Source: Hydrogenovibrio crunogenus
Lineage (GTDB): Bacteria; Pseudomonadota; Gammaproteobacteria; Thiomicrospirales; Thiomicrospiraceae
Length of the DNA: 64,000 nucleotides
Direction: 5' to 3'
Assembly (NCBI RefSeq): GCF_004786015.1
Contig: NZ_CP032096.1
Span: forward strand, 2,356,001 to 2,420,000
Under the pieces are notes generated by a model. The model was not told the origin of the DNA and did no database searches. It saw only the letters and a program-made list of their open reading frames with translations. The translations under genes and the position numbers were made by a program. Below are positions 1 to 64,000 of this stretch, in pieces (positions within the stretch are counted from its first letter, which is position 1; each line of letters starts with the position of its first letter).

Positions 1-193
1 TAGCTAGATGGCCAATAACTACGGAATTAGCACATAAGTTGCTCTCCCCTTTGAAAATATTAAAAGAGAACCTTTATTCGGATTATCATAAATCCTAGAT
101 TTTATTATTAACATTTAGACCAAAATGGTAGCGTCTTCATTTGTCGCTAAATAAGATTATAATCTGGCTACTCATAAATCATAAAGGACAGAT

Positions 194-385
194 ATGCCAG
201 TTAAGCCAAAACCATTTAAATTAATGTGCGAGGACTGCGGATGGGCACAAGTTTATGCACCAAGATCAGACGCTATTTGTGCACCTTTAAATGAATGCCC
301 TAAATGTGGTTCAAAAAAAATTAATATGAAAATTCTAAATTCGTCACTTTCGGTGTTTTTAAATAAATTAATTTCAAAACAATGA
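194..385 (+). CDS. small zinc-ribbon protein
   Basis: A 63-residue protein with two CxxC knuckles (CEDC near residues 12-15 and CPKC near 35-38), typical of a rubredoxin-like or zinc-ribbon metal site. The ATG follows an AAGGA Shine-Dalgarno at good spacing. It ends 10 bp before the WYL regulator on the same strand, so the two are probably cotranscribed. A nucleic-acid or protein-binding accessory role would fit, but nothing in the sequence fixes its function. Confidence 0.6.
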   Translation: MPVKPKPFKLMCEDCGWAQVYAPRSDAICAPLNECPKCGSKKINMKILNSSLSVFLNKLISKQ

Positions 386-395
386 AGAACAAACA

Positions 396-1394
396 ATGAA
401 TCATGAAACTGTATTAAGGCTTATTACGCTTTTGCAATTAATCCCAAACTCTCCGCGGTCAAGTAACACTTGGACGTTAAAACAAAAATTGATAGAGGAA
501 GGTTTTGCCCCTTCAGACAGAACTCTTCAAAGAGATTTAGAGAAATTGAGTTTAGGGTTTCCAATAGAGTGCGATGATTCCAAGAAACCTTACAAATGGT
601 CTCTGCATAATGATTATTCTAATAGATTGCCAGAGATGGATAACGCATCAGCTTTAACGTGGGCTTTGGCAGAGGAGTATTTAACAGGCTTGCTACCACA
701 GGTTGCGGTAGATAAGCTCAAAAATCAATTTGAACATGCCCATCAAATTTTAGACGTACAATCAAAGAACAGTTTTTCTCAGTGGCGACAAACGGTTAAA
801 GCCATTCCAAACGGTAAAGCTCTCATACCTGCTGAAATTGAATCCGATATTTGGCAGGTTGTAACTGAAGCACTCTTAGAAAAAAAGGCTCTTGAAGTCG
901 AATATCTAAGTCGAAAGAAAAATAAAGTTAAAAGCTTTTCGGTTCATCCCATTGGTATGGTTGTTAAGCACTCGATTACCTATCTAGTGGCTATGATCAA
1001 AGATTATGATGATATTAGGCAACTTGCGCTACATCGAATAAAAAAGGCCACTTTGACGGAGTCAAACGCTAGAACAATAGAAAACTTTTCCATTGACGAA
1101 TACATTAACTCTGGCGCGTTTGGTTACTCAATAGAAGAAAAAGAAACAGAGCTCAATGCTTTAATTGAGCCTTCCGTTGCATGGGTATTGGAAGAGACCC
1201 CAGTCAGTCATCAACAAGAACTTATTTTTGAACCGAAGATGAATTTATTTAAGTTAAAAGCAACTGTTCCTGACAATGATGAAACACTTTGGTGGTTAAT
1301 GGGATTTGGAAGCAAAGTGGAAGTGGTAAGCCCTAAATGCTGGCGGGAAAAGATTTACAACCATGCTTTAGCCATTGTTGAGCGTGCTCAGTAG
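396..1394 (+). CDS. WYL-domain transcriptional regulator
   Basis: A 332-residue protein with an N-terminal winged-helix region (about residues 1-65, including RTLQRDLEKL, the helix typical of YafY/DeoR-like regulators) and a central WYL-type domain (about 150-225). WYL regulators sense ligands, often nucleic acids or nucleotides, and are frequent in phage-defence islands. That fits the nearby hsd, HEPN and DUF2779 genes, although these lie on the opposite strand beyond the IS. Its operator is not evident. Family call is good; ligand and targets unknown. Confidence 0.8.
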   Translation: MNHETVLRLITLLQLIPNSPRSSNTWTLKQKLIEEGFAPSDRTLQRDLEKLSLGFPIECDDSKKPYKWSLHNDYSNRLPEMDNASALTWALAEEYLTGLLPQVAVDKLKNQFEHAHQILDVQSKNSFSQWRQTVKAIPNGKALIPAEIESDIWQVVTEALLEKKALEVEYLSRKKNKVKSFSVHPIGMVVKHSITYLVAMIKDYDDIRQLALHRIKKATLTESNARTIENFSIDEYINSGAFGYSIEEKETELNALIEPSVAWVLEETPVSHQQELIFEPKMNLFKLKATVPDNDETLWWLMGFGSKVEVVSPKCWREKIYNHALAIVERAQ

Positions 1395-1487
1395 ATTAAT
1401 GACATCCAGTTAGATTCATATGTACGTCAATAATTGACGCACCCTCATCGTAAAATCTCACCTAATAAAAAAGAACTAATAAGTGGG

Positions 1488-2985
<1,498 letters not shown>

Positions 2986-3032
2986 TTTGACTCACCTTTT
3001 TGATTTAGATGCATTTTAGCATCTCCAATTAG

Positions 3033-3057
3033 GTGGCCAATTTCACTTTACCACTAC
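3033..3057 (-). repeat. IS terminal inverted repeat, right
   Basis: Partner of the left repeat. Its outermost bases supply the codons GTA GTG GTA AAG TGA that terminate the truncated hsdS. Confidence 0.85.
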
Positions 3058-3843
3058 AATCCAATCCCCATCATCAAATTGTGGCTTCTGATTTTCAGCT
3101 AACTCATAAACTGTCTTTACCTTCCAATCCTCTGGGATTGGTCCGAGTTCGGTTTGTTTTTGGGCTTTTTTTGTGCCATCGGGGTGGTGGGCGAATTGCG
3201 GTAAGCGGGTTTTGCCGGTGAGCAGTTGTTGCATGGTGGCGGTCTTAATGGCTTGTTTTTTGACAATCAGTTTTTCCAACTCCGCCAATAACCCATCCAC
3301 ATCCGACAAGGCATTTGCAATGGTGGTTTGTTCTTCTAGAGAAGGATATGGTAACGATAAGCTTCTAATTATTTTTAGATTCAATCCTCCACGACCTCCA
3401 TCACCTGTTGATAAGCTTCTAAGCTCCTCATACCTGTAATCTAAGTTGTAGAACAGATATTCTGTTGAGTGTTTTGAACTTGGAAATATTGCCGCAATAG
3501 ATTGATTTGTACATAAGTCTATTTTTGATATAGCTACAGTTCCTCTCGTCTTTCCTTGACCAGCCAACCCCATCAATACTGACTCTGATGGAACATATTT
3601 AGTACTGCTATTTGAGAGACCCTCATTTGTAATCCTTTCAGAAACATCAAACACTCTTTTTAAATGTAATTCTCCAGAACTCATCCAAGGATTATTTCCT
3701 CCCCAATATGAAGAAATCGATGTGCTAGGAGTCCCTCCTGCTGTGCAGTCGGTAAACTCACCAATTTTTTTGACATTCCAATCCTCAGGAATCACGCCTA
3801 TTTCTGTCTGCTTATAACCCGCTGGAATCGTTTGCTTGCTCAT
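3043..3843 (-). pseudogene. hsdS: type I restriction specificity subunit HsdS, 3'-truncated by IS
   Basis: Starts immediately after hsdM. The 266-residue product has TRD1 (about residues 15-175), the central conserved helical spacer (PSLEEQTTIANALSDVDG through KTATMQQLLTGKTRLP, about 170-215) and only the first 25-30 residues of TRD2 (GPIPEDWKV onward). The IS enters exactly on a codon boundary at 3057 and adds V-V-V-K and a stop. Full HsdS is normally about 400-450 residues, so roughly 40% is gone. Half-length HsdS proteins with one TRD plus the spacer can dimerise and recognise a symmetrical site, so this may not be functionally dead. Confidence 0.9.
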
Positions 3844-6258
3844 TTAGACCTCCAATCCCATGGATTTCAGGTGGTCGGCAACTTTTTCACTTAAAGCCGA
3901 CACTTGGCTTTCGATTTTGGGCAAAGTTTCAGCGTAGCGTTCTTCCAGCTCTTTCACTCGGTTGGCGAGTTGTTGGGTGATGCGTTCAATTTCGGCTTCA
4001 ATATTCGCTTGTAAGGTAGCCAACCATTTATCTTCAACAATCAGCGCTTTAATCTCCGATTCCACCAAACCTGGGTATTTTTTAAAGACCGCTAAATCCA
4101 AGGCTTCTTGCGCTTCTTTCAGTGTTTTTTTGGCTTTGGCTTCGCTTTCAAATTGTTTTTGAACCGTTATTAACAGTGCTTTTTCGTCTGCCTCGGTGAC
4201 GATTTTTAATCTGGCGGTCACAGTGGCTTTGGTGACTTTGTCTTTATCGTTCATTGCCTCGACCAGTAATCCGTCTTCACCGCTGTTTTCTCCGATTAGG
4301 GTTTCCAGCTCTTGCGTAATGCTGTCCAGTTCGGTTTGCTGCTGTTCGATTTGCGCTTGTTGGTCGGCAAAATAACGAGAAACCACCAGGCCTGGTGGAA
4401 TCAGTTCGGCTTTGTATTTGGCTTTGCCAATGATTAAATCCGGCGTTTCTTTGAGTTTTTCGCCTTTGGCGACTTTGAGTTCTCGAATACGGCTACCCGC
4501 TTGCCAGCCGTCTTGCACCAAGACATAAACATCGTCCTGCATAATGTCTGCCCAGTAATCCATGAGGATTTGATAGATATCGTATTTGCTTAACAGCGGC
4601 GCATCTGTATAGGCCTGTAACAAGGCTTCACTAATACGGTGAATAATGGCTTTAGGCGCCTCGCCAATTTGCAGCTTTGTTAAGTCGCAGGCTTGATACC
4701 AGTCGCTAAACGGTTTCAGACTTTGTTTGGCAAAATGCATAAACTCTGGATGGTTCAAAATTGTGCTTTTGACGTGACTGGCTTCTACCAACCCCTTGCT
4801 GTAGCCTTCTCGATCATCGTCAAACAAGGTGGCGCGAATACTGGGAAAGACTTGCCAATATTCGTTTAATGCATCAATATCGGCATTGGGAATACCGCCT
4901 TGTAAGTGGGCGCTTAGATCATGTAAATCTTCCGGTTCGGAGCTGTCGATATAGCGCGGAATATTAAGGTTGTAATCGTTGTCAGCAATTTCCTGCATGG
5001 CCACCATGCGGCTAAAACGTGGTAGCTGGATTTGTTTGGTAAACACATCGACGATTTTGTGCAGATCCTGCGAACGCAGACGGTTTTTATTGCCGTCTTT
5101 AATAAAGCCTTTGCTGGCATCGACCATAAAAATGCCCGTGCGGGATTGAGCCTGTTCTTTATCGACCACAATAATACAAGCCGGAATGCCGGTGCCGTAA
5201 AACAGGTTGGCAGGCAGACCGATAATGCCTTTGATATAGCCTTGTTTGATCAGATTTTCACGAATGCGCGCCTCGGCATTACCACGGAATAACACACCAT
5301 GCGGCAAAATTACTGCGGCTTTACCCGTGCTTTTAAGCGATTTTAGAATATGCAGTAAAAAGGCATAGTCGCCGTTTTTCTCTGGTGGCACGCCCCAATG
5401 AAAACGATCTAACTCGTCCTGTTCCGGATTCAGACCCGACGTCCAGTTTTTGGAAGAAAACGGAGGGTTGGCCACCGCAAAATCAAAGCGCTTGAGTTCA
5501 CCATTGGCTTCTTTCCACTCTGGCTCAGCAAGCGTGTTCCCTTTTACGATTTTAGCGGTAGCGGTATTATGCAGAATCATGTTCATACGTGCCAAGGCGC
5601 TGGTGGCATTGTCCATTTCTTGACCGTAAATCGTCATACCGCGCGGACTCTCATCGCTGACTTTAAGCAGTAACGAACCGGAACCGCAGGTGGGATCGTA
5701 AACAGTGGTATCTTGCGACGTTTGATTGTTAATACCAATCACTTTGGCGAGAATGCGAGAGACTTCCGCGGGCGTGTAGAATTGTCCTTTGGATTTGCCG
5801 GACTCCGTCGCAAAGTGGCGCATTAGGTATTCGTAGGCATCGCCGAGCAGATCATCGCCTTCAGCTCGGTTGGCGGATAGGTTTAAACCATCAAAAATAC
5901 CGACCAACTTACTGAGTCGGTCCACCATGTCCTTGCCCTTGCCGAGCTTTTCTTCATCATTGAAGTCGGCCACATCAATGACGCCTTTGAGGTCATTTTC
6001 TTCAGCCAGCGCGGCAATGATTTTATTGAATTTGTCACCAATTTCTTTATCGCCTTTGAGCTTGAGCATATCCTCAAAGCTGCCGCCATCCGGTACCACA
6101 ATCATGCCGTAAGGATCGCCTTTGTATTTATCAGAGACATACTTCATAAACAGCAGCGTCAATACATAATCCTTGTACTGACTGGCATCCATGCCGCCAC
6201 GTAATGCATCGCAGCTTGCCCAAAGAGAGGAATAAAGTTCGGTTTTTTTAATGGCCAT
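3844..6258 (-). CDS. hsdM: type I restriction-modification methyltransferase HsdM
   Basis: An N6-adenine methyltransferase subunit. It has an N-terminal helical HsdM_N region, the SAM-binding motif DPTCGSGSLLL, and the catalytic motif NPPF (VANPPFSSKNW). At 804 residues it is much longer than the classical 500-530. The extension after about residue 620 is rich in charged coiled-coil helices (QQAQIEQQQTELDSI; final helical repeats to KVADHLKSMGLEV). It abuts hsdS. No hsdR is visible in the window, so restriction activity is not supported; modification alone is possible. Confidence 0.92.
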   Translation of the reverse strand: MAIKKTELYSSLWASCDALRGGMDASQYKDYVLTLLFMKYVSDKYKGDPYGMIVVPDGGSFEDMLKLKGDKEIGDKFNKIIAALAEENDLKGVIDVADFNDEEKLGKGKDMVDRLSKLVGIFDGLNLSANRAEGDDLLGDAYEYLMRHFATESGKSKGQFYTPAEVSRILAKVIGINNQTSQDTTVYDPTCGSGSLLLKVSDESPRGMTIYGQEMDNATSALARMNMILHNTATAKIVKGNTLAEPEWKEANGELKRFDFAVANPPFSSKNWTSGLNPEQDELDRFHWGVPPEKNGDYAFLLHILKSLKSTGKAAVILPHGVLFRGNAEARIRENLIKQGYIKGIIGLPANLFYGTGIPACIIVVDKEQAQSRTGIFMVDASKGFIKDGNKNRLRSQDLHKIVDVFTKQIQLPRFSRMVAMQEIADNDYNLNIPRYIDSSEPEDLHDLSAHLQGGIPNADIDALNEYWQVFPSIRATLFDDDREGYSKGLVEASHVKSTILNHPEFMHFAKQSLKPFSDWYQACDLTKLQIGEAPKAIIHRISEALLQAYTDAPLLSKYDIYQILMDYWADIMQDDVYVLVQDGWQAGSRIRELKVAKGEKLKETPDLIIGKAKYKAELIPPGLVVSRYFADQQAQIEQQQTELDSITQELETLIGENSGEDGLLVEAMNDKDKVTKATVTARLKIVTEADEKALLITVQKQFESEAKAKKTLKEAQEALDLAVFKKYPGLVESEIKALIVEDKWLATLQANIEAEIERITQQLANRVKELEERYAETLPKIESQVSALSEKVADHLKSMGLEV
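4386..4395. repeat. CCAGGCCTGG palindrome, copy 1
   Basis: Inside hsdM, extended to CCACCAGGCCTGGTGG. Confidence 0.8.
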
Positions 6259-6287
6259 GTTGAGTTTTATTTTCTTTTTAATGTTGG

Positions 6288-6932
6288 TTATTTAATAACG
6301 GGAAAAGTGAGTTGTCCGAATTCGGTATCGCCAGATTCCATCATGATATCAATCATCACGGGGACTATTTTTTCCATGATGCGTCTTCCGTCTTGCACCT
6401 GTTGGCGATTGACATAAGAGTTCCAAGTGGCACCGCCGTGAATCAATTGGTTGCGTAATACATACAAGCGATCAAAGACAATGGATAACACCTCGGCTGT
6501 ATGATTCTGCATCAACTTGCCGATAGCCGCTTTTTTACTGGCTTCAAACTTGCGTTTCCACTCTTCACTGCTGTCGTGTTCACGTAATGCCTTCCAGAAG
6601 GGTTCAAATACAAATTTATTCTCGATCAGAGTGCGTATTTCACCACTAAAGGCTTGAAATAATAACGGATGAAGCTGTTGTTTTGAATCGACTTCGATCA
6701 TTTTTTGGAAAAAAAGACCGAGTGACTCTCTTTCAGATCGTCTTGACCCTAGTTCTTCAGCATAAGCGGCATTGAAGGCGATCCAGAGAAAGATGAATTT
6801 AGCATCGTCATCTTCAGTTTCTTGTTCGGAGCGTTCCAGCCATTTTAATGCGCGGTGAATACGAATATTGTTTGGTTCTGAAAGGGACTCGAATAGAGAC
6901 TTATGTTTTTGTTTTAATGCAATATAATCCAT
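6288..6932 (-). CDS. HEPN-like protein in hsd operon
   Basis: A 214-residue, mostly helical soluble protein. Residues 160-165 read R-N-Q-L-I-H, the RX4H signature of HEPN ribonucleases, in a predicted helix as in that superfamily. It lies 29 bp upstream of hsdM and 39 bp downstream of the DUF2779 gene, all leftward. Type I systems are known to carry HEPN anticodon nucleases (PrrC, RloC) as guards, but this protein is short and has no ATPase part, so the analogy is only contextual. Without a search the motif could be coincidental. Confidence 0.55.
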   Translation of the reverse strand: MDYIALKQKHKSLFESLSEPNNIRIHRALKWLERSEQETEDDDAKFIFLWIAFNAAYAEELGSRRSERESLGLFFQKMIEVDSKQQLHPLLFQAFSGEIRTLIENKFVFEPFWKALREHDSSEEWKRKFEASKKAAIGKLMQNHTAEVLSIVFDRLYVLRNQLIHGGATWNSYVNRQQVQDGRRIMEKIVPVMIDIMMESGDTEFGQLTFPVIK

Positions 6933-6971
6933 TTATTATTTCCCTGGTTAACACTCTAACAAGCTATAAAT

Positions 6972-8438
6972 TTAAGCAACTAATGAAACCAATTTTTGGT
7001 AAATTTTAACCATTGCCAAAGTATCCAAGTGACAATAGGCGAGTAAATCATGTCTAATCTTTTGTCGCTGATTCTGATCATTTAACAAATGTAACTTGGC
7101 AAAAATATCCATCGCCATACCACCGTTTTGAATTTCGAGTTTTTTGTAATCTAGTTCTGGGTCGTCTGGAAACATAGCCGGTAAAACTGACTTGATTGAG
7201 AAGCTGCCATTAAAGTCTGGATGGTAATAGCCGAGTTGCTTAAAAGGATCCATAAGATCTATAAACCGTTCATGCATTTGCATCAGCTCTGCTTGATAGC
7301 CACTCACCGTTTTTGCGAGCTCTCTAATGACACCTTGTTCAAAACTTTTATTAAAGGCCATAATGCTCCCTACAGGCTCAATGTCTTTGATCATCTGTCG
7401 TACGATATCCTCTCTTGGATCTGCATTTTCATCGCCCAAAAATTCTTTATGTTCCAGCGCTCCATCTTCATGAAGAACATGAAGGGAATATTGAAAAGGA
7501 ATTTTCATGTAGGGTTTTTGACCATCAAACCTTGGAATGGCATCTTGAAAAGTCTCAAAATCAAAAAAATGAATGGGAAATTGCACGGAATCAACAAAGC
7601 TTCTTAGAACATCTTTATTGATAAGGGGTTGCTGGTTAATCGAGCTTTGAACTTGTACTTGTTGAACATCTGAGAGATTTTGACCTGATGGTATTTGCTC
7701 AAATTCAACGATGCCTTGACGGTATAAATCAAACTTTTTATTGACATTCATTCGGTATAGATTAAAAACAGATGGAGATGGAATATCTTTCCAACAATGA
7801 GCTTTAAAGTCACATTCATGAGGATTGGTACAGTGAGCGCCTAATTCAACTTGAGGCTCTTCAGCCTTTATCATTTCTTCCATTGCATTTAAGCGAATAG
7901 GAATTTCCGCTTGCTTAGTTAAAACAATGTCAGTGATATCAACAACTGTAAATAGCTGATCAATGTCGAGATCGCCTTGCCTTATGTACTGATTGTTAAT
8001 GTGTACGATCGCGATTCGGTTTAAATCTAAAACTTTCGAAAAGGCGTACCATTGAACTGCGGCATCATCTTGGTAATAGTCTTTAACACTCGTGGATGCT
8101 TTTACTTCATAAACATCCCACTTATCATCATTCTTTACCAGGATATCCGCCATAGCAAAGACGCCATTTTCTTTAAAGGTGGCTTCATAAATAATCGAAA
8201 CGCCCTGATCGATGAGTTCTTGTGTGCGCTGAACCATCCCTTCAAAGTCTTTTGAATCAAACTCAATTTCTATCCCACCAGGGAATAATTGGCAAGCCAA
8301 GCTTCCGACAGTATGCCCTGTATCAAATTTGGCTTGTTGTTGTGCATCAGGAAGCGTTCTGAGTTCAGGTTGATTTTTGTATAGCCATAAGGATTTATGA
8401 CATTGGAGACCTCGAATATATTGAGACTTAGATAACAA
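6972..8438 (-). CDS. DUF2779 protein: Cas4/RecB-like nuclease plus DEDD exonuclease-like domain
   Basis: A 488-residue protein beginning with TTG at 8438 behind an AAGGA site. The N-terminal half has a PD-(D/E)XK pattern (E86, D98, then E111-V-K113) and four cysteines in Cas4-like arrangement (C13, then C203, C209, C215), suggesting an iron-sulfur nuclease. The C-terminal half has RNase-H/DEDD-type residues (DFETF at 293-297, FNKSFE at about 362-367, HLDT at 470-473). It heads the operon that continues into the HEPN and hsdMS genes. A defence nuclease role is likely but unproven. Confidence 0.75.
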   Translation of the reverse strand: MLSKSQYIRGLQCHKSLWLYKNQPELRTLPDAQQQAKFDTGHTVGSLACQLFPGGIEIEFDSKDFEGMVQRTQELIDQGVSIIYEATFKENGVFAMADILVKNDDKWDVYEVKASTSVKDYYQDDAAVQWYAFSKVLDLNRIAIVHINNQYIRQGDLDIDQLFTVVDITDIVLTKQAEIPIRLNAMEEMIKAEEPQVELGAHCTNPHECDFKAHCWKDIPSPSVFNLYRMNVNKKFDLYRQGIVEFEQIPSGQNLSDVQQVQVQSSINQQPLINKDVLRSFVDSVQFPIHFFDFETFQDAIPRFDGQKPYMKIPFQYSLHVLHEDGALEHKEFLGDENADPREDIVRQMIKDIEPVGSIMAFNKSFEQGVIRELAKTVSGYQAELMQMHERFIDLMDPFKQLGYYHPDFNGSFSIKSVLPAMFPDDPELDYKKLEIQNGGMAMDIFAKLHLLNDQNQRQKIRHDLLAYCHLDTLAMVKIYQKLVSLVA

Positions 8439-8855
8439 GATTTAATTCCTTTTAAAAATCAGCTTGATGAACTCAATATACCCATTGACTTATGTACTTT
8501 TAAGACTACCACCACTAAACGTCTTTATTCCAAGATAATTCTCTTTTGTCAGGAGTTTACTGAAGTAAGGCTGATGATACAGTAACTCCCTTCTTTTTTG
8601 GCCAAATTCAGCATTTACACGTATAAAAATTTTGCATAGCATTGTGACATAATTTTATTTGGACTAATCAAGATCAAGAAAGCCATTTGAAAATTGTAAC
8701 AATATTCTAAAAACCTTTTATTACAGGTTTCATACATAAAAAACTCACTTGAAATCAAGTGAGTTTTTAAACATTATGTCTACACCGAGATTTAAACTTG
8801 AAGCTCCATCATTATGGATGTTGTGAATTAATAAATGGCATCAAGTAAACAATAC
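8439..8855. other. intergenic region between integrase and defence operon
   Basis: About 417 bp without a credible gene. It should contain the promoter of the leftward DUF2779-HEPN-hsd operon and, near its right end, the integrase terminator at 8738-8768. No tRNA fragment or attachment-site repeat was recognised here. Confidence 0.6.
8738..8768 (-). terminator. bidirectional terminator after integrase
   Basis: A 10-bp perfect stem (ACTCACTTGA with TCAAGTGAGT) with A-runs on one side and T-runs on the other, so it can work in both directions. It lies just past the integrase stop. Confidence 0.8.
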
Positions 8856-10151
8856 TCATTGACCACCTCCTGAACGATAGTCTTGTGTGTTCTGCAAGAT
8901 CTGATCCCAGAATGCCATTTCGTTTTGTTGTTCAAGTACCTCAGAATTTTCTGGCTTATCTTCATCAACGCTTTCCTCTTTATTAGCCGCTACATGAAAA
9001 CCATCAATGTTCGACGCCAACAAACGTTCCATCGCTGAACCATCCTTACGGGTTAGGTTGGGAACGTAACGAGCGTAGACAGTAAAAAGCATCGAAGTAG
9101 TTGAATGCCCCATCTGTTTGGCAATCCAGTTTGGATTTTCTCCTGCCGCTAACCAAATCGTAGCGGCAGTGTGACGCGTTTGATAAGGTTTACGGTACTT
9201 GAGCTTAAGATAAGAAAGTAGTGGCTTCCAAACCCTTCTTAAGAAGTTAGGTGTATGAACAGGCGCACCATTTCCAGTACAAAACACCAACTCAGATTCT
9301 GGGTCTCGTTCTTTAAACCTTTTTGATAAGGTGTTATAGACTAATGTGGACATTTCTATTTCTCGTTGAGACCCATCATTTTTGGTGTACTCCCATCGAC
9401 CTGCAGAATAAGTCTCGCGAACAAGAATTTCTCGACGAGAAAAATCAACATGCTCCCACTTAAGACCGTCAATTTCTCCTGTACGCATCCCTGTAAAGAA
9501 ACGAACTAATAAATAGTCTCGCCAATCAGAGCGCACTTGTGCAAGAATTTGATTAACCTCTTCAATAGAAAAAGGATCGATATGTACCTTTTCTTCTTTC
9601 AAAGGCTTGATATTGAGATGTGGTGGCGTAAAATCATATCGGTCAGCGGCTTCATTCATAACCATATTTAGACACTTAATAAATTTATTAATCGTCTTAG
9701 ACTTTAACTTACCGGCGGACTGTTTGGCGACGTGTGCTCGGTACTTTAAGATCTCTGCTTTGGTGATACTGCTGACCTCCATTTCTCCGAAATGCGGAAT
9801 TAAACGCTTATCTAGATAACTTCGATAACCATCCGCAGTGGCTTTTCGCCATGTTGGTTCCATTTCTGAAAACCACTCCTCAACAAAATCTTTAAACAAT
9901 GGTGTTTTGGTATAACCTGTCATCATCTCTGCTTGGATCTTGCGGATTTTTTCTACCATTGGACTTTTTGGAAAATACTTTTCGTATTCAAAAGTACCTA
10001 ACGTAATCTCAGCTTCAATCCTATCCAATATCTTGGTTAACTTTTTACGGTTTGACTTAGTATCGGGTAAGGCGGTCTGCTCTCGGCACCTTTCATTTAA
10101 AATACGAAAATCAAAAAATAATTTTCCTGAACGGGCTCTAATGCTTGCCAT
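8856..10151 (-). CDS. tyrosine site-specific integrase
   Basis: A phage-type integrase. The start is set at the ATG at 10151, behind GGAGG, giving an N-terminal arm-binding segment (MASIRARSGKLFFDFR) typical of DUF3596-type integrases. A SAM-like core-binding domain follows, then the catalytic domain with the first Arg in TGMRTGEIDGLKW, HxxR-type QTRHTAATIW, and the nucleophile Tyr in TSMLFTVYARYVP. It overlaps the excisionase-like gene by 14 bp. The catalytic residues look intact, so the element may still be mobile. Confidence 0.92.
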   Translation of the reverse strand: MASIRARSGKLFFDFRILNERCREQTALPDTKSNRKKLTKILDRIEAEITLGTFEYEKYFPKSPMVEKIRKIQAEMMTGYTKTPLFKDFVEEWFSEMEPTWRKATADGYRSYLDKRLIPHFGEMEVSSITKAEILKYRAHVAKQSAGKLKSKTINKFIKCLNMVMNEAADRYDFTPPHLNIKPLKEEKVHIDPFSIEEVNQILAQVRSDWRDYLLVRFFTGMRTGEIDGLKWEHVDFSRREILVRETYSAGRWEYTKNDGSQREIEMSTLVYNTLSKRFKERDPESELVFCTGNGAPVHTPNFLRRVWKPLLSYLKLKYRKPYQTRHTAATIWLAAGENPNWIAKQMGHSTTSMLFTVYARYVPNLTRKDGSAMERLLASNIDGFHVAANKEESVDEDKPENSEVLEQQNEMAFWDQILQNTQDYRSGGGQ

Positions 10152-10380
10152 AACAAACACCTCCGTTTGCCATAGGAACAGAGTAAACTGAGTTATTTGA
10201 AGCGTTATACATATCCTCTTCAATATTTTCCCAAATAAACAAAATTTTACGTTGACCAAATGGTCTAATGTAATGGCGCCCCTCTAGCAACACGCTATCT
10301 TTAAGATCATTACGAATTGTTCTGGCGTTGTACTTAATACGCTGAGATAATTCTTCAGTGGTTAAATAGGTAATATTCAT
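10138..10380 (-). CDS. excisionase-like / small winged-helix protein
   Basis: About 80 residues starting at the ATG at 10380 (MNITYLTTEELSQRI), favoured over the ATG at 10395 because only the former has a GGAGA site at good spacing. The N-terminal pattern (TTEELSQRIKYNARTIRNDL) resembles AlpA/Xis-type DNA-binding proteins. It overlaps the integrase start and is translated just ahead of it, as is common for xis-int pairs. Role inferred from size and position. Confidence 0.6.
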   Translation of the reverse strand: MNITYLTTEELSQRIKYNARTIRNDLKDSVLLEGRHYIRPFGQRKILFIWENIEEDMYNASNNSVYSVPMANGGVCYGKH

Positions 10381-10399
10381 GCTATCATTCTCCATTATT

Positions 10400-10508
10400 A
10401 AAAGATAAACAAAAAGATATAAAAGATAAATATATATATCTTTTAAGAATCATTATAAACACATTAATGCGCGCGTCAAGCATTATTAGATATATATATG
10501 TATCTTTT
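10400..10508. promoter_or_regulatory. AAAAGATA repeat cluster between xis-like gene and regulator
   Basis: Three direct copies of AAAAGATA (10400, 10412, 10421) and two inverted copies TATCTTTT (10437-10444, 10501-10508) lie in the divergent promoter region, separated by AT-rich tracts. This is the layout expected of operators for the divergent HTH repressor at 10526. Confidence 0.5.
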
Positions 10509-10525
10509 TATTACTGGAATAGGCG

Positions 10526-10777
10526 ATGATAAGATTTAAATTAAAAGAATTAATTGCAAAAAAAGAATTTCTAGATGGGCGAAGAGTTACTCTAAAACAA
10601 ATTGCTGAAGCAACAGGAATCAATAGAATGACGCTTACCAAAATTAATACTCAGCATGGGTATAGCACATCAACTGAAACGCTCAACAAACTATGCAAAT
10701 ACTTTGACTGCGAAATAGCAGATTTAGTTGAATATATTTCAGATGAAAAGTTTCAAGAAATGACAAGTAAAGATTGA
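10526..10777 (+). CDS. Cro/CI-type HTH transcriptional regulator
   Basis: An 83-residue XRE-like protein with a helix-turn-helix in TLKQIAEATGINRMTLTKI and a following helix (TSTETLNKLCKYFDCEIADL) typical of the HTH_26 group of small phage/island repressors. It diverges from the excisionase-integrase pair across a repeat-rich promoter, consistent with a maintenance/excision switch. Its Shine-Dalgarno (AGG) is weak. Confidence 0.8.
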   Translation: MIRFKLKELIAKKEFLDGRRVTLKQIAEATGINRMTLTKINTQHGYSTSTETLNKLCKYFDCEIADLVEYISDEKFQEMTSKD

Positions 10778-10839
10778 ATAAGGTCTATTTACGTATAGAT
10801 TTCAGTCTTGTTGTCTTTTTTAACAATTATTTAATAATC

Positions 10840-10868
10840 TGGGCTCTGATTGGGCACGATCTGGGCAC
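10840..10868 (+). repeat. three TGGGC(A/T)C repeats with 11-bp period
   Basis: TGGGCTC at 10840, TGGGCAC at 10851 and TGGGCAC at 10862, exactly one helical turn apart. They lie between the element's regulator and the tRNA-Phe promoter. Candidate integrase arm-type binding sites or a protein-binding array. Confidence 0.5.
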
Positions 10869-10899
10869 TTAAAAAATTCCAATAATTTTAAAATTAAAT

Positions 10900-10928
10900 T
10901 TGACAGCCTCAGCGCCTCTCTATACAAT
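10900..10928 (+). promoter_or_regulatory. sigma-70 promoter of tRNA-Phe/tRNA-Leu
   Basis: TTGACA at 10900-10905, a 17-bp spacer and TACAAT at 10923-10928, about 18 bp ahead of the tRNA-Phe 5' end. A strong stable-RNA-type promoter. Confidence 0.75.
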
Positions 10929-10945
10929 ACGCAAATTCAAATTTA

Positions 10946-11021
10946 GGCCACATAGCTCAGTCGGTAGAGCAAAGGATTGAAAATCCTTGTGTCCCTGGTT
11001 CGATTCCAGGTGTGGCCACCA
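10946..11021 (+). tRNA. tRNA-Phe(GAA)
   Basis: A 76-nt cloverleaf with encoded CCA. The acceptor GGCCACA pairs with TGTGGCC; the anticodon loop in GGATTGAAAATCC gives GAA; the T-loop GGTTCGATTCC is canonical. It is followed 37 bp later by tRNA-Leu and probably cotranscribed. Confidence 0.97.
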
Positions 11022-11058
11022 CATTTTTTAAGGTGTTTTTCTTTAAAACATCTTATAC

Positions 11059-11142
<84 letters not shown>

Positions 11143-11150
11143 CATTATTA

Positions 11151-11177
11151 AGCCCAGGTTTTCACCTGGGCTTTTTT
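11151..11177 (+). terminator. rho-independent terminator of tRNA unit
   Basis: Stem AGCCCAGGT with ACCTGGGCT, short loop, then TTTTTT. Confidence 0.9.
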
Positions 11178-11319
11178 ATTTCTATTCTCATGGTTTTAAC
11201 ACGCCAACTCAACCTTTTTCAGACTCATTCAAGTATTCCCAAAAGCAGTTTGTGATAAAGTTATCGTAAGATAAGTCGATTAACTGACTGATAATCCTGT
11301 TTTTATCGGAAATGCAGAC

Positions 11320-11673
11320 ATGGCTAAAAGAACATTTAAAACCGAGCTTGATATCGAAAAGATTGATTGGATGTTGCAACTCCCAATGGCACAACGTGCC
11401 AAAGAGTTAAAGCAGTGCGATTTGAACTCGCTGGCCAAAGCCATGTCGACGTTTCATTCCAGCAAAGTCAATCAAATGGCCAAAGCACTCTCACCTTCAA
11501 CAGAAAAAGAATTCATTCGCACGGTTAGAATGCATAAAGGGGAAATTCCTTTTCCGAAAAAAAGCGCCCCTAAAACCAAAGTGATCATCAAATATCGTTA
11601 CGGATTGCCGATACTGGCTAGCATCATCTTATTGCTGACCATCTTTTTTATTGATCATCTCATGCCAAAATAA
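11320..11673 (+). CDS. hypothetical protein with C-terminal membrane anchor
   Basis: 117 residues: a soluble helical N-terminal part of about 85 residues, a basic segment (KKSAPKTKVIIKYRYG), then one hydrophobic helix (LPILASIILLLTIFFI) at the C-terminus. That predicts a tail-anchored inner-membrane protein with a cytoplasmic body. It is a single gene with its own upstream region. I do not recognise the family. Confidence 0.65.
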   Translation: MAKRTFKTELDIEKIDWMLQLPMAQRAKELKQCDLNSLAKAMSTFHSSKVNQMAKALSPSTEKEFIRTVRMHKGEIPFPKKSAPKTKVIIKYRYGLPILASIILLLTIFFIDHLMPK

Positions 11674-11755
11674 ACATGCCATTGGATAAGTTCTCATCCT
11701 ATTGACTCCAGTTGATAAATCAAGCGGATACCTAGTCATTTAAGTACCATTGAAA

Positions 11756-12190
11756 TCATGGCCTAAAGAAACGATTAACCCATCGAATGATCGACCTTAA
11801 TACTGGAATTTTTTGATAAATATATTTTCCCGTATCCCAATAATCAATATGAGATAACACGTCGCCTTTCTGGTCAAAGACCACTTTTGACACACCGACT
11901 ATTCGGTGTTCTTTAAACTGTCGATCTAAAAAACAAAACTCCCATCGCAAAAAGGCCATTTGCTCTTCCAAAAGATAGTTCATCACAACAAATCTTGGCG
12001 ATATCGTGTGGTCAAACATGTGCTGGAAAATCTTTTGAATTTGCTTTTTTCCCACCACTTGATTAAATGGGTCTTCAAAATAAGCATTTTCAGAAAACAG
12101 GGGCATTAACAAACTGCTCAAGTTTCCTTCCGTCAAATTTTCATAAGCATGAATATAGGACAACAATTTTTTCTTATAGATTTGACTCAT
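11756..12190 (-). CDS. SnoaL-like / NTF2-family protein
   Basis: A 144-residue protein with an NTF2-like fold pattern (FSENAYFEDPFNQVVGKKQI, then VSKVVFDQKGDVLSHIDYWD). Such proteins are often found beside SDR, CFA and photolyase genes in photo-oxidative stress clusters. Its ATG overlaps the SDR stop by 4 bp (ATGA), so translation is coupled. Catalytic role unknown; possibly a small-molecule or lipid modifying accessory. Confidence 0.75.
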   Translation of the reverse strand: MSQIYKKKLLSYIHAYENLTEGNLSSLLMPLFSENAYFEDPFNQVVGKKQIQKIFQHMFDHTISPRFVVMNYLLEEQMAFLRWEFCFLDRQFKEHRIVGVSKVVFDQKGDVLSHIDYWDTGKYIYQKIPVLRSIIRWVNRFFRP

Positions 12191-12948
12191 TTCAGCAGTC
12201 CTCTAGTGATGAAAAACACCCAACGATAGGGCAATATTTTAAGAAGTTTTAAAAACACAGTTACCTTCTTGGGAAAAGTGACTTCAAATGATTTACCTTT
12301 ATGATGAATCATTTGAACAATCTTGTTTGCCGCTTCATCCGGCATCATCAATCCGGGCATTTCAAATTGATTTTTGTCAGTCAAACGTGTTTTCACAAAG
12401 CCATGATTAATGACTTGCAAGGTCACGCCATAAGCTTCTAATTCCGGCTGGATAGATTCTGCAAGGTTTAACAAAGCCGCCTTGGGTGCAGAATAAGCAC
12501 CACCATAAGGCAAGCCAACTTGACTGGCAATACTGATATTCCAAAGCCAGCGCATCTTAATCTCTGGTGTTTGAATCACGCGATTTTTCATAGCCACCAT
12601 TAACGCAACACACCCTAGATAATTCACCGCATTCATGGAATTAAATGACGCATAATCAAATGCATCAAAAGACATAGGCTGGTAAGTTCCAGCATTGTAA
12701 AACCATATATCCAGCCCCCCAAAAAATGCCCAGGCCTGGTCAATTTTTGCAGCCAACCCATCGGTTTGTGTCACATCAATATTCAGTCTCTGCAATTGAT
12801 TACCGAACTGTTTTTTTAACGATGTTAATTCATCTGATTGCTCTGCCGTTCGAGAAGAAGCTACCACCAAATACCCTTCCTGTAACAGCGATTGCGTCAA
12901 AGACAACCCAATACCCGAAGAGGCTCCCACAATCCATATTCTTCTCAT
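12187..12948 (-). CDS. short-chain dehydrogenase/reductase (SDR)
   Basis: A 253-residue SDR with the nucleotide-binding GASSGIG motif at residues 8-14 and the catalytic Y-x3-K in AYSAPKAAL. The C-terminus is hydrophobic/basic. It is first in a two-gene leftward operon with the SnoaL-like gene and divergent from the FAD oxidoreductase, sharing the MerR-type operator region. Substrate not determinable; lipid-related in context. Confidence 0.88.
   Translation of the reverse strand: MRRIWIVGASSGIGLSLTQSLLQEGYLVVASSRTAEQSDELTSLKKQFGNQLQRLNIDVTQTDGLAAKIDQAWAFFGGLDIWFYNAGTYQPMSFDAFDYASFNSMNAVNYLGCVALMVAMKNRVIQTPEIKMRWLWNISIASQVGLPYGGAYSAPKAALLNLAESIQPELEAYGVTLQVINHGFVKTRLTDKNQFEMPGLMMPDEAANKIVQMIHHKGKSFEVTFPKKVTVFLKLLKILPYRWVFFITRGLLK
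12730..12739. repeat. CCAGGCCTGG palindrome, copy 2
   Basis: Inside the SDR gene, read as Gln-Ala-Trp. Confidence 0.8.
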
Positions 12949-12997
12949 TTTTATACTCCATCAAATACTTAAATCCATAAATTTTTCAATCAAGTAT

Positions 12998-13045
12998 TGC
13001 ATAACTGTATAACTTATGTATAAATAATAGCATATTAGTTATACA
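12998..13045. promoter_or_regulatory. TGTATA repeat operator at divergent SDR/FAD-oxidoreductase promoter
   Basis: TGTATA occurs at 13006-13011 and 13017-13022 (11-bp period), with an inverted copy TATACA at 13040-13045 and a near copy TGCATA at 12999. The core TGTATAACTTATGTATAA matches the merR-proximal site at 18499-18516 except at the two spacer bases. An overlapping -35 (TTGCAT at 12998) and an AT-rich -10 suggest repression by occlusion. Confidence 0.65.
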
Positions 13046-13057
13046 AGGTGAAGCGTC

Positions 13058-14404
13058 ATGAATACAGAAACCACCAAAATAATGCCAGAAAAACAGAAAA
13101 TCGCTGTGGTTGGTAGCGGCATCAGCGGCATTGCAAGCGCTTGGTTTTTAAGCCAAAACCATGACGTTACCCTGTTTGAAAAAAATGACTATATTGGCGG
13201 TCATACTCATACGGTTGAAATCCAGGACGATCAAAATCAGACCTTACCTGTGGACACCGGATTCATTGTGTATAACGAACCCAATTACCCGTTATTAACC
13301 GCAATGTTCCAACACTTGAATATCGAGACAATCCTTACAGAAATGAGTTTTGCGGTATCCATCGACAATGGAAAAATTGAATATTCTGGCAATAACCTCA
13401 ACACACTCTTTGCACAAAGACGTAATCTTTTTTCTGTAACGCATTGGAATATGATCAGCGATATTGTTCGCTTCAACCGAAGAGCAAAACAGGACCTAGC
13501 CGCTCGTTCTAAAAACTTGGTCGAGATGACATTAGGGCATTATTTAGAAAAACATAAGATGTCGCCTGCGATGCGCGACTATTATCTATTGCCGATGGCG
13601 GCAGCTATCTGGTCCTGCCCAACGCATACCATGCTCAAATTTCCGGTTTTGAGCTTCTTACAATTTTTTGAAAATCATGGATTATTAAATATAGAAAATC
13701 GACCACAATGGCAAACGGTTGCAAATGGCAGCATTGAATATTTAAAGGCTATTTTGCGACAAGAAACCTTTACACACCTGAAACACAATAAAGTCACACA
13801 AGTGACACCAGATCCTGGTGCGAACCAAGTCAAAGTAACCACTGAATCTGGCAAAGCTTCTTATTTCGACCAAGTGGTACTAGCCAGCCATGCTGATGAA
13901 AGTTATCAAATGATTGCCGAGGATTATCAACCCGATTTTTGTCTACTTCAGGCTTTCCAGTATCAAAAAAATACCGCTTACCTTCACTCCGATACTCAGT
14001 TAATGCCTTGCCGCAAAAACACCTGGGCCGCATGGAACTATCTCAGAGAAATGCAACACGAAGAGAAGCGGGTTGCCGTCACTTATTGGATGAATAGGCT
14101 CCAATCCCTTAAAACCGAGACCCCGGTTTTTGTGACCTTGAACCCGATTAAACAACCTGACCCAGACAAGACATTCAAAGTGTTTGAGTATGATCACCCG
14201 GTCTTTAACCAGGCCGCCATTTCAGCACAAAAGCACTTAATCGATCTTCAAGGAAAACATGGGCTCTATTTCGCCGGCGCCTATACCGGATATGGTTTTC
14301 ATGAAGATGGTTTGCGCAGCGCCGTTGCCATTGCAAAATACTTTGGCGTAACGCTTCCGTGGCAAAAAGACACACCGATGGATGAGGAACCCAATCATGC
14401 CTAG
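13058..14404 (+). CDS. FAD-dependent amine-oxidase-like oxidoreductase
   Basis: A 448-residue flavoprotein with an N-terminal dinucleotide motif (AVVGSGISGIASAWFL) and the C-terminal FAD-binding FAGAYTGYGFHEDGLRSA. Homologues sit beside DUF1365 and CFA synthase genes and are proposed to act on membrane fatty acids, for example desaturation or furan fatty acid formation; here that is inferred from context. It is first gene of the rightward unit, and its 3' end overlaps the DUF1365 start by 8 bp. Confidence 0.88.
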   Translation: MNTETTKIMPEKQKIAVVGSGISGIASAWFLSQNHDVTLFEKNDYIGGHTHTVEIQDDQNQTLPVDTGFIVYNEPNYPLLTAMFQHLNIETILTEMSFAVSIDNGKIEYSGNNLNTLFAQRRNLFSVTHWNMISDIVRFNRRAKQDLAARSKNLVEMTLGHYLEKHKMSPAMRDYYLLPMAAAIWSCPTHTMLKFPVLSFLQFFENHGLLNIENRPQWQTVANGSIEYLKAILRQETFTHLKHNKVTQVTPDPGANQVKVTTESGKASYFDQVVLASHADESYQMIAEDYQPDFCLLQAFQYQKNTAYLHSDTQLMPCRKNTWAAWNYLREMQHEEKRVAVTYWMNRLQSLKTETPVFVTLNPIKQPDPDKTFKVFEYDHPVFNQAAISAQKHLIDLQGKHGLYFAGAYTGYGFHEDGLRSAVAIAKYFGVTLPWQKDTPMDEEPNHA

Positions 14405-15191
14405 CCAAGGATACCTCTGTGACGTGATGCATCAGCGTTTACGCCCGTTTCAATATCGATTTAACTACAAAGTCTTTAACTTAAAGGTCGATATCGATCG
14501 CATCGAAACAGAGTCCGAGCAATTAAAGTGGCTATCACTAAATCGATTCAACTTAATCAGCTTATTCACCAAAGACTATGGCGCACGTGATCCAAATATT
14601 TCTTGGCGGGAATGGGCCAACACCCTGTTAGCAGACTACGGATTACCTTCTCCAGCGGATCGAATCGAACTGGTGTGTTCTCCAAGAATGCTAGGAGTGA
14701 TCTTTAATCCTTTGGCCGTTTGGTATGCCTACAACCAAAATAATGAACTCATCGGCATCATCGGTGAAGTCAGCAATACATTTGGTCAATGGCATCATTA
14801 CGTGCTCACTCGGCAAGGAAAGCCATTAGTTCTTCCAAATCAGACATTGAAAGCTCGCGCCAACAAAGATTTTCATGTCTCCCCTTTTATCAGTATGAAT
14901 GCATTTTATCAATTTCGTTTTTACATCCCTGGCCAACATTACAAACTGTGGATCAGGCAATATGAACAAAATAAACCAACTTTAATCGCCACTCAAATCG
15001 GCAAACAACATCCCCTTACGAACGCACTTTTATTAAAAGCAACACTTCATTTTCCAATGAATTCACTCAAGGTTCTTTTATTGATTCATTGGTGGGCGCT
15101 CAAAATTTGGGTCAAAGGGGGAAAATTTCATCCAACCCCGAAACACTTATCTCAGACCCAACACAGTCACTCGGAGATGACATTATGTTGA
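14397..15191 (+). CDS. DUF1365 protein
   Basis: 264 residues from the ATG at 14397, preferred over 14382 because GAGGA lies correctly before it. Family features include SPRMLGVIFNPLAVWY and FHVSPFISMNAFYQFRF. DUF1365 proteins co-occur with CFA synthases and the FAD oxidoreductase in the singlet-oxygen response regulons of Rhodobacter-like bacteria. Biochemical role unproven. It overlaps both the preceding gene and the CFA synthase start. Confidence 0.88.
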   Translation: MPSQGYLCDVMHQRLRPFQYRFNYKVFNLKVDIDRIETESEQLKWLSLNRFNLISLFTKDYGARDPNISWREWANTLLADYGLPSPADRIELVCSPRMLGVIFNPLAVWYAYNQNNELIGIIGEVSNTFGQWHHYVLTRQGKPLVLPNQTLKARANKDFHVSPFISMNAFYQFRFYIPGQHYKLWIRQYEQNKPTLIATQIGKQHPLTNALLLKATLHFPMNSLKVLLLIHWWALKIWVKGGKFHPTPKHLSQTQHSHSEMTLC

Positions 15192-16402
15192 AACTTATTA
15201 CCACGCCAATCGAATGGATGATGCCTTCTCACCTATTGCAGAAGTTCATCCAAACCTTGCCCTTCAAACATATTCAAAAGGGCAGTCTCACGGTGCAGTA
15301 TTTGGGACAATCCTATCGCTTTGAAGGCCCGCTCCCCGGCAGTCATGCTGACTTAGAAATTCTATCTATATTGCGATTCGGGTATTTACTGAAAACACAG
15401 GGTGAACTAGGGTTTGCTCAAGCGTATATTGAACATTCTATTCGAACGGCATCCTTACATCAGCTCATGACTTTGGCACACCAAAACCGCGCTGAGTTTA
15501 CTCAGCTTCTGCATCATAAAAAACCGCTAGGCATCTGGCATTTGTGGCGTCATCGCAGACGCCATAATTCTGTTTCCAATAGTCGACGGAATATTGCCGC
15601 CCACTATGACCTCGGTAATGATTTTTATGAACTCTGGCTTGATGACAGCATGAGCTATTCCAGTGGACTCTTTTTGAAAAAAGGCGAGTCGTTAGAGCAA
15701 GCTCAACAACAAAAATACCAACGTATTCTGGATCAATTACCTTTGCATGGACAAGAAAGTGTGCTTGAAATCGGCTGCGGATGGGGTGGGTTTGCTGAAA
15801 TCGCGACCCAAAAAGGTATCGACTATAAAGGACTCACGCTTTCAATCGAACAACAAAACTACGCTTCAAACCGTTTGAAAGCCCTCCAACTCAACAACAA
15901 AGCGGATATTACCCTTCAGGATTACCGACATGAAACCGGTCAATATGACTACATCGTCAGCATTGAGATGTTTGAAGCCGTTGGAAAGGAGTATTGGCAC
16001 CGTTATTTTGAACAGCTTCAACGGAATTTAAAAAGCCATGGTAAAGCCGTGTTGCAAATTATCACCATTGATGATGAAGAAGCGGAAACTTATCAAAATG
16101 GCGTCGACTTTATCCAGTCGTACATTTTTCCGGGAGGGCTCCTTCCAAGCTTGGAACAACTCCATCAATTGGCGATAGAGCATCAATTCGAAATCGTGGA
16201 CCAGTTTGAATTCGGTCAAGACTACGCCACCACTCTTTCGCACTGGATGAAACAATTCAACGCTTCATCAGAAACTTTGGAAAAAATGGGATATGACGCA
16301 TCATTCCAGCGACTTTGGCGTTATTATCTAGACTATTGTCGTGTCGGATTCGAACAACAACATATCTCTGTTTACCAAATCACTTTAGAAAAGCGCTTTT
16401 AG
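15185..16402 (+). CDS. cfa: cyclopropane-fatty-acyl-phospholipid synthase family protein
   Basis: About 405 residues from the ATG at 15185 (MLKLITTPIEW), behind GGAG and overlapping the DUF1365 stop. The SAM-binding motif VLEIGCGWGGFAEIA and the family signature SYSSGLF are present, with C-terminal residues typical of CFA synthases. The enzyme methylates phospholipid acyl-chain double bonds with SAM at the inner membrane, stiffening membranes against oxidants and other stress. Family strong; the exact product (cyclopropane or methylated fatty acid) is open. Confidence 0.93.
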   Translation: MLKLITTPIEWMMPSHLLQKFIQTLPFKHIQKGSLTVQYLGQSYRFEGPLPGSHADLEILSILRFGYLLKTQGELGFAQAYIEHSIRTASLHQLMTLAHQNRAEFTQLLHHKKPLGIWHLWRHRRRHNSVSNSRRNIAAHYDLGNDFYELWLDDSMSYSSGLFLKKGESLEQAQQQKYQRILDQLPLHGQESVLEIGCGWGGFAEIATQKGIDYKGLTLSIEQQNYASNRLKALQLNNKADITLQDYRHETGQYDYIVSIEMFEAVGKEYWHRYFEQLQRNLKSHGKAVLQIITIDDEEAETYQNGVDFIQSYIFPGGLLPSLEQLHQLAIEHQFEIVDQFEFGQDYATTLSHWMKQFNASSETLEKMGYDASFQRLWRYYLDYCRVGFEQQHISVYQITLEKRF

Positions 16403-16419
16403 GGCTAAGGATGCCATTA

Positions 16420-16515
16420 TGTTGTCTCGACTCTTTATGGGGCTTCAAAGTCGGGGAAGTGATCTTGTTTTTTCAAAAAACACCTTAGGAAACGTTAAAA
16501 GATGGGTCCTTTAAA
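16420..16515 (+). CDS. possible 31-residue peptide
   Basis: A small frame between cfa and the chalcone-isomerase-like gene starts with ATG at 16420 behind AAGGA and ends at the TAA at 16513-16515, overlapping the next start by 14 bp. The sequence is not hydrophobic and resembles nothing I know. It may be a leader or a remnant of a small gene lost from this cassette. Confidence 0.25.
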
Positions 16516-17053
16516 GAATCTCCATGGTTGGCAACCCGTTCGCAGGGTTGCCCTTTTTATTCTTTTTCTTGCTATGGTGGGACGCCCCATGCCCATCTTG
16601 GCAGAAGCAATTCCCACTCTCAAAAAGACAGGGCAAACAACCGCCTATTGGGCGGGGGTAATCCCTGTCTATGATGCACAACTGTGGGTCTCAGACGAAG
16701 TGACTTTGGAAAATCTGCTTACAGACCAGACCGCTCTCAATCTAAAATTGTGTTATCACGTCCCGCTAAGTCAAAAAGATTTTGTCGAAGCAGCGGAAAC
16801 AGGGTTACCGACACCACTGTCTCCACTTCATTCACAAGCGGTGAATGCGCTACACTTATCTTATGAAAGCGTTTCGCCAAACGATTGCTATCGCCTGTCC
16901 TACGATAGGACCAACGGCACTCAGTTATGGCTAAATAATCAACTGAAGTTTGAAAATAACACGCCTGGTTTCAAAGCGCTATACTTCGGTCTTTGGTTAG
17001 GAAAAACGCCGCTTTCAGATACGGTTAAAAACAATCTTTTAAAAGGGTTATAG
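16502..17053 (+). CDS. chalcone isomerase-like periplasmic protein
   Basis: 183 residues with an N-terminal signal segment (VALFILFLAMVGRPMPILAEA) and a CHI-like body (YWAGVIPVYDAQLWV; final FKALYFGLWLGKTPLSD). Bacterial CHI-fold proteins of this kind bind fatty acids rather than flavonoids, so an envelope-lipid role fits the neighbouring CFA genes. The stop is 1 bp before the photolyase ATG. Confidence 0.8.
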   Translation: MGPLKNLHGWQPVRRVALFILFLAMVGRPMPILAEAIPTLKKTGQTTAYWAGVIPVYDAQLWVSDEVTLENLLTDQTALNLKLCYHVPLSQKDFVEAAETGLPTPLSPLHSQAVNALHLSYESVSPNDCYRLSYDRTNGTQLWLNNQLKFENNTPGFKALYFGLWLGKTPLSDTVKNNLLKGL

Positions 17054-17054
17054 T

Positions 17055-18494
17055 ATGAAAACACTGGTTTGGTTACAACGTGAACTCAGAATTCAACACC
17101 ACCCTGCCTTAGAAGCGGCGTTGGCGGAGTCAGACGATATTATTGTGGCGTATTTTCACGACCCTGAACAAACCATCGGTGACGCCAATACTGCTTGGCT
17201 TGCTAACAGCTTACAGCAACTCCAGCAGGACTTTAAGGCACACGATGGCCGACTATGGTGTCTTGAAGGCAACTTTGAGCAGCAATTAGACCACATGATT
17301 CAAACCTACCAGATTGAACAAGTTTTCTACACGTTTCAGCTCGGACATCCATTTAAAACCATGCAACAGCAAGCGCTCAATGTATGTCAACGCTACCAGG
17401 TAGCATTACGTGCCTTTGACACCGAAAACTGGCTTCCTTATGACCAGTTACTCAATCAATCTGGACGACCCTATAAAGTTTTCACCCCTTTTTACAACAC
17501 GTTAAGCCAGAAGCTGTCAGAATTACTTCCCTTCTCTCATGCGATAAACTCCTTGGAGAAAACCGCCAGAACCATTTGCCAATCCGGACAGGATCAAACC
17601 CTTCCTCAAAGCTTAACTCACCTTTCAACCCGCCCCTGGGCCCGAAAGGTCATGCAACACTGGCAAACAGGCGAACGCCAGGCCTGGGAAAAATTTGAAC
17701 GCTTTCTCAACGAAGGGCTGGCGCACTACGAACAAAATCGTGACTTTCCAGCGGTTGAAGGCACCAGTCAATTGTCACCACATTTACATTTTGGCGAAAT
17801 TCACAGCCGAGCCATTGTATTTGAATTATTAACATTAGAAACAGAACCCGGCATTGCCAACCAGGCCATTCATGTCTGGTTGAGACAATTGGCTTGGAGA
17901 GAGTTTGCCCGCAGTATCTTGTGGCATTTCCCTCACACTGAGACCCACCCTTTTCAAGCCAAATTCGAAACTTTCTTTCGCCCTTTATCGGAAGCAGACC
18001 CTGAACAAGTAAAAAACTACCAGGCCTGGTGCGCGGGACACACGGGCGTGCCAATTATTGATGCGGGCATGAAACAGCTCTGGGAAACAGGTTGGATGCA
18101 CAATCGTGTTCGTATGCTGGTGGCTTCTTGGCTCACCAAAAATGCCGATATTGATTGGCGCGCCGGGGCGCATTGGTTTAATAATACTCTGGTTGATGCG
18201 GATCCAGCCAATAACACCTTAGGCTGGCAGTGGGTCGCTGGTTGCGGTGTTGATGCTGCCCCTTACTATCGCCTTTTCAATCCTGTTCGACAAAGTGAAA
18301 AATTCGACGCAGAAGGCCATTATTTACGCCAATGGCTGCCTGAATTAACCCCCTATTCCAGCAAACAGATTCACGCACCTTGGCAAACCACCCCAAACGA
18401 AAAACGTGTTCGTCCAATCATTGATTTAACGGAATCACGCCAACGCCATTTAGAAAAAGTGGCGACCCTTAAATCTTTAAACCAGATTCATTGA
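17055..18494 (+). CDS. phrB: deoxyribodipyrimidine photolyase
   Basis: A 479-residue class I photolyase. An N-terminal Rossmann antenna domain (KTLVWLQRELRIQHHPAL) is followed by the helical FAD domain with WLRQLAWREFARSI, GVPIIDAGMKQLWETGWMHN and TLGWQWVAGCGVDAAPYY. It repairs UV-induced cyclobutane pyrimidine dimers using light. Length and FAD-site motifs are complete. It is translationally close to the CHI-like gene and followed by merR, so a light-stress cassette is likely. Confidence 0.95.
   Translation: MKTLVWLQRELRIQHHPALEAALAESDDIIVAYFHDPEQTIGDANTAWLANSLQQLQQDFKAHDGRLWCLEGNFEQQLDHMIQTYQIEQVFYTFQLGHPFKTMQQQALNVCQRYQVALRAFDTENWLPYDQLLNQSGRPYKVFTPFYNTLSQKLSELLPFSHAINSLEKTARTICQSGQDQTLPQSLTHLSTRPWARKVMQHWQTGERQAWEKFERFLNEGLAHYEQNRDFPAVEGTSQLSPHLHFGEIHSRAIVFELLTLETEPGIANQAIHVWLRQLAWREFARSILWHFPHTETHPFQAKFETFFRPLSEADPEQVKNYQAWCAGHTGVPIIDAGMKQLWETGWMHNRVRMLVASWLTKNADIDWRAGAHWFNNTLVDADPANNTLGWQWVAGCGVDAAPYYRLFNPVRQSEKFDAEGHYLRQWLPELTPYSSKQIHAPWQTTPNEKRVRPIIDLTESRQRHLEKVATLKSLNQIH
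17678..17687. repeat. CCAGGCCTGG palindrome, copy 3
   Basis: Inside the photolyase gene, read as Gln-Ala-Trp. Confidence 0.8.
18020..18029. repeat. CCAGGCCTGG palindrome, copy 4
   Basis: Second copy in the photolyase gene, also Gln-Ala-Trp. Confidence 0.8.
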
Positions 18495-18498
18495 CGAA

Positions 18499-18516
18499 TG
18501 TATAACTACTGTATAA
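18499..18516 (+). promoter_or_regulatory. TGTATA direct-repeat operator upstream of merR
   Basis: TGTATAACTACTGTATAA: TGTATA at 18499 and 18510, same 11-bp period as at 13006/13017. It ends 1 bp before the first ATG, with TTGACG at 18491 as a possible -35. This suggests autoregulation by the encoded MerR protein. Confidence 0.65.
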
Positions 18517-18517
18517 G

Positions 18518-19375
18518 ATGTCAGCTATGAAAAACTCTCAACCAACCAGCGATGCACTTTTTCCCATTCGGGAAGTGGCCAAATTAACTGGCGTCAACCC
18601 AATCACTCTTCGTGCCTGGGAGCGCCGTTATGGTTTAATTGAACCGGTGAGAACCGACTCAGGGCATCGTCTTTATACTCAGAACAACATTGACACGCTG
18701 AGAGAGGTGGTGCAGCTCACACAGCAGGGCATCCCTATCAGTCAAATCAAAAACCTAGTTGATGCCGCCAAGCCAGAGACGATTGAACCCAAACTGGAAA
18801 AAGAGCTTGCGCCGCAACTGACAAAACTTTTGAAGAACCAAAATATTGTTGAACTCAATGCCTTGCTTGATACCGTTTTGGCGGATTATCCTAGTGAATT
18901 CTGGCGAGACCTGTTTTCACAGTTGACTCTGGAACTGTCACAGGCCCCGGAAGCACCGTCTTACCGTCTTTGGCAAAGCCTGTTATTGCCCCGATTATAT
19001 TCACGACTTCACTTATCAACACGCCAGCTGACTCAGCCTCTGAAACGAGTATGGGTTCAAACCTCGCCAGAAACCAGCAGTGTTCAAGGCGCTTTGGCGG
19101 CGCTATATATGGTCTCAAAAGGGTTTTACCCTTTATGGCAACCGCCCGGAAACATCGTTTTTGAGACGCTACTAGCCGAGCTTCAAGCCCTTCAATGTAT
19201 GGGAATTGCAGTGGTCGATGAGACGGGAAATTTCAACAATAACGATTGGCAGCATTGGATTGAAACCCATCCAAGCTTTGAGCTTTTTCTGTTTTTGAAT
19301 CAAAAATCATGCGACTTATCTCATCACATACAAGTGACTTACCGCCCACTCAGTAATACTTTATTGACTCAATAA
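18518..19375 (+). CDS. MerR-family regulator (LitR/CarH-like N-terminus, no B12 motif)
   Basis: 285 residues. The N-terminal MerR domain (FPIREVAKLTGVNPITLRAW, then RTDSGHRLYT) is typical of the LitR/CarH branch. The C-terminal 200 residues resemble the LitR effector part in outline, but I see no E-x-H-x2-G cobalamin motif, so direct light sensing through B12 is unlikely. The start may be the ATG at 18518 or the one at 18527. It likely represses its own gene and the divergent cassette through the TGTATA repeats. Confidence 0.85.
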   Translation: MSAMKNSQPTSDALFPIREVAKLTGVNPITLRAWERRYGLIEPVRTDSGHRLYTQNNIDTLREVVQLTQQGIPISQIKNLVDAAKPETIEPKLEKELAPQLTKLLKNQNIVELNALLDTVLADYPSEFWRDLFSQLTLELSQAPEAPSYRLWQSLLLPRLYSRLHLSTRQLTQPLKRVWVQTSPETSSVQGALAALYMVSKGFYPLWQPPGNIVFETLLAELQALQCMGIAVVDETGNFNNNDWQHWIETHPSFELFLFLNQKSCDLSHHIQVTYRPLSNTLLTQ

Positions 19376-19383
19376 AAAATAAA

Positions 19384-19403
19384 AGGAAAAGTTTAAACTT
19401 TTC
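19384..19403. terminator. palindrome between convergent merR and LOV genes
   Basis: GGAAAAGTTTAAACTTTTCC is a perfect 20-bp inverted repeat between the stops of the two convergent genes and overlaps the LOV stop codon. AT-rich, so only a weak terminator candidate. Confidence 0.4.
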
Positions 19404-19851
19404 CCGCTTCAAGTTGCTTTTCCAATTCGGCAATTTTTGCTTGAGCCGCATCCAGCTGATTCTTTAATTCAACCTCTTCGGTCACATCTTTTTGAATGCC
19501 AATATAGTAGGTCAACTGATCGACTTCATCATAAAACGGCGTCACACTCAGTTCATTCCAGAAGCTTGTACCATCTTTCCGATAGTTTTTTAAAACGGTT
19601 CGAACCGGTTTTGCCGTATCAATCGCAGAACGAATGGTTTTAACCGCGTCCGGTTCTGTATCATTGCCCTGTAAAAAACGACAATCCTGATACAAAATTT
19701 CATCTGCGTTATAGCCTGTGAGTTTTTCAAAAGCGGGGTTCACATAAATTAAGATCGTATCATGATCTTCTTTTTCTGCCACCACTATGCCATCCTGCGC
19801 ATTTTCTACCAGTTGCAACAAGGTGCCATAACGTAATTTCGTATCTTTCAT
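19393..19851 (-). CDS. short LOV-domain blue-light photoreceptor
   Basis: 152 residues from the ATG at 19851, which has GGGAT at usable spacing; the frame opens at 19881. It is a single LOV/PAS domain. Numbered from the 19881 start, it has the photoactive Cys67 in DCRFLQG (usual consensus NCRFLQ), N99 in NYRKDG, N109 in FWNEL and Q130 in IGIQKDVT, all FMN-contact positions. A short C-terminal coiled coil (LDAAQAKIAELEKQLEAG) probably dimerises it. No output domain is fused. It is convergent with merR beside the photolyase cluster. Confidence 0.85.
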   Translation of the reverse strand: MKDTKLRYGTLLQLVENAQDGIVVAEKEDHDTILIYVNPAFEKLTGYNADEILYQDCRFLQGNDTEPDAVKTIRSAIDTAKPVRTVLKNYRKDGTSFWNELSVTPFYDEVDQLTYYIGIQKDVTEEVELKNQLDAAQAKIAELEKQLEAGKV

Positions 19852-20060
19852 AACCATGCATCCCATTTCAAGTGAATTCATTCTAGCGGAGTTATCTTAA
19901 TAAAAAAATAGCAAGATTAAGGTTTTATCGAAAAAGACAAAGCTTATCAGCTCCCTTATGATTCCCTCATACCCGAGAAGAAGACTAGGTTATTTACAAC
20001 TGACGGCTGCAATCCGTTATCATATAGCCATTGTTTTAACCACTTTAGCAAGGATTTGTA

Positions 20061-20945
20061 ATGAAAAAAATCGTCCTAACCCGTTCTTTGGTCGGTTTAA
20101 TCAGTGGCCTCTTTTTATTGACAGGCTGTGATGACGCTTCTTCAACTCGTTCAGCCGACAAAAAGACTCCTGCTACTGCTGAATCAAAATCCCAAACAAC
20201 CGATAAAATGACGACAGCCGTCCCCCAAAAGGCTTCAGTTCCCTCTTCCGCTCCAGTTGAGCCTCAAAAACCTTCCTTAAAGCTGGAAACTCCACCAAAA
20301 TTTAAAGCGTTCGCTGCGGGCCCCCCTAGAAAACAAGCTTTTTTCGAGTTTATGACGCCTTTAATTCACCAAGCGAATCAACAAGTCATGAAAAAGCGTG
20401 ACCATCTCAAATCATTAATCGCCGCACAAACGCTTTCAAAAACCGACCAGGCCTGGCTGAAAAAGGAAGGGGATTTATATGGATTGGAAGATTTAAACCC
20501 GACTCAAACGTCGGATTTGAAAGCATTGCTTACCCGAATCGATGTCGTTCCGACCTCGCTGGCACTTGCCCAAGCAGCAAATGAAAGTGCCTGGGGCACA
20601 TCTCGCTTTGCTCGACAAGCCAACAACTATTTTGGACAGTGGTGTTTTTCAAAAGGATGCGGATTGGTTCCAAAGCAACGAAGCAAGGGAGCCATTCATG
20701 AAGTTAGAGCGTTTGACCACCCTTACTACTCTGTCAAAAGCTATATTCATAACTTGAATAGCCATCGCACCTATGCCCAATTGAGAAAGATTCGTGCTCA
20801 GCTTCGTCAAAAGAAGCAACCTTTAACCGGACTGAAAATGACAGAAGGATTGGTGAATTACTCCGCTCGAAAACATGAATATGTTGAGGAATTACAAAGC
20901 ATGATTCGTTACAATAAACTTACACAATACAACCAGAAATCATAA
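20061..20945 (+). CDS. Bax-like glucosaminidase-domain lipoprotein
   Basis: 294 residues with a lipoprotein signal (FLLTGC lipobox, lipidated Cys at about residue 23), a Pro/Thr/Ser-rich linker to residue 95, and a mannosyl-glycoprotein endo-beta-N-acetylglucosaminidase fold ([46 protein letters not shown]). The E in QAANESAWG is the expected catalytic acid. A peptidoglycan hydrolase anchored in the outer membrane is likely. Confidence 0.88.
20447..20456. repeat. CCAGGCCTGG palindrome, copy 5
   Basis: Inside the Bax-like gene, Gln-Ala-Trp again. Confidence 0.8.
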
Positions 20946-20962
20946 CTTACAAAGGATTGACC

Positions 20963-21484
20963 ATGCCATTACTCGATAGTTTTACCGTTGATCATAAAAT
21001 CATGAATGCGCCGGCCGTCCGAGTTGCTAAAACCATGAAAACACCCGGTGGTGATACCATCACTGTTTTCGATTTACGTTTTAACAAACCAAATGTCGAC
21101 ATGATGGGCGAAAAGGGCATTCATACCTTAGAGCATTTATTTGCCGGATTTATTCGCACTCACCTAAATGCTGATGATGTAGAAATCATTGATGTGTCAC
21201 CAATGGGCTGCCGCACTGGGTTTTACATGAGCGTCATAGGTACACCGGATGAAAAACGTGTGGCCGACGCTTGGATGAAAGCCATGCAAGACGTGCTGAA
21301 CGTTGAAAAAATGCAAGACATTCCTGAATTAAATGAATATCAATGTGGCACCTACAAAATGCATTCTTTAGAAGAGGCAAAATCCATTGCCCAAAACATT
21401 CTTGATCATGGCATTGGCGTGAATAAAAATGAAAATATTGCTCTAGATAAAGAAACTCTGAAAGCACTAGGCAACGAAGTTTAA
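20963..21484 (+). CDS. luxS: S-ribosylhomocysteine lyase LuxS
   Basis: 173 residues from the ATG at 20963, behind AAAGGA. The zinc-binding HTLEH and later Cys in [10 protein letters not shown], plus GCRTGFYMS, are the LuxS signature. It splits S-ribosylhomocysteine into homocysteine and DPD, the precursor of autoinducer-2, in the cytoplasm. The next gene, mtnN, makes its substrate, so the two form a complete SAH recycling unit. Confidence 0.97.
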
Positions 21485-21506
21485 AAGACAGATAAAAGGA
21501 CGTTCT

Positions 21507-22205
21507 ATGAAAGTTGCCATCATTGGTGCCATGGAAGAAGAAGTTGCCTTATTGCGTAACCAAATCCAAAACTTGAACACAGAAATTCACGGTGGGTTTG
21601 AATACTATCTGGGGCAGATTAATGACATTGAGGTCATTCTATTACGCTCCGGCATAGGAAAGGTGAATGCTGCAATTGGAACAGCGTTACTCATCAAACT
21701 TTACCAGCCGGACTATGTGATCAATACTGGCTCTGCAGGTGGGTTCCATACTGATTTAAACGTGGGGGATATCGTCATCAGCCAATCGGTTTGTCATCAT
21801 GATGTCGATGTCACTCCATTCGGCTATGCACGAGGACAAGTTCCAGGACATCCCGAGTGCTACCTTGCCGATAGCAGCTTGATTGACATTGCTAAACGCA
21901 GCATAGATGCCTTGCAGGAAGTCACGCATATGCATGGTCTGATTGCCACCGGTGATCGCTTTATGCACCTGCCTGAAGATGTCGCCACCACCCGAGAAAA
22001 CTTTCCCGACATGATTGCTTGCGAAATGGAGGCTGCTGCCGTTGCGCAGACCTGCCATGCATTTGAAACGCCTTTTGTGATCATTCGTTCTTTATCGGAT
22101 ATTGCAGGCAAAGAAAATGCCGTGACGTTTGAACAGTATCTGGATAAGGCTGCCACTCATTCGGCACGCCTTATACTGGAAATGTTAAACCACTTAAAAC
22201 CTTAA
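21507..22205 (+). CDS. mtnN: 5'-methylthioadenosine/S-adenosylhomocysteine nucleosidase
   Basis: 232 residues, the usual length. It opens KVAIIGAMEEEVALLRNQI and has the substrate-site VINTGSAGGF, DVDVTPFGYARGQVPG and CEMEAAAVAQTC (with the catalytic acid region VIIRSLSDIAG). It removes adenine from SAH and MTA, feeding LuxS and methionine salvage. It lies 22 bp after luxS and is followed by a terminator. Confidence 0.97.
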   Translation: MKVAIIGAMEEEVALLRNQIQNLNTEIHGGFEYYLGQINDIEVILLRSGIGKVNAAIGTALLIKLYQPDYVINTGSAGGFHTDLNVGDIVISQSVCHHDVDVTPFGYARGQVPGHPECYLADSSLIDIAKRSIDALQEVTHMHGLIATGDRFMHLPEDVATTRENFPDMIACEMEAAAVAQTCHAFETPFVIIRSLSDIAGKENAVTFEQYLDKAATHSARLILEMLNHLKP

Positions 22206-22224
22206 ACGGTTCTGTCTCAAGATT

Positions 22225-22257
22225 GGCCTTGTTACTAAAAGTAACAAAGCCATTTTT
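22225..22257. terminator. terminator after luxS-mtnN
   Basis: An 11-bp stem with one mismatch, GGCCTTGTTAC with GTAACAAAGCC, then ATTTTT. It lies between convergent genes. Confidence 0.8.
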
Positions 22258-22262
22258 CATCT

Positions 22263-23768
22263 TTAAATCATTAATTGCTTAAATTCAGCGGCCTCTATCG
22301 GAGCAGACCAATAAGCACCTTGACCAAGGGTACATCCCCACTCAGTCAAATTTTGTACCTGACTTTCAGAGATAATCCCGGTCGCAATCATACACGCATC
22401 TAAACTTTTCGCCATTTGAATCAATGCTTTAACCCATTGTTGCCCAGAACGCGTTTCAAGTTGCTCATGCAACCACACTTCATCAAACTTAAACTCTTGA
22501 ATATTTAACCCAACCAGCATCGAAAAATTAAAGGATTGCCCTCCTAGCCCGGTTAAAGTCAGTTGATACCCTTGATCGGATAACTGTTGTAAACAATCCC
22601 TTAAACCCTGATCAAAAACGTCAAAACTCTTCAACGAAAACGCCAATTGCAATTGACTGGATGGAATGCCATATTGCTTAACTCTCTGATTTAAAAGCTC
22701 TGCAAAATCTTCTTGGCGCCATAGCCCTTCCATGATTGGAACCGTTACCACAAATTCAGCATCGACCTTTAACCATTGCTTTAAATAAAAACAAGCACTA
22801 TCCAATAACCATAAACTGATCGAAGATTCCGCAGGGTTTCCTGCCAGTAAATGCTGCCATGATTCAAGTGATTGTTGATTTTCATCGGCTGTTTGCCATT
22901 CAATACTGAGATGACCACCAACCACTCGGTTTTCTTTCAAATCAATTTGTGGTTCAACATAAGTAGCAAATTCTGAATTTAAAACAGCGGCATCGAACCT
23001 TGCTTGAATAATATGTTTATGCGCAGGTACTTCTTGCTTTACATCATTATAAAAACGAAATGTTCTTTTCCCTTTAGATTTAGACACATACAAAGCTTCA
23101 TCTGCCGTTTCAATCAGCTCGGATGCAAGCTTCGAATCTTGCGGAAACATGGAAACACCAATACTGGTAGAGGTTCTAACCTCTTGCCCTTCAAACCAAT
23201 ATGGTCGAGACACCTCATTGATAATACGCTGACAAACGTCTTCCACTTCAGTTCGGTTTTCTGTTTCAGCCAGTAAAACCACAAACTCATCACCGCCTAA
23301 TCGGCTCACAATGTCGCCTTCTCGAACAGATGAGATCAGTCGTCCACTGACATGTCGTAATAATTCATCTCCAATATGATGACCTTGAGTGTCATTAACA
23401 GCTTTAAAACCATCTAAATCTAAGAACAATAATGAAAACACACTTCCTTTATGTTCCGTTCCTTGAATCATATTCTCTAAAATATCATGAAGATGGGCAC
23501 GGTTAGGCAAGTGTGTTAAAGAATCGTAATTTGCTCTACGGTATAAGTCCGCCGTCCGCGAACTGACTTCGGATTCAATTAAATAAGCAACATCAACCGA
23601 GTCTGAAAACTTGTGCTGTAATTCGGACAGTAATCTTTTTACACTGGACTTTTCATTCGCAGCGATATCTGGAAACGACTCAAATTTTTGAGGCGATGTC
23701 ATACGACGATCAAACTTCAAGTGATCTAGAAGCGGTTCCAAAGTCGTGTTTTGTGCGAACTCAATCAT
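22263..23768 (-). CDS. diguanylate cyclase with degenerate EAL domain
   Basis: 501 residues from the ATG at 23768, behind AAGGA. A soluble helical N-terminus leads into a GGDEF domain with intact GGDEF and an RxxD inhibitory site (REGD, five residues upstream). The following EAL-like domain has lost its signature positions: LSIEW replaces EAL, LTGLGGQ replaces the DDFGTG loop, and KFDEVWL replaces the KxD region. It should make c-di-GMP and not hydrolyse it; the EAL part may bind the nucleotide or a partner. Confidence 0.88.
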   Translation of the reverse strand: MIEFAQNTTLEPLLDHLKFDRRMTSPQKFESFPDIAANEKSSVKRLLSELQHKFSDSVDVAYLIESEVSSRTADLYRRANYDSLTHLPNRAHLHDILENMIQGTEHKGSVFSLLFLDLDGFKAVNDTQGHHIGDELLRHVSGRLISSVREGDIVSRLGGDEFVVLLAETENRTEVEDVCQRIINEVSRPYWFEGQEVRTSTSIGVSMFPQDSKLASELIETADEALYVSKSKGKRTFRFYNDVKQEVPAHKHIIQARFDAAVLNSEFATYVEPQIDLKENRVVGGHLSIEWQTADENQQSLESWQHLLAGNPAESSISLWLLDSACFYLKQWLKVDAEFVVTVPIMEGLWRQEDFAELLNQRVKQYGIPSSQLQLAFSLKSFDVFDQGLRDCLQQLSDQGYQLTLTGLGGQSFNFSMLVGLNIQEFKFDEVWLHEQLETRSGQQWVKALIQMAKSLDACMIATGIISESQVQNLTEWGCTLGQGAYWSAPIEAAEFKQLMI

Positions 23769-23957
23769 ATTATTATTCCTTACATCCCTTGCCTTACCTG
23801 AAAAGCAAATTGAAATGTCTGTTAAAAATTTTGCTGACATTCATTGTTATTTTTCAGAAATGGATAAAATCCACTATAATTGCCTTCAAGTTTTCATATT
23901 GTCGGCCGATAAATTTGGCTGTTTCTTTTTACGGATTCAATAAGCAAGGGGAATGCC

Positions 23958-25139
23958 ATGTTGCAAATCGGTACCACGTTTTCAAAGACCGCTACTAAAA
24001 TTTTATTGTGTGGTGCAGGCGAACTGGGAAAGGAAGTAGCGATTGAAGCGCAGCGACTTGGACTCGAGGTGATTGCCTTAGATCGATATGAAAATGCACC
24101 GGCGATGCAAGTGTCAGATCGCAGCTACACCTTAAGCATGTTGGACGGAAAGGCTCTTCGACAAATCATCGAAAAAGAAAAGCCTGACTATATTGTGCCG
24201 GAAATCGAAGCCATCGCAACCGACACCCTCGCTGAGTTGGAACAGGAAGGCTTTAACATTATTCCATCTGCCAAAGCCACTCAACTCACTATGAATCGAG
24301 AAGGCATCCGTCGCTTAGCTGCAGAAGATCTTGACATTCCAACCAGCCCTTATGCGTTTGCAGACAATAAAAAAGACTTTATCGCAGCCGTAGAAACCAT
24401 TGGCATGCCCTGTGTAGTCAAACCAATCATGAGTTCATCAGGAAAAGGGCAAAGCGTCATAAAGTCGACAGCTGACATAGAGTCAGCCTGGCACTATGCA
24501 CAAGAAGGCGGACGTGCCGGTAAAGGAAAAGTGATTATCGAAGGGTTTGTTGATTTTGACTATGAAATCACCTTATTGACGATCCGTCATAAAAATGGCA
24601 CCAGCTTTTGCGCGCCAATAGGCCATATTCAAGAAGACGGTGATTATCGTCAGTCCTGGCAGCCGCACCCAATGTCTGATATAGCTATTCAGTCAGCGGA
24701 AAAAATTGCCATCAAAATTACCGATGCTCTTGGCGGCTGGGGGTTATTTGGCGTTGAATTATTCATTAAAGATGATCAAGTCATCTTCAGTGAAGTTTCG
24801 CCGCGCCCTCATGATACAGGTTTGGTTACTTTAATCTCTCAAGATTTATCTGAATTTGCACTGCATCTAAGAGCGATTTTAGGGTTACCGATTCCAAACA
24901 TTACACAGCATGGCCCTTCTGCTTCCAGCGTTATCCTTCCAACAGGCCACTCAACAACAACTCAATTTAGTGGACTTGAAGAGGCATTAAAAGAACCGGA
25001 CACTCAAATCCGATTATTCGGTAAACCAGAAATTGCCGGTCGTCGTAGGATGGGGGTTGCGCTCGCGCGCGATATCACGATTGAAAAAGCCATTGAAAAA
25101 GCCAAAGCATCAGCTCAAGCAGTAAAGGTGGAATTCTAA
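23958..25139 (+). CDS. purT: formate-dependent phosphoribosylglycinamide formyltransferase
   Basis: A 393-residue ATP-grasp enzyme that formylates GAR with formate and ATP, the third step of purine synthesis. It has the N-terminal [17 protein letters not shown], glycine-rich [10 protein letters not shown], and the metal/ATP acidic cluster in [23 protein letters not shown]. The start follows AGGGGAA. Standalone gene. Confidence 0.96.
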
Positions 25140-25302
25140 ACGCCTTTAGTTGTCACTTTTATGCCGTGCTTAACTCAAACACGTATTAAAAGTGACCCTT
25201 TCAAAACGTCATTGCCAAATAACTGACAATCTTTATCACCTCCAGCCAATTCTTTTCTTTATTCAAACAACGCCACTCAAGACAAACACAAATAAACAAT
25301 AA

Positions 25303-25335
25303 ATATCAATAACTTAACAACAACTTTATTGATAT
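25303..25335. repeat. 10-bp inverted repeat adjoining the sigma-54-like promoter
   Basis: ATATCAATAA at 25303-25312 and TTATTGATAT at 25326-25335, with a 13-bp loop. The right arm ends on the T of the -24 element. Confidence 0.6.
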
Positions 25336-25350
25336 GGCATGCTGTCTGCT
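25335..25350 (+). promoter_or_regulatory. candidate sigma-54 promoter for fliS-like gene
   Basis: TGGCAT-GCTGT-CTGCT places GG and GC exactly 10 bp apart, as sigma-54 -24/-12 elements require. It lies about 100 bp upstream of the start codon. Sigma-54 control of flagellar genes is usual in gammaproteobacteria. Confidence 0.5.
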
Positions 25351-25456
25351 ACTCGACCCTTAGCAGAATAACTTTAGAACTTTCTATGATTCTGTAAAAG
25401 ACAGAAAGAATTTTTTAAATGTTCAATAAATCAGATGACCGCACAGGAGCATGATT

Positions 25457-25891
25457 ATGACAACGAATCAAACAATGACATCAGATGTAAAAGCCCCTAT
25501 TCTTCAAGAATACAACCGTAACCCAGATACAGAGTCAAAATTGGCTGACAATCCAAGCAAGACCATTCTTTTACTACTACAAGGCGTGGTAGATAAAGGA
25601 AACTTAGCAAAAGTCTGTCATCAAAGTAATGCTTTGGTCGAAAAAGGCTTCCACTTAGGCCGAATGACAACGATTTTAGACGCTTTACGTGATCGTTTAT
25701 CCATGTCAGAAAATACGCCTTTGGCATATGATTTAGATGAATTATATCGTTACGCCGATAAATCCATTCAAGAAGCCGTTTTTGAAAAGGATTCCTTCTA
25801 TTTAGACAGCGCCATTGAAATCCTAACCGAAGTGCGTGATGCCTGGTTAGAAATGATGCACCAAACAGGCCAGTTAGCCGAAAACGGTTAA
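25457..25891 (+). CDS. FliS-like flagellar export chaperone
   Basis: 144 residues from the ATG at 25457 (AGGAG at correct spacing; the ATG at 25451 is too close). The C-terminal half matches the FliS helical pattern (DELYRYADKSIQEAVFEKD, EILTEVRDAWLEM), and the middle has the FliS-type N-helix region (NPSKTILLLLQGVVDKGNL). FliS binds the flagellin C-terminus and prevents early polymerisation. No fliD or flagellin is adjacent, so this is either a displaced copy or a paralogue with another client. Confidence 0.7.
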   Translation: MTTNQTMTSDVKAPILQEYNRNPDTESKLADNPSKTILLLLQGVVDKGNLAKVCHQSNALVEKGFHLGRMTTILDALRDRLSMSENTPLAYDLDELYRYADKSIQEAVFEKDSFYLDSAIEILTEVRDAWLEMMHQTGQLAENG

Positions 25892-25906
25892 TTATCCGCC
25901 TTAATT

Positions 25907-25947
25907 AGAGCCGGTTTCTCCTCCTTTTTCCGGCTCTTTTTATTTTT
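25907..25947 (+). terminator. terminator after fliS-like gene
   Basis: Stem AGAGCCGG with CCGGCTCT followed by a T-rich run. Confidence 0.9.
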
Positions 25948-26071
25948 TCATTTCCTAACATATCTCTTCTCGACCTTATTCCTGACTTAAGCCTTAACAT
26001 AATTATAAACTACATTACAAAATACTCTTAAGGCATTGAAATAAAACACAATAAGTTTAATTAAAAAAACA

Positions 26072-26098
26072 TTAGCACTCTATTGACTTGAGTGCCAA
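26072..26098 (+). promoter_or_regulatory. CIRCE operator overlapping the rpoH promoter
   Basis: TTAGCACTC, nine bases, GAGTGCCAA: the HrcA-binding CIRCE consensus (TTAGCACTC-N9-GAGTGCTAA) with one mismatch. The spacer contains TTGACT (26083-26088), a -35 that pairs with TAATAT at 26107-26112 (18 bp). HrcA binding would block this promoter. Confidence 0.88.
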
Positions 26099-26145
26099 AA
26101 AAAGTGTAATATGATGATATTAATTTTATTAGGAGAGAGATCAAT

Positions 26146-26997
26146 ATGACAAATCAATTGATTCCATTTGCAAACAATCTTACTCCTGGACAGAACATTG
26201 AAAGCTATTTGAGAACGGTTCAAACCCTACCTCAACTTTCAGCTGACGAAGAAAGAGAGTTGGCGGAAAAACTTTATCATCATAAAGATTTAAATGCTGC
26301 CAGACAGCTTATTTTGTCTTCTTTGCGTTATGTGGTTCCGATTGCACGCTCTTACAATGGGTATGGGTTGCCATTAAATGACCTCATCCAGGAAGGTAAT
26401 ATCGGTTTGATGAAAGCCGTTAAACGATTTAATCCGGCTGAAAAAGTACGGTTAATGACTTTTGCGGTTCATTGGGTTCGTGCCGAAATCAATGAGTACG
26501 TGATTAAAAATTGGCGTATTGTCAAAACGGCGACCACCAAAGCACAGCGCAAGCTCTTTTTTAAACTGCGTAGCACTAAAAAATCTCTTGAATGGTTAGG
26601 GGATAAAGATGCTGACACGATTGCAAAAGAGCTCGGAGTGACCCGAAAAGACGTCCTTGAAATGGAAACGCGTCTGTATGGTCAAGATATGTCTGTCGAT
26701 TTAACACCCGATGAAGAAGAAAACACTTCTAAGACATACCCTGTACTGGTGAGCCAGGAACTAGATCCTGAAACACAGCTGGCAAATGACTCACAATCTG
26801 ACCATGAGCTAGGCAGAATGCACCAAGCCTTAAAACAACTAGATCAACGTAGTCGAGATATTTTGCAACAACGTTGGCTCAGTGAAAATAAAACGGGCTT
26901 AAAGGCTTTGTCTGAAAAATATGGCGTTTCGATGGAGCGTATTCGTCAAATTGAACAACAAGCCATCAAAACATTACATGCCAGCATGACGGCTTAA
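26146..26997 (+). CDS. rpoH: heat-shock sigma factor RpoH (sigma-32)
   Basis: 283 residues with sigma region 2 (DLIQEGNIGLMKAVKRFNP, RLMTFAVHWVRAEI), an RpoH box (AQRKLFFKLRSTKKSLEWL) that marks sigma-32, and region 4 HTH (LKALSEKYGVSMERIRQIEQ). It directs transcription of chaperone and protease genes. Shine-Dalgarno AGGAGAGA. The upstream CIRCE element implies negative control by HrcA in addition to usual post-transcriptional control. A terminator follows. Confidence 0.96.
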   Translation: MTNQLIPFANNLTPGQNIESYLRTVQTLPQLSADEERELAEKLYHHKDLNAARQLILSSLRYVVPIARSYNGYGLPLNDLIQEGNIGLMKAVKRFNPAEKVRLMTFAVHWVRAEINEYVIKNWRIVKTATTKAQRKLFFKLRSTKKSLEWLGDKDADTIAKELGVTRKDVLEMETRLYGQDMSVDLTPDEEENTSKTYPVLVSQELDPETQLANDSQSDHELGRMHQALKQLDQRSRDILQQRWLSENKTGLKALSEKYGVSMERIRQIEQQAIKTLHASMTA

Positions 26998-27020
26998 CTT
27001 AATTGCAATTGCTTAAATAA

Positions 27021-27047
27021 AAACAGCGCCATTGGCGCTGTTTTTTT
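27021..27047 (+). terminator. rho-independent terminator of rpoH
   Basis: ACAGCGCC-ATT-GGCGCTGT stem-loop followed by seven Ts. Confidence 0.92.
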
Positions 27048-27067
27048 ATATCCAACATTTGTTTTTA

Positions 27068-27982
27068 TTAAACGTCTTCCACATAAAGCTTCATAATAAA
27101 TTTATGCTTCTCGCCACTTGGAATCCAGACCGCATTTTGCAATACATTACCGGCCTCAACGCATAACATACTTGGCCAAGCATCATTCGGCATGTCAGCA
27201 AATCCCTTGATAATTTCCGGCCCAGGATTCCACACCACCGAAGAACGACCATTACCCTTTTCTATACAAATGGCTCTTCGGAGCTGGGCGTCTTTGATTT
27301 TAACTAGGCCCACCTGGTCAATAAAAACGGAATCGATAGGAGGAGCAATCTTTAAAACATCTGTCTGCTCAACAGGATCGGCATTGGTTAATTTGTCATA
27401 ACAGAAACTAGGTGCCAACCCTTCTACCTCAATTGATTCAACATCTGAAACCGTAAAATAAGAATGAAAAGCCTCGGTCACTTCAATATCATGATCATTC
27501 AGGTTATGCGTTATCAGCGTCATTACCAGCTCGGTTCCGATTTCTATTTTTAGCTCCAATCGAAAAGCATGTGGCCAGATAGCCAAAGAAGCGTCATCCG
27601 ACTCAAGCATTAAGACGACTTCCGTCACGCCCGCATCCAAGTTTCGCACGCTGTCTAAATGCCAAACTCGATTACGGACAAACCCATGCGCAGGAAGCCC
27701 TGCTTCTTGTGACACACCAAACCAAGGCCAACAAACAGGAATGCCGCCGCGAACCGGTTTTTCTCCCGTATACACAGCCGTATCGGATACCCACAACAGA
27801 TCCTGCCCAGATGTATTGCCGCTCTTCGGTATAAAACTTAGAACAGATGCCCCATGTGGCGTAATTGTGGCCTTAGCGAAATCGTTTTCGACCTCAATCA
27901 TCATTAACTGCTCTCGCATGGAAAGATGAACACCTGTGGCTTCAAATTGCTGAATCATTTCTGCTAACACTCCTCTTTCCAC
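27068..27982 (-). CDS. D-hexose-6-phosphate mutarotase (aldose 1-epimerase fold)
   Basis: 304 residues from the GTG at 27982; the ATG at 27958 is an alternative. The YeaD-type pattern is clear: TPHGASVLSFIP, RGGIPVCWPWFG, PAHGFVRNRVW (His general acid), VTEAFHSYFTVSD, and WNPGPEIIKGFADMP with downstream CVEAGNV. It interconverts alpha and beta hexose-6-phosphates. It sits 14 bp after aroB on the same strand, likely the last gene of aroK-aroB. Confidence 0.9.
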   Translation of the reverse strand: MERGVLAEMIQQFEATGVHLSMREQLMMIEVENDFAKATITPHGASVLSFIPKSGNTSGQDLLWVSDTAVYTGEKPVRGGIPVCWPWFGVSQEAGLPAHGFVRNRVWHLDSVRNLDAGVTEVVLMLESDDASLAIWPHAFRLELKIEIGTELVMTLITHNLNDHDIEVTEAFHSYFTVSDVESIEVEGLAPSFCYDKLTNADPVEQTDVLKIAPPIDSVFIDQVGLVKIKDAQLRRAICIEKGNGRSSVVWNPGPEIIKGFADMPNDAWPSMLCVEAGNVLQNAVWIPSGEKHKFIMKLYVEDV

Positions 27983-27996
27983 CTCTTAATCAAGAG

Positions 27997-29073
27997 TTAA
28001 CGATACTCAATCAAGGTGCGTTCCAATAACTCCGAAGGATACTCTCCAGTCACATAGGCCTGTCCAATCGCTTTCAATAAAACCAACCGAATTTGACCCG
28101 CCTGTACTTTTTTATCACCGGCCATTAAATCTAGAAATTGCTGAACACTCATTTCTTTAGGCGGCATAACCGGCAAATGAGCTGATTGCAAAATGGCAGC
28201 AATTCGTTCCTGGTCTGTTTGCGTTAAATCTCCCATTAACTTTGACAGATAAACTGCTTGCATCATGCCGGCACTGACTCCTTCACCATGCAACCAATTA
28301 CCGTATCCCATTCCAGCTTCAATGGCATGACCAAAGGTGTGCCCCAGATTAAATAGCGCACGCAAACCCGCTTCTTTTTCATCTTTTGCCACAATCGTCG
28401 CTTTATTCTGACAAGAACGCTCGATCGCTTCAGCTAAAATCACAGGATCTCTTGCCATCAGGCCTGGTAGATTTTGTTCTAACCATTCAAAAAATGGATA
28501 ATCAACAATCAAGCCATACTTAATAACCTCGGCAAGCCCCGCCGACAACTCTCTGTCTTCCAGGGTATTCAAGGTATCGGTGTCAATAACAACGCATTCC
28601 GGTTGGTGAAAAGCGCCGATCATGTTTTTGCCTTTCGGGTGATTTACGCCGGTCTTGCCGCCCACAGAAGAGTCAACTTGTGACAGCAGGGTGGTCGGGA
28701 TTTGAATAAAATTCACCCCTCGTTGATAAGAGGCGGCCGCAAATCCAGTCATATCACCGATAACCCCACCACCTAATGCCACGAAAGTGCATTTTCGGTC
28801 AAAACGGTTTTCAATTGCCACATCAAAAATCTGATTCAAAACGTCTAGGTTTTTATACTGTTCTCCATCCGGCAAAATAACGGTTTTAACGTCATACTCT
28901 GAAAAGGCTTGCTTCGCTTTCTCCAAGTACAAAGGGGCAACGGTGGTATTAGAGACAATAAGAACCTGCGTTCCGGTCACATAGGGTTTCACCAGTTCGG
29001 CTTGCCCTAACAAACCCTGTCCAATAAAAATAGGGTAACTTCTTTCCCCCAGTTCAACTGTTAGTGTCTTCAA
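27997..29073 (-). CDS. aroB: 3-dehydroquinate synthase
   Basis: 358 residues from a TTG at 29073 with AAGGA at good spacing ([16 protein letters not shown]); the longer frame would overlap aroK. NAD-binding [19 protein letters not shown] and zinc-ligand regions [21 protein letters not shown] and HGEGVSAGM are intact. It converts DAHP to 3-dehydroquinate in the shikimate pathway. Directly follows aroK. Confidence 0.95.
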
Positions 29074-29083
29074 TCTCTTTTCC

Positions 29084-29614
29084 TTAAATGATTTTCTGCT
29101 CTGCCAACTTATCCAGAATCTGCTTAACCACACGGTGAACGGAAACCTGTTCGGTTTGAATTACCAGATCGGCCACTTCTTCATACAAGGGACCACGTTC
29201 TTCAATCAGCTTTCTTAAAACCTGTTCCGGGTTTTCCGTTTGTAACAACGGACGGTTACGATCATGTCGGGTTCGTTGGACCAAAGCATCCACCGAGGAT
29301 TTCAAGTAGACCACGAACCCTCTCGAGCGCAAATTTTTACGGTTTTCAGGGTTTAAGATAGCCCCCCCGCCTGTGGCAAGCACAATTTCTGACCGTTGCG
29401 TCAAGTCATCAATCGCGACCTTTTCGCGCGCACGAAACCCTGATTCCCCTTCAATATCGAAAATCATTGGAATCGTCGCGCCCGTTTTATCTTCTATTAC
29501 GTGATCGCTGTCTAAAAACTGATAATGCAGCTTATCAGCTAAAAAACGGCCGACAGTCGACTTACCAGCCCCCATGGGTCCTACTAAAAAAATACTTTCT
29601 CTATGCATAGACAC
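29084..29614 (-). CDS. aroK: shikimate kinase
   Basis: 176 residues with a P-loop ([12 protein letters not shown]), DSDHVIE, the shikimate-binding FRAREK and ATGGGAIL, and LID arginines in [11 protein letters not shown]. It phosphorylates shikimate. The start is either the GTG at 29614 or the ATG six bases later. aroK-aroB is the classical gammaproteobacterial pairing. Confidence 0.96.
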
Positions 29615-29761
29615 TATTGTAGCCTAATCACAACAATTTTAGGTAAACTCTGTTAAAATGTTGTGCCGAAATGGGCAAGGTATCTGCCTCTCCGTTAGAG
29701 CGCCAAGCAAGAACGCTTTCGCCTCTTTAAAAAGATAAGAAGACAGACGTAAGGAATTAAA

Positions 29762-31578
<1,817 letters not shown>

Positions 31579-31587
31579 GATTTTTAA

Positions 31588-32673
<1,086 letters not shown>

Positions 32674-32694
32674 TTTCGTCCATTCTGTCACTTA

Positions 32695-32722
32695 CAGTCT
32701 TTCAACCTAAGACTGTAAGGTA
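32695..32722 (+). other. hairpin between kdnB and kdsB
   Basis: CTTACAGTC and GACTGTAAG form a 9-bp perfect stem with a 10-nt loop and no T-run. Possibly an mRNA processing or stability element within the operon. Confidence 0.4.
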
Positions 32723-32746
32723 CGTTCGCTTCTTTTAAGGATTTTT

Positions 32747-33493
32747 ATGAACACTTACGTCTTTATTCCTGCTCGTTATGGCTCTTCAAGATTACCTGGT
32801 AAACCGCTTAAATTAATTAATGGCAAACCGATGATCCAACATGTTTTTGAGCGCATTTCAAAAGCAACGGGCATTGAAGCCGTCTACGTCGCGACCGATG
32901 ACGACCGCATTAAAGAAGTGGTTGAAAAATTCGGTGGCAACGTTGTCATGACCCCTCCTGAAGCGGAATCGGGTACAGACCGAATTGCTCAAGCCGCGCA
33001 GGCGTTGGATTTAAAAGAAGACGACCTGATTGTCAATGTTCAAGGCGACCAGCCGCTTGTCAATCAAGGTTCGATTGAAGCGGTTATCGCCCCTTTCAAA
33101 GCAGCCGATTACGATGGTTCGTTTGAAATGAGCACCCTTTCTTTTAAAATCGTTAATGAAGCGGAAATTACCAGCCCGAAAGACGTTAAGCTGGTCACAG
33201 ACACCAATGGATTTGCACTTTACTTCTCTCGTGCAACCATTCCTCATGGTCGCGACTATTGGGATCATGATTCCTTTAAACATTTAGGGGTCTATGCCTA
33301 TACCAAGCGCTTTGTGGATCTTTTTAATACCCTGCCGATGGGTCAACTGGAAGACATCGAAAAACTTGAACAACTTCGTGCACTCGAATATGGCCATAAA
33401 ATCAAAGTGGTTGAAAGTGAATGGGACTCACCTGAAGTCGATTTACCGGGCGATATCGAAATGATGGAAGCACTTTTGAACGCGGGTCATTAA
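32747..33493 (+). CDS. kdsB: CMP-Kdo (CMP-Kdo8N) synthetase
   Basis: 248 residues with the CTP-binding [25 protein letters not shown] and [11 protein letters not shown] signatures. It couples Kdo to CMP. Given kdnA and kdnB upstream, its physiological substrate is probably Kdo8N, as shown for the Shewanella enzyme that prefers the amino sugar. Followed by the transferase gene waaA after 29 bp. Confidence 0.93.
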
Positions 33494-33522
33494 CCCGTTC
33501 TATTAAATATGCGAAGGCCTAG

Positions 33523-34743
33523 ATGATTTATCAATCCCTGATTCGCTTACTCAGCCCTGTGATTATCTTAATCATTACCGTTGAAGCTTTTAAACGAAGA
33601 GGTGGCAAACGATTTCTTTTACAGCGATTGGGATTTGGGTTTTCAAAGGAGCCAAAAAAAGAACCACCCTCTCCACTGTGGATTCATTGTGCTTCAGTGG
33701 GAGAGGTGAAGGCCTCTGAACCGCTTATCAAACACTTGATTCCGTTGGAAGAAATCTTAATCACAACCAGCACCCCGACCGGCGCTGATTTGGTTCAAAA
33801 CCTCTTTTCAGACTCGGTCCACCACTGCTACTTGCCTTTTGACTGGCCTTATGCCATCCAAAATTTTTTAAAGACCTATACTCCAAAATCACTTTGGGTG
33901 GTTGAAACGGAGATTTGGCCAAACCTCTACCGACTGACAAACAAAAAAGGCGTTTCGATCACCCTGATCAATGCCCGACTCTCGCGAAAAACTTTAACTA
34001 GCCCTGCATGGCTCAAAACGACTTATCGTAAAACGCTTCAATTTGTCAGCCAAGTTTTAGCACGCAGTCAAACTGAAGCTGACCGTTTCATGGCATTAGG
34101 TTGTCCTAGCGACAAAATAAAAGTGTTGGATAATTTAAAATATGCCGGCTTGATGGATCAACCCCATTATCCTGCAATCATTAAAAAAGACTATGTATTA
34201 GCCGCATCAACTCACCACAATGAAGAGCAACAACTGGTTGCGATGTGGTTAACACTTAACCGGCCGGAGCTACTTGTTATCGTTCCCAGACACCCGAAAC
34301 GCCGAGACCAAATCTTAAAAGCACTTTCGCCTTATCGAAAACAGATTGCAGTTTTCAGTCTCAATGAACCCATCACCGATGAAATCCAAATATATTTAGA
34401 TGATCAAATCGGCGCCTTGATGCCCTTATATGCACATGCCAAGCTGGTGATAATGGGGGGGGCTTTTGTACCAAAAGGCGGGCATAATGTTCTGGAACCC
34501 GCAGCCGTCAAAGCCCCTATCATCACAGGGCCAGATATGTCTGATTTTGAAGCTGAAACGAAATTATTATTAAAACAAAATGCACTTATTCAAGTTAATC
34601 ACATTGAAGAGATGGAAAAAATCCTACCTTCCTTACTGAATGACGAAATTCAACGACAAGTAATGGGAGAAGCGGCTTATCAAGTCATCACCTCCCAATC
34701 ACACATCTTAAAGGATTATTTAAAAGCACTAGGTGTCAAATAA
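33523..34743 (+). CDS. waaA: Kdo (Kdo8N) transferase WaaA
   Basis: 406 residues of the GT30 family: an N-terminal membrane-anchor segment, the catalytic glutamate in HCASVGEVKASEPLI, TSTPTGADLV, LVIVPRHPKRRDQI and GGAFVPKGGHNVLEPAA for CMP-sugar binding. It adds Kdo-type residues to lipid IVA at the inner membrane. It completes the local Kdo8N module. Whether it transfers one or two residues cannot be read from sequence. Confidence 0.94.
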   Translation: MIYQSLIRLLSPVIILIITVEAFKRRGGKRFLLQRLGFGFSKEPKKEPPSPLWIHCASVGEVKASEPLIKHLIPLEEILITTSTPTGADLVQNLFSDSVHHCYLPFDWPYAIQNFLKTYTPKSLWVVETEIWPNLYRLTNKKGVSITLINARLSRKTLTSPAWLKTTYRKTLQFVSQVLARSQTEADRFMALGCPSDKIKVLDNLKYAGLMDQPHYPAIIKKDYVLAASTHHNEEQQLVAMWLTLNRPELLVIVPRHPKRRDQILKALSPYRKQIAVFSLNEPITDEIQIYLDDQIGALMPLYAHAKLVIMGGAFVPKGGHNVLEPAAVKAPIITGPDMSDFEAETKLLLKQNALIQVNHIEEMEKILPSLLNDEIQRQVMGEAAYQVITSQSHILKDYLKALGVK

Positions 34744-34800
34744 GTTCTCGCAAACTCTAAACATATTCCATGTTTTTCTGTTGAAATAGTCATTATTAAA

Positions 34801-34829
34801 TTGAAACTCCCGCCTATAATTCGGTAAAA
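34801..34829 (+). promoter_or_regulatory. sigma-70 promoter of rpoZ-spoT
   Basis: TTGAAA at 34801-34806, 17-bp spacer, TAAAAT at 34824-34829, about 35 bp before the rpoZ ATG. Confidence 0.6.
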
Positions 34830-34863
34830 TAGTAATTTACTGAATTTTAAGGACTAATTATAA

Positions 34864-35088
34864 ATGGCACGCGTAACTGTAGAAGATTGTTTAGATCAAG
34901 TTGAAAATCGTTTTGAACTGGTTATTTTAAGCTCTAAACGAGCTCGTCAACTATCAAATGGCGCAGAACCAACATTAGACTGGGATAAAGACAAGCCGAC
35001 TGTAATGGCATTACGTGAACTAGCGGAAAACACGATTAACAAAGAAGTCGTCATGTCCGACCCTGATACCCCTCCTTTTTTCGGATAA
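34864..35088 (+). CDS. rpoZ: RNA polymerase omega subunit
   Basis: 74 residues, opening [19 protein letters not shown] and continuing [11 protein letters not shown], the omega signature for binding the beta' subunit and ppGpp. It lies 24 bp before spoT, the usual pairing in gammaproteobacteria. Confidence 0.97.
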
Positions 35089-35112
35089 TTAACAGGAGTC
35101 CAGACCCTTTTT

Positions 35113-37272
35113 ATGCCCACCCCAACCTCCCTTGATGACTTAATCGAAAAAGCATCGGTCTATCTTAAGAAAAGACACCTTAAGCAAATAAAAGCCGCTT
35201 TTGAATTCGGGGCAGAGGCACACAAAGGGCAAATGCGCAAAACAGGAGGCGCCTATATCTGGCACCCTGTTGCTGTAGCCGAAATTCTGGCCGACATCCA
35301 ACTTGACCATGAAAGCTTGATTGCTGCAATCTTGCATGACGTGGTTGAGGACACTCCTTATACCAAAGAAGATATCATTGATCGATTCGGCGAAAATGTG
35401 GCCGAGATTGTTGATGGTGTTACCAAGCTTGGTAAACTTGAATTCGATAACCCTCAAGAAGCACAAGCAGAAAATTTCCGTAAAATGGTACTGGCTATGT
35501 CGCGAGATATTCGCGTCATTTTAATCAAGCTGGCCGACCGACTTCATAATATGCGTACATTAGGCGTAATGCGTCCAGATAAACAACGTCGAATTGCACG
35601 CGAAACGCTTGAAATTTATGCTCCTATCGCAGCTCGCTTAGGGATCAATGCCATTCGTATCGAACTTGAAGATCTTGGCTTTAAGGCCATGCACCCGTTT
35701 CGATTTGCCGTACTAGAGCGCGCCGTTAAAAAAGCACGTGGTAACCGAGCGGAAATTGTAGAACAGATTAATGAAGCCATTACCAATCGACTTCATGACG
35801 AAAATATTCCCGCCAATGTCATTGGTCGTGAAAAACATTTATATAGCCTTTATAAAAAAATGAAATACAAGCATCTCAGCTTTGATGAGATTCTCGATAT
35901 TTTTGCCTTCCGAGTTGTGGTCAATACAGCCGATGAATGCTATCGCGTACTGGGGTCGGTTCATTCACTTTACAAACCCTTTCCTGGTCGCTTTAAAGAC
36001 TATATCGCCATCCCTAAATCGAATGGTTATCAATCTTTACATACCGTACTCTTCGGCCCATTTGGAGCCTACATTGAAATTCAGATTCGTACAAATGAAA
36101 TGCATGAAGTGTCTGAACACGGAATCGCAGCACACTGGGTTTACAAACAAGATGCCACCGAAGAAGGACGCCCGATAGAACAACCGCTTTCTGCGGTTGA
36201 AATCCGAGCTCAAGAATGGGTAAAAAATCTGCTCGAAATTCAGCAGGGTGCAGGTAATTCTTTAGACTTCTTGGAAAATGTCAAAATAGACCTTTTCCCA
36301 AATGTCATTTATGTTTTTACCCCGAAAGGCGATATCATTACCTTACCCGCAGGCGCGACGGCTGTTGACTTCGCCTATGCCGTCCACACCAATGTAGGAC
36401 ATGGAACCGTTGGTTGTCGCGTTGATAAGAAGCTAATTCCCCTTAGAACCCATTTGGAAAGCGGACAGACTGTTGAAATCATTCGCAGCAAAGAATTACA
36501 ACCCAACCCTTCTTGGTTACAATTTGTTACCACGGCCAAAGCACGTTCACAAATCCGAGCATTCTTAAAAAATCAACAATCTGCCTCTGCCCAAGCACTT
36601 GGAAAAAGACTCCTTGAAAAAGGGTTACGTAACTTCAATATGTCTTATACCGGTTTAACAGATGTCATCCGAGAAGGCATCGTGGTCGAGTTTAAGCTGG
36701 AAAGCTGGGATCACTTGTTAGAAGAAATCGGCCTGGGCAAACGCCTAGCAAACCTCGTTGCCAAACAAATCCATGATGTGGTTCTTGGCTCAGAGGATTC
36801 TATATTAAAGTCACACGCAGTTGAAGACCCCTCTCAACCTTTGGTCATCTCTGGAACCGAAGGCATGGCAGTCAATTATGCAGGCTGTTGCCACCCAATT
36901 CCAGGAGATGAAATCATCGGCTTCATCAGTGCTGAAAAAGGATTAGTGATCCATCGACAAGAATGTAAAAACGTTAAACAGTTCAAAAACCACCCTGAAA
37001 AATGGCTGGATGTGAACTGGGAAGAAAACATCACCCAAACCTTTGATGTGGAACTTCAGCTTGAAATTTTAAACCGGCGTGGGGCATTAGCAACGGTTGC
37101 CAGCAACATTGCAGAGATGAAAACCGATATCGACCGAGTGCGCTCAGAAGACAAAGACGAAACCTATAGCTTAATGAACATTGTCGTTCGCGTGCATACC
37201 CGAAAACATTTAGCGGATGTCATGAGAAAGTTAAAGCGACTTCCGATTGTCGAGAAAATTCAACGCTTATAA
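35113..37272 (+). CDS. spoT: bifunctional (p)ppGpp synthetase/hydrolase
   Basis: 719 residues: hydrolase HD domain with intact ILHDVVEDT (about residues 73-81), synthetase domain with RFKDYIAIPKSNGYQSLHT (the RxKD form of bifunctional Rel/SpoT rather than RelA's ExDD), TGS domain (VYVFTPKGDIITLPAGATAV), and a C-terminal zinc-finger/ACT region (AGCCHPIPGD, VELQLEILNRRGALATV). It controls the stringent response, and its neighbour omega is a ppGpp-binding partner. Confidence 0.96.
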   Translation: MPTPTSLDDLIEKASVYLKKRHLKQIKAAFEFGAEAHKGQMRKTGGAYIWHPVAVAEILADIQLDHESLIAAILHDVVEDTPYTKEDIIDRFGENVAEIVDGVTKLGKLEFDNPQEAQAENFRKMVLAMSRDIRVILIKLADRLHNMRTLGVMRPDKQRRIARETLEIYAPIAARLGINAIRIELEDLGFKAMHPFRFAVLERAVKKARGNRAEIVEQINEAITNRLHDENIPANVIGREKHLYSLYKKMKYKHLSFDEILDIFAFRVVVNTADECYRVLGSVHSLYKPFPGRFKDYIAIPKSNGYQSLHTVLFGPFGAYIEIQIRTNEMHEVSEHGIAAHWVYKQDATEEGRPIEQPLSAVEIRAQEWVKNLLEIQQGAGNSLDFLENVKIDLFPNVIYVFTPKGDIITLPAGATAVDFAYAVHTNVGHGTVGCRVDKKLIPLRTHLESGQTVEIIRSKELQPNPSWLQFVTTAKARSQIRAFLKNQQSASAQALGKRLLEKGLRNFNMSYTGLTDVIREGIVVEFKLESWDHLLEEIGLGKRLANLVAKQIHDVVLGSEDSILKSHAVEDPSQPLVISGTEGMAVNYAGCCHPIPGDEIIGFISAEKGLVIHRQECKNVKQFKNHPEKWLDVNWEENITQTFDVELQLEILNRRGALATVASNIAEMKTDIDRVRSEDKDETYSLMNIVVRVHTRKHLADVMRKLKRLPIVEKIQRL

Positions 37273-37399
37273 TCCGCGCACCAAAATAAATCATTTCCAC
37301 CCCCTCCCAGCAATCCTGCATTAAATTGATTCGCTTTTATTGTCTTTAAAAAGCTTTAATGTAGCCCCATTGCTTTGATTCTTTTTAAAAACCCCATAC

Positions 37400-37416
37400 T
37401 GGCACTCAATATGCTT
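37400..37416 (+). promoter_or_regulatory. candidate sigma-54 promoter for the tandem-Cache gene
   Basis: TGGCAC-TCAAT-ATGCTT puts GG and GC exactly 10 bp apart (-24/-12 geometry) about 85 bp upstream of the ATG. Confidence 0.5.
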
Positions 37417-37498
37417 AAGTGTTTACTAATATGATTTTTCACCCACTAAGAAAATGTGGAAAAAGTTACAAGTTTGACACTTAAATAGCGAAGATGAA

Positions 37499-39511
37499 AT
37501 GGAATTGAACGCTTCACAAAATCTAAAAAACTATACGCAATACTTACCGGAAGTAAAACGTTACTTAGGGGAGCTCGAGCACCAGGACCTTTGGTGGACA
37601 ACCGTCGCAATGGTCGGAAAAATCAACAATGAAAACATTGACCCACAGTTACTTGAATCCATTGTCGACACTCAAAAAGAATTTCAGAGTCTTCGTAACT
37701 TAATGATCGATGAGCTTGTCGGGCGTTACCTCAACCGAGCCAATAGTGAAATTATCCTAAAATCCCAAGCTACCATTGATATTTTAATTCGTAATTTATT
37801 TGAAAGAACCGCCGATGTTGGTTTTCTAGCCACCGATGATGACTTGGTTGAATACTTAGCACAACCTGAAACCACTGAACAGGATCAAGAGTTTATTCAT
37901 CGTCGCATTGAAGAGTATGTTGCTAAATACAGTGTTTATGACGACATTCTATTACTCACTCCCTCAGGTGAAGTGAAAGCAAAACTGAACCCAAACAACC
38001 CGGTGACCCGCAGCAACGACCCGATCATTCAGGAAGCGTTGACCACCAACGAACCTTATTTAGAAGTTTATAGACCCTCAGACTTATTTCCGAACAAGCC
38101 TAACAGCTTAATTTATGCCAAACGAATTGAATCCACTCAAAATGGCGAATCCAAAGTGGTTGGCGTACTTTGTTTAAGCTTCGAATTTGAAGAAGAAATG
38201 GCGTCCATTTTTCCAAAACTAAGCAGTGCGGAAGAAGGTTATGAAATCATGTTATTGGATGATAAAGGCACTGTTATCGCCAGTAATACGCCATCACAAC
38301 ATCCATTGGGCAAAAAAATGCCACCGCCAACGCAAATGCACACCCCTCAAGGGAATGATCAAGGCTTAAATTACACCACGCAAACACATGGTTACCAAGG
38401 TTTTAAAGGACTGCCATGGTTTTGCCACACCCATGCTTCGCATAATGTTGCTTTTTCCGGCAGCGAATCAAGCGATGACTTAGGCGTGGTGATAGAACAA
38501 GATTCCCCAATTTATCTAAAAGACTTGGATGAAACCAATTTAAAAGTCAGCACCCTGCTGCTAATCGTTATTCTGAATGGCAAAATCACCTCTCTAAAAA
38601 AAGATGTGAAATCATTTTTACCGGTGTTAGACAGCTTTCAAGACATCAGTAAAGACATTCAAACCATTTTCAGTGACTTTATTCACCATATTCATACAGT
38701 GTTAGTAGAAACCATCCAGAATAAAGTCAGCTTCAGTGCGACTTTGGCAGTCGAAATCATGGATCGAAATCTATACGAACGCGCGAATGATTGCCGCTGG
38801 TGGGCACTCAACAGCACCTTCAGAAAGATTCTGAGTGACCATCAAGACAAAGCGCCTGTTGGCGAAGAAGAAACCGAGGTTCTGACAGATATCCTGCAAT
38901 ACATCAACCAGCTGTACACCGTTTACACCAATATCATGTTGTATGACAGAAAAGGAAAGATCATTGCCGTTTCCAACCCCGCAGAAGGGCATTTAGTCGA
39001 TACGATTTTACCTCAACCACAAGACACCTCTTCTTGCCTATCCATACAAGATACACAAGCTTATGTGGTTTCCAATTTCCATAAAACCGAGCTATATGAT
39101 GGGCAATACACCTATATCTATCATGCCGCAGTAAAACACTGGCATAGCGAGCATAAGAACGTCGGTGGTATTGCTCTGGTGTTTGACAGTAAGCCTGAAT
39201 TCCAAGCCATGCTGGAAGACACCAAACCGACTTATGTCAACAAAGAGGTGGATGAATCAACTTTCAGTCTCTTTACGACTGTTGAGGGTGAAATCATCGC
39301 CAGCACTTCCGATCAGTACCAAATTGGCGACTTCATAGACCTTCCGGATAAGGTGAAGCATTGCCAGAATGGCGATGCAGGCTCCATGAACTGGCATATT
39401 AAAGATCAGCGCTTTATCTTAGGCTACAAAATGAGCGAGGGGTATCGTGAATATAAAAATGGCGATGGCTATGAGAATAACGTCTTATCACTTGTCTTCA
39501 CAGGCTTCTAA
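37499..39511 (+). CDS. soluble tandem Cache-domain sensor without output domain
   Basis: 670 residues with two similar modules, each beginning with a helical motif: NLFERTADVGFL at 99-110 and NLYERANDCRWWA at 424-436. Each is followed by a Cache/PAS-like sheet (VYDDILLLTPSGEVKAKLN; VYTNIMLYDRKGKIIAVSN). No signal peptide or convincing membrane segment is seen, and no methyl-accepting, kinase, GGDEF or CheW part is fused. Related Cache proteins work with chemotaxis components. A sigma-54-like promoter upstream supports a motility link. Ligand unknown. Confidence 0.7.
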   Translation: MELNASQNLKNYTQYLPEVKRYLGELEHQDLWWTTVAMVGKINNENIDPQLLESIVDTQKEFQSLRNLMIDELVGRYLNRANSEIILKSQATIDILIRNLFERTADVGFLATDDDLVEYLAQPETTEQDQEFIHRRIEEYVAKYSVYDDILLLTPSGEVKAKLNPNNPVTRSNDPIIQEALTTNEPYLEVYRPSDLFPNKPNSLIYAKRIESTQNGESKVVGVLCLSFEFEEEMASIFPKLSSAEEGYEIMLLDDKGTVIASNTPSQHPLGKKMPPPTQMHTPQGNDQGLNYTTQTHGYQGFKGLPWFCHTHASHNVAFSGSESSDDLGVVIEQDSPIYLKDLDETNLKVSTLLLIVILNGKITSLKKDVKSFLPVLDSFQDISKDIQTIFSDFIHHIHTVLVETIQNKVSFSATLAVEIMDRNLYERANDCRWWALNSTFRKILSDHQDKAPVGEEETEVLTDILQYINQLYTVYTNIMLYDRKGKIIAVSNPAEGHLVDTILPQPQDTSSCLSIQDTQAYVVSNFHKTELYDGQYTYIYHAAVKHWHSEHKNVGGIALVFDSKPEFQAMLEDTKPTYVNKEVDESTFSLFTTVEGEIIASTSDQYQIGDFIDLPDKVKHCQNGDAGSMNWHIKDQRFILGYKMSEGYREYKNGDGYENNVLSLVFTGF

Positions 39512-39519
39512 AATAGATT

Positions 39520-39547
39520 AAAAAATGCCCAGGCCTGGGCATTTTTT
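39520..39547. terminator. bidirectional terminator containing CCAGGCCTGG
   Basis: A near-perfect palindrome AAAAATGCCCAGG/CCTGGGCATTTTT between the convergent Cache and permease genes. The core is the recurrent CCAGGCCTGG motif. Confidence 0.9.
39529..39538. repeat. CCAGGCCTGG palindrome, copy 6
   Basis: Core of the bidirectional terminator between the Cache and permease genes. Confidence 0.85.
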
Positions 39548-40436
39548 ATTGAAGTTTCCCGTCCAGCATCGCTTCTTTTACTTGACTACCTCGCCATTGT
39601 TTTTTCCATTGCAACAACAAAACCGTCACAATCAATAACACGCCAGCCATGACCGCAATGGAAGCCGCAATAGAACTATCCAGCCACACCGCCATAGCAT
39701 ACCCTAATAAAACTGACACCTGAGCATACCCTGCGGCCATCCATAACATCGATTTTAAAGAGCTGGCCAACAAATAGGCACTGCTGGCCGGAATCACCAG
39801 CAAGGCCACCACTAAAATCGCCCCCACCGCATCAAATGAAGCGACCGTTGTTAATGACACCATGGTCATCAAAAGGTAATGCCAAAACGAAACGCTGACG
39901 CCCAGAGAGAGTGCCAAAGCCGGATGAAAAGCCACCAACTTAAAGCGTTCAAATGCCAATACAATCAAAATGAGATTGACTAGAAAGACCCCACCAATAA
40001 TCCATAATGCGCGCGGCCCAAGCTCTTGCTCTCCCCAGATAACCGTATCAAACGGAACAAAGGCGATTTCACCATATAAAACACACTCCTGATCCAAATC
40101 GACTTGGCCGGCATAAACCGAAATTAAAATCACCCCCAAGGCAAAAAACCAGGTAAAAATAATCCCAATACTCGCATCTGTTTGTATTTTGCTGACTCGG
40201 TGCAATGCATTGGAAAGCCAAGCCGTCAACAATCCGATCAACGTCGCGCCTATCATCATCGCGACCACTGACCGGCTGCCTGCAATCAAATACGCCAAGA
40301 CGATTCCCAATAATACAGAGTGACTGATGGCATCTCCCAACAAACTCATCCGGCGCAACACTAAGAACACCCCAACCATAGAACAACTGATGGCCACTAA
40401 ACTGGCAGTCGCTATAATCCATACATCGCTGATCAT
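39546..40436 (-). CDS. Mn/Fe ABC transporter permease (YtgD/MntD type)
   Basis: 296 residues, with about eight to nine hydrophobic helices of the ABC-3 family (LVLRRMSLLGDAISHSVLLG near the N-terminus; TVASFDAVGAILVVALLVIPA toward the C-terminus). Its ATG overlaps the preceding permease-repressor stop (ATGA), so translation is coupled. With that protein it should form a heterodimeric membrane channel for divalent metal uptake. Confidence 0.92.
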   Translation of the reverse strand: MISDVWIIATASLVAISCSMVGVFLVLRRMSLLGDAISHSVLLGIVLAYLIAGSRSVVAMMIGATLIGLLTAWLSNALHRVSKIQTDASIGIIFTWFFALGVILISVYAGQVDLDQECVLYGEIAFVPFDTVIWGEQELGPRALWIIGGVFLVNLILIVLAFERFKLVAFHPALALSLGVSVSFWHYLLMTMVSLTTVASFDAVGAILVVALLVIPASSAYLLASSLKSMLWMAAGYAQVSVLLGYAMAVWLDSSIAASIAVMAGVLLIVTVLLLQWKKQWRGSQVKEAMLDGKLQ

Positions 40437-41836
40437 TTTGTTCCCTCATTATTAGCAATCATGCCATGGTTTTCAGGAATCTCTCGCCCATGCGGATCTT
40501 GTCGTTTGCCCTGTTGAGCCAACGCCTGTTCTAGCTGTTTGGTTTCCTCATCCGTCAACAAATGTTCAATCTGCTCAGCGTAGTGGTGCACTTTATCCGT
40601 ATCCATATCTAGCTGTTCTGTTAAATAGCTCTCCCATAACCGGTGTCGGCGTGTTAAAGTCATCGCCAGAAAAGCTCCCATTTCCGTTAAACGCAGCCCA
40701 TCAACATCATCTGTTCGCTTCAAAAACCCTTTTTGCTCTAATCGTTGCACGGTTTTCTTTAACTTACTAATAGCCATACCTCGTGCAGCCAAAATCGCCT
40801 CTTCACTAAAGGCCAACCCCAAGTCAATGTTAGATTGTGCTTTATCTTGGTTAACAGGGTGACGCTCATTTAACACATAAAAAGTTCTCAAAACATTTTC
40901 TTCACACACTTGACGGCGTAATTGTCTTTGTTGAGCCAGGTTGGAAAGCAATCCTTTTTGCGGGGCAAACAAAAAGGACACTAAGAACAATATAAACAAA
41001 ACCACCACCATCCATGGCCCTGTTGGCATCGCGGGTGCCATATAAGAAATATTGGCGCTCAACACTCCACTGATGGCGCCGATCACGCCTGCTGTCATCA
41101 ACATCGCTGACAAATTCTGATTCCAAAACTTGGCCGCCGCAACCGGGGTTAACAACACCGCCGCCATTAATACAACGCCAACAATCTGCAACCCAATCAC
41201 CACCGACATCACAATTAAAAGCGCCAATAACACTTCATAAAAAGGAATGTTCAGTCCAATTGATTTCGCATAAGAGCGATTAAATGCAATCAAACGAAAT
41301 TTTTGAAAAAACAGCGCCACCATAGCCAATACGACGAGAGCGACAATGGATAGTAAATAAATGTCATGCGGCAGCATGGCGGCAGCTTGGCCGAATAAAA
41401 TTTTGTCCAGGCCTGACTTTCCAGCCACTTCCAGTCCCTGAATATAGGACAACTCCATCAACCCCAGTGCAAAGAAAAATGACAACGTAATCGCCATCGC
41501 CGCATCCGGTTTTATTTTGGTGTTTTTAGGTAACCAGTCCATCAAAAACAACCCTAGAAAACTGCTCGTTACCGCACCTAAAAACATTAGAATGGGGGTG
41601 TTGGCGTGAAACAAAATAAACGCCGTCATCACGCCGGGAAGTGCGGCATGTGCCAATGCATCGCCCATCAAAGAACGTTTTCTTAAAAAAGCAAACCCGC
41701 CAATGACAGAAGCACTCACGCCCAACAAGGCTGATCCGATGAGCACCCAAACGGCATTCGGGTCGTTCAATTGCCAAAATTCAACAAATAACGCCCAATA
41801 AGAAGGATTATATGGACTGAAATCACCCATCATCAT
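40433..41836 (-). CDS. metal ABC permease fused to DtxR/MntR-type repressor
   Basis: Taken from the ATG at 41836; a TTG at 41848 would add four residues. Numbering from the TTG, residues 1-295 form an ABC-3 permease ([19 protein letters not shown]). Residues 315-440 form a winged-helix plus metal-sensing domain ([18 protein letters not shown]; then H402, E406, H421/H422, E428, H429, matching DtxR ligands in HRLWE and HHYAEQIEH). Chlamydial YtgCR is built the same way and releases its repressor by cleavage. Cytoplasmic metal sensing coupled to transport is likely. Confidence 0.9.
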
Positions 41837-42614
41837 GCACCCGGTCAATATTCGAACGGTAAAGTTTTTCGGTCATCTCATTAAGTAACGATAATCTTCC
41901 GCCATAGGTTTTATTCAAATTCTCCGGCGTTAAAACCTCATTGGCAGGTCCGGCTGCGATCAGACGGGCATTGACTAATATGACCCAATCAAAGTATTCT
42001 CCCACCGTATTCAAGTCATGATGTACGCATACAATGGTTTTATTTTCAGCTTTTAAACTTCGAAACAACTCAATGATGGCCTTTTCCGTCGTCACATCGA
42101 CGCCAGAAAATGGCTCATCCATTAAATAAAGACTCGCTTTTTGTGCCAATGCTCTTGCTAAGAAAACACGTTGTTGCTGCCCACCAGAAAGTTGATTGAT
42201 TTGACGGTCTTTAAAGTCCAACATACTCACTTGTTCTAACGCTTGCTCGGCAATCAGCACATCTTGTGCAGACGGCCGTTGCCAAAATTTGAGCTGACCA
42301 TGTCGTCCCATCAACACAACATCCATCACATTAATAGGAAAATCCCAATCAGATTCTTCTCTTTGTGGTACATAGGCAACCGCTAAGCGCTTCTGTTCGA
42401 GCGGCTGCCCAAAAAATTGAACCTCACCGCTCATTGTCGGTTCAAGTCCCATAATCCCTTTTAACAAGGTAGACTTTCCAGCGCCATTCGGCCCGACCAC
42501 CGCAATCGTTTTTCCTTCCGGAATCTGAAAACTGACATCTGTCAGAACAGGCTTATAGTGGTAGCGCATACTCAGCTGACTTACAATCAGAGGGGAATTT
42601 TGAATTGTTTTCAT
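41823..42614 (-). CDS. Mn/Fe ABC transporter ATP-binding protein
   Basis: 263 residues with Walker A (GPNGAGKST), Q-loop, signature [15 protein letters not shown] and Walker B ([12 protein letters not shown]) plus a switch His in CVHHDLNT. It powers metal import. It lies between the binding-protein gene and the fused permease, overlapping the latter by 14 bp. Confidence 0.95.
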
Positions 42615-42623
42615 TTAATGTCC

Positions 42624-43526
42624 TTACTTCAGTGCCTGAACAATTACATTGACATTATGCTTAACCATACCAATATAAGTGCCTTCTGGCGTTCCTGACA
42701 GCCCCATGGCATCAGAATAAAGCTCTCCGCCAATGTTGAGCGGCTGACCGACTTCATTCACTCCAGCTACCAAGGACTTTAAAAACCGTTTAGGGACACT
42801 GGACTCAACAAAAACGGCTTTTATTTTTCGCGATAAAATCAGTTCTTTTAATGCCTTAATATCATGCAACCCGAATTCTGTTGCCGTACTGATTCCTTGC
42901 AAGCCTCTCACTTCCATATCATAGGCGGTACCAAAATAACCGAACGCATCATGTGCCGTAATCAAAACCCGTTGCTGCTTTGGAATTTGACTGACTTGTC
43001 GCTTTACCCAATGATCCAGTTCAGATAACCGTTTTAAATATTGTGCAGCATTTTGGCGATAAAACGTTTCATTCTGAGGGTCATGTTGAATCAACTTCTC
43101 TAACACAAACAGACCTGCAGTATGCCATAAAGCCACGTCAAACCAAACATGAGGATCATGCGCTTTTCCAAAGCGATGCAATCGATGTTCGTCGATATTC
43201 TGAGTCACCGCATAGACAGGTTTTTTACGCGCCAACTTTTCAAACACCTCTTGCATTTTGCCTTCTAAATGTAACCCATTATAGAAAATCACATCCGCTT
43301 GCTGTAATCGTCTTAAATCTCCATGGGTGGCCTTATATAAATGTGGATCAACCCCCACTCCCATTAATGCTGTCATCTCGACATGCTCTTGACCAATATT
43401 CAAGACCAAATCTCCGATCATGCCGGTCGTTGTCACCACATTTAAAGGTTTCGCAAAAGCATAAGATTGCCAGCCTAGAATATACACCAACCCGATTAAC
43501 CAACTTTTCTTCCATAAATTGTGCAT
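42624..43526 (-). CDS. Mn/Fe ABC transporter substrate-binding protein
   Basis: A 300-residue cluster A-I binding protein with a Sec signal (LIGLVYILGWQSYAFA). The likely metal ligands are His in GVGVDPHLY, His in HDPHVWFD, Glu in VFVESSVP and Asp in LYSDAMG. The His-His-Glu-Asp set points to manganese or iron rather than zinc, and there is no His-rich loop. First gene of the four-gene leftward operon. Confidence 0.92.
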   Translation of the reverse strand: MHNLWKKSWLIGLVYILGWQSYAFAKPLNVVTTTGMIGDLVLNIGQEHVEMTALMGVGVDPHLYKATHGDLRRLQQADVIFYNGLHLEGKMQEVFEKLARKKPVYAVTQNIDEHRLHRFGKAHDPHVWFDVALWHTAGLFVLEKLIQHDPQNETFYRQNAAQYLKRLSELDHWVKRQVSQIPKQQRVLITAHDAFGYFGTAYDMEVRGLQGISTATEFGLHDIKALKELILSRKIKAVFVESSVPKRFLKSLVAGVNEVGQPLNIGGELYSDAMGLSGTPEGTYIGMVKHNVNVIVQALK

Positions 43527-43750
43527 AAAGCCCGAATACCCTTAAAAAATAAATAAACCTAAGTAAAAAATTAGCCATGACTAATAATTAAAAATCTTAT
43601 CACAGTTAATTATTTGAAAAAAGCACCTAACTTAATTAAATAACTCCATTTTTTATTTAAGCAATCAGATTTTATGAGGGCAAAAGCGCTTTGCGTTTCA
43701 TTTATGCTAAAATTCATGCCGAAAAAGATTTAATCAAAAGGAAACTACTC

Positions 43751-44137
43751 ATGCGTGAAATCATTTCAACCGATAAAGCTCCACAAGCCATTGGTACCTA
43801 TTCTCAAGCGGTCAAAGTGGGGAGTACGGTTTATCTATCTGGTCAAATCGCCCTTATTCCGGAAACCATGGAAGTCAAAGAAGGTGATATATCAGAGCGC
43901 ATCCATCAAGTGTTTAATAATTTAAGTGCCGTGTGTGAAGCGGCAGGTGGTACCTTGCAAGATATCGTTAAACTTAACATCTTTTTAACGGATTTAAGTC
44001 ATTTCGCTACTGTGAATGAAATAATGGCGCAATACTTCCAACAGCCATACCCAGCTCGCGCTGCAGTTGGTGTCAAAGAACTGCCTAAAGGTACGGATGT
44101 TGAAATGGATGGCGTATTAGAGCTTTCATCATACTAG
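43751..44137 (+). CDS. ridA: RidA family enamine/imine deaminase
   Basis: 128 residues from the ATG at 43751, behind AAGGA; the longer frame from 43691 has no homologous start. Features: [19 protein letters not shown], the arginine in [15 protein letters not shown], and C-terminal VEMDGVLEL. It hydrolyses reactive 2-aminoacrylate and related enamines. Often found near spoT or recG; here recG lies 2.6 kb downstream. Confidence 0.93.
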
Positions 44138-44151
44138 TCCGTTCGTTGTCA

Positions 44152-44178
44152 GCTTCGTTTTCACTCAGAAAGCGAAGC
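44152..44178 (+). other. hairpin after ridA
   Basis: GCTTCG(TTTTC)/(GAAAG)CGAAGC, an 11-bp imperfect stem 15 bp past the ridA stop. It lacks a T-run, so it may be a weak terminator or mRNA 3' stabiliser. Confidence 0.45.
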
Positions 44179-44356
44179 ACCCTCCTCTCAATTGCACCCC
44201 TATCTTCCAAAAAAGAATCATAATAGAACAATAACCCCCGCACTATCTCACTAACACACACCTTGATCATCACTTCCCTTAGATATATAAGCTTTTATTA
44301 ATTTAGGCTCTTTTCTTGCTTGTTGTTTAAAAACATCGTAAAGAGAGCATCCGGCG

Positions 44357-46192
44357 ATGAGTGAGCAATTAATTGATATTCTGTGGGTTTTAATCAGTGC
44401 CGTTTTGGTAGCGCTTATGCAACCAGGGTTTACTGCGCTTGAAGCAGGGGCCACCCGAACAAAAAATTCCATTTCAACCGCTATCAAAAATGTCAGCGAT
44501 TTTTTAATTGCCTTTATGATTTTTGTCGTGGTGGGGGCCAGCATCATGCTTGGCACAAGCCACCATGGAGTCTTTGGCTGGAGTCCGATCTTTTTCTATG
44601 AAACCTCACTGCCTGAACTCATACTCACGTTGTTTCATGCCATGTTTGTTTCGACCGCCGTTACCATCATTTCAGGCTCTATCGCAGAACGGACAAAATA
44701 CACTTCCTATTTAATCATTGCAGTGATTGTTTCCCTGTTTATTTACCCTGTGCAAGCACATTGGATCTGGAATAGCGACGGCTGGTTAGCTCAGCTCGGT
44801 TTTATTGATTTTGCAGGTTCAACAGTTGTGCATTCGGTCGGTGGCTGGGCTGCCTTAGCCGCCATTTTAATCATCGGCCCTCGTTTAGGACGGTTTGAAA
44901 CCAAAGAAAATCCATTCGAACAAGCGAACTTAGCTTATAGCGCACTAGGCGTATTTCTCATTTGGCTGGGATGGATAGGCTTCAACGGAGGAAGCGTTCT
45001 CGCCCTAAACTATGAAACGGGAAAGGTGATTTTAAACACCCTTATTGCAGGCGCGATTGGAGGCATTACAGGCTTAATTATCAGTCGTTTTTATACAGGT
45101 TATTACCAAGTCATCGACATCATTAATGGTATCTTGGCCGGCTTAGTGGCCATTACGGCATCTGCCCACCTTGCATCTCCAGCTGCTGCCATCCTAGTCG
45201 GCATGTTAGGCTATCTTGCTTACTTGTCTGGAAAAATACTACTGGTTAAATGGAAAATTGATGATGCGCTTGAAGCCGTGCCCGTCCATTTATTCGCTGG
45301 CGTTGCCGGCACATTACTCGTGGCTTTTTTAGTGGATGAAGTAAGTTTTTGGCAACAGTTTAAAATTCAACTACTTGGCATCATTGTCGTTGGATTGCTG
45401 ACCTTTTTAATCAGCTATACCTTTTTAAGCGTTATTAATCGCTTTTATCCATTGAGAGTGAGTGAATCGAAAGAAATATTGGGGCTGAATATCAGCGAAC
45501 ACCAAGCATCAACATCCATGTTTGATCTGGCACAAGCCATGAACAACCAAGCGCAACAACAAGATTTTTCTAAAAAAATAATGGTTGAACCCTATTCTGA
45601 TGCCTCTTTAATTGCAACCTACTACAACCATGTGACCCAAGCATTCAATCAACTCAATGATGAAAAAGAAGCTCTGATTGAAGAAAGTTATCAAATGGCC
45701 AATTACGACCAATTAACAGGACTGGCCAAAAGACGACTACTCGTCAACGAACTGGGTCGCTCTATTGCAAGGCTTGATAGACACCCCCAATCCAATGCAA
45801 TTTTATTTATCGATTTAGATGGGTTTAAATCAATCAATGATCAACATGGTCACAATGCCGGAGACGCTTTACTGAAAGAAGCGGCCGCGCGTATTCAAAA
45901 AATTATTCGAAAAACGGATCTAGCGGCGCGATTTGGTGGCGATGAATTTGTGGTACTCTTGGAAAACATTCAGAATGAAAGTTTTGCGGCTCAAGTAGCT
46001 GACAAAATAATCGCTGCATTGCGATCTCCCATCCTGCTTTCTAACAATTCCGAAGGACAAATAAGCGCATCCATTGGTCTTAAAATATTTAATGCCTCCG
46101 GCAAACAGCATATCGATGACATTCTCAACCAGGCCGACAAGGCCATGTACGAAGCAAAACGACGTGGTAAAGGGCAGTGGGTATTAGCCTAA
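44357..46192 (+). CDS. ammonium channel (Amt) fused to diguanylate cyclase
   Basis: 611 residues. Residues 1-375 are an Amt domain of 11 or so helices, with the twin histidines in DFAGSTVVHSVGGWAAL and EAVPVHLFAGVAGT and a conserved Asp two turns earlier. A linker of about 65 residues (EHQASTSMFDLAQAM through FNQLNDEKEAL) leads to a GGDEF domain (about 445-611) with intact GGDEF and an RxxD inhibitory site (RKTD). It should report ammonium transport or occupancy by making c-di-GMP. No glnK lies beside it. Confidence 0.92.
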   Translation: MSEQLIDILWVLISAVLVALMQPGFTALEAGATRTKNSISTAIKNVSDFLIAFMIFVVVGASIMLGTSHHGVFGWSPIFFYETSLPELILTLFHAMFVSTAVTIISGSIAERTKYTSYLIIAVIVSLFIYPVQAHWIWNSDGWLAQLGFIDFAGSTVVHSVGGWAALAAILIIGPRLGRFETKENPFEQANLAYSALGVFLIWLGWIGFNGGSVLALNYETGKVILNTLIAGAIGGITGLIISRFYTGYYQVIDIINGILAGLVAITASAHLASPAAAILVGMLGYLAYLSGKILLVKWKIDDALEAVPVHLFAGVAGTLLVAFLVDEVSFWQQFKIQLLGIIVVGLLTFLISYTFLSVINRFYPLRVSESKEILGLNISEHQASTSMFDLAQAMNNQAQQQDFSKKIMVEPYSDASLIATYYNHVTQAFNQLNDEKEALIEESYQMANYDQLTGLAKRRLLVNELGRSIARLDRHPQSNAILFIDLDGFKSINDQHGHNAGDALLKEAAARIQKIIRKTDLAARFGGDEFVVLLENIQNESFAAQVADKIIAALRSPILLSNNSEGQISASIGLKIFNASGKQHIDDILNQADKAMYEAKRRGKGQWVLA

Positions 46193-46279
46193 CGGCAGAC
46201 AATCCATTTTATAAATTCCTCCAATCCGGCAGAGGAATTTCGATAAAATAAAGCCACGCCTTTATCTAATGAGAAACCC

Positions 46280-46633
46280 ATGTCGAAAAAAGTATACTGC
46301 TTGGCTCAGTTCCTCCCCAAACCTGGGAAAGAAGCTGAGCTGTTTCATGTCCTGCAAAGCTTAGAACCCAACACCTTAAGAGAAGATGGCTGCTTACAGT
46401 ATCGTGTGACGCGCCAACTCCCTAACCCCTACGCAGACGGCCAAAGCTTTCCCATCGTTTTTAATGAAATCTGGTCAGACCTTGATGCGTTTGAAGCACA
46501 TTGCCAACGCGATGAAATCGTCAATTTTTTCAACACCTATTGCTTGGCAAAAACTGGATTAGCGCAAGACTGGAATGTTTGCATTTACACCGATGAGCCC
46601 GAAGAATACGATGCGCCGAACCTCTTGATCTAA
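46280..46633 (+). CDS. antibiotic-biosynthesis-monooxygenase (ABM) fold protein
   Basis: 117 residues, a dimeric ferredoxin-like ABM domain (CLAQFLPKPGKEAELFHVLQ, EDGCLQYRVTRQL, FNEIWSDLDAFEAHCQ). Such proteins are small quinol or haem-type oxygenases or stress proteins. Precise substrate unknown. Single gene ahead of recG. Confidence 0.8.
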   Translation: MSKKVYCLAQFLPKPGKEAELFHVLQSLEPNTLREDGCLQYRVTRQLPNPYADGQSFPIVFNEIWSDLDAFEAHCQRDEIVNFFNTYCLAKTGLAQDWNVCIYTDEPEEYDAPNLLI

Positions 46634-46657
46634 AATGGTTATTGATCATTAAAACGA

Positions 46658-46667
46658 CCAGGCCTGG
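46658..46667. repeat. CCAGGCCTGG palindrome, copy 7
   Basis: Intergenic, adjoining the hairpin after the ABM-fold gene. Confidence 0.85.
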
Positions 46668-46681
46668 CTATTTTTAGCCAT
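46664..46681 (+). terminator. hairpin joined to CCAGGCCTGG after ABM gene
   Basis: TGGCTA-TTTTTA-GCCA forms a short hairpin immediately after the CCAGGCCTGG palindrome at 46658. Terminator strength uncertain. Confidence 0.4.
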
Positions 46682-46723
46682 TCTATTCCCTTTAACTCTA
46701 CGACTAAGTCGGATCCAAACGTT

Positions 46724-48796
46724 ATGCTGGCACAACTCAAACTGACGACCTTAAAAGGCGTTGGTGACAAACTGGTAGAAAAACTGAATCGCTTAGGACT
46801 ATTTCATGTTCAAGATTTGCTCTTTCACTTGCCATTACGTTATCAAGATAAAACCAAACTGACTCCCATCAGCCAATTACTGATTGGTCAAGAAGCCTTA
46901 ATTGAAGGCGAAATCATCGGCCAGCATATGACCCAAAGCCGTAACAGCAGCCTCATCGTCAAACTGATAGACCATTCAAACCTGCCGATTAGCTGCCGAT
47001 TTTTTCACTTTCATTATCGCCAAGCCCAGCAATTCAAACGGGGGCTTAAATTACGTGCTTACGGTGAAGTACGCTCCGGTCCAAGCGGGTTAGAGATTGT
47101 GCACCCAACCTACCAACTGTTTAACCCAGAAAGTCCGCCGCCTTTAGAGGAGACTCTCACCCCTATTTATCCAGTCACCGAAGGTCTAGGGCAAACCACG
47201 TTACTCAAACTGATGCAACAAACACTTCAGCTGTTAAAACAATACCCGCTTGAAGAAGCCTTACCACACTCCCTACTGGAAGAACTGGGGCTTCCGCCAA
47301 TCAACCAGTCATTACAAACCTTACATGAGCCGCAACCGGAAGACGACTTGCTGCAAATCAAACGGTTTGAACACCCCGCGCAAAGACGCTTGATTTTCGA
47401 AGAACTGTTAACCCATCAGCTAAGCTTACAACTCTTACGTCAACACGAAAAACAACGAATCGCCCCTAAAATTCCGGCCAGCGAGACGGCTTCACGCTTA
47501 TTAAAAAACCTCCCGTTCAAACTGACCGGCGCACAAAGCGGTGTCTTAAATGACATTCAACAAGATTTTAACCAGCCCCACCCCATGCAACGCTTGATTC
47601 AGGGAGATGTTGGGTCTGGAAAAACCATTATCGCTGCTCTTGCCGCCTTGCAAGTAGCCGATGCCGGGTATCAAGTCGCGGTTATGGCACCCACTGAAAT
47701 TCTGGCAGAGCAACATAAGAACCACTTCCTTGAATGGCTTGATCCTCTGGGTATTCCTGTTGCTTGGTTGAACGGTCGAATGAAAGCCGCTGAAAAGCGG
47801 GAAGCGCTCCAAAAAATTGAATCGGGCAAAGCCAAAGTCATTATTGGTACCCACGCACTTTTTCAAGACAGCGTTACCTTTGATCATTTAGGTCTTGTGA
47901 TTATCGACGAGCAGCATCGCTTCGGCGTGCACCAGCGGCTCGCATTACATGACAAGGGAACCCAAAATGACTGCCACCCCCACCAACTCATCATGACGGC
48001 CACTCCCATTCCCAGAACCTTAGCCATGACCGCTTATGGCGACTTGGACTTATCCATCATTGATGAGCTTCCCCCCGGCAGGCAACCGATTGAGACCGCT
48101 GTTTTGAATAACACCAAACGGTTTGAAGTCATGCAACACTTACAGGCGCAATGCAAACAGGGGGTTCAAGCCTACTGGGTGTGTCCATTAATTGAAGAAT
48201 CCGAATTACTGCATGCTCAGGCAGCCGAAGTAACGGCACAACAATTCATGGATCACTGGCCCGACTTACGCGTTGGACTGATTCACGGTCGGCTAAAAGC
48301 GGAAGAAAAGACGGAACGCATGAAAGCGTTCAAAAACCATGAATTGGATCTTCTGGTGGCAACGACCGTCATTGAGGTCGGCGTGAATGTACCCAACGCC
48401 AGCTTAATGATTATTGAAAATGCCGAGCGTCTTGGACTCGCCCAACTGCATCAATTACGCGGCCGTGTCGGGCGAGGCAGCAAAAAAAGTCATTGTGTCT
48501 TACTCTACCAATCTCCAATGGGAGAAACCAGTAAGGCACGCTTAAACATTATGCGAGAGTCCAATGATGGGTTTAAAATTGCAGAAGAAGACTTAAAAAT
48601 TCGCGGTCCAGGAGAAATATTAGGGACTCGACAAACAGGAGGATTACATTTTAGAATTGCGGACTTAAAACGCGACCAAACCATGATTCCAGAGGTCAAA
48701 TATTATGCTGAAATTTTAGCCAGTCAGCACATAGACGTTGCGGACGCCCTGAATACAAGATGGCTGGGAGAAAAAATGGATTATAAACATGCTTAA
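46724..48796 (+). CDS. recG: ATP-dependent DNA helicase RecG
   Basis: 690 residues: wedge/OB domain, then helicase motif I GDVGSGKTIIAALAAL, motif II IIDEQHRFGVHQR, motif III TATPIPRTLAMT, motif VI QLRGRVGRGS, and the C-terminal TRG region. It remodels stalled replication forks and recombination intermediates. The stop overlaps the ubiC start by 8 bp. Confidence 0.97.
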   Translation: MLAQLKLTTLKGVGDKLVEKLNRLGLFHVQDLLFHLPLRYQDKTKLTPISQLLIGQEALIEGEIIGQHMTQSRNSSLIVKLIDHSNLPISCRFFHFHYRQAQQFKRGLKLRAYGEVRSGPSGLEIVHPTYQLFNPESPPPLEETLTPIYPVTEGLGQTTLLKLMQQTLQLLKQYPLEEALPHSLLEELGLPPINQSLQTLHEPQPEDDLLQIKRFEHPAQRRLIFEELLTHQLSLQLLRQHEKQRIAPKIPASETASRLLKNLPFKLTGAQSGVLNDIQQDFNQPHPMQRLIQGDVGSGKTIIAALAALQVADAGYQVAVMAPTEILAEQHKNHFLEWLDPLGIPVAWLNGRMKAAEKREALQKIESGKAKVIIGTHALFQDSVTFDHLGLVIIDEQHRFGVHQRLALHDKGTQNDCHPHQLIMTATPIPRTLAMTAYGDLDLSIIDELPPGRQPIETAVLNNTKRFEVMQHLQAQCKQGVQAYWVCPLIEESELLHAQAAEVTAQQFMDHWPDLRVGLIHGRLKAEEKTERMKAFKNHELDLLVATTVIEVGVNVPNASLMIIENAERLGLAQLHQLRGRVGRGSKKSHCVLLYQSPMGETSKARLNIMRESNDGFKIAEEDLKIRGPGEILGTRQTGGLHFRIADLKRDQTMIPEVKYYAEILASQHIDVADALNTRWLGEKMDYKHA

Positions 48797-49346
48797 ACCT
48801 TCCAAAGCACACCCTAAACTCAAACATGATCCTAAGTGGTTCCCTGCAGGACTGATTTACCGCTTAAAAAGCTCTAAGCAACTGCATGACTGGTTATTAG
48901 ACCCTGGCTCTTTGACAGCAAAAATCCGGGTAGGCTGCCCTGAAATGACGATACACATCTTATCTGAAACGTATGAAAAGCCTCTTATTTCAGAGGCGCG
49001 TCAGCTCAAAATACCTTTGTCCCAAAAAGCTTGGATACGCTGTGTCTTCTTAATGTGCGACGGACACCCCATTGTCTATGCCAGAACGGTCATACCACAC
49101 TGGCAAACAGGCAATCCTTGGTACGCCTTGAAACACTTGGGAAGCCGCCCCCTTGGAGAGGTTTTATTCCAACTTCCCAACTTAAAACGCACACCGTTTC
49201 AAATCACACAAACCCACGCCCAGAATTGGCCACACCTAGACTTGAGATCTTCTCAACAAAGCAACACTTTTGCACGCAAATCAACCTTTTTTCAAGGCAA
49301 ATACCCACTTTTACTAACAGAAGCTTTCATAGAAACTTCGCTTTAA
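48789..49346 (+). CDS. ubiC: chorismate lyase
   Basis: 185 residues with the UbiC pattern: FPAGLIYRLKSSKQLHDWL at the N-terminus, WIRCVFLMCDGHPIVYART, and LGSRPLGEVLF. It converts chorismate to 4-hydroxybenzoate, the first step of ubiquinone synthesis. Its usual partner ubiA is on the opposite strand 5.3 kb away, with an ECF/DsrE/porin block between them. Confidence 0.9.
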   Translation: MLKPSKAHPKLKHDPKWFPAGLIYRLKSSKQLHDWLLDPGSLTAKIRVGCPEMTIHILSETYEKPLISEARQLKIPLSQKAWIRCVFLMCDGHPIVYARTVIPHWQTGNPWYALKHLGSRPLGEVLFQLPNLKRTPFQITQTHAQNWPHLDLRSSQQSNTFARKSTFFQGKYPLLLTEAFIETSL

Positions 49347-49351
49347 ACGGA

Positions 49352-50056
49352 TTAAAACTTGTAATACCCCCAACCTTTTTGCATTTTATTGACAATTTCA
49401 TCAATGGCGGTTGTATTGGTTTGCACACCTTTAATCACCGAGACAGGCTTGCCTTCATCTGCACGTCGCTTTAACGCTTTCTGGCAAGCAATCAGCTTCA
49501 AGTTATCATATTGGGCCAATAAATTCACAATGGCTTGTCGGCTTGGGTTATTCTCTTCAAAAAGCTCGATACCATGATCATTTGCCACAATTTCAATCTG
49601 CATTTTAGGCATTCCCGAATCCGTTGACTGAGCCTGCAATAACGCACTGGTTTTCTGCAGTAATGCCTGCGTTCTTTCAGGTCGGTTAGAATCAATATGC
49701 AACAATAACTTTTGGGGAGCGTTTTGCGCTATCGATAGGACCTTAGACTCATGCGATGGGCCTAATAATGAATCGGACGAAGCAAAAAATCCAAGCCCAA
49801 AAGCCGCAACAAAAGAGGCCGCTACAGCCCAGCTTGAATTAAAAGATCTAGATGGTGACTTAGGTATTTTCGGCACGGGCACTTTTTGATAATGCTCCAG
49901 CATTTGTTGCTTAATTTTTCTTAACTCGCACACTTCGTCTTGCAGTGCTTTATCTTGCTGCAGAATTCTTTCAAACTCGGCACGCTCTACTCCGGTCAAT
50001 TCACCATCAATGTAGGCATGAATATCTGGATGAGCAGCTCTTTGACTGTGATTCAT
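49352..50056 (-). CDS. membrane anti-sigma factor with periplasmic DsrE-like domain
   Basis: 234 residues. Residues 1-60 form a RseA/ChrR-type sigma-binding region (HPDIHAYIDGELTGVERAEF) without a zinc HxxxCxxC motif. A single membrane helix follows (about 75-93, WAVAASFVAAFGLGFFAS). Residues 115-234 form a DsrE-like fold with a cysteine at 191 (LKLIACQKAL) in the position of the Cys in the two DsrE proteins encoded divergently. It overlaps the sigma gene by 4 bp. An unusual architecture: a sulfur/redox sensor domain on an anti-sigma factor is inferred. Confidence 0.8.
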   Translation of the reverse strand: MNHSQRAAHPDIHAYIDGELTGVERAEFERILQQDKALQDEVCELRKIKQQMLEHYQKVPVPKIPKSPSRSFNSSWAVAASFVAAFGLGFFASSDSLLGPSHESKVLSIAQNAPQKLLLHIDSNRPERTQALLQKTSALLQAQSTDSGMPKMQIEIVANDHGIELFEENNPSRQAIVNLLAQYDNLKLIACQKALKRRADEGKPVSVIKGVQTNTTAIDEIVNKMQKGWGYYKF

Positions 50057-50631
50057 TTTGAATTACTCTTTTTCAGGTCAACGACATTGTTTGCATAATT
50101 TGGAATATACTTTTCACTCGTGACCAGTTTTTTGAGCTTTTCACGGCCTCGTGACAATCGGCTCATCACCGTTCCGACGGGCACTTCAGCAATCTCTGCA
50201 ACTTCCTGATAAGAATACCCTTGCAAATCGACTAACACAATCGCTTCTCTCTGGTTAATCGGCAGACTACCAATGGCGGCATGTATATTTCGAATTGTTA
50301 GTTTTTGAATATAAAGTGTTTCGATTGACTCTGTTCGTAACTGTTCATCACACTCATCTACATTTACCGGTTGCCAGCGTGCATTTTGTCGACAGTTATC
50401 ATAAAAAAGGTTATGCATAATCTTACACAGCCAACGATCTATATTTTCAAAGCTGGTGATCTGATCCGCTTTTTGTAAAGACTTTAGCATCGTCTCCTGC
50501 ACCAAATCTTGGGCAAGCGATTCATCCTGACTCCAAGCGTAAGCGATACGATACAAATTAGCATAATGCGATTCCAGCACCGCATTTAGCTTTACCTGAT
50601 TTGTTTTTAATTTGACCCAATTACCAATCAT
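50053..50631 (-). CDS. ECF-family RNA polymerase sigma factor
   Basis: 192 residues: region 2 (YRIAYAWSQDESLAQDLVQE, DRWLCKIMHNLFYDNCR) and region 4 (LPINQREAIVLVDLQGYSYQEVAEIAEVPVGTVMSRLSRGRE). It is translationally coupled to the anti-sigma gene. A perfect FNR-type box sits at about -43 of a TTGTCT/TATGAT promoter in front of it, suggesting oxygen-linked activation. Its regulon probably includes the divergent dsrE-dsrE-porin genes. Confidence 0.92.
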   Translation of the reverse strand: MIGNWVKLKTNQVKLNAVLESHYANLYRIAYAWSQDESLAQDLVQETMLKSLQKADQITSFENIDRWLCKIMHNLFYDNCRQNARWQPVNVDECDEQLRTESIETLYIQKLTIRNIHAAIGSLPINQREAIVLVDLQGYSYQEVAEIAEVPVGTVMSRLSRGREKLKKLVTSEKYIPNYANNVVDLKKSNSK

Positions 50632-50651
50632 AAAAAAATTCCCTTTTTTTC

Positions 50652-50680
50652 ATCATAGATAAAAGTCACGTCAAAGACAA
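50652..50680 (-). promoter_or_regulatory. candidate sigma-70 promoter of ECF-sigma gene
   Basis: Minus-strand TTGTCT (50680-50675), 17-bp spacer, TATGAT (50657-50652). The FNR box abuts its -35 side. Confidence 0.45.
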
Positions 50681-50682
50681 GC

Positions 50683-50696
50683 TTGATTTATATCAA
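50683..50696. promoter_or_regulatory. FNR/Anr box
   Basis: TTGATTTATATCAA: perfect TTGAT-N4-ATCAA. Centre 50689.5 lies roughly 41-45 bp upstream of the predicted start of the ECF-sigma transcript, the class II activator position. Confidence 0.7.
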
Positions 50697-50728
50697 TAAG
50701 AATATAACCATTTCATTAAATAAGATTC

Positions 50729-50752
50729 GGTTATTTACCCATAGAAATAACC
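50729..50752. repeat. dyad in the ECF/DsrE divergent region
   Basis: GGTTATTT-ACCCATAG-AAATAACC: 8-bp perfect arms with an 8-bp spacer, midway between FNR box and ECF-type promoter. Possible operator. Confidence 0.45.
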
Positions 50753-50765
50753 ATCTCAACCAGTC

Positions 50766-50795
50766 GGAATAAAGTGGAAGGTTTTTACGTTACTA
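50766..50795 (+). promoter_or_regulatory. candidate ECF-sigma promoter of dsrE-dsrE-porin unit
   Basis: GGAATAAA (50766-50773), 14 bp, CGTTACTA (50788-50795). The GGAAT/CGTT pattern and spacing are typical of ECF promoters. About 50 bp upstream of the first DsrE gene. Confidence 0.55.
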
Positions 50796-50841
50796 GGGGT
50801 GAGTACTTATTAAAGACTCACGAAACCGGAGGAATTAAATC

Positions 50842-51300
50842 GTGATTAATAAAAAAACCAACTTATTTATTTTTAGCTGGATGATGTCCATGCTCGTTTC
50901 TTTAAACGTGCTGGCTGCACAAGAACCGCCTTTACCTGACACTTTTGCTGAACATAAAATTGTTATGCAAATCAGTGACCCCAACCCTTTCAAACAAACG
51001 CTGGTCTTGAATGTAGCGGGAAACCTGGTTAAGTACTACGGTTCAACCAATATGGACTTGGAAATTGTCGCTTTTGGACCGGGTGTCCGCTTGATGCTGG
51101 AAGGCAATGTCAACACGCCGCGCATTAAGGCACTTATGGCCACCGGCGTCCGCTTCAGTGCTTGCGAAAACACTTTGACAAACTTTGCAAAAATTTTGGG
51201 CAAGAAACCTAAATTAATTGAAGGGATTGATATTGTTCCAGCCGGAGCCGCTCGCATTATTCAGCTTAATGAAGCCGGCTACAAAACATTAAAACCATAA
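50842..51300 (+). CDS. secreted DsrE-family protein 1
   Basis: 152 residues from a GTG behind GGAGG, with a Sec signal ending near LNVLAAQ. The mature domain matches the COG1416/DsrE pattern: HKIVMQIS at the start, VAFGPGVRLMLEG, C108 in VRFSACENTL, and DIVPAGAARIIQLNEAGYK near the end. DsrE/TusD relatives carry sulfur on a cysteine, and the Cys is in the equivalent helix start. Periplasmic location is unusual for classical DsrE. It lies 36 bp before a second copy. Confidence 0.8.
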   Translation: MINKKTNLFIFSWMMSMLVSLNVLAAQEPPLPDTFAEHKIVMQISDPNPFKQTLVLNVAGNLVKYYGSTNMDLEIVAFGPGVRLMLEGNVNTPRIKALMATGVRFSACENTLTNFAKILGKKPKLIEGIDIVPAGAARIIQLNEAGYKTLKP

Positions 51301-51336
51301 TAAAAACTATTTTCAAAAATAGAGAAGGATTGAAAC

Positions 51337-51828
51337 ATGAAAACGAAAAACCTATTGATCTCCAGTTTAATCGGCTTCATCAGCTTTTTTGGCATCACTC
51401 AAGCAGCACAGGCTGACAACCACAGCTATGGTCATCAAAAAGTGGTGTACCACATTAATTATGATAATGCGAAAAAGCAGTCTGGCACATTACGTAACAT
51501 TCAAAACCATATCAATGCCGTCGGTGCGGACAATCTTGATGTCCGAGTCGTACTGCATGGAAATGGACTTTCGTTGCTCTTAAAACCTGATGCTTTGAAA
51601 AACGTACCGAAGTTTAAAGCTGCCAATTCAACAACGGCAATGCAACAAAAAGTCGACAGCTTGAAAATGCAGGGCGTTCACTTCAATGTTTGTGCCAATA
51701 CCGTTAAGGGACGCAAAGTAGATATCAAGCATGATTTATATGATGTGGGCAATAAAGATGTCGTGCCGAGTGGTGTGGCGGAACTGGCTCATTTACAGCA
51801 GCAAGGTTTTGTCTATTTAAGACCGTAA
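51337..51828 (+). CDS. secreted DsrE-family protein 2
   Basis: 163 residues with a signal peptide (LIGFISFFGITQAAQA) and a COG1416-type domain: KVVYHINYD, VVLHGNGLSLLL, C119 in VHFNVCANTV, DVVPSGVAELAHLQQQGF. It is clearly a paralogue of the upstream DsrE protein and of the anti-sigma C-terminal domain. The two secreted proteins could form a hetero-oligomer or carry the signal read by the anti-sigma factor; that is inference. Confidence 0.82.
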   Translation: MKTKNLLISSLIGFISFFGITQAAQADNHSYGHQKVVYHINYDNAKKQSGTLRNIQNHINAVGADNLDVRVVLHGNGLSLLLKPDALKNVPKFKAANSTTAMQQKVDSLKMQGVHFNVCANTVKGRKVDIKHDLYDVGNKDVVPSGVAELAHLQQQGFVYLRP

Positions 51829-51889
51829 CTTTTTAGCTTTAATACGATACTAACGCATAAACACTTAAAATATATTAGAGAAGAGGCTT

Positions 51890-53191
51890 ATGAAAAAACA
51901 ATTTTTAGTCAAATTACTTCCTGCTGCAATCATTGCAGCAACCATGACAACACCTGCCCAAGCAGCTAACTGGTTAATGCTACAAGGAACGGAAGCAGAC
52001 CACCAAGCAGCTCGTGCAAAAGTATGGGGCTTTATTCAAGCAGAATATCAACAAACAGATAATACCAAGCTCAAGGCTGGTCCAGGAAAAGGAGAAAGCG
52101 CAGCCTTTAACCAAATCAAGCCTCAGAATAGTACTGCCAGCAGCTTTAATATTCGCCGTGCTCGTATCGGTGTGCGCGGTGCAAATTTACCACTTGATAA
52201 CAAAGTTAATTATTTTTTCTTAGCGGAATTTGGAAATAATGGGATTACCACGGGACAAAATGCTTCACAAGGTCAATTAACAGACGCAAGTGTGACTTTA
52301 AACCATATCCCTGGCGCTCGTGTTCGAGTCGGTCAATTTAAGACACCGGGCTCAGAAGAAGGGTTTCAGGGCGTCGCGGTCTTTAACTATATCAATTTCA
52401 CCAATATGACGGACCGTTTATTACTGGAACGCCACTTTGATAAATCGACAGGAAATTCGTCAAGAAACGGGCCGGTTGGTGCTTTCCGTGACCAAGGGAT
52501 TGAGGTATTTGACTCCTTTAAATACAAAGGCTGGGACACCAGTTATGCCGTAATGGTTGGGAATGGTAACGGCATTGGCCGAATCGATAATAATGAAGCT
52601 CGAGATACCTACCTTTATCTTTCAACCGAAATGGACATCAAAGGTGGTAAAAAAGGCCGCAAAAACGGGTTGAAATTCTATGTTTGGAATCAGGATGGTA
52701 AGCGCACCATCGATAATGGTGTCGAGAAAAACCGCACACGTTCAGGGTTAGGGACTACCTTCTTAAACAGTAAATACCGTTTCGCCGCCGAATATGTACA
52801 AGCCGACGGGATGATTTTTGGTGGAACAACAGGGGGAAGAACACCGGCTAATGGCGGAACATTTAATGTCTTCACTGACCAAAAAGCCGATGGTTACTAC
52901 TTAGACTTTGGCTATCGCATCATTCCAAAACTAGAGCTTAACCTGCGTTATGATGCCTTGGACAGCGCGACTGAAAAAGACTCTGCAACAGGTACGAATG
53001 CTGACAAATATCGTGAGTTCAGAACCACAACGCTCGGGGCACAGTATTTTGTTAATAAAAAGACTGTTATCAGAGCGAACTATGAAATTCGGGATATCAA
53101 AGCACCCAAAGCGCCATCAGGTGCACCGGTACATGATATTTTAAAAAGCCTGGATAATCGTTTAGCCCTTCAACTTTCTGTTGTTTTCTAA
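51890..53191 (+). CDS. OprP/OprO-type outer-membrane porin
   Basis: 433 residues with a signal peptide (AAIIAATMTTPAQA), then beta-barrel sequence: FNIRRARIGVRGANLP, KVNYFFLAEFG, ARVRVGQFKTPGSEEGF, and a C-terminal Phe (LALQLSVVF) as outer-membrane barrels require. This resembles phosphate-selective porins, but the anion may differ. It follows the DsrE genes by 62 bp, likely in the same regulon, so transport of an oxyanion or sulfur compound is possible. Confidence 0.85.
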   Translation: MKKQFLVKLLPAAIIAATMTTPAQAANWLMLQGTEADHQAARAKVWGFIQAEYQQTDNTKLKAGPGKGESAAFNQIKPQNSTASSFNIRRARIGVRGANLPLDNKVNYFFLAEFGNNGITTGQNASQGQLTDASVTLNHIPGARVRVGQFKTPGSEEGFQGVAVFNYINFTNMTDRLLLERHFDKSTGNSSRNGPVGAFRDQGIEVFDSFKYKGWDTSYAVMVGNGNGIGRIDNNEARDTYLYLSTEMDIKGGKKGRKNGLKFYVWNQDGKRTIDNGVEKNRTRSGLGTTFLNSKYRFAAEYVQADGMIFGGTTGGRTPANGGTFNVFTDQKADGYYLDFGYRIIPKLELNLRYDALDSATEKDSATGTNADKYREFRTTTLGAQYFVNKKTVIRANYEIRDIKAPKAPSGAPVHDILKSLDNRLALQLSVVF

Positions 53192-53220
53192 ACCGACCCT
53201 ACTTTTTATAACCTTCTTTG

Positions 53221-53251
53221 CCGATGCGGGTATGTTTAATATCCGCATCGG
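53221..53251 (+). other. hairpin after porin gene
   Basis: CCGATGCGG and CCGCATCGG pair perfectly (9 bp, 13-nt loop) but are followed by TAAAAATC, so this is not a standard terminator. Confidence 0.5.
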
Positions 53252-53309
53252 TAAAAATCTGTAATGTTCATCATTACATTATTTTTCGTTGCTTTTCTAA
53301 AGTGAATTA

Positions 53310-53341
53310 CCTGCTATAAATGTTTTATAGCAGGGTTTTTT
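53310..53341 (+). terminator. rho-independent terminator after porin
   Basis: CCTGCTATAAA/TTTATAGCAGG stem-loop followed by GTTTTTT. Confidence 0.88.
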
Positions 53342-54464
53342 ACCTCACCTGCTTACTGTCATCATAAAACTGCGCTTCCAACATCAATAAAATACTGGGA
53401 TCAGCTGTCTGAAAATTCGTATCTTCTCTGAAATCCACTCGTGGTTCTATTTCAAAAAATAACCATTTTTTATAAATGCGTTCTCGCCAGTTAACACCGG
53501 TATGATAGGCGGAAAGATGAAACCCAGGCGTTTGCGTATTCCAGTTCCACCCTAAATGGTAAGCCAACCCACGATGCACATTGACACGGTCATAGAAAAT
53601 AAAGTTGTGAGATAAATCATAGTACTGATCTTTATCCCACCAAGTCCCATTCGTTTCAGAGCGCCACAAATAACGGTTATTAACCTGGTAATCAAATATT
53701 TGACGAGAGTTCAGTCCGACCCCATCGTAATTTTCCCAAAATAAATCCTGGTACATTCGACTGTACCATTTCTTCGTCAATTGCCATTTATAACTTCCTT
53801 TCACCCTAACATAAGGATCTGGCTCAACAATATTGCGGAAGTTCAATCCAAAATCAAAATACGACTCGGTAAAGTCTTTTGTCTCTAGCAAAAAACGAAA
53901 CCCAACGGCGGTCGTACCATCTTGATTGGTTGAGGTCGCTGAGGTGTTATTATTAATCGCACTGGATGAGCTACCCTGCTCATCATTGGCTAACTCTTGC
54001 AAGGTATCCTCGGCCGAAGAAACCATTAAATGCCAGCGTTTATTAGTACGTGGCAAGACCACCTTCGCACGAAATTTTACTTGCGTATCGATCCCCCCAT
54101 CCGCATGAAACCGAATTGGAAACATAATATCCAATCGACTACCTCTTGTGCGATCAAAGGAATCATCGGTTCCGAAAAAATCGTCGGCTTCTTCTCCTAA
54201 GTCATCAACATACCCTCCTAACCATGAGTGCACACTGTCGAGATAATTTAAAGTGGAATTAATGAGCGGGCCTTTATGATCTTCCAAAAAATAATCTTTT
54301 TCGTCCGGCTGGGAAGTTGATTCTGATGAAGGATTTTTTTGGGAAGGTTCTTCAAGCGATTTAGAAGAATCGTCCGAAGAAGGCTGAGGCGTCTGGGCGA
54401 GTAGCAAAGAAGGCTGTAATAAACACAGCATTATCCATGGAAGAGTCTTGATCATCGTTTGCAA
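53340..54464 (-). CDS. hypothetical outer-membrane-like protein
   Basis: 374 residues with a signal peptide (LPWIMLCLLQPSLLLAQ), a Ser/Glu/Pro-rich linker (about residues 24-55) and a body of alternating aromatic beta segments (YFDFGLNFRNIV, KWYSRMYQDLFWENY, HNFIFYDRVNVHRGLAYHLGW, KWLFFEIEPRVDF), which suggests an outer-membrane beta-barrel. The C-terminus (SKQVR) is not the usual terminal Phe. Function not recognised. Convergent with the porin. Confidence 0.65.
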   Translation of the reverse strand: MQTMIKTLPWIMLCLLQPSLLLAQTPQPSSDDSSKSLEEPSQKNPSSESTSQPDEKDYFLEDHKGPLINSTLNYLDSVHSWLGGYVDDLGEEADDFFGTDDSFDRTRGSRLDIMFPIRFHADGGIDTQVKFRAKVVLPRTNKRWHLMVSSAEDTLQELANDEQGSSSSAINNNTSATSTNQDGTTAVGFRFLLETKDFTESYFDFGLNFRNIVEPDPYVRVKGSYKWQLTKKWYSRMYQDLFWENYDGVGLNSRQIFDYQVNNRYLWRSETNGTWWDKDQYYDLSHNFIFYDRVNVHRGLAYHLGWNWNTQTPGFHLSAYHTGVNWRERIYKKWLFFEIEPRVDFREDTNFQTADPSILLMLEAQFYDDSKQVR

Positions 54465-54636
54465 AAGTATGCCCCAGCTTTCTCATCAAAACCTTGCTTA
54501 AATAAGCGCATTTTATTCTTAATTCTACTTATTCAGAAAGGGCTTTTCTTATATTAAGGGATTCCGTATCACTCTACAAGAAGAACTGAATTAAGCATTG
54601 GATACATTAAACCATTTCAATACGAACAATGAACCA

Positions 54637-55494
54637 TTACAACGTATCGAGCATAATCCCAATCAAAATCACCAGACCGACCCAGTGATTATTTAAGAAC
54701 GCTTTAAAGGCTTTTTGTGGCTGGTCAAAACTCAATAGATATTGATGATAAACAAAGAACCCTGCCGCAATCAAAACCGAGCCATAATAAGGCCATGACA
54801 ACCCAAACAAATCACCGATCCAAAGAAACCCCAACAGCATAATCGCCTGAAACAAACCGATGATTTCTTGAACGCGATCACCAAATAAAATCGCTGTCGA
54901 TTTAATTCCCAGCTTTACATCATCTTCTTTATCCGCAACGGCATATGCCGTATCGTACACCAGCGCCCAGACTAACGTCACTCCGAAAATTACCCAGGCC
55001 TGCCAAGGCACTTGATTTTGGATGGCGGCAAATGCCATCGGAATGGCCCATGCAAACGCAGCTCCTAAAAAAGCCTGTGGCCAAAACGTATGGCGCTTCA
55101 TAAAAGGATAGAGAATCGCCAACCCCACCGCACCGAGTGATAATAGGATTGTAAAAGGATTCAAAAACAAAACCAGCCCAAAGGCTAGCAAGCAGAGCAT
55201 GAAAAAAAATCTTAGCGCTTGTCGTTCCGTTAACTGTCCTGTCGCCAGTGGTCGAGCACACGTTCGGGCGACATAACCATCAAAATGACGATCGGCATAA
55301 TCATTAATGACACACCCAGCTGAACGCATAATGACGGCGCCCAGTATAAAGATAATCAAAATAGAAAGTGGCGGCATACCGTCTGCAGCCAACCACAACG
55401 CCCATAAAGCTGGCCACAATACCAAGTAAATACCAACTGGGCGATCGATGCGGGTCAGTTGAAGATAGGCTTGCAATTGCTGTTTGTGGATCAT
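54637..55494 (-). CDS. ubiA: 4-hydroxybenzoate polyprenyltransferase
   Basis: 285 residues, an integral membrane prenyltransferase with the two Mg-diphosphate motifs: NDYADRHFD and DKEDDVKLG. It joins 4-hydroxybenzoate (from UbiC) to the polyprenyl chain in ubiquinone synthesis. Its ATG overlaps the stop of the upstream 90-residue gene by 4 bp. Confidence 0.94.
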   Translation of the reverse strand: MIHKQQLQAYLQLTRIDRPVGIYLVLWPALWALWLAADGMPPLSILIIFILGAVIMRSAGCVINDYADRHFDGYVARTCARPLATGQLTERQALRFFFMLCLLAFGLVLFLNPFTILLSLGAVGLAILYPFMKRHTFWPQAFLGAAFAWAIPMAFAAIQNQVPWQAWVIFGVTLVWALVYDTAYAVADKEDDVKLGIKSTAILFGDRVQEIIGLFQAIMLLGFLWIGDLFGLSWPYYGSVLIAAGFFVYHQYLLSFDQPQKAFKAFLNNHWVGLVILIGIMLDTL

Positions 55495-55763
55495 TCGTCC
55501 GTTATCTCAGCTACGACAGAGTCAATCAAAGGCTTGGCAGCTGGATTCATCTCAAGGTACGCTTCCAACTGACCTTGATTATCGGAGTAATGTAACCAGA
55601 CTTTCGCCATCTTATCATCCACTTGTTTCTGCCAATGCATTACATAAGCCCAACCGATAAACTGGCTTTGTCCACCTTCTTGAGACACCATTTCCCATTC
55701 ATGGTGCTGCATTTGTTTTTGAAATGGCTCTGCTTGTGAAGGAGAAATTGTCAGATAAATCAT
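55491..55763 (-). CDS. hypothetical protein upstream of ubiA
   Basis: 90 residues from the ATG at 55763, with GAGG five to six bases upstream; a longer frame to 55847 runs back over the CCAGGCCTGG palindrome and the end of glmU and is unlikely. Compact alpha/beta sequence rich in Gln and Trp (WEMVSQEGGQSQFIGWAYVM), without signal or membrane helix. Translationally coupled to ubiA. No family recognised. Confidence 0.6.
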   Translation of the reverse strand: MIYLTISPSQAEPFQKQMQHHEWEMVSQEGGQSQFIGWAYVMHWQKQVDDKMAKVWLHYSDNQGQLEAYLEMNPAAKPLIDSVVAEITDE

Positions 55764-55805
55764 ACTGACCTCTTTTAGTGAGTAGTTTGTTAATGCTAAA
55801 AACAA

Positions 55806-55815
55806 CCAGGCCTGG
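55806..55815. repeat. CCAGGCCTGG palindrome, copy 8
   Basis: Intergenic, just outside the glmU stop. Confidence 0.85.
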
Positions 55816-55822
55816 CTGATAT

Positions 55823-57187
55823 TTACTGTTTTGTCGGTTTCTGCCAACCTTTGATAGTCAACTGTTTGCTTCGTGATAATGTAAGTGTATCTGCTGGTGC
55901 ATTTTTGGTAATGGTCGACCCAGCACCGATTGTGGCATCTGATTCAATTGTCACAGGAGCAACCAATTGTGAATCTGAACCAATAAACACATTATCGCCA
56001 ATCACGGTCTGGTGCTTATTCACACCATCGTAATTGCAGGTGATCGTACCCGCGCCAATATTCACTCCAGCTCCCATTTTCGTGTCGCCAATATAAGAGA
56101 GGTGATTCACTTTAGAGCTTGAACCGATTTGGGCTTTTTTGGTTTCAACAAAATTACCAATTTTCACTTCTGAACTCAATTCAGTCCCTGGTCGAAGACG
56201 GGCATAAGGGCCAATTTCACACCTCTGACCAATCTGTGCATCTTCTATATGAGAAAAAGACTTAACTTGGGTGCCTGATTGAATGACTGCGTTTTTAATT
56301 ACGCAGTTCGGTCCAATGGATACATGGTCTTCTAAAATGACAGAGCCTTCAAAGATGACATTCGCATCAATGGTGACATCCTGTCCAACTGTCAATTCTC
56401 CTCGAATATCCAGACGTGAGGCGTCTAATAATGTCACGCCCTTTTCCATCAAGTCTTCCGCTAATAAAGTTTGATATTGTCTTTCTAAAGATTGGAGCTG
56501 AGATTTATTATTGACACCTAGCACTTCTATTTCAGACGCAGGTTGCGTGGTATGCACTTCAAATCCATCCTGAACACACATCTCGATAATATCCGTCAGG
56601 TAATACTCACCTTGTGCATTACTATTTGAGAGCTGGCCTAACCATTTTTTCAGATAATGACCTTTAACAGCCATGATGCCGGTATTCACTTCCTGAATGG
56701 CTTTTTGTTCAAATGACGCATCTTTTTCTTCTACGATGGCTTGCACAAGATGATGTTGGTTGCGAACAATGCGACCATAACCACTCGGGTTGTCTAAATT
56801 AATCGTCAACAATGCTAATGGGTGGGTCTCATCTACCAAATTCAATAAATCCGTTAAGGTATTTTGCTGTGTTAACGGCACATCACCATAAAGAATTAAA
56901 ACTGTATCGTTATCATCATAATGTGCATTCCCCTGAACCACAGCATGCCCTGTACCCAACTGTTCTAATTGCTCAGCATAACAAATCCCTTCCTGACCGA
57001 TGGTTTCAACGACTTGGTTGGCGCCATGCCCAATAACGGTGATAATCGGTTCATTGGTTAATTTTTGAGCCGTCGTAATGACGTGAGACAATAAAGGCTT
57101 CTGCGCCAACGGTTGTAACACTTTAGGCAAGTTAGAGCGCATACGCGTACCCTTTCCTGCAGCTAAAATAATGACTTTTAAAGACAT
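55823..57187 (-). CDS. glmU: bifunctional UDP-N-acetylglucosamine pyrophosphorylase / GlcN-1-P acetyltransferase
   Basis: 454 residues: N-terminal uridyltransferase (IILAAGKGTRMRSNLPKVL, LYGDVPL, VNTGIMAV) and C-terminal left-handed beta helix of hexapeptide repeats with the acetyltransferase site (GNFVETKKAQIG, KVNHLSYIGDTKMGAGVNIG, TCNYDGVNKHQT). It supplies UDP-GlcNAc for peptidoglycan and lipid A. It follows the atp operon terminator, as in many gammaproteobacteria. Confidence 0.97.
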   Translation of the reverse strand: MSLKVIILAAGKGTRMRSNLPKVLQPLAQKPLLSHVITTAQKLTNEPIITVIGHGANQVVETIGQEGICYAEQLEQLGTGHAVVQGNAHYDDNDTVLILYGDVPLTQQNTLTDLLNLVDETHPLALLTINLDNPSGYGRIVRNQHHLVQAIVEEKDASFEQKAIQEVNTGIMAVKGHYLKKWLGQLSNSNAQGEYYLTDIIEMCVQDGFEVHTTQPASEIEVLGVNNKSQLQSLERQYQTLLAEDLMEKGVTLLDASRLDIRGELTVGQDVTIDANVIFEGSVILEDHVSIGPNCVIKNAVIQSGTQVKSFSHIEDAQIGQRCEIGPYARLRPGTELSSEVKIGNFVETKKAQIGSSSKVNHLSYIGDTKMGAGVNIGAGTITCNYDGVNKHQTVIGDNVFIGSDSQLVAPVTIESDATIGAGSTITKNAPADTLTLSRSKQLTIKGWQKPTKQ

Positions 57188-57262
57188 GTAGGGCTCCTAG
57201 AAAACCTTTAAAACAGCTAACAAAGTTATCTTATTGTATAAAATAATTTTGCCAGCGGTTCT

Positions 57263-57290
57263 AAAAAAAAAGCACCCGAAGGTGCTTTTC
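57263..57290 (-). terminator. rho-independent terminator of atp operon
   Basis: On the minus strand AAAGCACC-TTCG-GGTGCTTT with a UUCG tetraloop followed by a long T-run. Just past atpC. Confidence 0.93.
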
Positions 57291-57308
57291 TTTAATAGAA
57301 AAATTGAT

Positions 57309-57743
57309 TTAAGACAATCCTGTCTTGTGTAAACGATCACGTAACTTAGTAATCGTCTGAATTTGCGCAACGGCTTCTGCCAATTCGATTTGAGCACGCG
57401 CAATATCCGTATCGGTTTTGGCTTGCTGCATCGCATCTTCAGCACGACGTTTCGCTTCTTCAGCCGCAGCTTGATCCAGATCTTCTGCACGAATTGCCGT
57501 GTCCGCTAGAATGGTGACAACACTTGGTTGAACTTCTAGCACACCACTGTTGATAAAGAAGTTATCTTCTTCATCACCACTGACAACTCGTACTTGACCA
57601 GGCTTTAACTGCGTTAACAACTGGGTATGTTTTGGCAGGATGCCGACTTCACCATCGGCAGCCTGTGCAAAGACCATATCCGCTTTACCAGAGAACAAAG
57701 ATCCTTCAGCACTTACAATATCGACTTGCATTGAGACTGCCAT
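57309..57743 (-). CDS. atpC: ATP synthase F1 epsilon subunit
   Basis: 144 residues from the ATG at 57743 (AAGGA upstream). Beta-sandwich N-terminus (MQVDIVSAEGSLFSG, ADGEVGILPKHTQLLTQLKPG) and helical hairpin C-terminus (AEEAKRRAEDAMQQAKT). Central-stalk and regulatory subunit; last gene of the atp operon. Confidence 0.96.
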   Translation of the reverse strand: MAVSMQVDIVSAEGSLFSGKADMVFAQAADGEVGILPKHTQLLTQLKPGQVRVVSGDEEDNFFINSGVLEVQPSVVTILADTAIRAEDLDQAAAEEAKRRAEDAMQQAKTDTDIARAQIELAEAVAQIQTITKLRDRLHKTGLS

Positions 57744-57749
57744 AATCAA

Positions 57750-60025
<2,276 letters not shown>

Positions 60026-60038
60026 GGCCTACCCCTTC

Positions 60039-61580
60039 TTAATAAACGCCGTTTGCTTTAAAAGCATCGATCATTGCTTTAACTTCTGAAATGATTTCAT
60101 CATTCCAGTCACCTTTAGCATTAATCTTCGCAGCCAAGTCAGCATTGTTAGAATTTAGATAGGCATGTAAAGCCGCTTCGAAATCTAGTACTTTTTCGAC
60201 TTCAACATCGTCTAGGTACCCTTCGTTTGCAGCGTATAAAGATACAGCCATCTCAGCGATAGATAAAGGTGAATACTGCATCTGCTTCATTAACTCAGTT
60301 ACGCGCTTACCACGCTCTAACTGTGCTTTTGTCGCAGGATCAAGATCAGATGCGAACTGAGCAAATGCTGCTAATTCACGATACTGAGCCAAATCTAGAC
60401 GGATACCACCACCTAATTTCTTGATTGCTTTAGTCTGTGCAGAACCACCAACACGTGATACTGATAGACCCGCATTAACAGCAGGACGGATACCTTGAGA
60501 GAACAAACCTGTTTCAAGGAAGATCTGACCATCTGTAATCGAAATTACGTTAGTCGGTACGAATGCAGATACGTCACCCGCTTGTGTTTCAATAATCGGT
60601 AAGGCTGTTAATGAACCAGTTTTACCTTTGACTTCACCGTTCGTAAACTTCTCAACATAGTCAGCGTTTACACGAGCAGCACGCTCTAGTAGACGTGAAT
60701 GTAGATAGAATACATCACCAGGGAATGCTTCACGTCCTGGTGGACGACGAAGTAACAATGAAATTTGACGATATGCTTGAGCTTGCTTAGTTAAGTCATC
60801 ATAGATGATTAACGCATCTTCACCGCGGTCACGATAGTATTCACCCATCGCACAACCCGCATAAGCAGCTAAATATTGCAGAGCAGCTGGATCTGAAGCA
60901 TTTGCCGCAACGATAACCGTGTTATCCATCGCACCATACTCTTCAAGCTTACGTGCAACATTGTTAACTGTTGATGCTTTTTGGCCCATTGCAACGTAGA
61001 TACATTTCACGCCAGTATTTTTCTGTGAAATGATCGCATCGATTGCAATCGCAGTTTTACCCGTTTGACGGTCACCGATAATCAACTCACGCTGACCACG
61101 CCCAACAGGAATCATCGAGTCAATTGACTTGATACCTGTCATCATTGGCTCATCAACTGATTGACGCTCGATAACACCCGGTGCGATACGTTCGATTGGT
61201 GAAGTGACTTTCGCGTCAATTGAACCTTTACCGTCGATTGGACGACCTAAACCGTCAACAACACGACCATTCAGTTCTGGACCTACTGGTACTTCTAAAA
61301 TACGTCCGGTACAAGTTACCTTGTCACCTTCAGAGATGTGCTCATATTCACCTAGTACAACAACCCCTACAGAATCACGCTCAAGGTTAAGCGCCATACC
61401 GAAAGTGGCTTCGTCGAATTGAACCATCTCACCATACATTACATCTGACACGCCATGAATAAGAGCGATACCGTCAGCGATACTGACAACCGTTCCTTCA
61501 CTGCCAGACTCTGCAGCACCGTCAAACCCTTTAATACGGTCTTTGATTAGGTTGCTGATTTCAGAGGCATTCAATTGCAT
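60039..61580 (-). CDS. atpA: ATP synthase F1 alpha subunit
   Basis: 513 residues, usual length. Walker [16 protein letters not shown], arginine finger region [15 protein letters not shown]-terminus [16 protein letters not shown]. Non-catalytic nucleotide-binding subunit. Confidence 0.98.
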
Positions 61581-61595
61581 GTGTGTTCCTCTCCA

Positions 61596-62132
61596 TTATT
61601 GGGCGATTGCTGCGCCAAGTTTGTTAAGTTGTGAAAGTGCTGAACCGTCAACGACCCAGTCACCTACTTTAATCTTAATGCCTGAGATCAAGCTTGCATC
61701 TTCTTCATAAGTGATCTCAACTTCAGCGTCAAACTTAGCATTTAAAGCAGCACTTAATTTCTTCTTCTGCTCAACTGTCGCTTTTCTAGCTGAAATAACA
61801 GTCGCTCTAACACGTTTATCTTCCGCTGCTTTCAATTCTTCGAAAACTTCTGCAACTTCTGATAATGCATCTAAACGCTTGTTTTCCGCCATAACAGTCA
61901 AAAGGTTTTTAACTTCAGAATTCAGATTTGAATCCATAACATCAACTAGAAGTTTTAATACGTCTTCTGATGTTACAGAAGGGTTAACCATATATGCTGT
62001 CATTGATTCATCCGAAGCAATGGCAGATAAGTTAGCTAACTGCTCTGACCATTCTGCAAGTTTACCTTCTTCCTTAGCCACTTCAAAAGCAGCTTCAGCG
62101 TACGGTCTTGCAATTGTTATTAATTCTGCCAT
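61596..62132 (-). CDS. atpH: ATP synthase F1 delta subunit
   Basis: 178 residues: helical N-terminal domain (ITIARPYAEAAFEVAKEEGK) and C-terminal sequence (SGIKIKVGDWVVDGSALSQL). Joins F1 to the b-subunit stator. Between atpF and atpA, as usual. Confidence 0.96.
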   Translation of the reverse strand: MAELITIARPYAEAAFEVAKEEGKLAEWSEQLANLSAIASDESMTAYMVNPSVTSEDVLKLLVDVMDSNLNSEVKNLLTVMAENKRLDALSEVAEVFEELKAAEDKRVRATVISARKATVEQKKKLSAALNAKFDAEVEITYEEDASLISGIKIKVGDWVVDGSALSQLNKLGAAIAQ

Positions 62133-62142
62133 AGAGTTATCC

Positions 62143-62613
62143 TTAGATTGATTTTACTAAGGTTTCAAGCATGTCGTTATGTGCTGCTGCATCAACTTCT
62201 TTATTAAGAATTTTTTCTGCACCAGAAACAACTAGAGTTGAAACTTCTTTACGAAGATCTTCTCTTGCACGACTCACTTCTTGCTCTAATTCTGCTTGGG
62301 CGGCAGCTTTAATGCGGTCAGCTTCTTCAGTGGCTTTGATTTTCGCATCTTCTACGATCTCAGAACCTCTTTTTTCTGCTTGACTCAACACATTTTGAGC
62401 TTGAGCTTTAGCTTCTTTCAGTACTTCTTTAGCACGTTGTTCAGCTAATTCAAGTTCATGCTTACCTTTCTCAGCGGCAGAAAGTCCGTCAGCGATTTTC
62501 TTTTGACGGTCTTCCATTAACTTTGAAAGCGGCCCCCACAGCACTTTATTCACAAACCAAATCAATAGCACAAAAGCAATGATCTGGATGAGAAGCGTTG
62601 CGTTAATACTCAC
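62143..62613 (-). CDS. atpF: ATP synthase F0 b subunit
   Basis: 156 residues: N-terminal membrane helix ([20 protein letters not shown]) then a long charged coiled coil ([19 protein letters not shown]). Peripheral stalk. Confidence 0.97.
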
Positions 62614-62674
62614 AGTGGTTACCTCGCCATTCGTTTATTAAAAATAATTCTTGGGGTTATGAAAACCGCTTAGA

Positions 62675-62959
<285 letters not shown>

Positions 62960-63109
62960 TTAGATTACTCCTTAAAGTTTAAAGTTAAAGTTAAAAAAGC
63001 TTTTTACCTAATGTCGTCTCGACTAATGAAACTAAGTAGGTAGGTGCGCTTAAACCTTTTGAAAGAGTCCGAAGACCCTCCCTATTCCTTTTATTATCTA
63101 TCTAGCGGA

Positions 63110-64000
<891 letters not shown>

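Follow-up and report, generated by a model that had tools for sequence, protein, structure and literature searches.

A candidate ECF26-like sigma/anti-sigma switch with a DsrE-fold periplasmic domain in Hydrogenovibrio crunogenus

In a 64,000-nt stretch of Hydrogenovibrio crunogenus DNA (hereafter, the window), an ECF sigma factor and an anti-sigma factor are encoded on the minus strand, divergently from a plus-strand unit (50842-53191) that comprises two secreted DsrE proteins, D1 and D2, and a porin. The coordinates given to these five ORFs in the initial annotation are all borne out by the ORF list, and the sigma and anti-sigma ORFs overlap by 4 nt at the anti-sigma start. The features of the locus are as follows:

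49352..50056, minus strand: anti-sigma factor, 234 aa, with sigma-binding helices, a membrane helix and a periplasmic DsrE domain (ORF)
49355..49717, minus strand: DsrE domain of the anti-sigma factor, residues 114-234 (profile alignments, structural superposition)
49484-49486, minus strand: Cys191 codon of the anti-sigma factor (alignment)
50053..50631, minus strand: ECF sigma factor, 192 aa (Pfam Sigma70_r2 and r4_2, over cut-off)
50766..50791, plus strand: candidate ECF-type promoter, GGAATAAA-N14-CGTT (motif scan)
50842..51300, plus strand: D1, secreted DsrE protein, 152 aa, GTG start, Cys108 (PF02635)
51337..51828, plus strand: D2, secreted DsrE protein, 163 aa, Cys119 (PF02635)
51890..53191, plus strand: OprP-like (Porin_O_P) outer-membrane porin, 433 aa (PF07396)
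53310..53334, plus strand: terminator-like hairpin with a T run, 3' of the porin (pattern scan)

Taken by itself, the hairpin is a weak indication, since six such sites were found against 4.3 expected in shuffles.

The sigma factor consists of Sigma70 regions 2 and 4 only (45.7 and 62.2 bits in Pfam, both above cut-off) and scores 82.9 against TIGR02937, for which the cut-off is 42.9—placing it among the ECF sigma factors. Its gene adjoins that of the anti-sigma factor in all 37 family loci read. The latter protein had been described from its sequence as having a sigma-binding N-terminus followed by one membrane helix, and this layout was recovered: model helices at residues 10-16, 22-34 and 36-58, making up a cytoplasmic segment of about residues 10-58 in the structure prediction, precede a membrane helix at about residues 75-95 and a periplasmic DsrE domain at about 114-234, with a hydrophobic stretch aligned within residues 62-112 in 138 of 138 anti-sigma rows. 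The N-terminus also matched an NCBIfam antisigma model with an E of 1.7e-9, which is significant but falls under that model's whole-protein cut-off. The helices, the membrane segment and the co-encoded ecf gene together give the architecture of a class I transmembrane anti-sigma factor, which is predicted to inhibit the sigma factor.

The same description extended to a DsrE-like C-terminus, and here the level of analysis matters. Searched alone, the anti-sigma sequence of the window scores 14.7 bits (E 0.036) with Pfam DsrE (PF02635), below the cut-off of 22.7, and just 6 of 56 anti-sigma proteins matched DsrE one by one at E <= 0.001; we therefore file this region as a DsrE-fold homologue and not as a Pfam member. 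Profile comparisons reach much further, with hhalign giving E values of 8.6e-13 against D1—homology that spans the whole domain—and 1.2e-7 against D2, and the anti-sigma profile aligning with PDB entry 1l1s (MTH1491) at 7.3e-20. The predicted domain (pLDDT block means of 83-98, mostly 94-98) superposes on MTH1491 with a VIA Z score of 18.4 and an rmsd of 1.7 over 110 residues, and on ST0148 (2pd2) and YchN (1jx7) with Z scores of 17.2 and 14.0, respectively. Taken together, profiles and models establish that the anti-sigma C-terminus adopts the DsrE fold and is homologous to solved DsrE proteins; among sulfur carriers of this fold, it is closest to the MTH1491 branch.

The divergent unit likewise proved to encode the two secreted DsrE proteins and the OprP-like porin that had been read from the sequence. 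D1 and D2 score 24.8 and 44.4 bits against the PF02635 cut-off, so the placement of all three domains in the DsrE family by the initial annotation stands at this cut-off for the secreted proteins, and not for the anti-sigma factor as a single sequence. The D1 model has a pLDDT of 92.5 and 1l1s as its top Foldseek match, and the porin scores 48.1 bits against a Porin_O_P (PF07396) cut-off of 20.9. Signal peptides of all three products were assigned by inspection, complemented for D1 and D2 by a simple hydropathy figure. Among relatives, D2 is optional (11 of 62 testable D1 loci), and of the 72 D1 loci that extend far enough, 64 have a porin gene no more than 500 nt downstream of D1. OprP relatives have a known association with phosphate, and an output porin from a phosphate-selective family would suit a response to phosphate limitation or outer-membrane stress in which the DsrE domain is merely a structural, ligand-binding fold; we consider this very unlikely in view of the invariant cysteine at an equivalent site in sensor and outputs, the ECF26-type promoter and the soxX, soxA, soxB and Sulf_transp genes that occur as neighbours in relatives, all described below.

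The three DsrE domains share a cysteine at an equivalent place, as had been proposed: C191 of the anti-sigma factor, C108 of D1 and C119 of D2 align mutually, and the anti-sigma residue also aligns with the cysteine of 1l1s and 2pd2. Conservation in orthologues is complete—Cys191 in 138/138 anti-sigma rows (122 of them distinct), Cys108 (codon 51163-51165) in 52/52 D1 rows and Cys119 (codon 51691-51693) in 14/14 D2 rows—and every one of these D1 and D2 rows has exactly one cysteine past residue 30. Across 56 diverse anti-sigma rows, Cys191 is one of only four invariant columns; in the model, it sits directly after a predicted strand (186-190) and ahead of a helix (192-200). No second cysteine follows residue 100 in any of the 138 anti-sigma rows, which rules out an intramolecular disulfide in the periplasmic part and leaves room for an adduct or an intermolecular bond at Cys191. 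A thiol redox sensor, in which oxygen or oxidants convert Cys191 to a sulfenate or to a disulfide with a second anti-sigma molecule or a partner, could exploit such an intermolecular bond; with the usual intramolecular route closed, sulfur carriers and a porin as outputs, and the anti-sigma factor tightly associated with SoxB genomes, this reading appears highly improbable.

The pattern GGAATA-N14-19-CGTN matched once in the whole window when both strands were scanned, ending about 50 nt 5' of the D1 start, and all 31 divergent family pairs have it upstream of their output genes, against a background of about 0.024 per 520 bp. The pattern is absent from 22 of 64 D1-locus pairs and from 14 of 27 class loci; some of the matches in these two sets stand at positions that may be due to chance. 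Control of D1, D2 and the porin by the neighbouring ECF sigma factor is likely on this evidence. The published ECF26 consensus, with starts mapped by 5'RACE, pairs a -35 GGAAT with a -10 CGTC (PMC6527743, accessible part), and both the window site and all 31 divergent pairs carry the GGAAT and CGT elements; by its promoter consensus, the sigma factor thus resembles ECF26. This likeness raises the question of whether the locus is a gammaproteobacterial counterpart of the ECF26 response, with sulfite from thiosulfate or sulfide oxidation triggering release. Thiosulfate and taurine, both of which generate sulfite, elicit a response from ECF26 factors (excerpts of PMC3511301); as in the window, ECF26 systems have few strong promoter matches (excerpts of PMC6527743). 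However, the outputs here are DsrE proteins and a porin, with no sulfite dehydrogenase, and DsrE3A did not react with sulfite (PMC4175335, accessible part). Moreover, full-length DsrE anti-sigma factors occur, among the matches listed, in 3 of 398 phylum genomes, all of the window's class, so the alphaproteobacterial systems appear to lack this sensor. We regard sulfite sensing as unlikely.

A survey of neighbourhoods confirmed the combination of ECF, DsrE anti-sigma and DsrE genes beyond the window. The unit is conserved in Hydrogenovibrio, Thiomicrospira, Thiomicrorhabdus, Guyparkeria and Thiohalobacter, and where enough sequence is available upstream of D1 (62 loci), ECF and anti-sigma genes both stand beside it in 54. 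Conversely, 25 of 40 inspected anti-sigma loci have a D1 or D2 neighbour, and 15 have no clear one (4 with a porin only, 11 with neither). Among the latter 11, locus L187 is cut off by the end of its contig immediately before ecf, and L213 contains a D2 match of a weak 28 bits. All 15 loci retain the cysteine, and the anti-sigma domain can thus probably sense without a neighbouring DsrE gene. These figures bear on the idea that D1 (or D2) hetero-oligomerises with the anti-sigma DsrE domain or hands sulfur to Cys191, whereby the switch would gauge the amount of loaded or empty carrier and close a feedback loop. Homology across the whole domain and frequent adjacency in both directions speak for such an arrangement, as does the assembly of DsrE relatives—TusBCD is heterohexameric by its structure title, and a double-heterotrimer arrangement is given for DsrEFH (excerpts of PMC13047784). 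Against it stand the 15 loci that keep the cysteine regardless, as well as the grouping of anti-sigma domains into a single separate clade with long branches (SH-aLRT 97 in a quick tree), and this reading strikes us as fairly unlikely.

Additionally, the anti-sigma factor tracks the Sox pathway. SoxB was found in 64 of 65 sampled anti-sigma genomes versus 86 of 304 others (Fisher p 1.9e-28, with kinship ignored), those 86 implying that, by the thresholds used, Sox does not need the anti-sigma factor. In one relative (L241), the ECF-anti-sigma pair is followed by soxX, soxA and soxB, with the motif upstream of ecf; in another (L199), a soxA-soxB-D1-like cluster adjoins the unit, and thioredoxin-like and Sulf_transp (TsuA/YeeE-like) genes come after the porin. 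The sequence alone could not have told the first annotator how strong this connection with sulfur oxidation is. The annotator's suggestion was that the anti-sigma factor reads the sulfur or redox state, or the occupancy, of its own output proteins; that it reads these proteins is possible, and redox sensing through an intramolecular disulfide is excluded.

A DsrE domain with an unchanging cysteine, next to genes for DsrE carriers and a pore, makes the anti-sigma factor look like a sensor of sulfur compounds. The reading that we favour, and to which we give about an even chance, is an ECF26-like ECF/anti-sigma switch whose DsrE domain senses periplasmic sulfur species via Cys191. The anti-sigma N-terminus would tether the sigma factor to the inner membrane until Cys191 is loaded by reactive sulfur—a polythionate (e.g., tetrathionate), a polysulfide or a sulfur group from a DsrE carrier—upon which the DsrE domain would change state and the sigma factor would be freed to transcribe D1, D2 and the porin from GGAATAAA-N14-CGTT. 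This would supply the periplasm with DsrE carriers and the outer membrane with an anion-type porin that would let sulfur anions in. According to excerpts of PMC4175335, DsrE3A reacts with tetrathionate to form a Cys-S-thiosulfonate that is passed on, tetrathionate being the only reactive compound; polysulfide, GSSH, sulfide, thiosulfate and sulfite gave no reaction, and DsrE2B reacted with none of the six compounds. Within the scope of those excerpts, the DsrE fold is no guarantee of reactivity, and polysulfide is not favoured as the ligand. Furthermore, growth of Sulfurovum on thiosulfate raises expression of a dsrE gene adjacent to soxABXYZ, along with that of its neighbours, by 2.2-3.8 fold (PMC10045233, accessible part). 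As a tentative elaboration, possible rather than probable, the secreted paralogue D1 might deliver a thiosulfonate or persulfide to Cys191, with this protein-to-protein sulfur relay being the signal that switches the sigma factor.

If such a relay exists, evolution has recruited a sulfur carrier as a membrane receptor, giving gammaproteobacterial sulfur oxidisers at large a transmembrane sensor dedicated to their periplasmic sulfur pool, with a connection to sox genes in some of them. To our knowledge, the way in which sulfur oxidisers detect periplasmic sulfur intermediates is largely an open question. The locus offers a candidate receptor in which a single residue can be mutated, together with a defined predicted promoter to report on; it points to sensing as a role for a fold known as a sulfur carrier, and hints that the porin and the secreted DsrE proteins serve sulfur-anion uptake.

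Our search of the open-access literature recognised no described system with a DsrE-domain anti-sigma arrangement, in line with the initial annotation. FecR, RseA and RslA are class I transmembrane anti-sigma factors that share with the window protein the cytoplasmic sigma-binding helices, the single membrane helix and a periplasmic sensor (residues 5-64 superpose on RslA, 3hug_B, with a Z score of 5.5, which is within the range of unrelated helical parts); the sensor here is instead a DsrE domain, and the output a porin rather than a TonB receptor. MTH1491 (1l1s), ST0148 (2pd2), YchN (1jx7), DsrEFH (2hy5) and SSO1125 DsrE3A (3mc3) have the fold in common with it (Z 18.4-11.6), but none of these DsrE/TusD-type carriers is part of an anti-sigma fusion, whereas here DsrE forms the periplasmic part of a membrane anti-sigma factor. 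The ECF26 systems, as presented in the accessible parts of PMC3511301 and PMC6527743, comprise RpoE1/RpoE4 of S. meliloti and SigE of Starkeya novella (SorT/SorA), including the sulfite-response pairs RpoE4/SorT in Sinorhizobium and SigE/SorA in Starkeya (PMC3511301). Like the window locus, they combine an ECF factor and a co-encoded anti-sigma factor with a GGAAT/CGT(C) promoter of few strong matches and with sulfur-oxidation outputs; those outputs are sulfite dehydrogenases, in contrast to the DsrE proteins and porin found here. A word search for DsrE found none in the accessible text of PMC6527743 and, in that of PMC3511301, DsRed as the sole match. Finally, cysteine-based sensing of sulfane sulfur would be shared with PerR, OxyR and AdpA, which are, however, cytoplasmic DNA-binding proteins. 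SqrR, BigR and CstR are also cytoplasmic, DNA-binding, cysteine-based sulfane-sulfur sensors. Compared with these six proteins, the sensor proposed here would be periplasmic and would signal through a sigma factor.

The unit comprises an ECF sigma factor gene (ecf) and the anti-sigma gene on the minus strand, divergent from genes for two secreted DsrE proteins (D1 and D2) and a porin:

49352-50056, minus strand: anti-sigma gene, overlapping ecf by 4 nt
50053-50631, minus strand: ecf, with Pfam sigma regions 2 and 4, both above cut-off
50766-50791: ECF-type promoter motif, its sole occurrence in the window
50842-51300, plus strand: D1, Pfam DsrE above cut-off
51337-51828, plus strand: D2, Pfam DsrE above cut-off
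51890-53191, plus strand: porin, Pfam Porin_O_P above cut-off

A zinc-finger reading of the anti-sigma N-terminus was set aside, with zf-HC2 scoring 21.9 bits (cut-off 22.2); matches to this family at E <= 0.001 occurred in 6 of 56 anti-sigma relatives, and inspection by eye revealed no obvious metal-binding HxxxCxxC set in the N-terminus. A phosphate reading of the unit, likewise among those tried, was handled as a rival and not adopted. The same genome contains eight PF02635 matches, D1 and D2 among them (loci L001, L002, L004, L005, L006 and L008 were listed), and the ORFs of L002 and L006 look secreted by eye.

Taken as a single sequence, the window anti-sigma factor scored 14.7 bits against Pfam DsrE (PF02635), under the cut-off of 22.7, and single-sequence matches at E <= 0.001 were obtained for 6 of 56 anti-sigma proteins. 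Profile and structural comparisons, however, bear out the DsrE fold proposed in the initial annotation. Alignment of the anti-sigma profile with hhalign gave E-values of 8.6e-13 against D1 and 1.2e-7 against D2, with the cysteines of all three in register, and comparison with PDB sequences recovered 1l1s (E 7.3e-20) and 2pd2 (E 1.9e-10), each having a cysteine aligned with the invariant anti-sigma one. The AlphaFold model of the domain displayed pLDDT block means of 83-98, mostly 94-98. Foldseek matched this domain to 1l1s (3.9e-8), and VIA-align superposed the two with a Z of 18.4 and an rmsd of 1.7 over 110 residues—further DsrE-fold entries following down to Z 11.5, and other folds dropping to Z 7.5. 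Moreover, the first three structural matches of D1 are identical to those of the anti-sigma domain. Because of these profile and structural data, there is little doubt that the anti-sigma C-terminus is a DsrE domain. A quick tree placed the anti-sigma domains in a single clade (SH-aLRT 97) and D2 likewise in one of its own, while D1 was not one clade (2 changes); the single anti-sigma clade suggests that the fusion likely arose once.

The cysteine shared by the three DsrE domains (C191 in the anti-sigma factor, C108 in D1 and C119 in D2) proved to be conserved in orthologues. C191 was kept in 138/138 anti-sigma rows (122 distinct), which came from the window and from 36 family, 59 D1-locus and 40 class loci, some contributing more than one row; C108 was kept in 52/52 and C119 in 14/14 sequences, and beyond residue 30 neither protein has any other cysteine. 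L072 comes from a draft genome in which a frame shift breaks the anti-sigma gene into two ORFs (1863-2553); its fragments were excluded from both the HMM and these rows. Among 56 diverse anti-sigma factors with 21-53% identity to the window protein, C191 was invariant (56/56), and only D17, G228 and W229 shared this distinction; it was also retained at all 15 anti-sigma loci lacking a clear DsrE neighbour. In the two models, the cysteine is predicted to lie at the end of a strand, ahead of a helix. No second cysteine after residue 100 was present in any of the 138 rows, which rules out sensing by an intramolecular disulfide. Since the cysteine stands alone, any sensing via C191 would involve an adduct or an intermolecular bond, with persulfide, thiosulfonate and sulfenate as candidate adducts.

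The anti-sigma factor is present in 37 of 62 family genomes. At the 37 family loci read besides the window, ECF adjoins the anti-sigma gene without exception, and D1, D2 or the porin was found at 35; in the remaining two (L050 and L058) the contig breaks off near ecf. A D1 scan of a GTDB-based genome collection confirmed 183 stretches, and the analysis used the 80 best of them; these carry gammaproteobacterial titles (one merely 'Proteobacteria'), many being metagenome bins, with Thiomicrospira sp. WB1 and Hydrogenovibrio sp. JE_KL2 as the best named matches, which suggests that the window probably comes from a sulfur oxidiser of the Hydrogenovibrio type. The named genera are known sulfur oxidisers. 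Within these best 80 of 183, ECF and anti-sigma were both present at 54 of the 62 D1 loci with at least 2500 nt upstream, and a porin lay no more than 500 nt downstream of D1 in 64 of the 72 with 1200 nt downstream. The arrangement described in the initial annotation stands, and the case for it is stronger than first stated.

Forty anti-sigma loci from the class search, a hand-picked and non-random sample (top matches first, then others including second copies), comprised 21 with D1, 4 with D2 only, 4 with the porin only and 11 with none; one of the last group, L187, has a contig end just before ecf. A full-length anti-sigma factor was detected in 65/369 class genomes (best E <= 1e-27) and, among the matches listed, in 3/398 phylum genomes; its occurrence in other classes was set aside, as these three all belong to the window's class. 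Additionally, 16 other-genome loci with DsrE-type proteins, among 18 fetched from the phylum search, contained neither ECF nor anti-sigma within the fetched 10-11 kb.

Thiomicrospira sp. WB1 (L108) carries a second D1-porin pair (D1 5959-6318, porin 6453-7802), and neither ECF nor anti-sigma lies less than 6 kb from it. An additional D2 copy lies across the anti-sigma gene, on its other side, in L068 (7321-7824) and L069 (8723-9253). Of the anti-sigma loci that lack both DsrE and porin, two encode similar-looking divergent proteins of ~550 aa (L211, 2213-3883; L225, 2721-4337); these gave no NCBIfam match in either and no Pfam match in L225, where a DUF3859 protein adjoins.

Upstream of the divergent output gene, GGAATA-N14-19-CGTN was found in 31/31 family pairs, 42/64 D1-locus pairs (12 D1-set pairs are shared with the family set and carry the same motif letters) and 13/27 class-set pairs (L202 and L214 each counted twice, having two ECF genes and one target), against an expected 0.02-0.04 per 520 bp. 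The same motif also precedes ecf itself in several relatives; it is absent from that position in the window. Across the organism's own genome (2.45 Mb, one contig), GGAATAN{15,16}CGTT occurs at 9 sites versus 10 in the reversed control. A regulon beyond the local operon was set aside given this lack of enrichment, which suggests that the sigma factor probably serves mainly the D1-D2-porin operon. The second GGAATAAA-type site sits within a flagellar-export gene cluster, inside one of its ORFs; judged by eye, the cluster looks fliPQR-like.

A perfect palindrome, TTGATTTATATCAA, spans 50683-50696 and so precedes the start codon of ecf by 52-65 nt; it resembles an FNR/Anr box, and none was seen by eye in relatives' intergenic regions. 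An AT-rich block (CTTATGAAATAA / CATTAAATAAG type) lies at ~50710-50735, between ecf and the output promoter, and recurs, as judged by eye, in many family loci (L039-L075).

A link to sulfur oxidation emerges from the co-occurrence of the anti-sigma factor with SoxB (best E <= 1e-100), which was found in 64 of the 65 anti-sigma genomes versus 86 of 304 others (Fisher p 1.9e-28, kinship ignored). At L241, ecf, anti-sigma, soxX, an unassigned gene, soxA and soxB follow one another on one strand, with the motif ahead of ecf and a D1-like gene divergent. At L199, soxA, soxB and a D1-like gene lie near anti-sigma and ecf, and the other side holds D1, porin, thioredoxin-like and Sulf_transp genes, the transporter scoring over the Pfam Sulf_transp cut-off but under those of NCBIfam TsuA. 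SoxX, SoxA and SoxB of these two loci exceed NCBIfam cut-offs, and their D1-like genes are recognised by the D1 profile, with no Pfam DsrE match at E <= 0.001. At L240, match coordinates place SoxB ~2.5 kb from the anti-sigma gene. The putative SoxB neighbour in L192, a contig-end ORF with 100.9 bits against an NCBIfam cut-off of 550, was not counted; the motif occurs in both directions (~1431-1520) between ecf and this SoxB/5'-nucleotidase-like ORF.

The sensor idea for the DsrE anti-sigma factor is well supported in outline, though not as an intramolecular disulfide switch. In the most economical model, Cys191 would be modified by a sulfur species of the periplasm or by a loaded carrier; this modification would free the sigma factor, through proteolysis or a conformational change, and the freed sigma factor would drive production of the DsrE carriers and the porin. 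An anti-sigma factor reading its own output proteins is one of two live versions.

The initial statement that no such described system was known agrees with our survey, in which no description of a DsrE anti-sigma factor was recognised among the open-access papers searched. Two Hydrogenovibrio papers mention dsrE homologues (PMC5733100, PMC6501319), and a word search of their main texts returned neither 'sigma factor' nor 'porin'; passages of two further papers, one on ECF in Arcobacter and one on a Riftia symbiont, yielded nothing on a DsrE anti-sigma system. In Sulfurovum, a dsrE gene adjoining a sox cluster rises in level on thiosulfate, and porins of the OprD type have been put forward, without proof, as a polysulfide route (PMC10045233).

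DsrE3A of Metallosphaera forms a Cys-S-thiosulfonate with tetrathionate and hands it on to TusA, being unreactive with polysulfide, GSSH, sulfide, thiosulfate and sulfite, and DsrE2B reacts with none of these six compounds (PMC4175335). The cysteine-tetrathionate chemistry of DsrE3A offers a precedent for the proposed modification of C191. Finally, published promoters of the ECF26 group, from S. meliloti and from Starkeya novella, carry a -35 GGAAT and a -10 CGTC, and no further strong matches were reported in these genomes (PMC6527743). The likeness extends to the promoter type and to the few strong genome matches, there as in our organism; the sigma factor is therefore ECF26-like, judged by its promoter.
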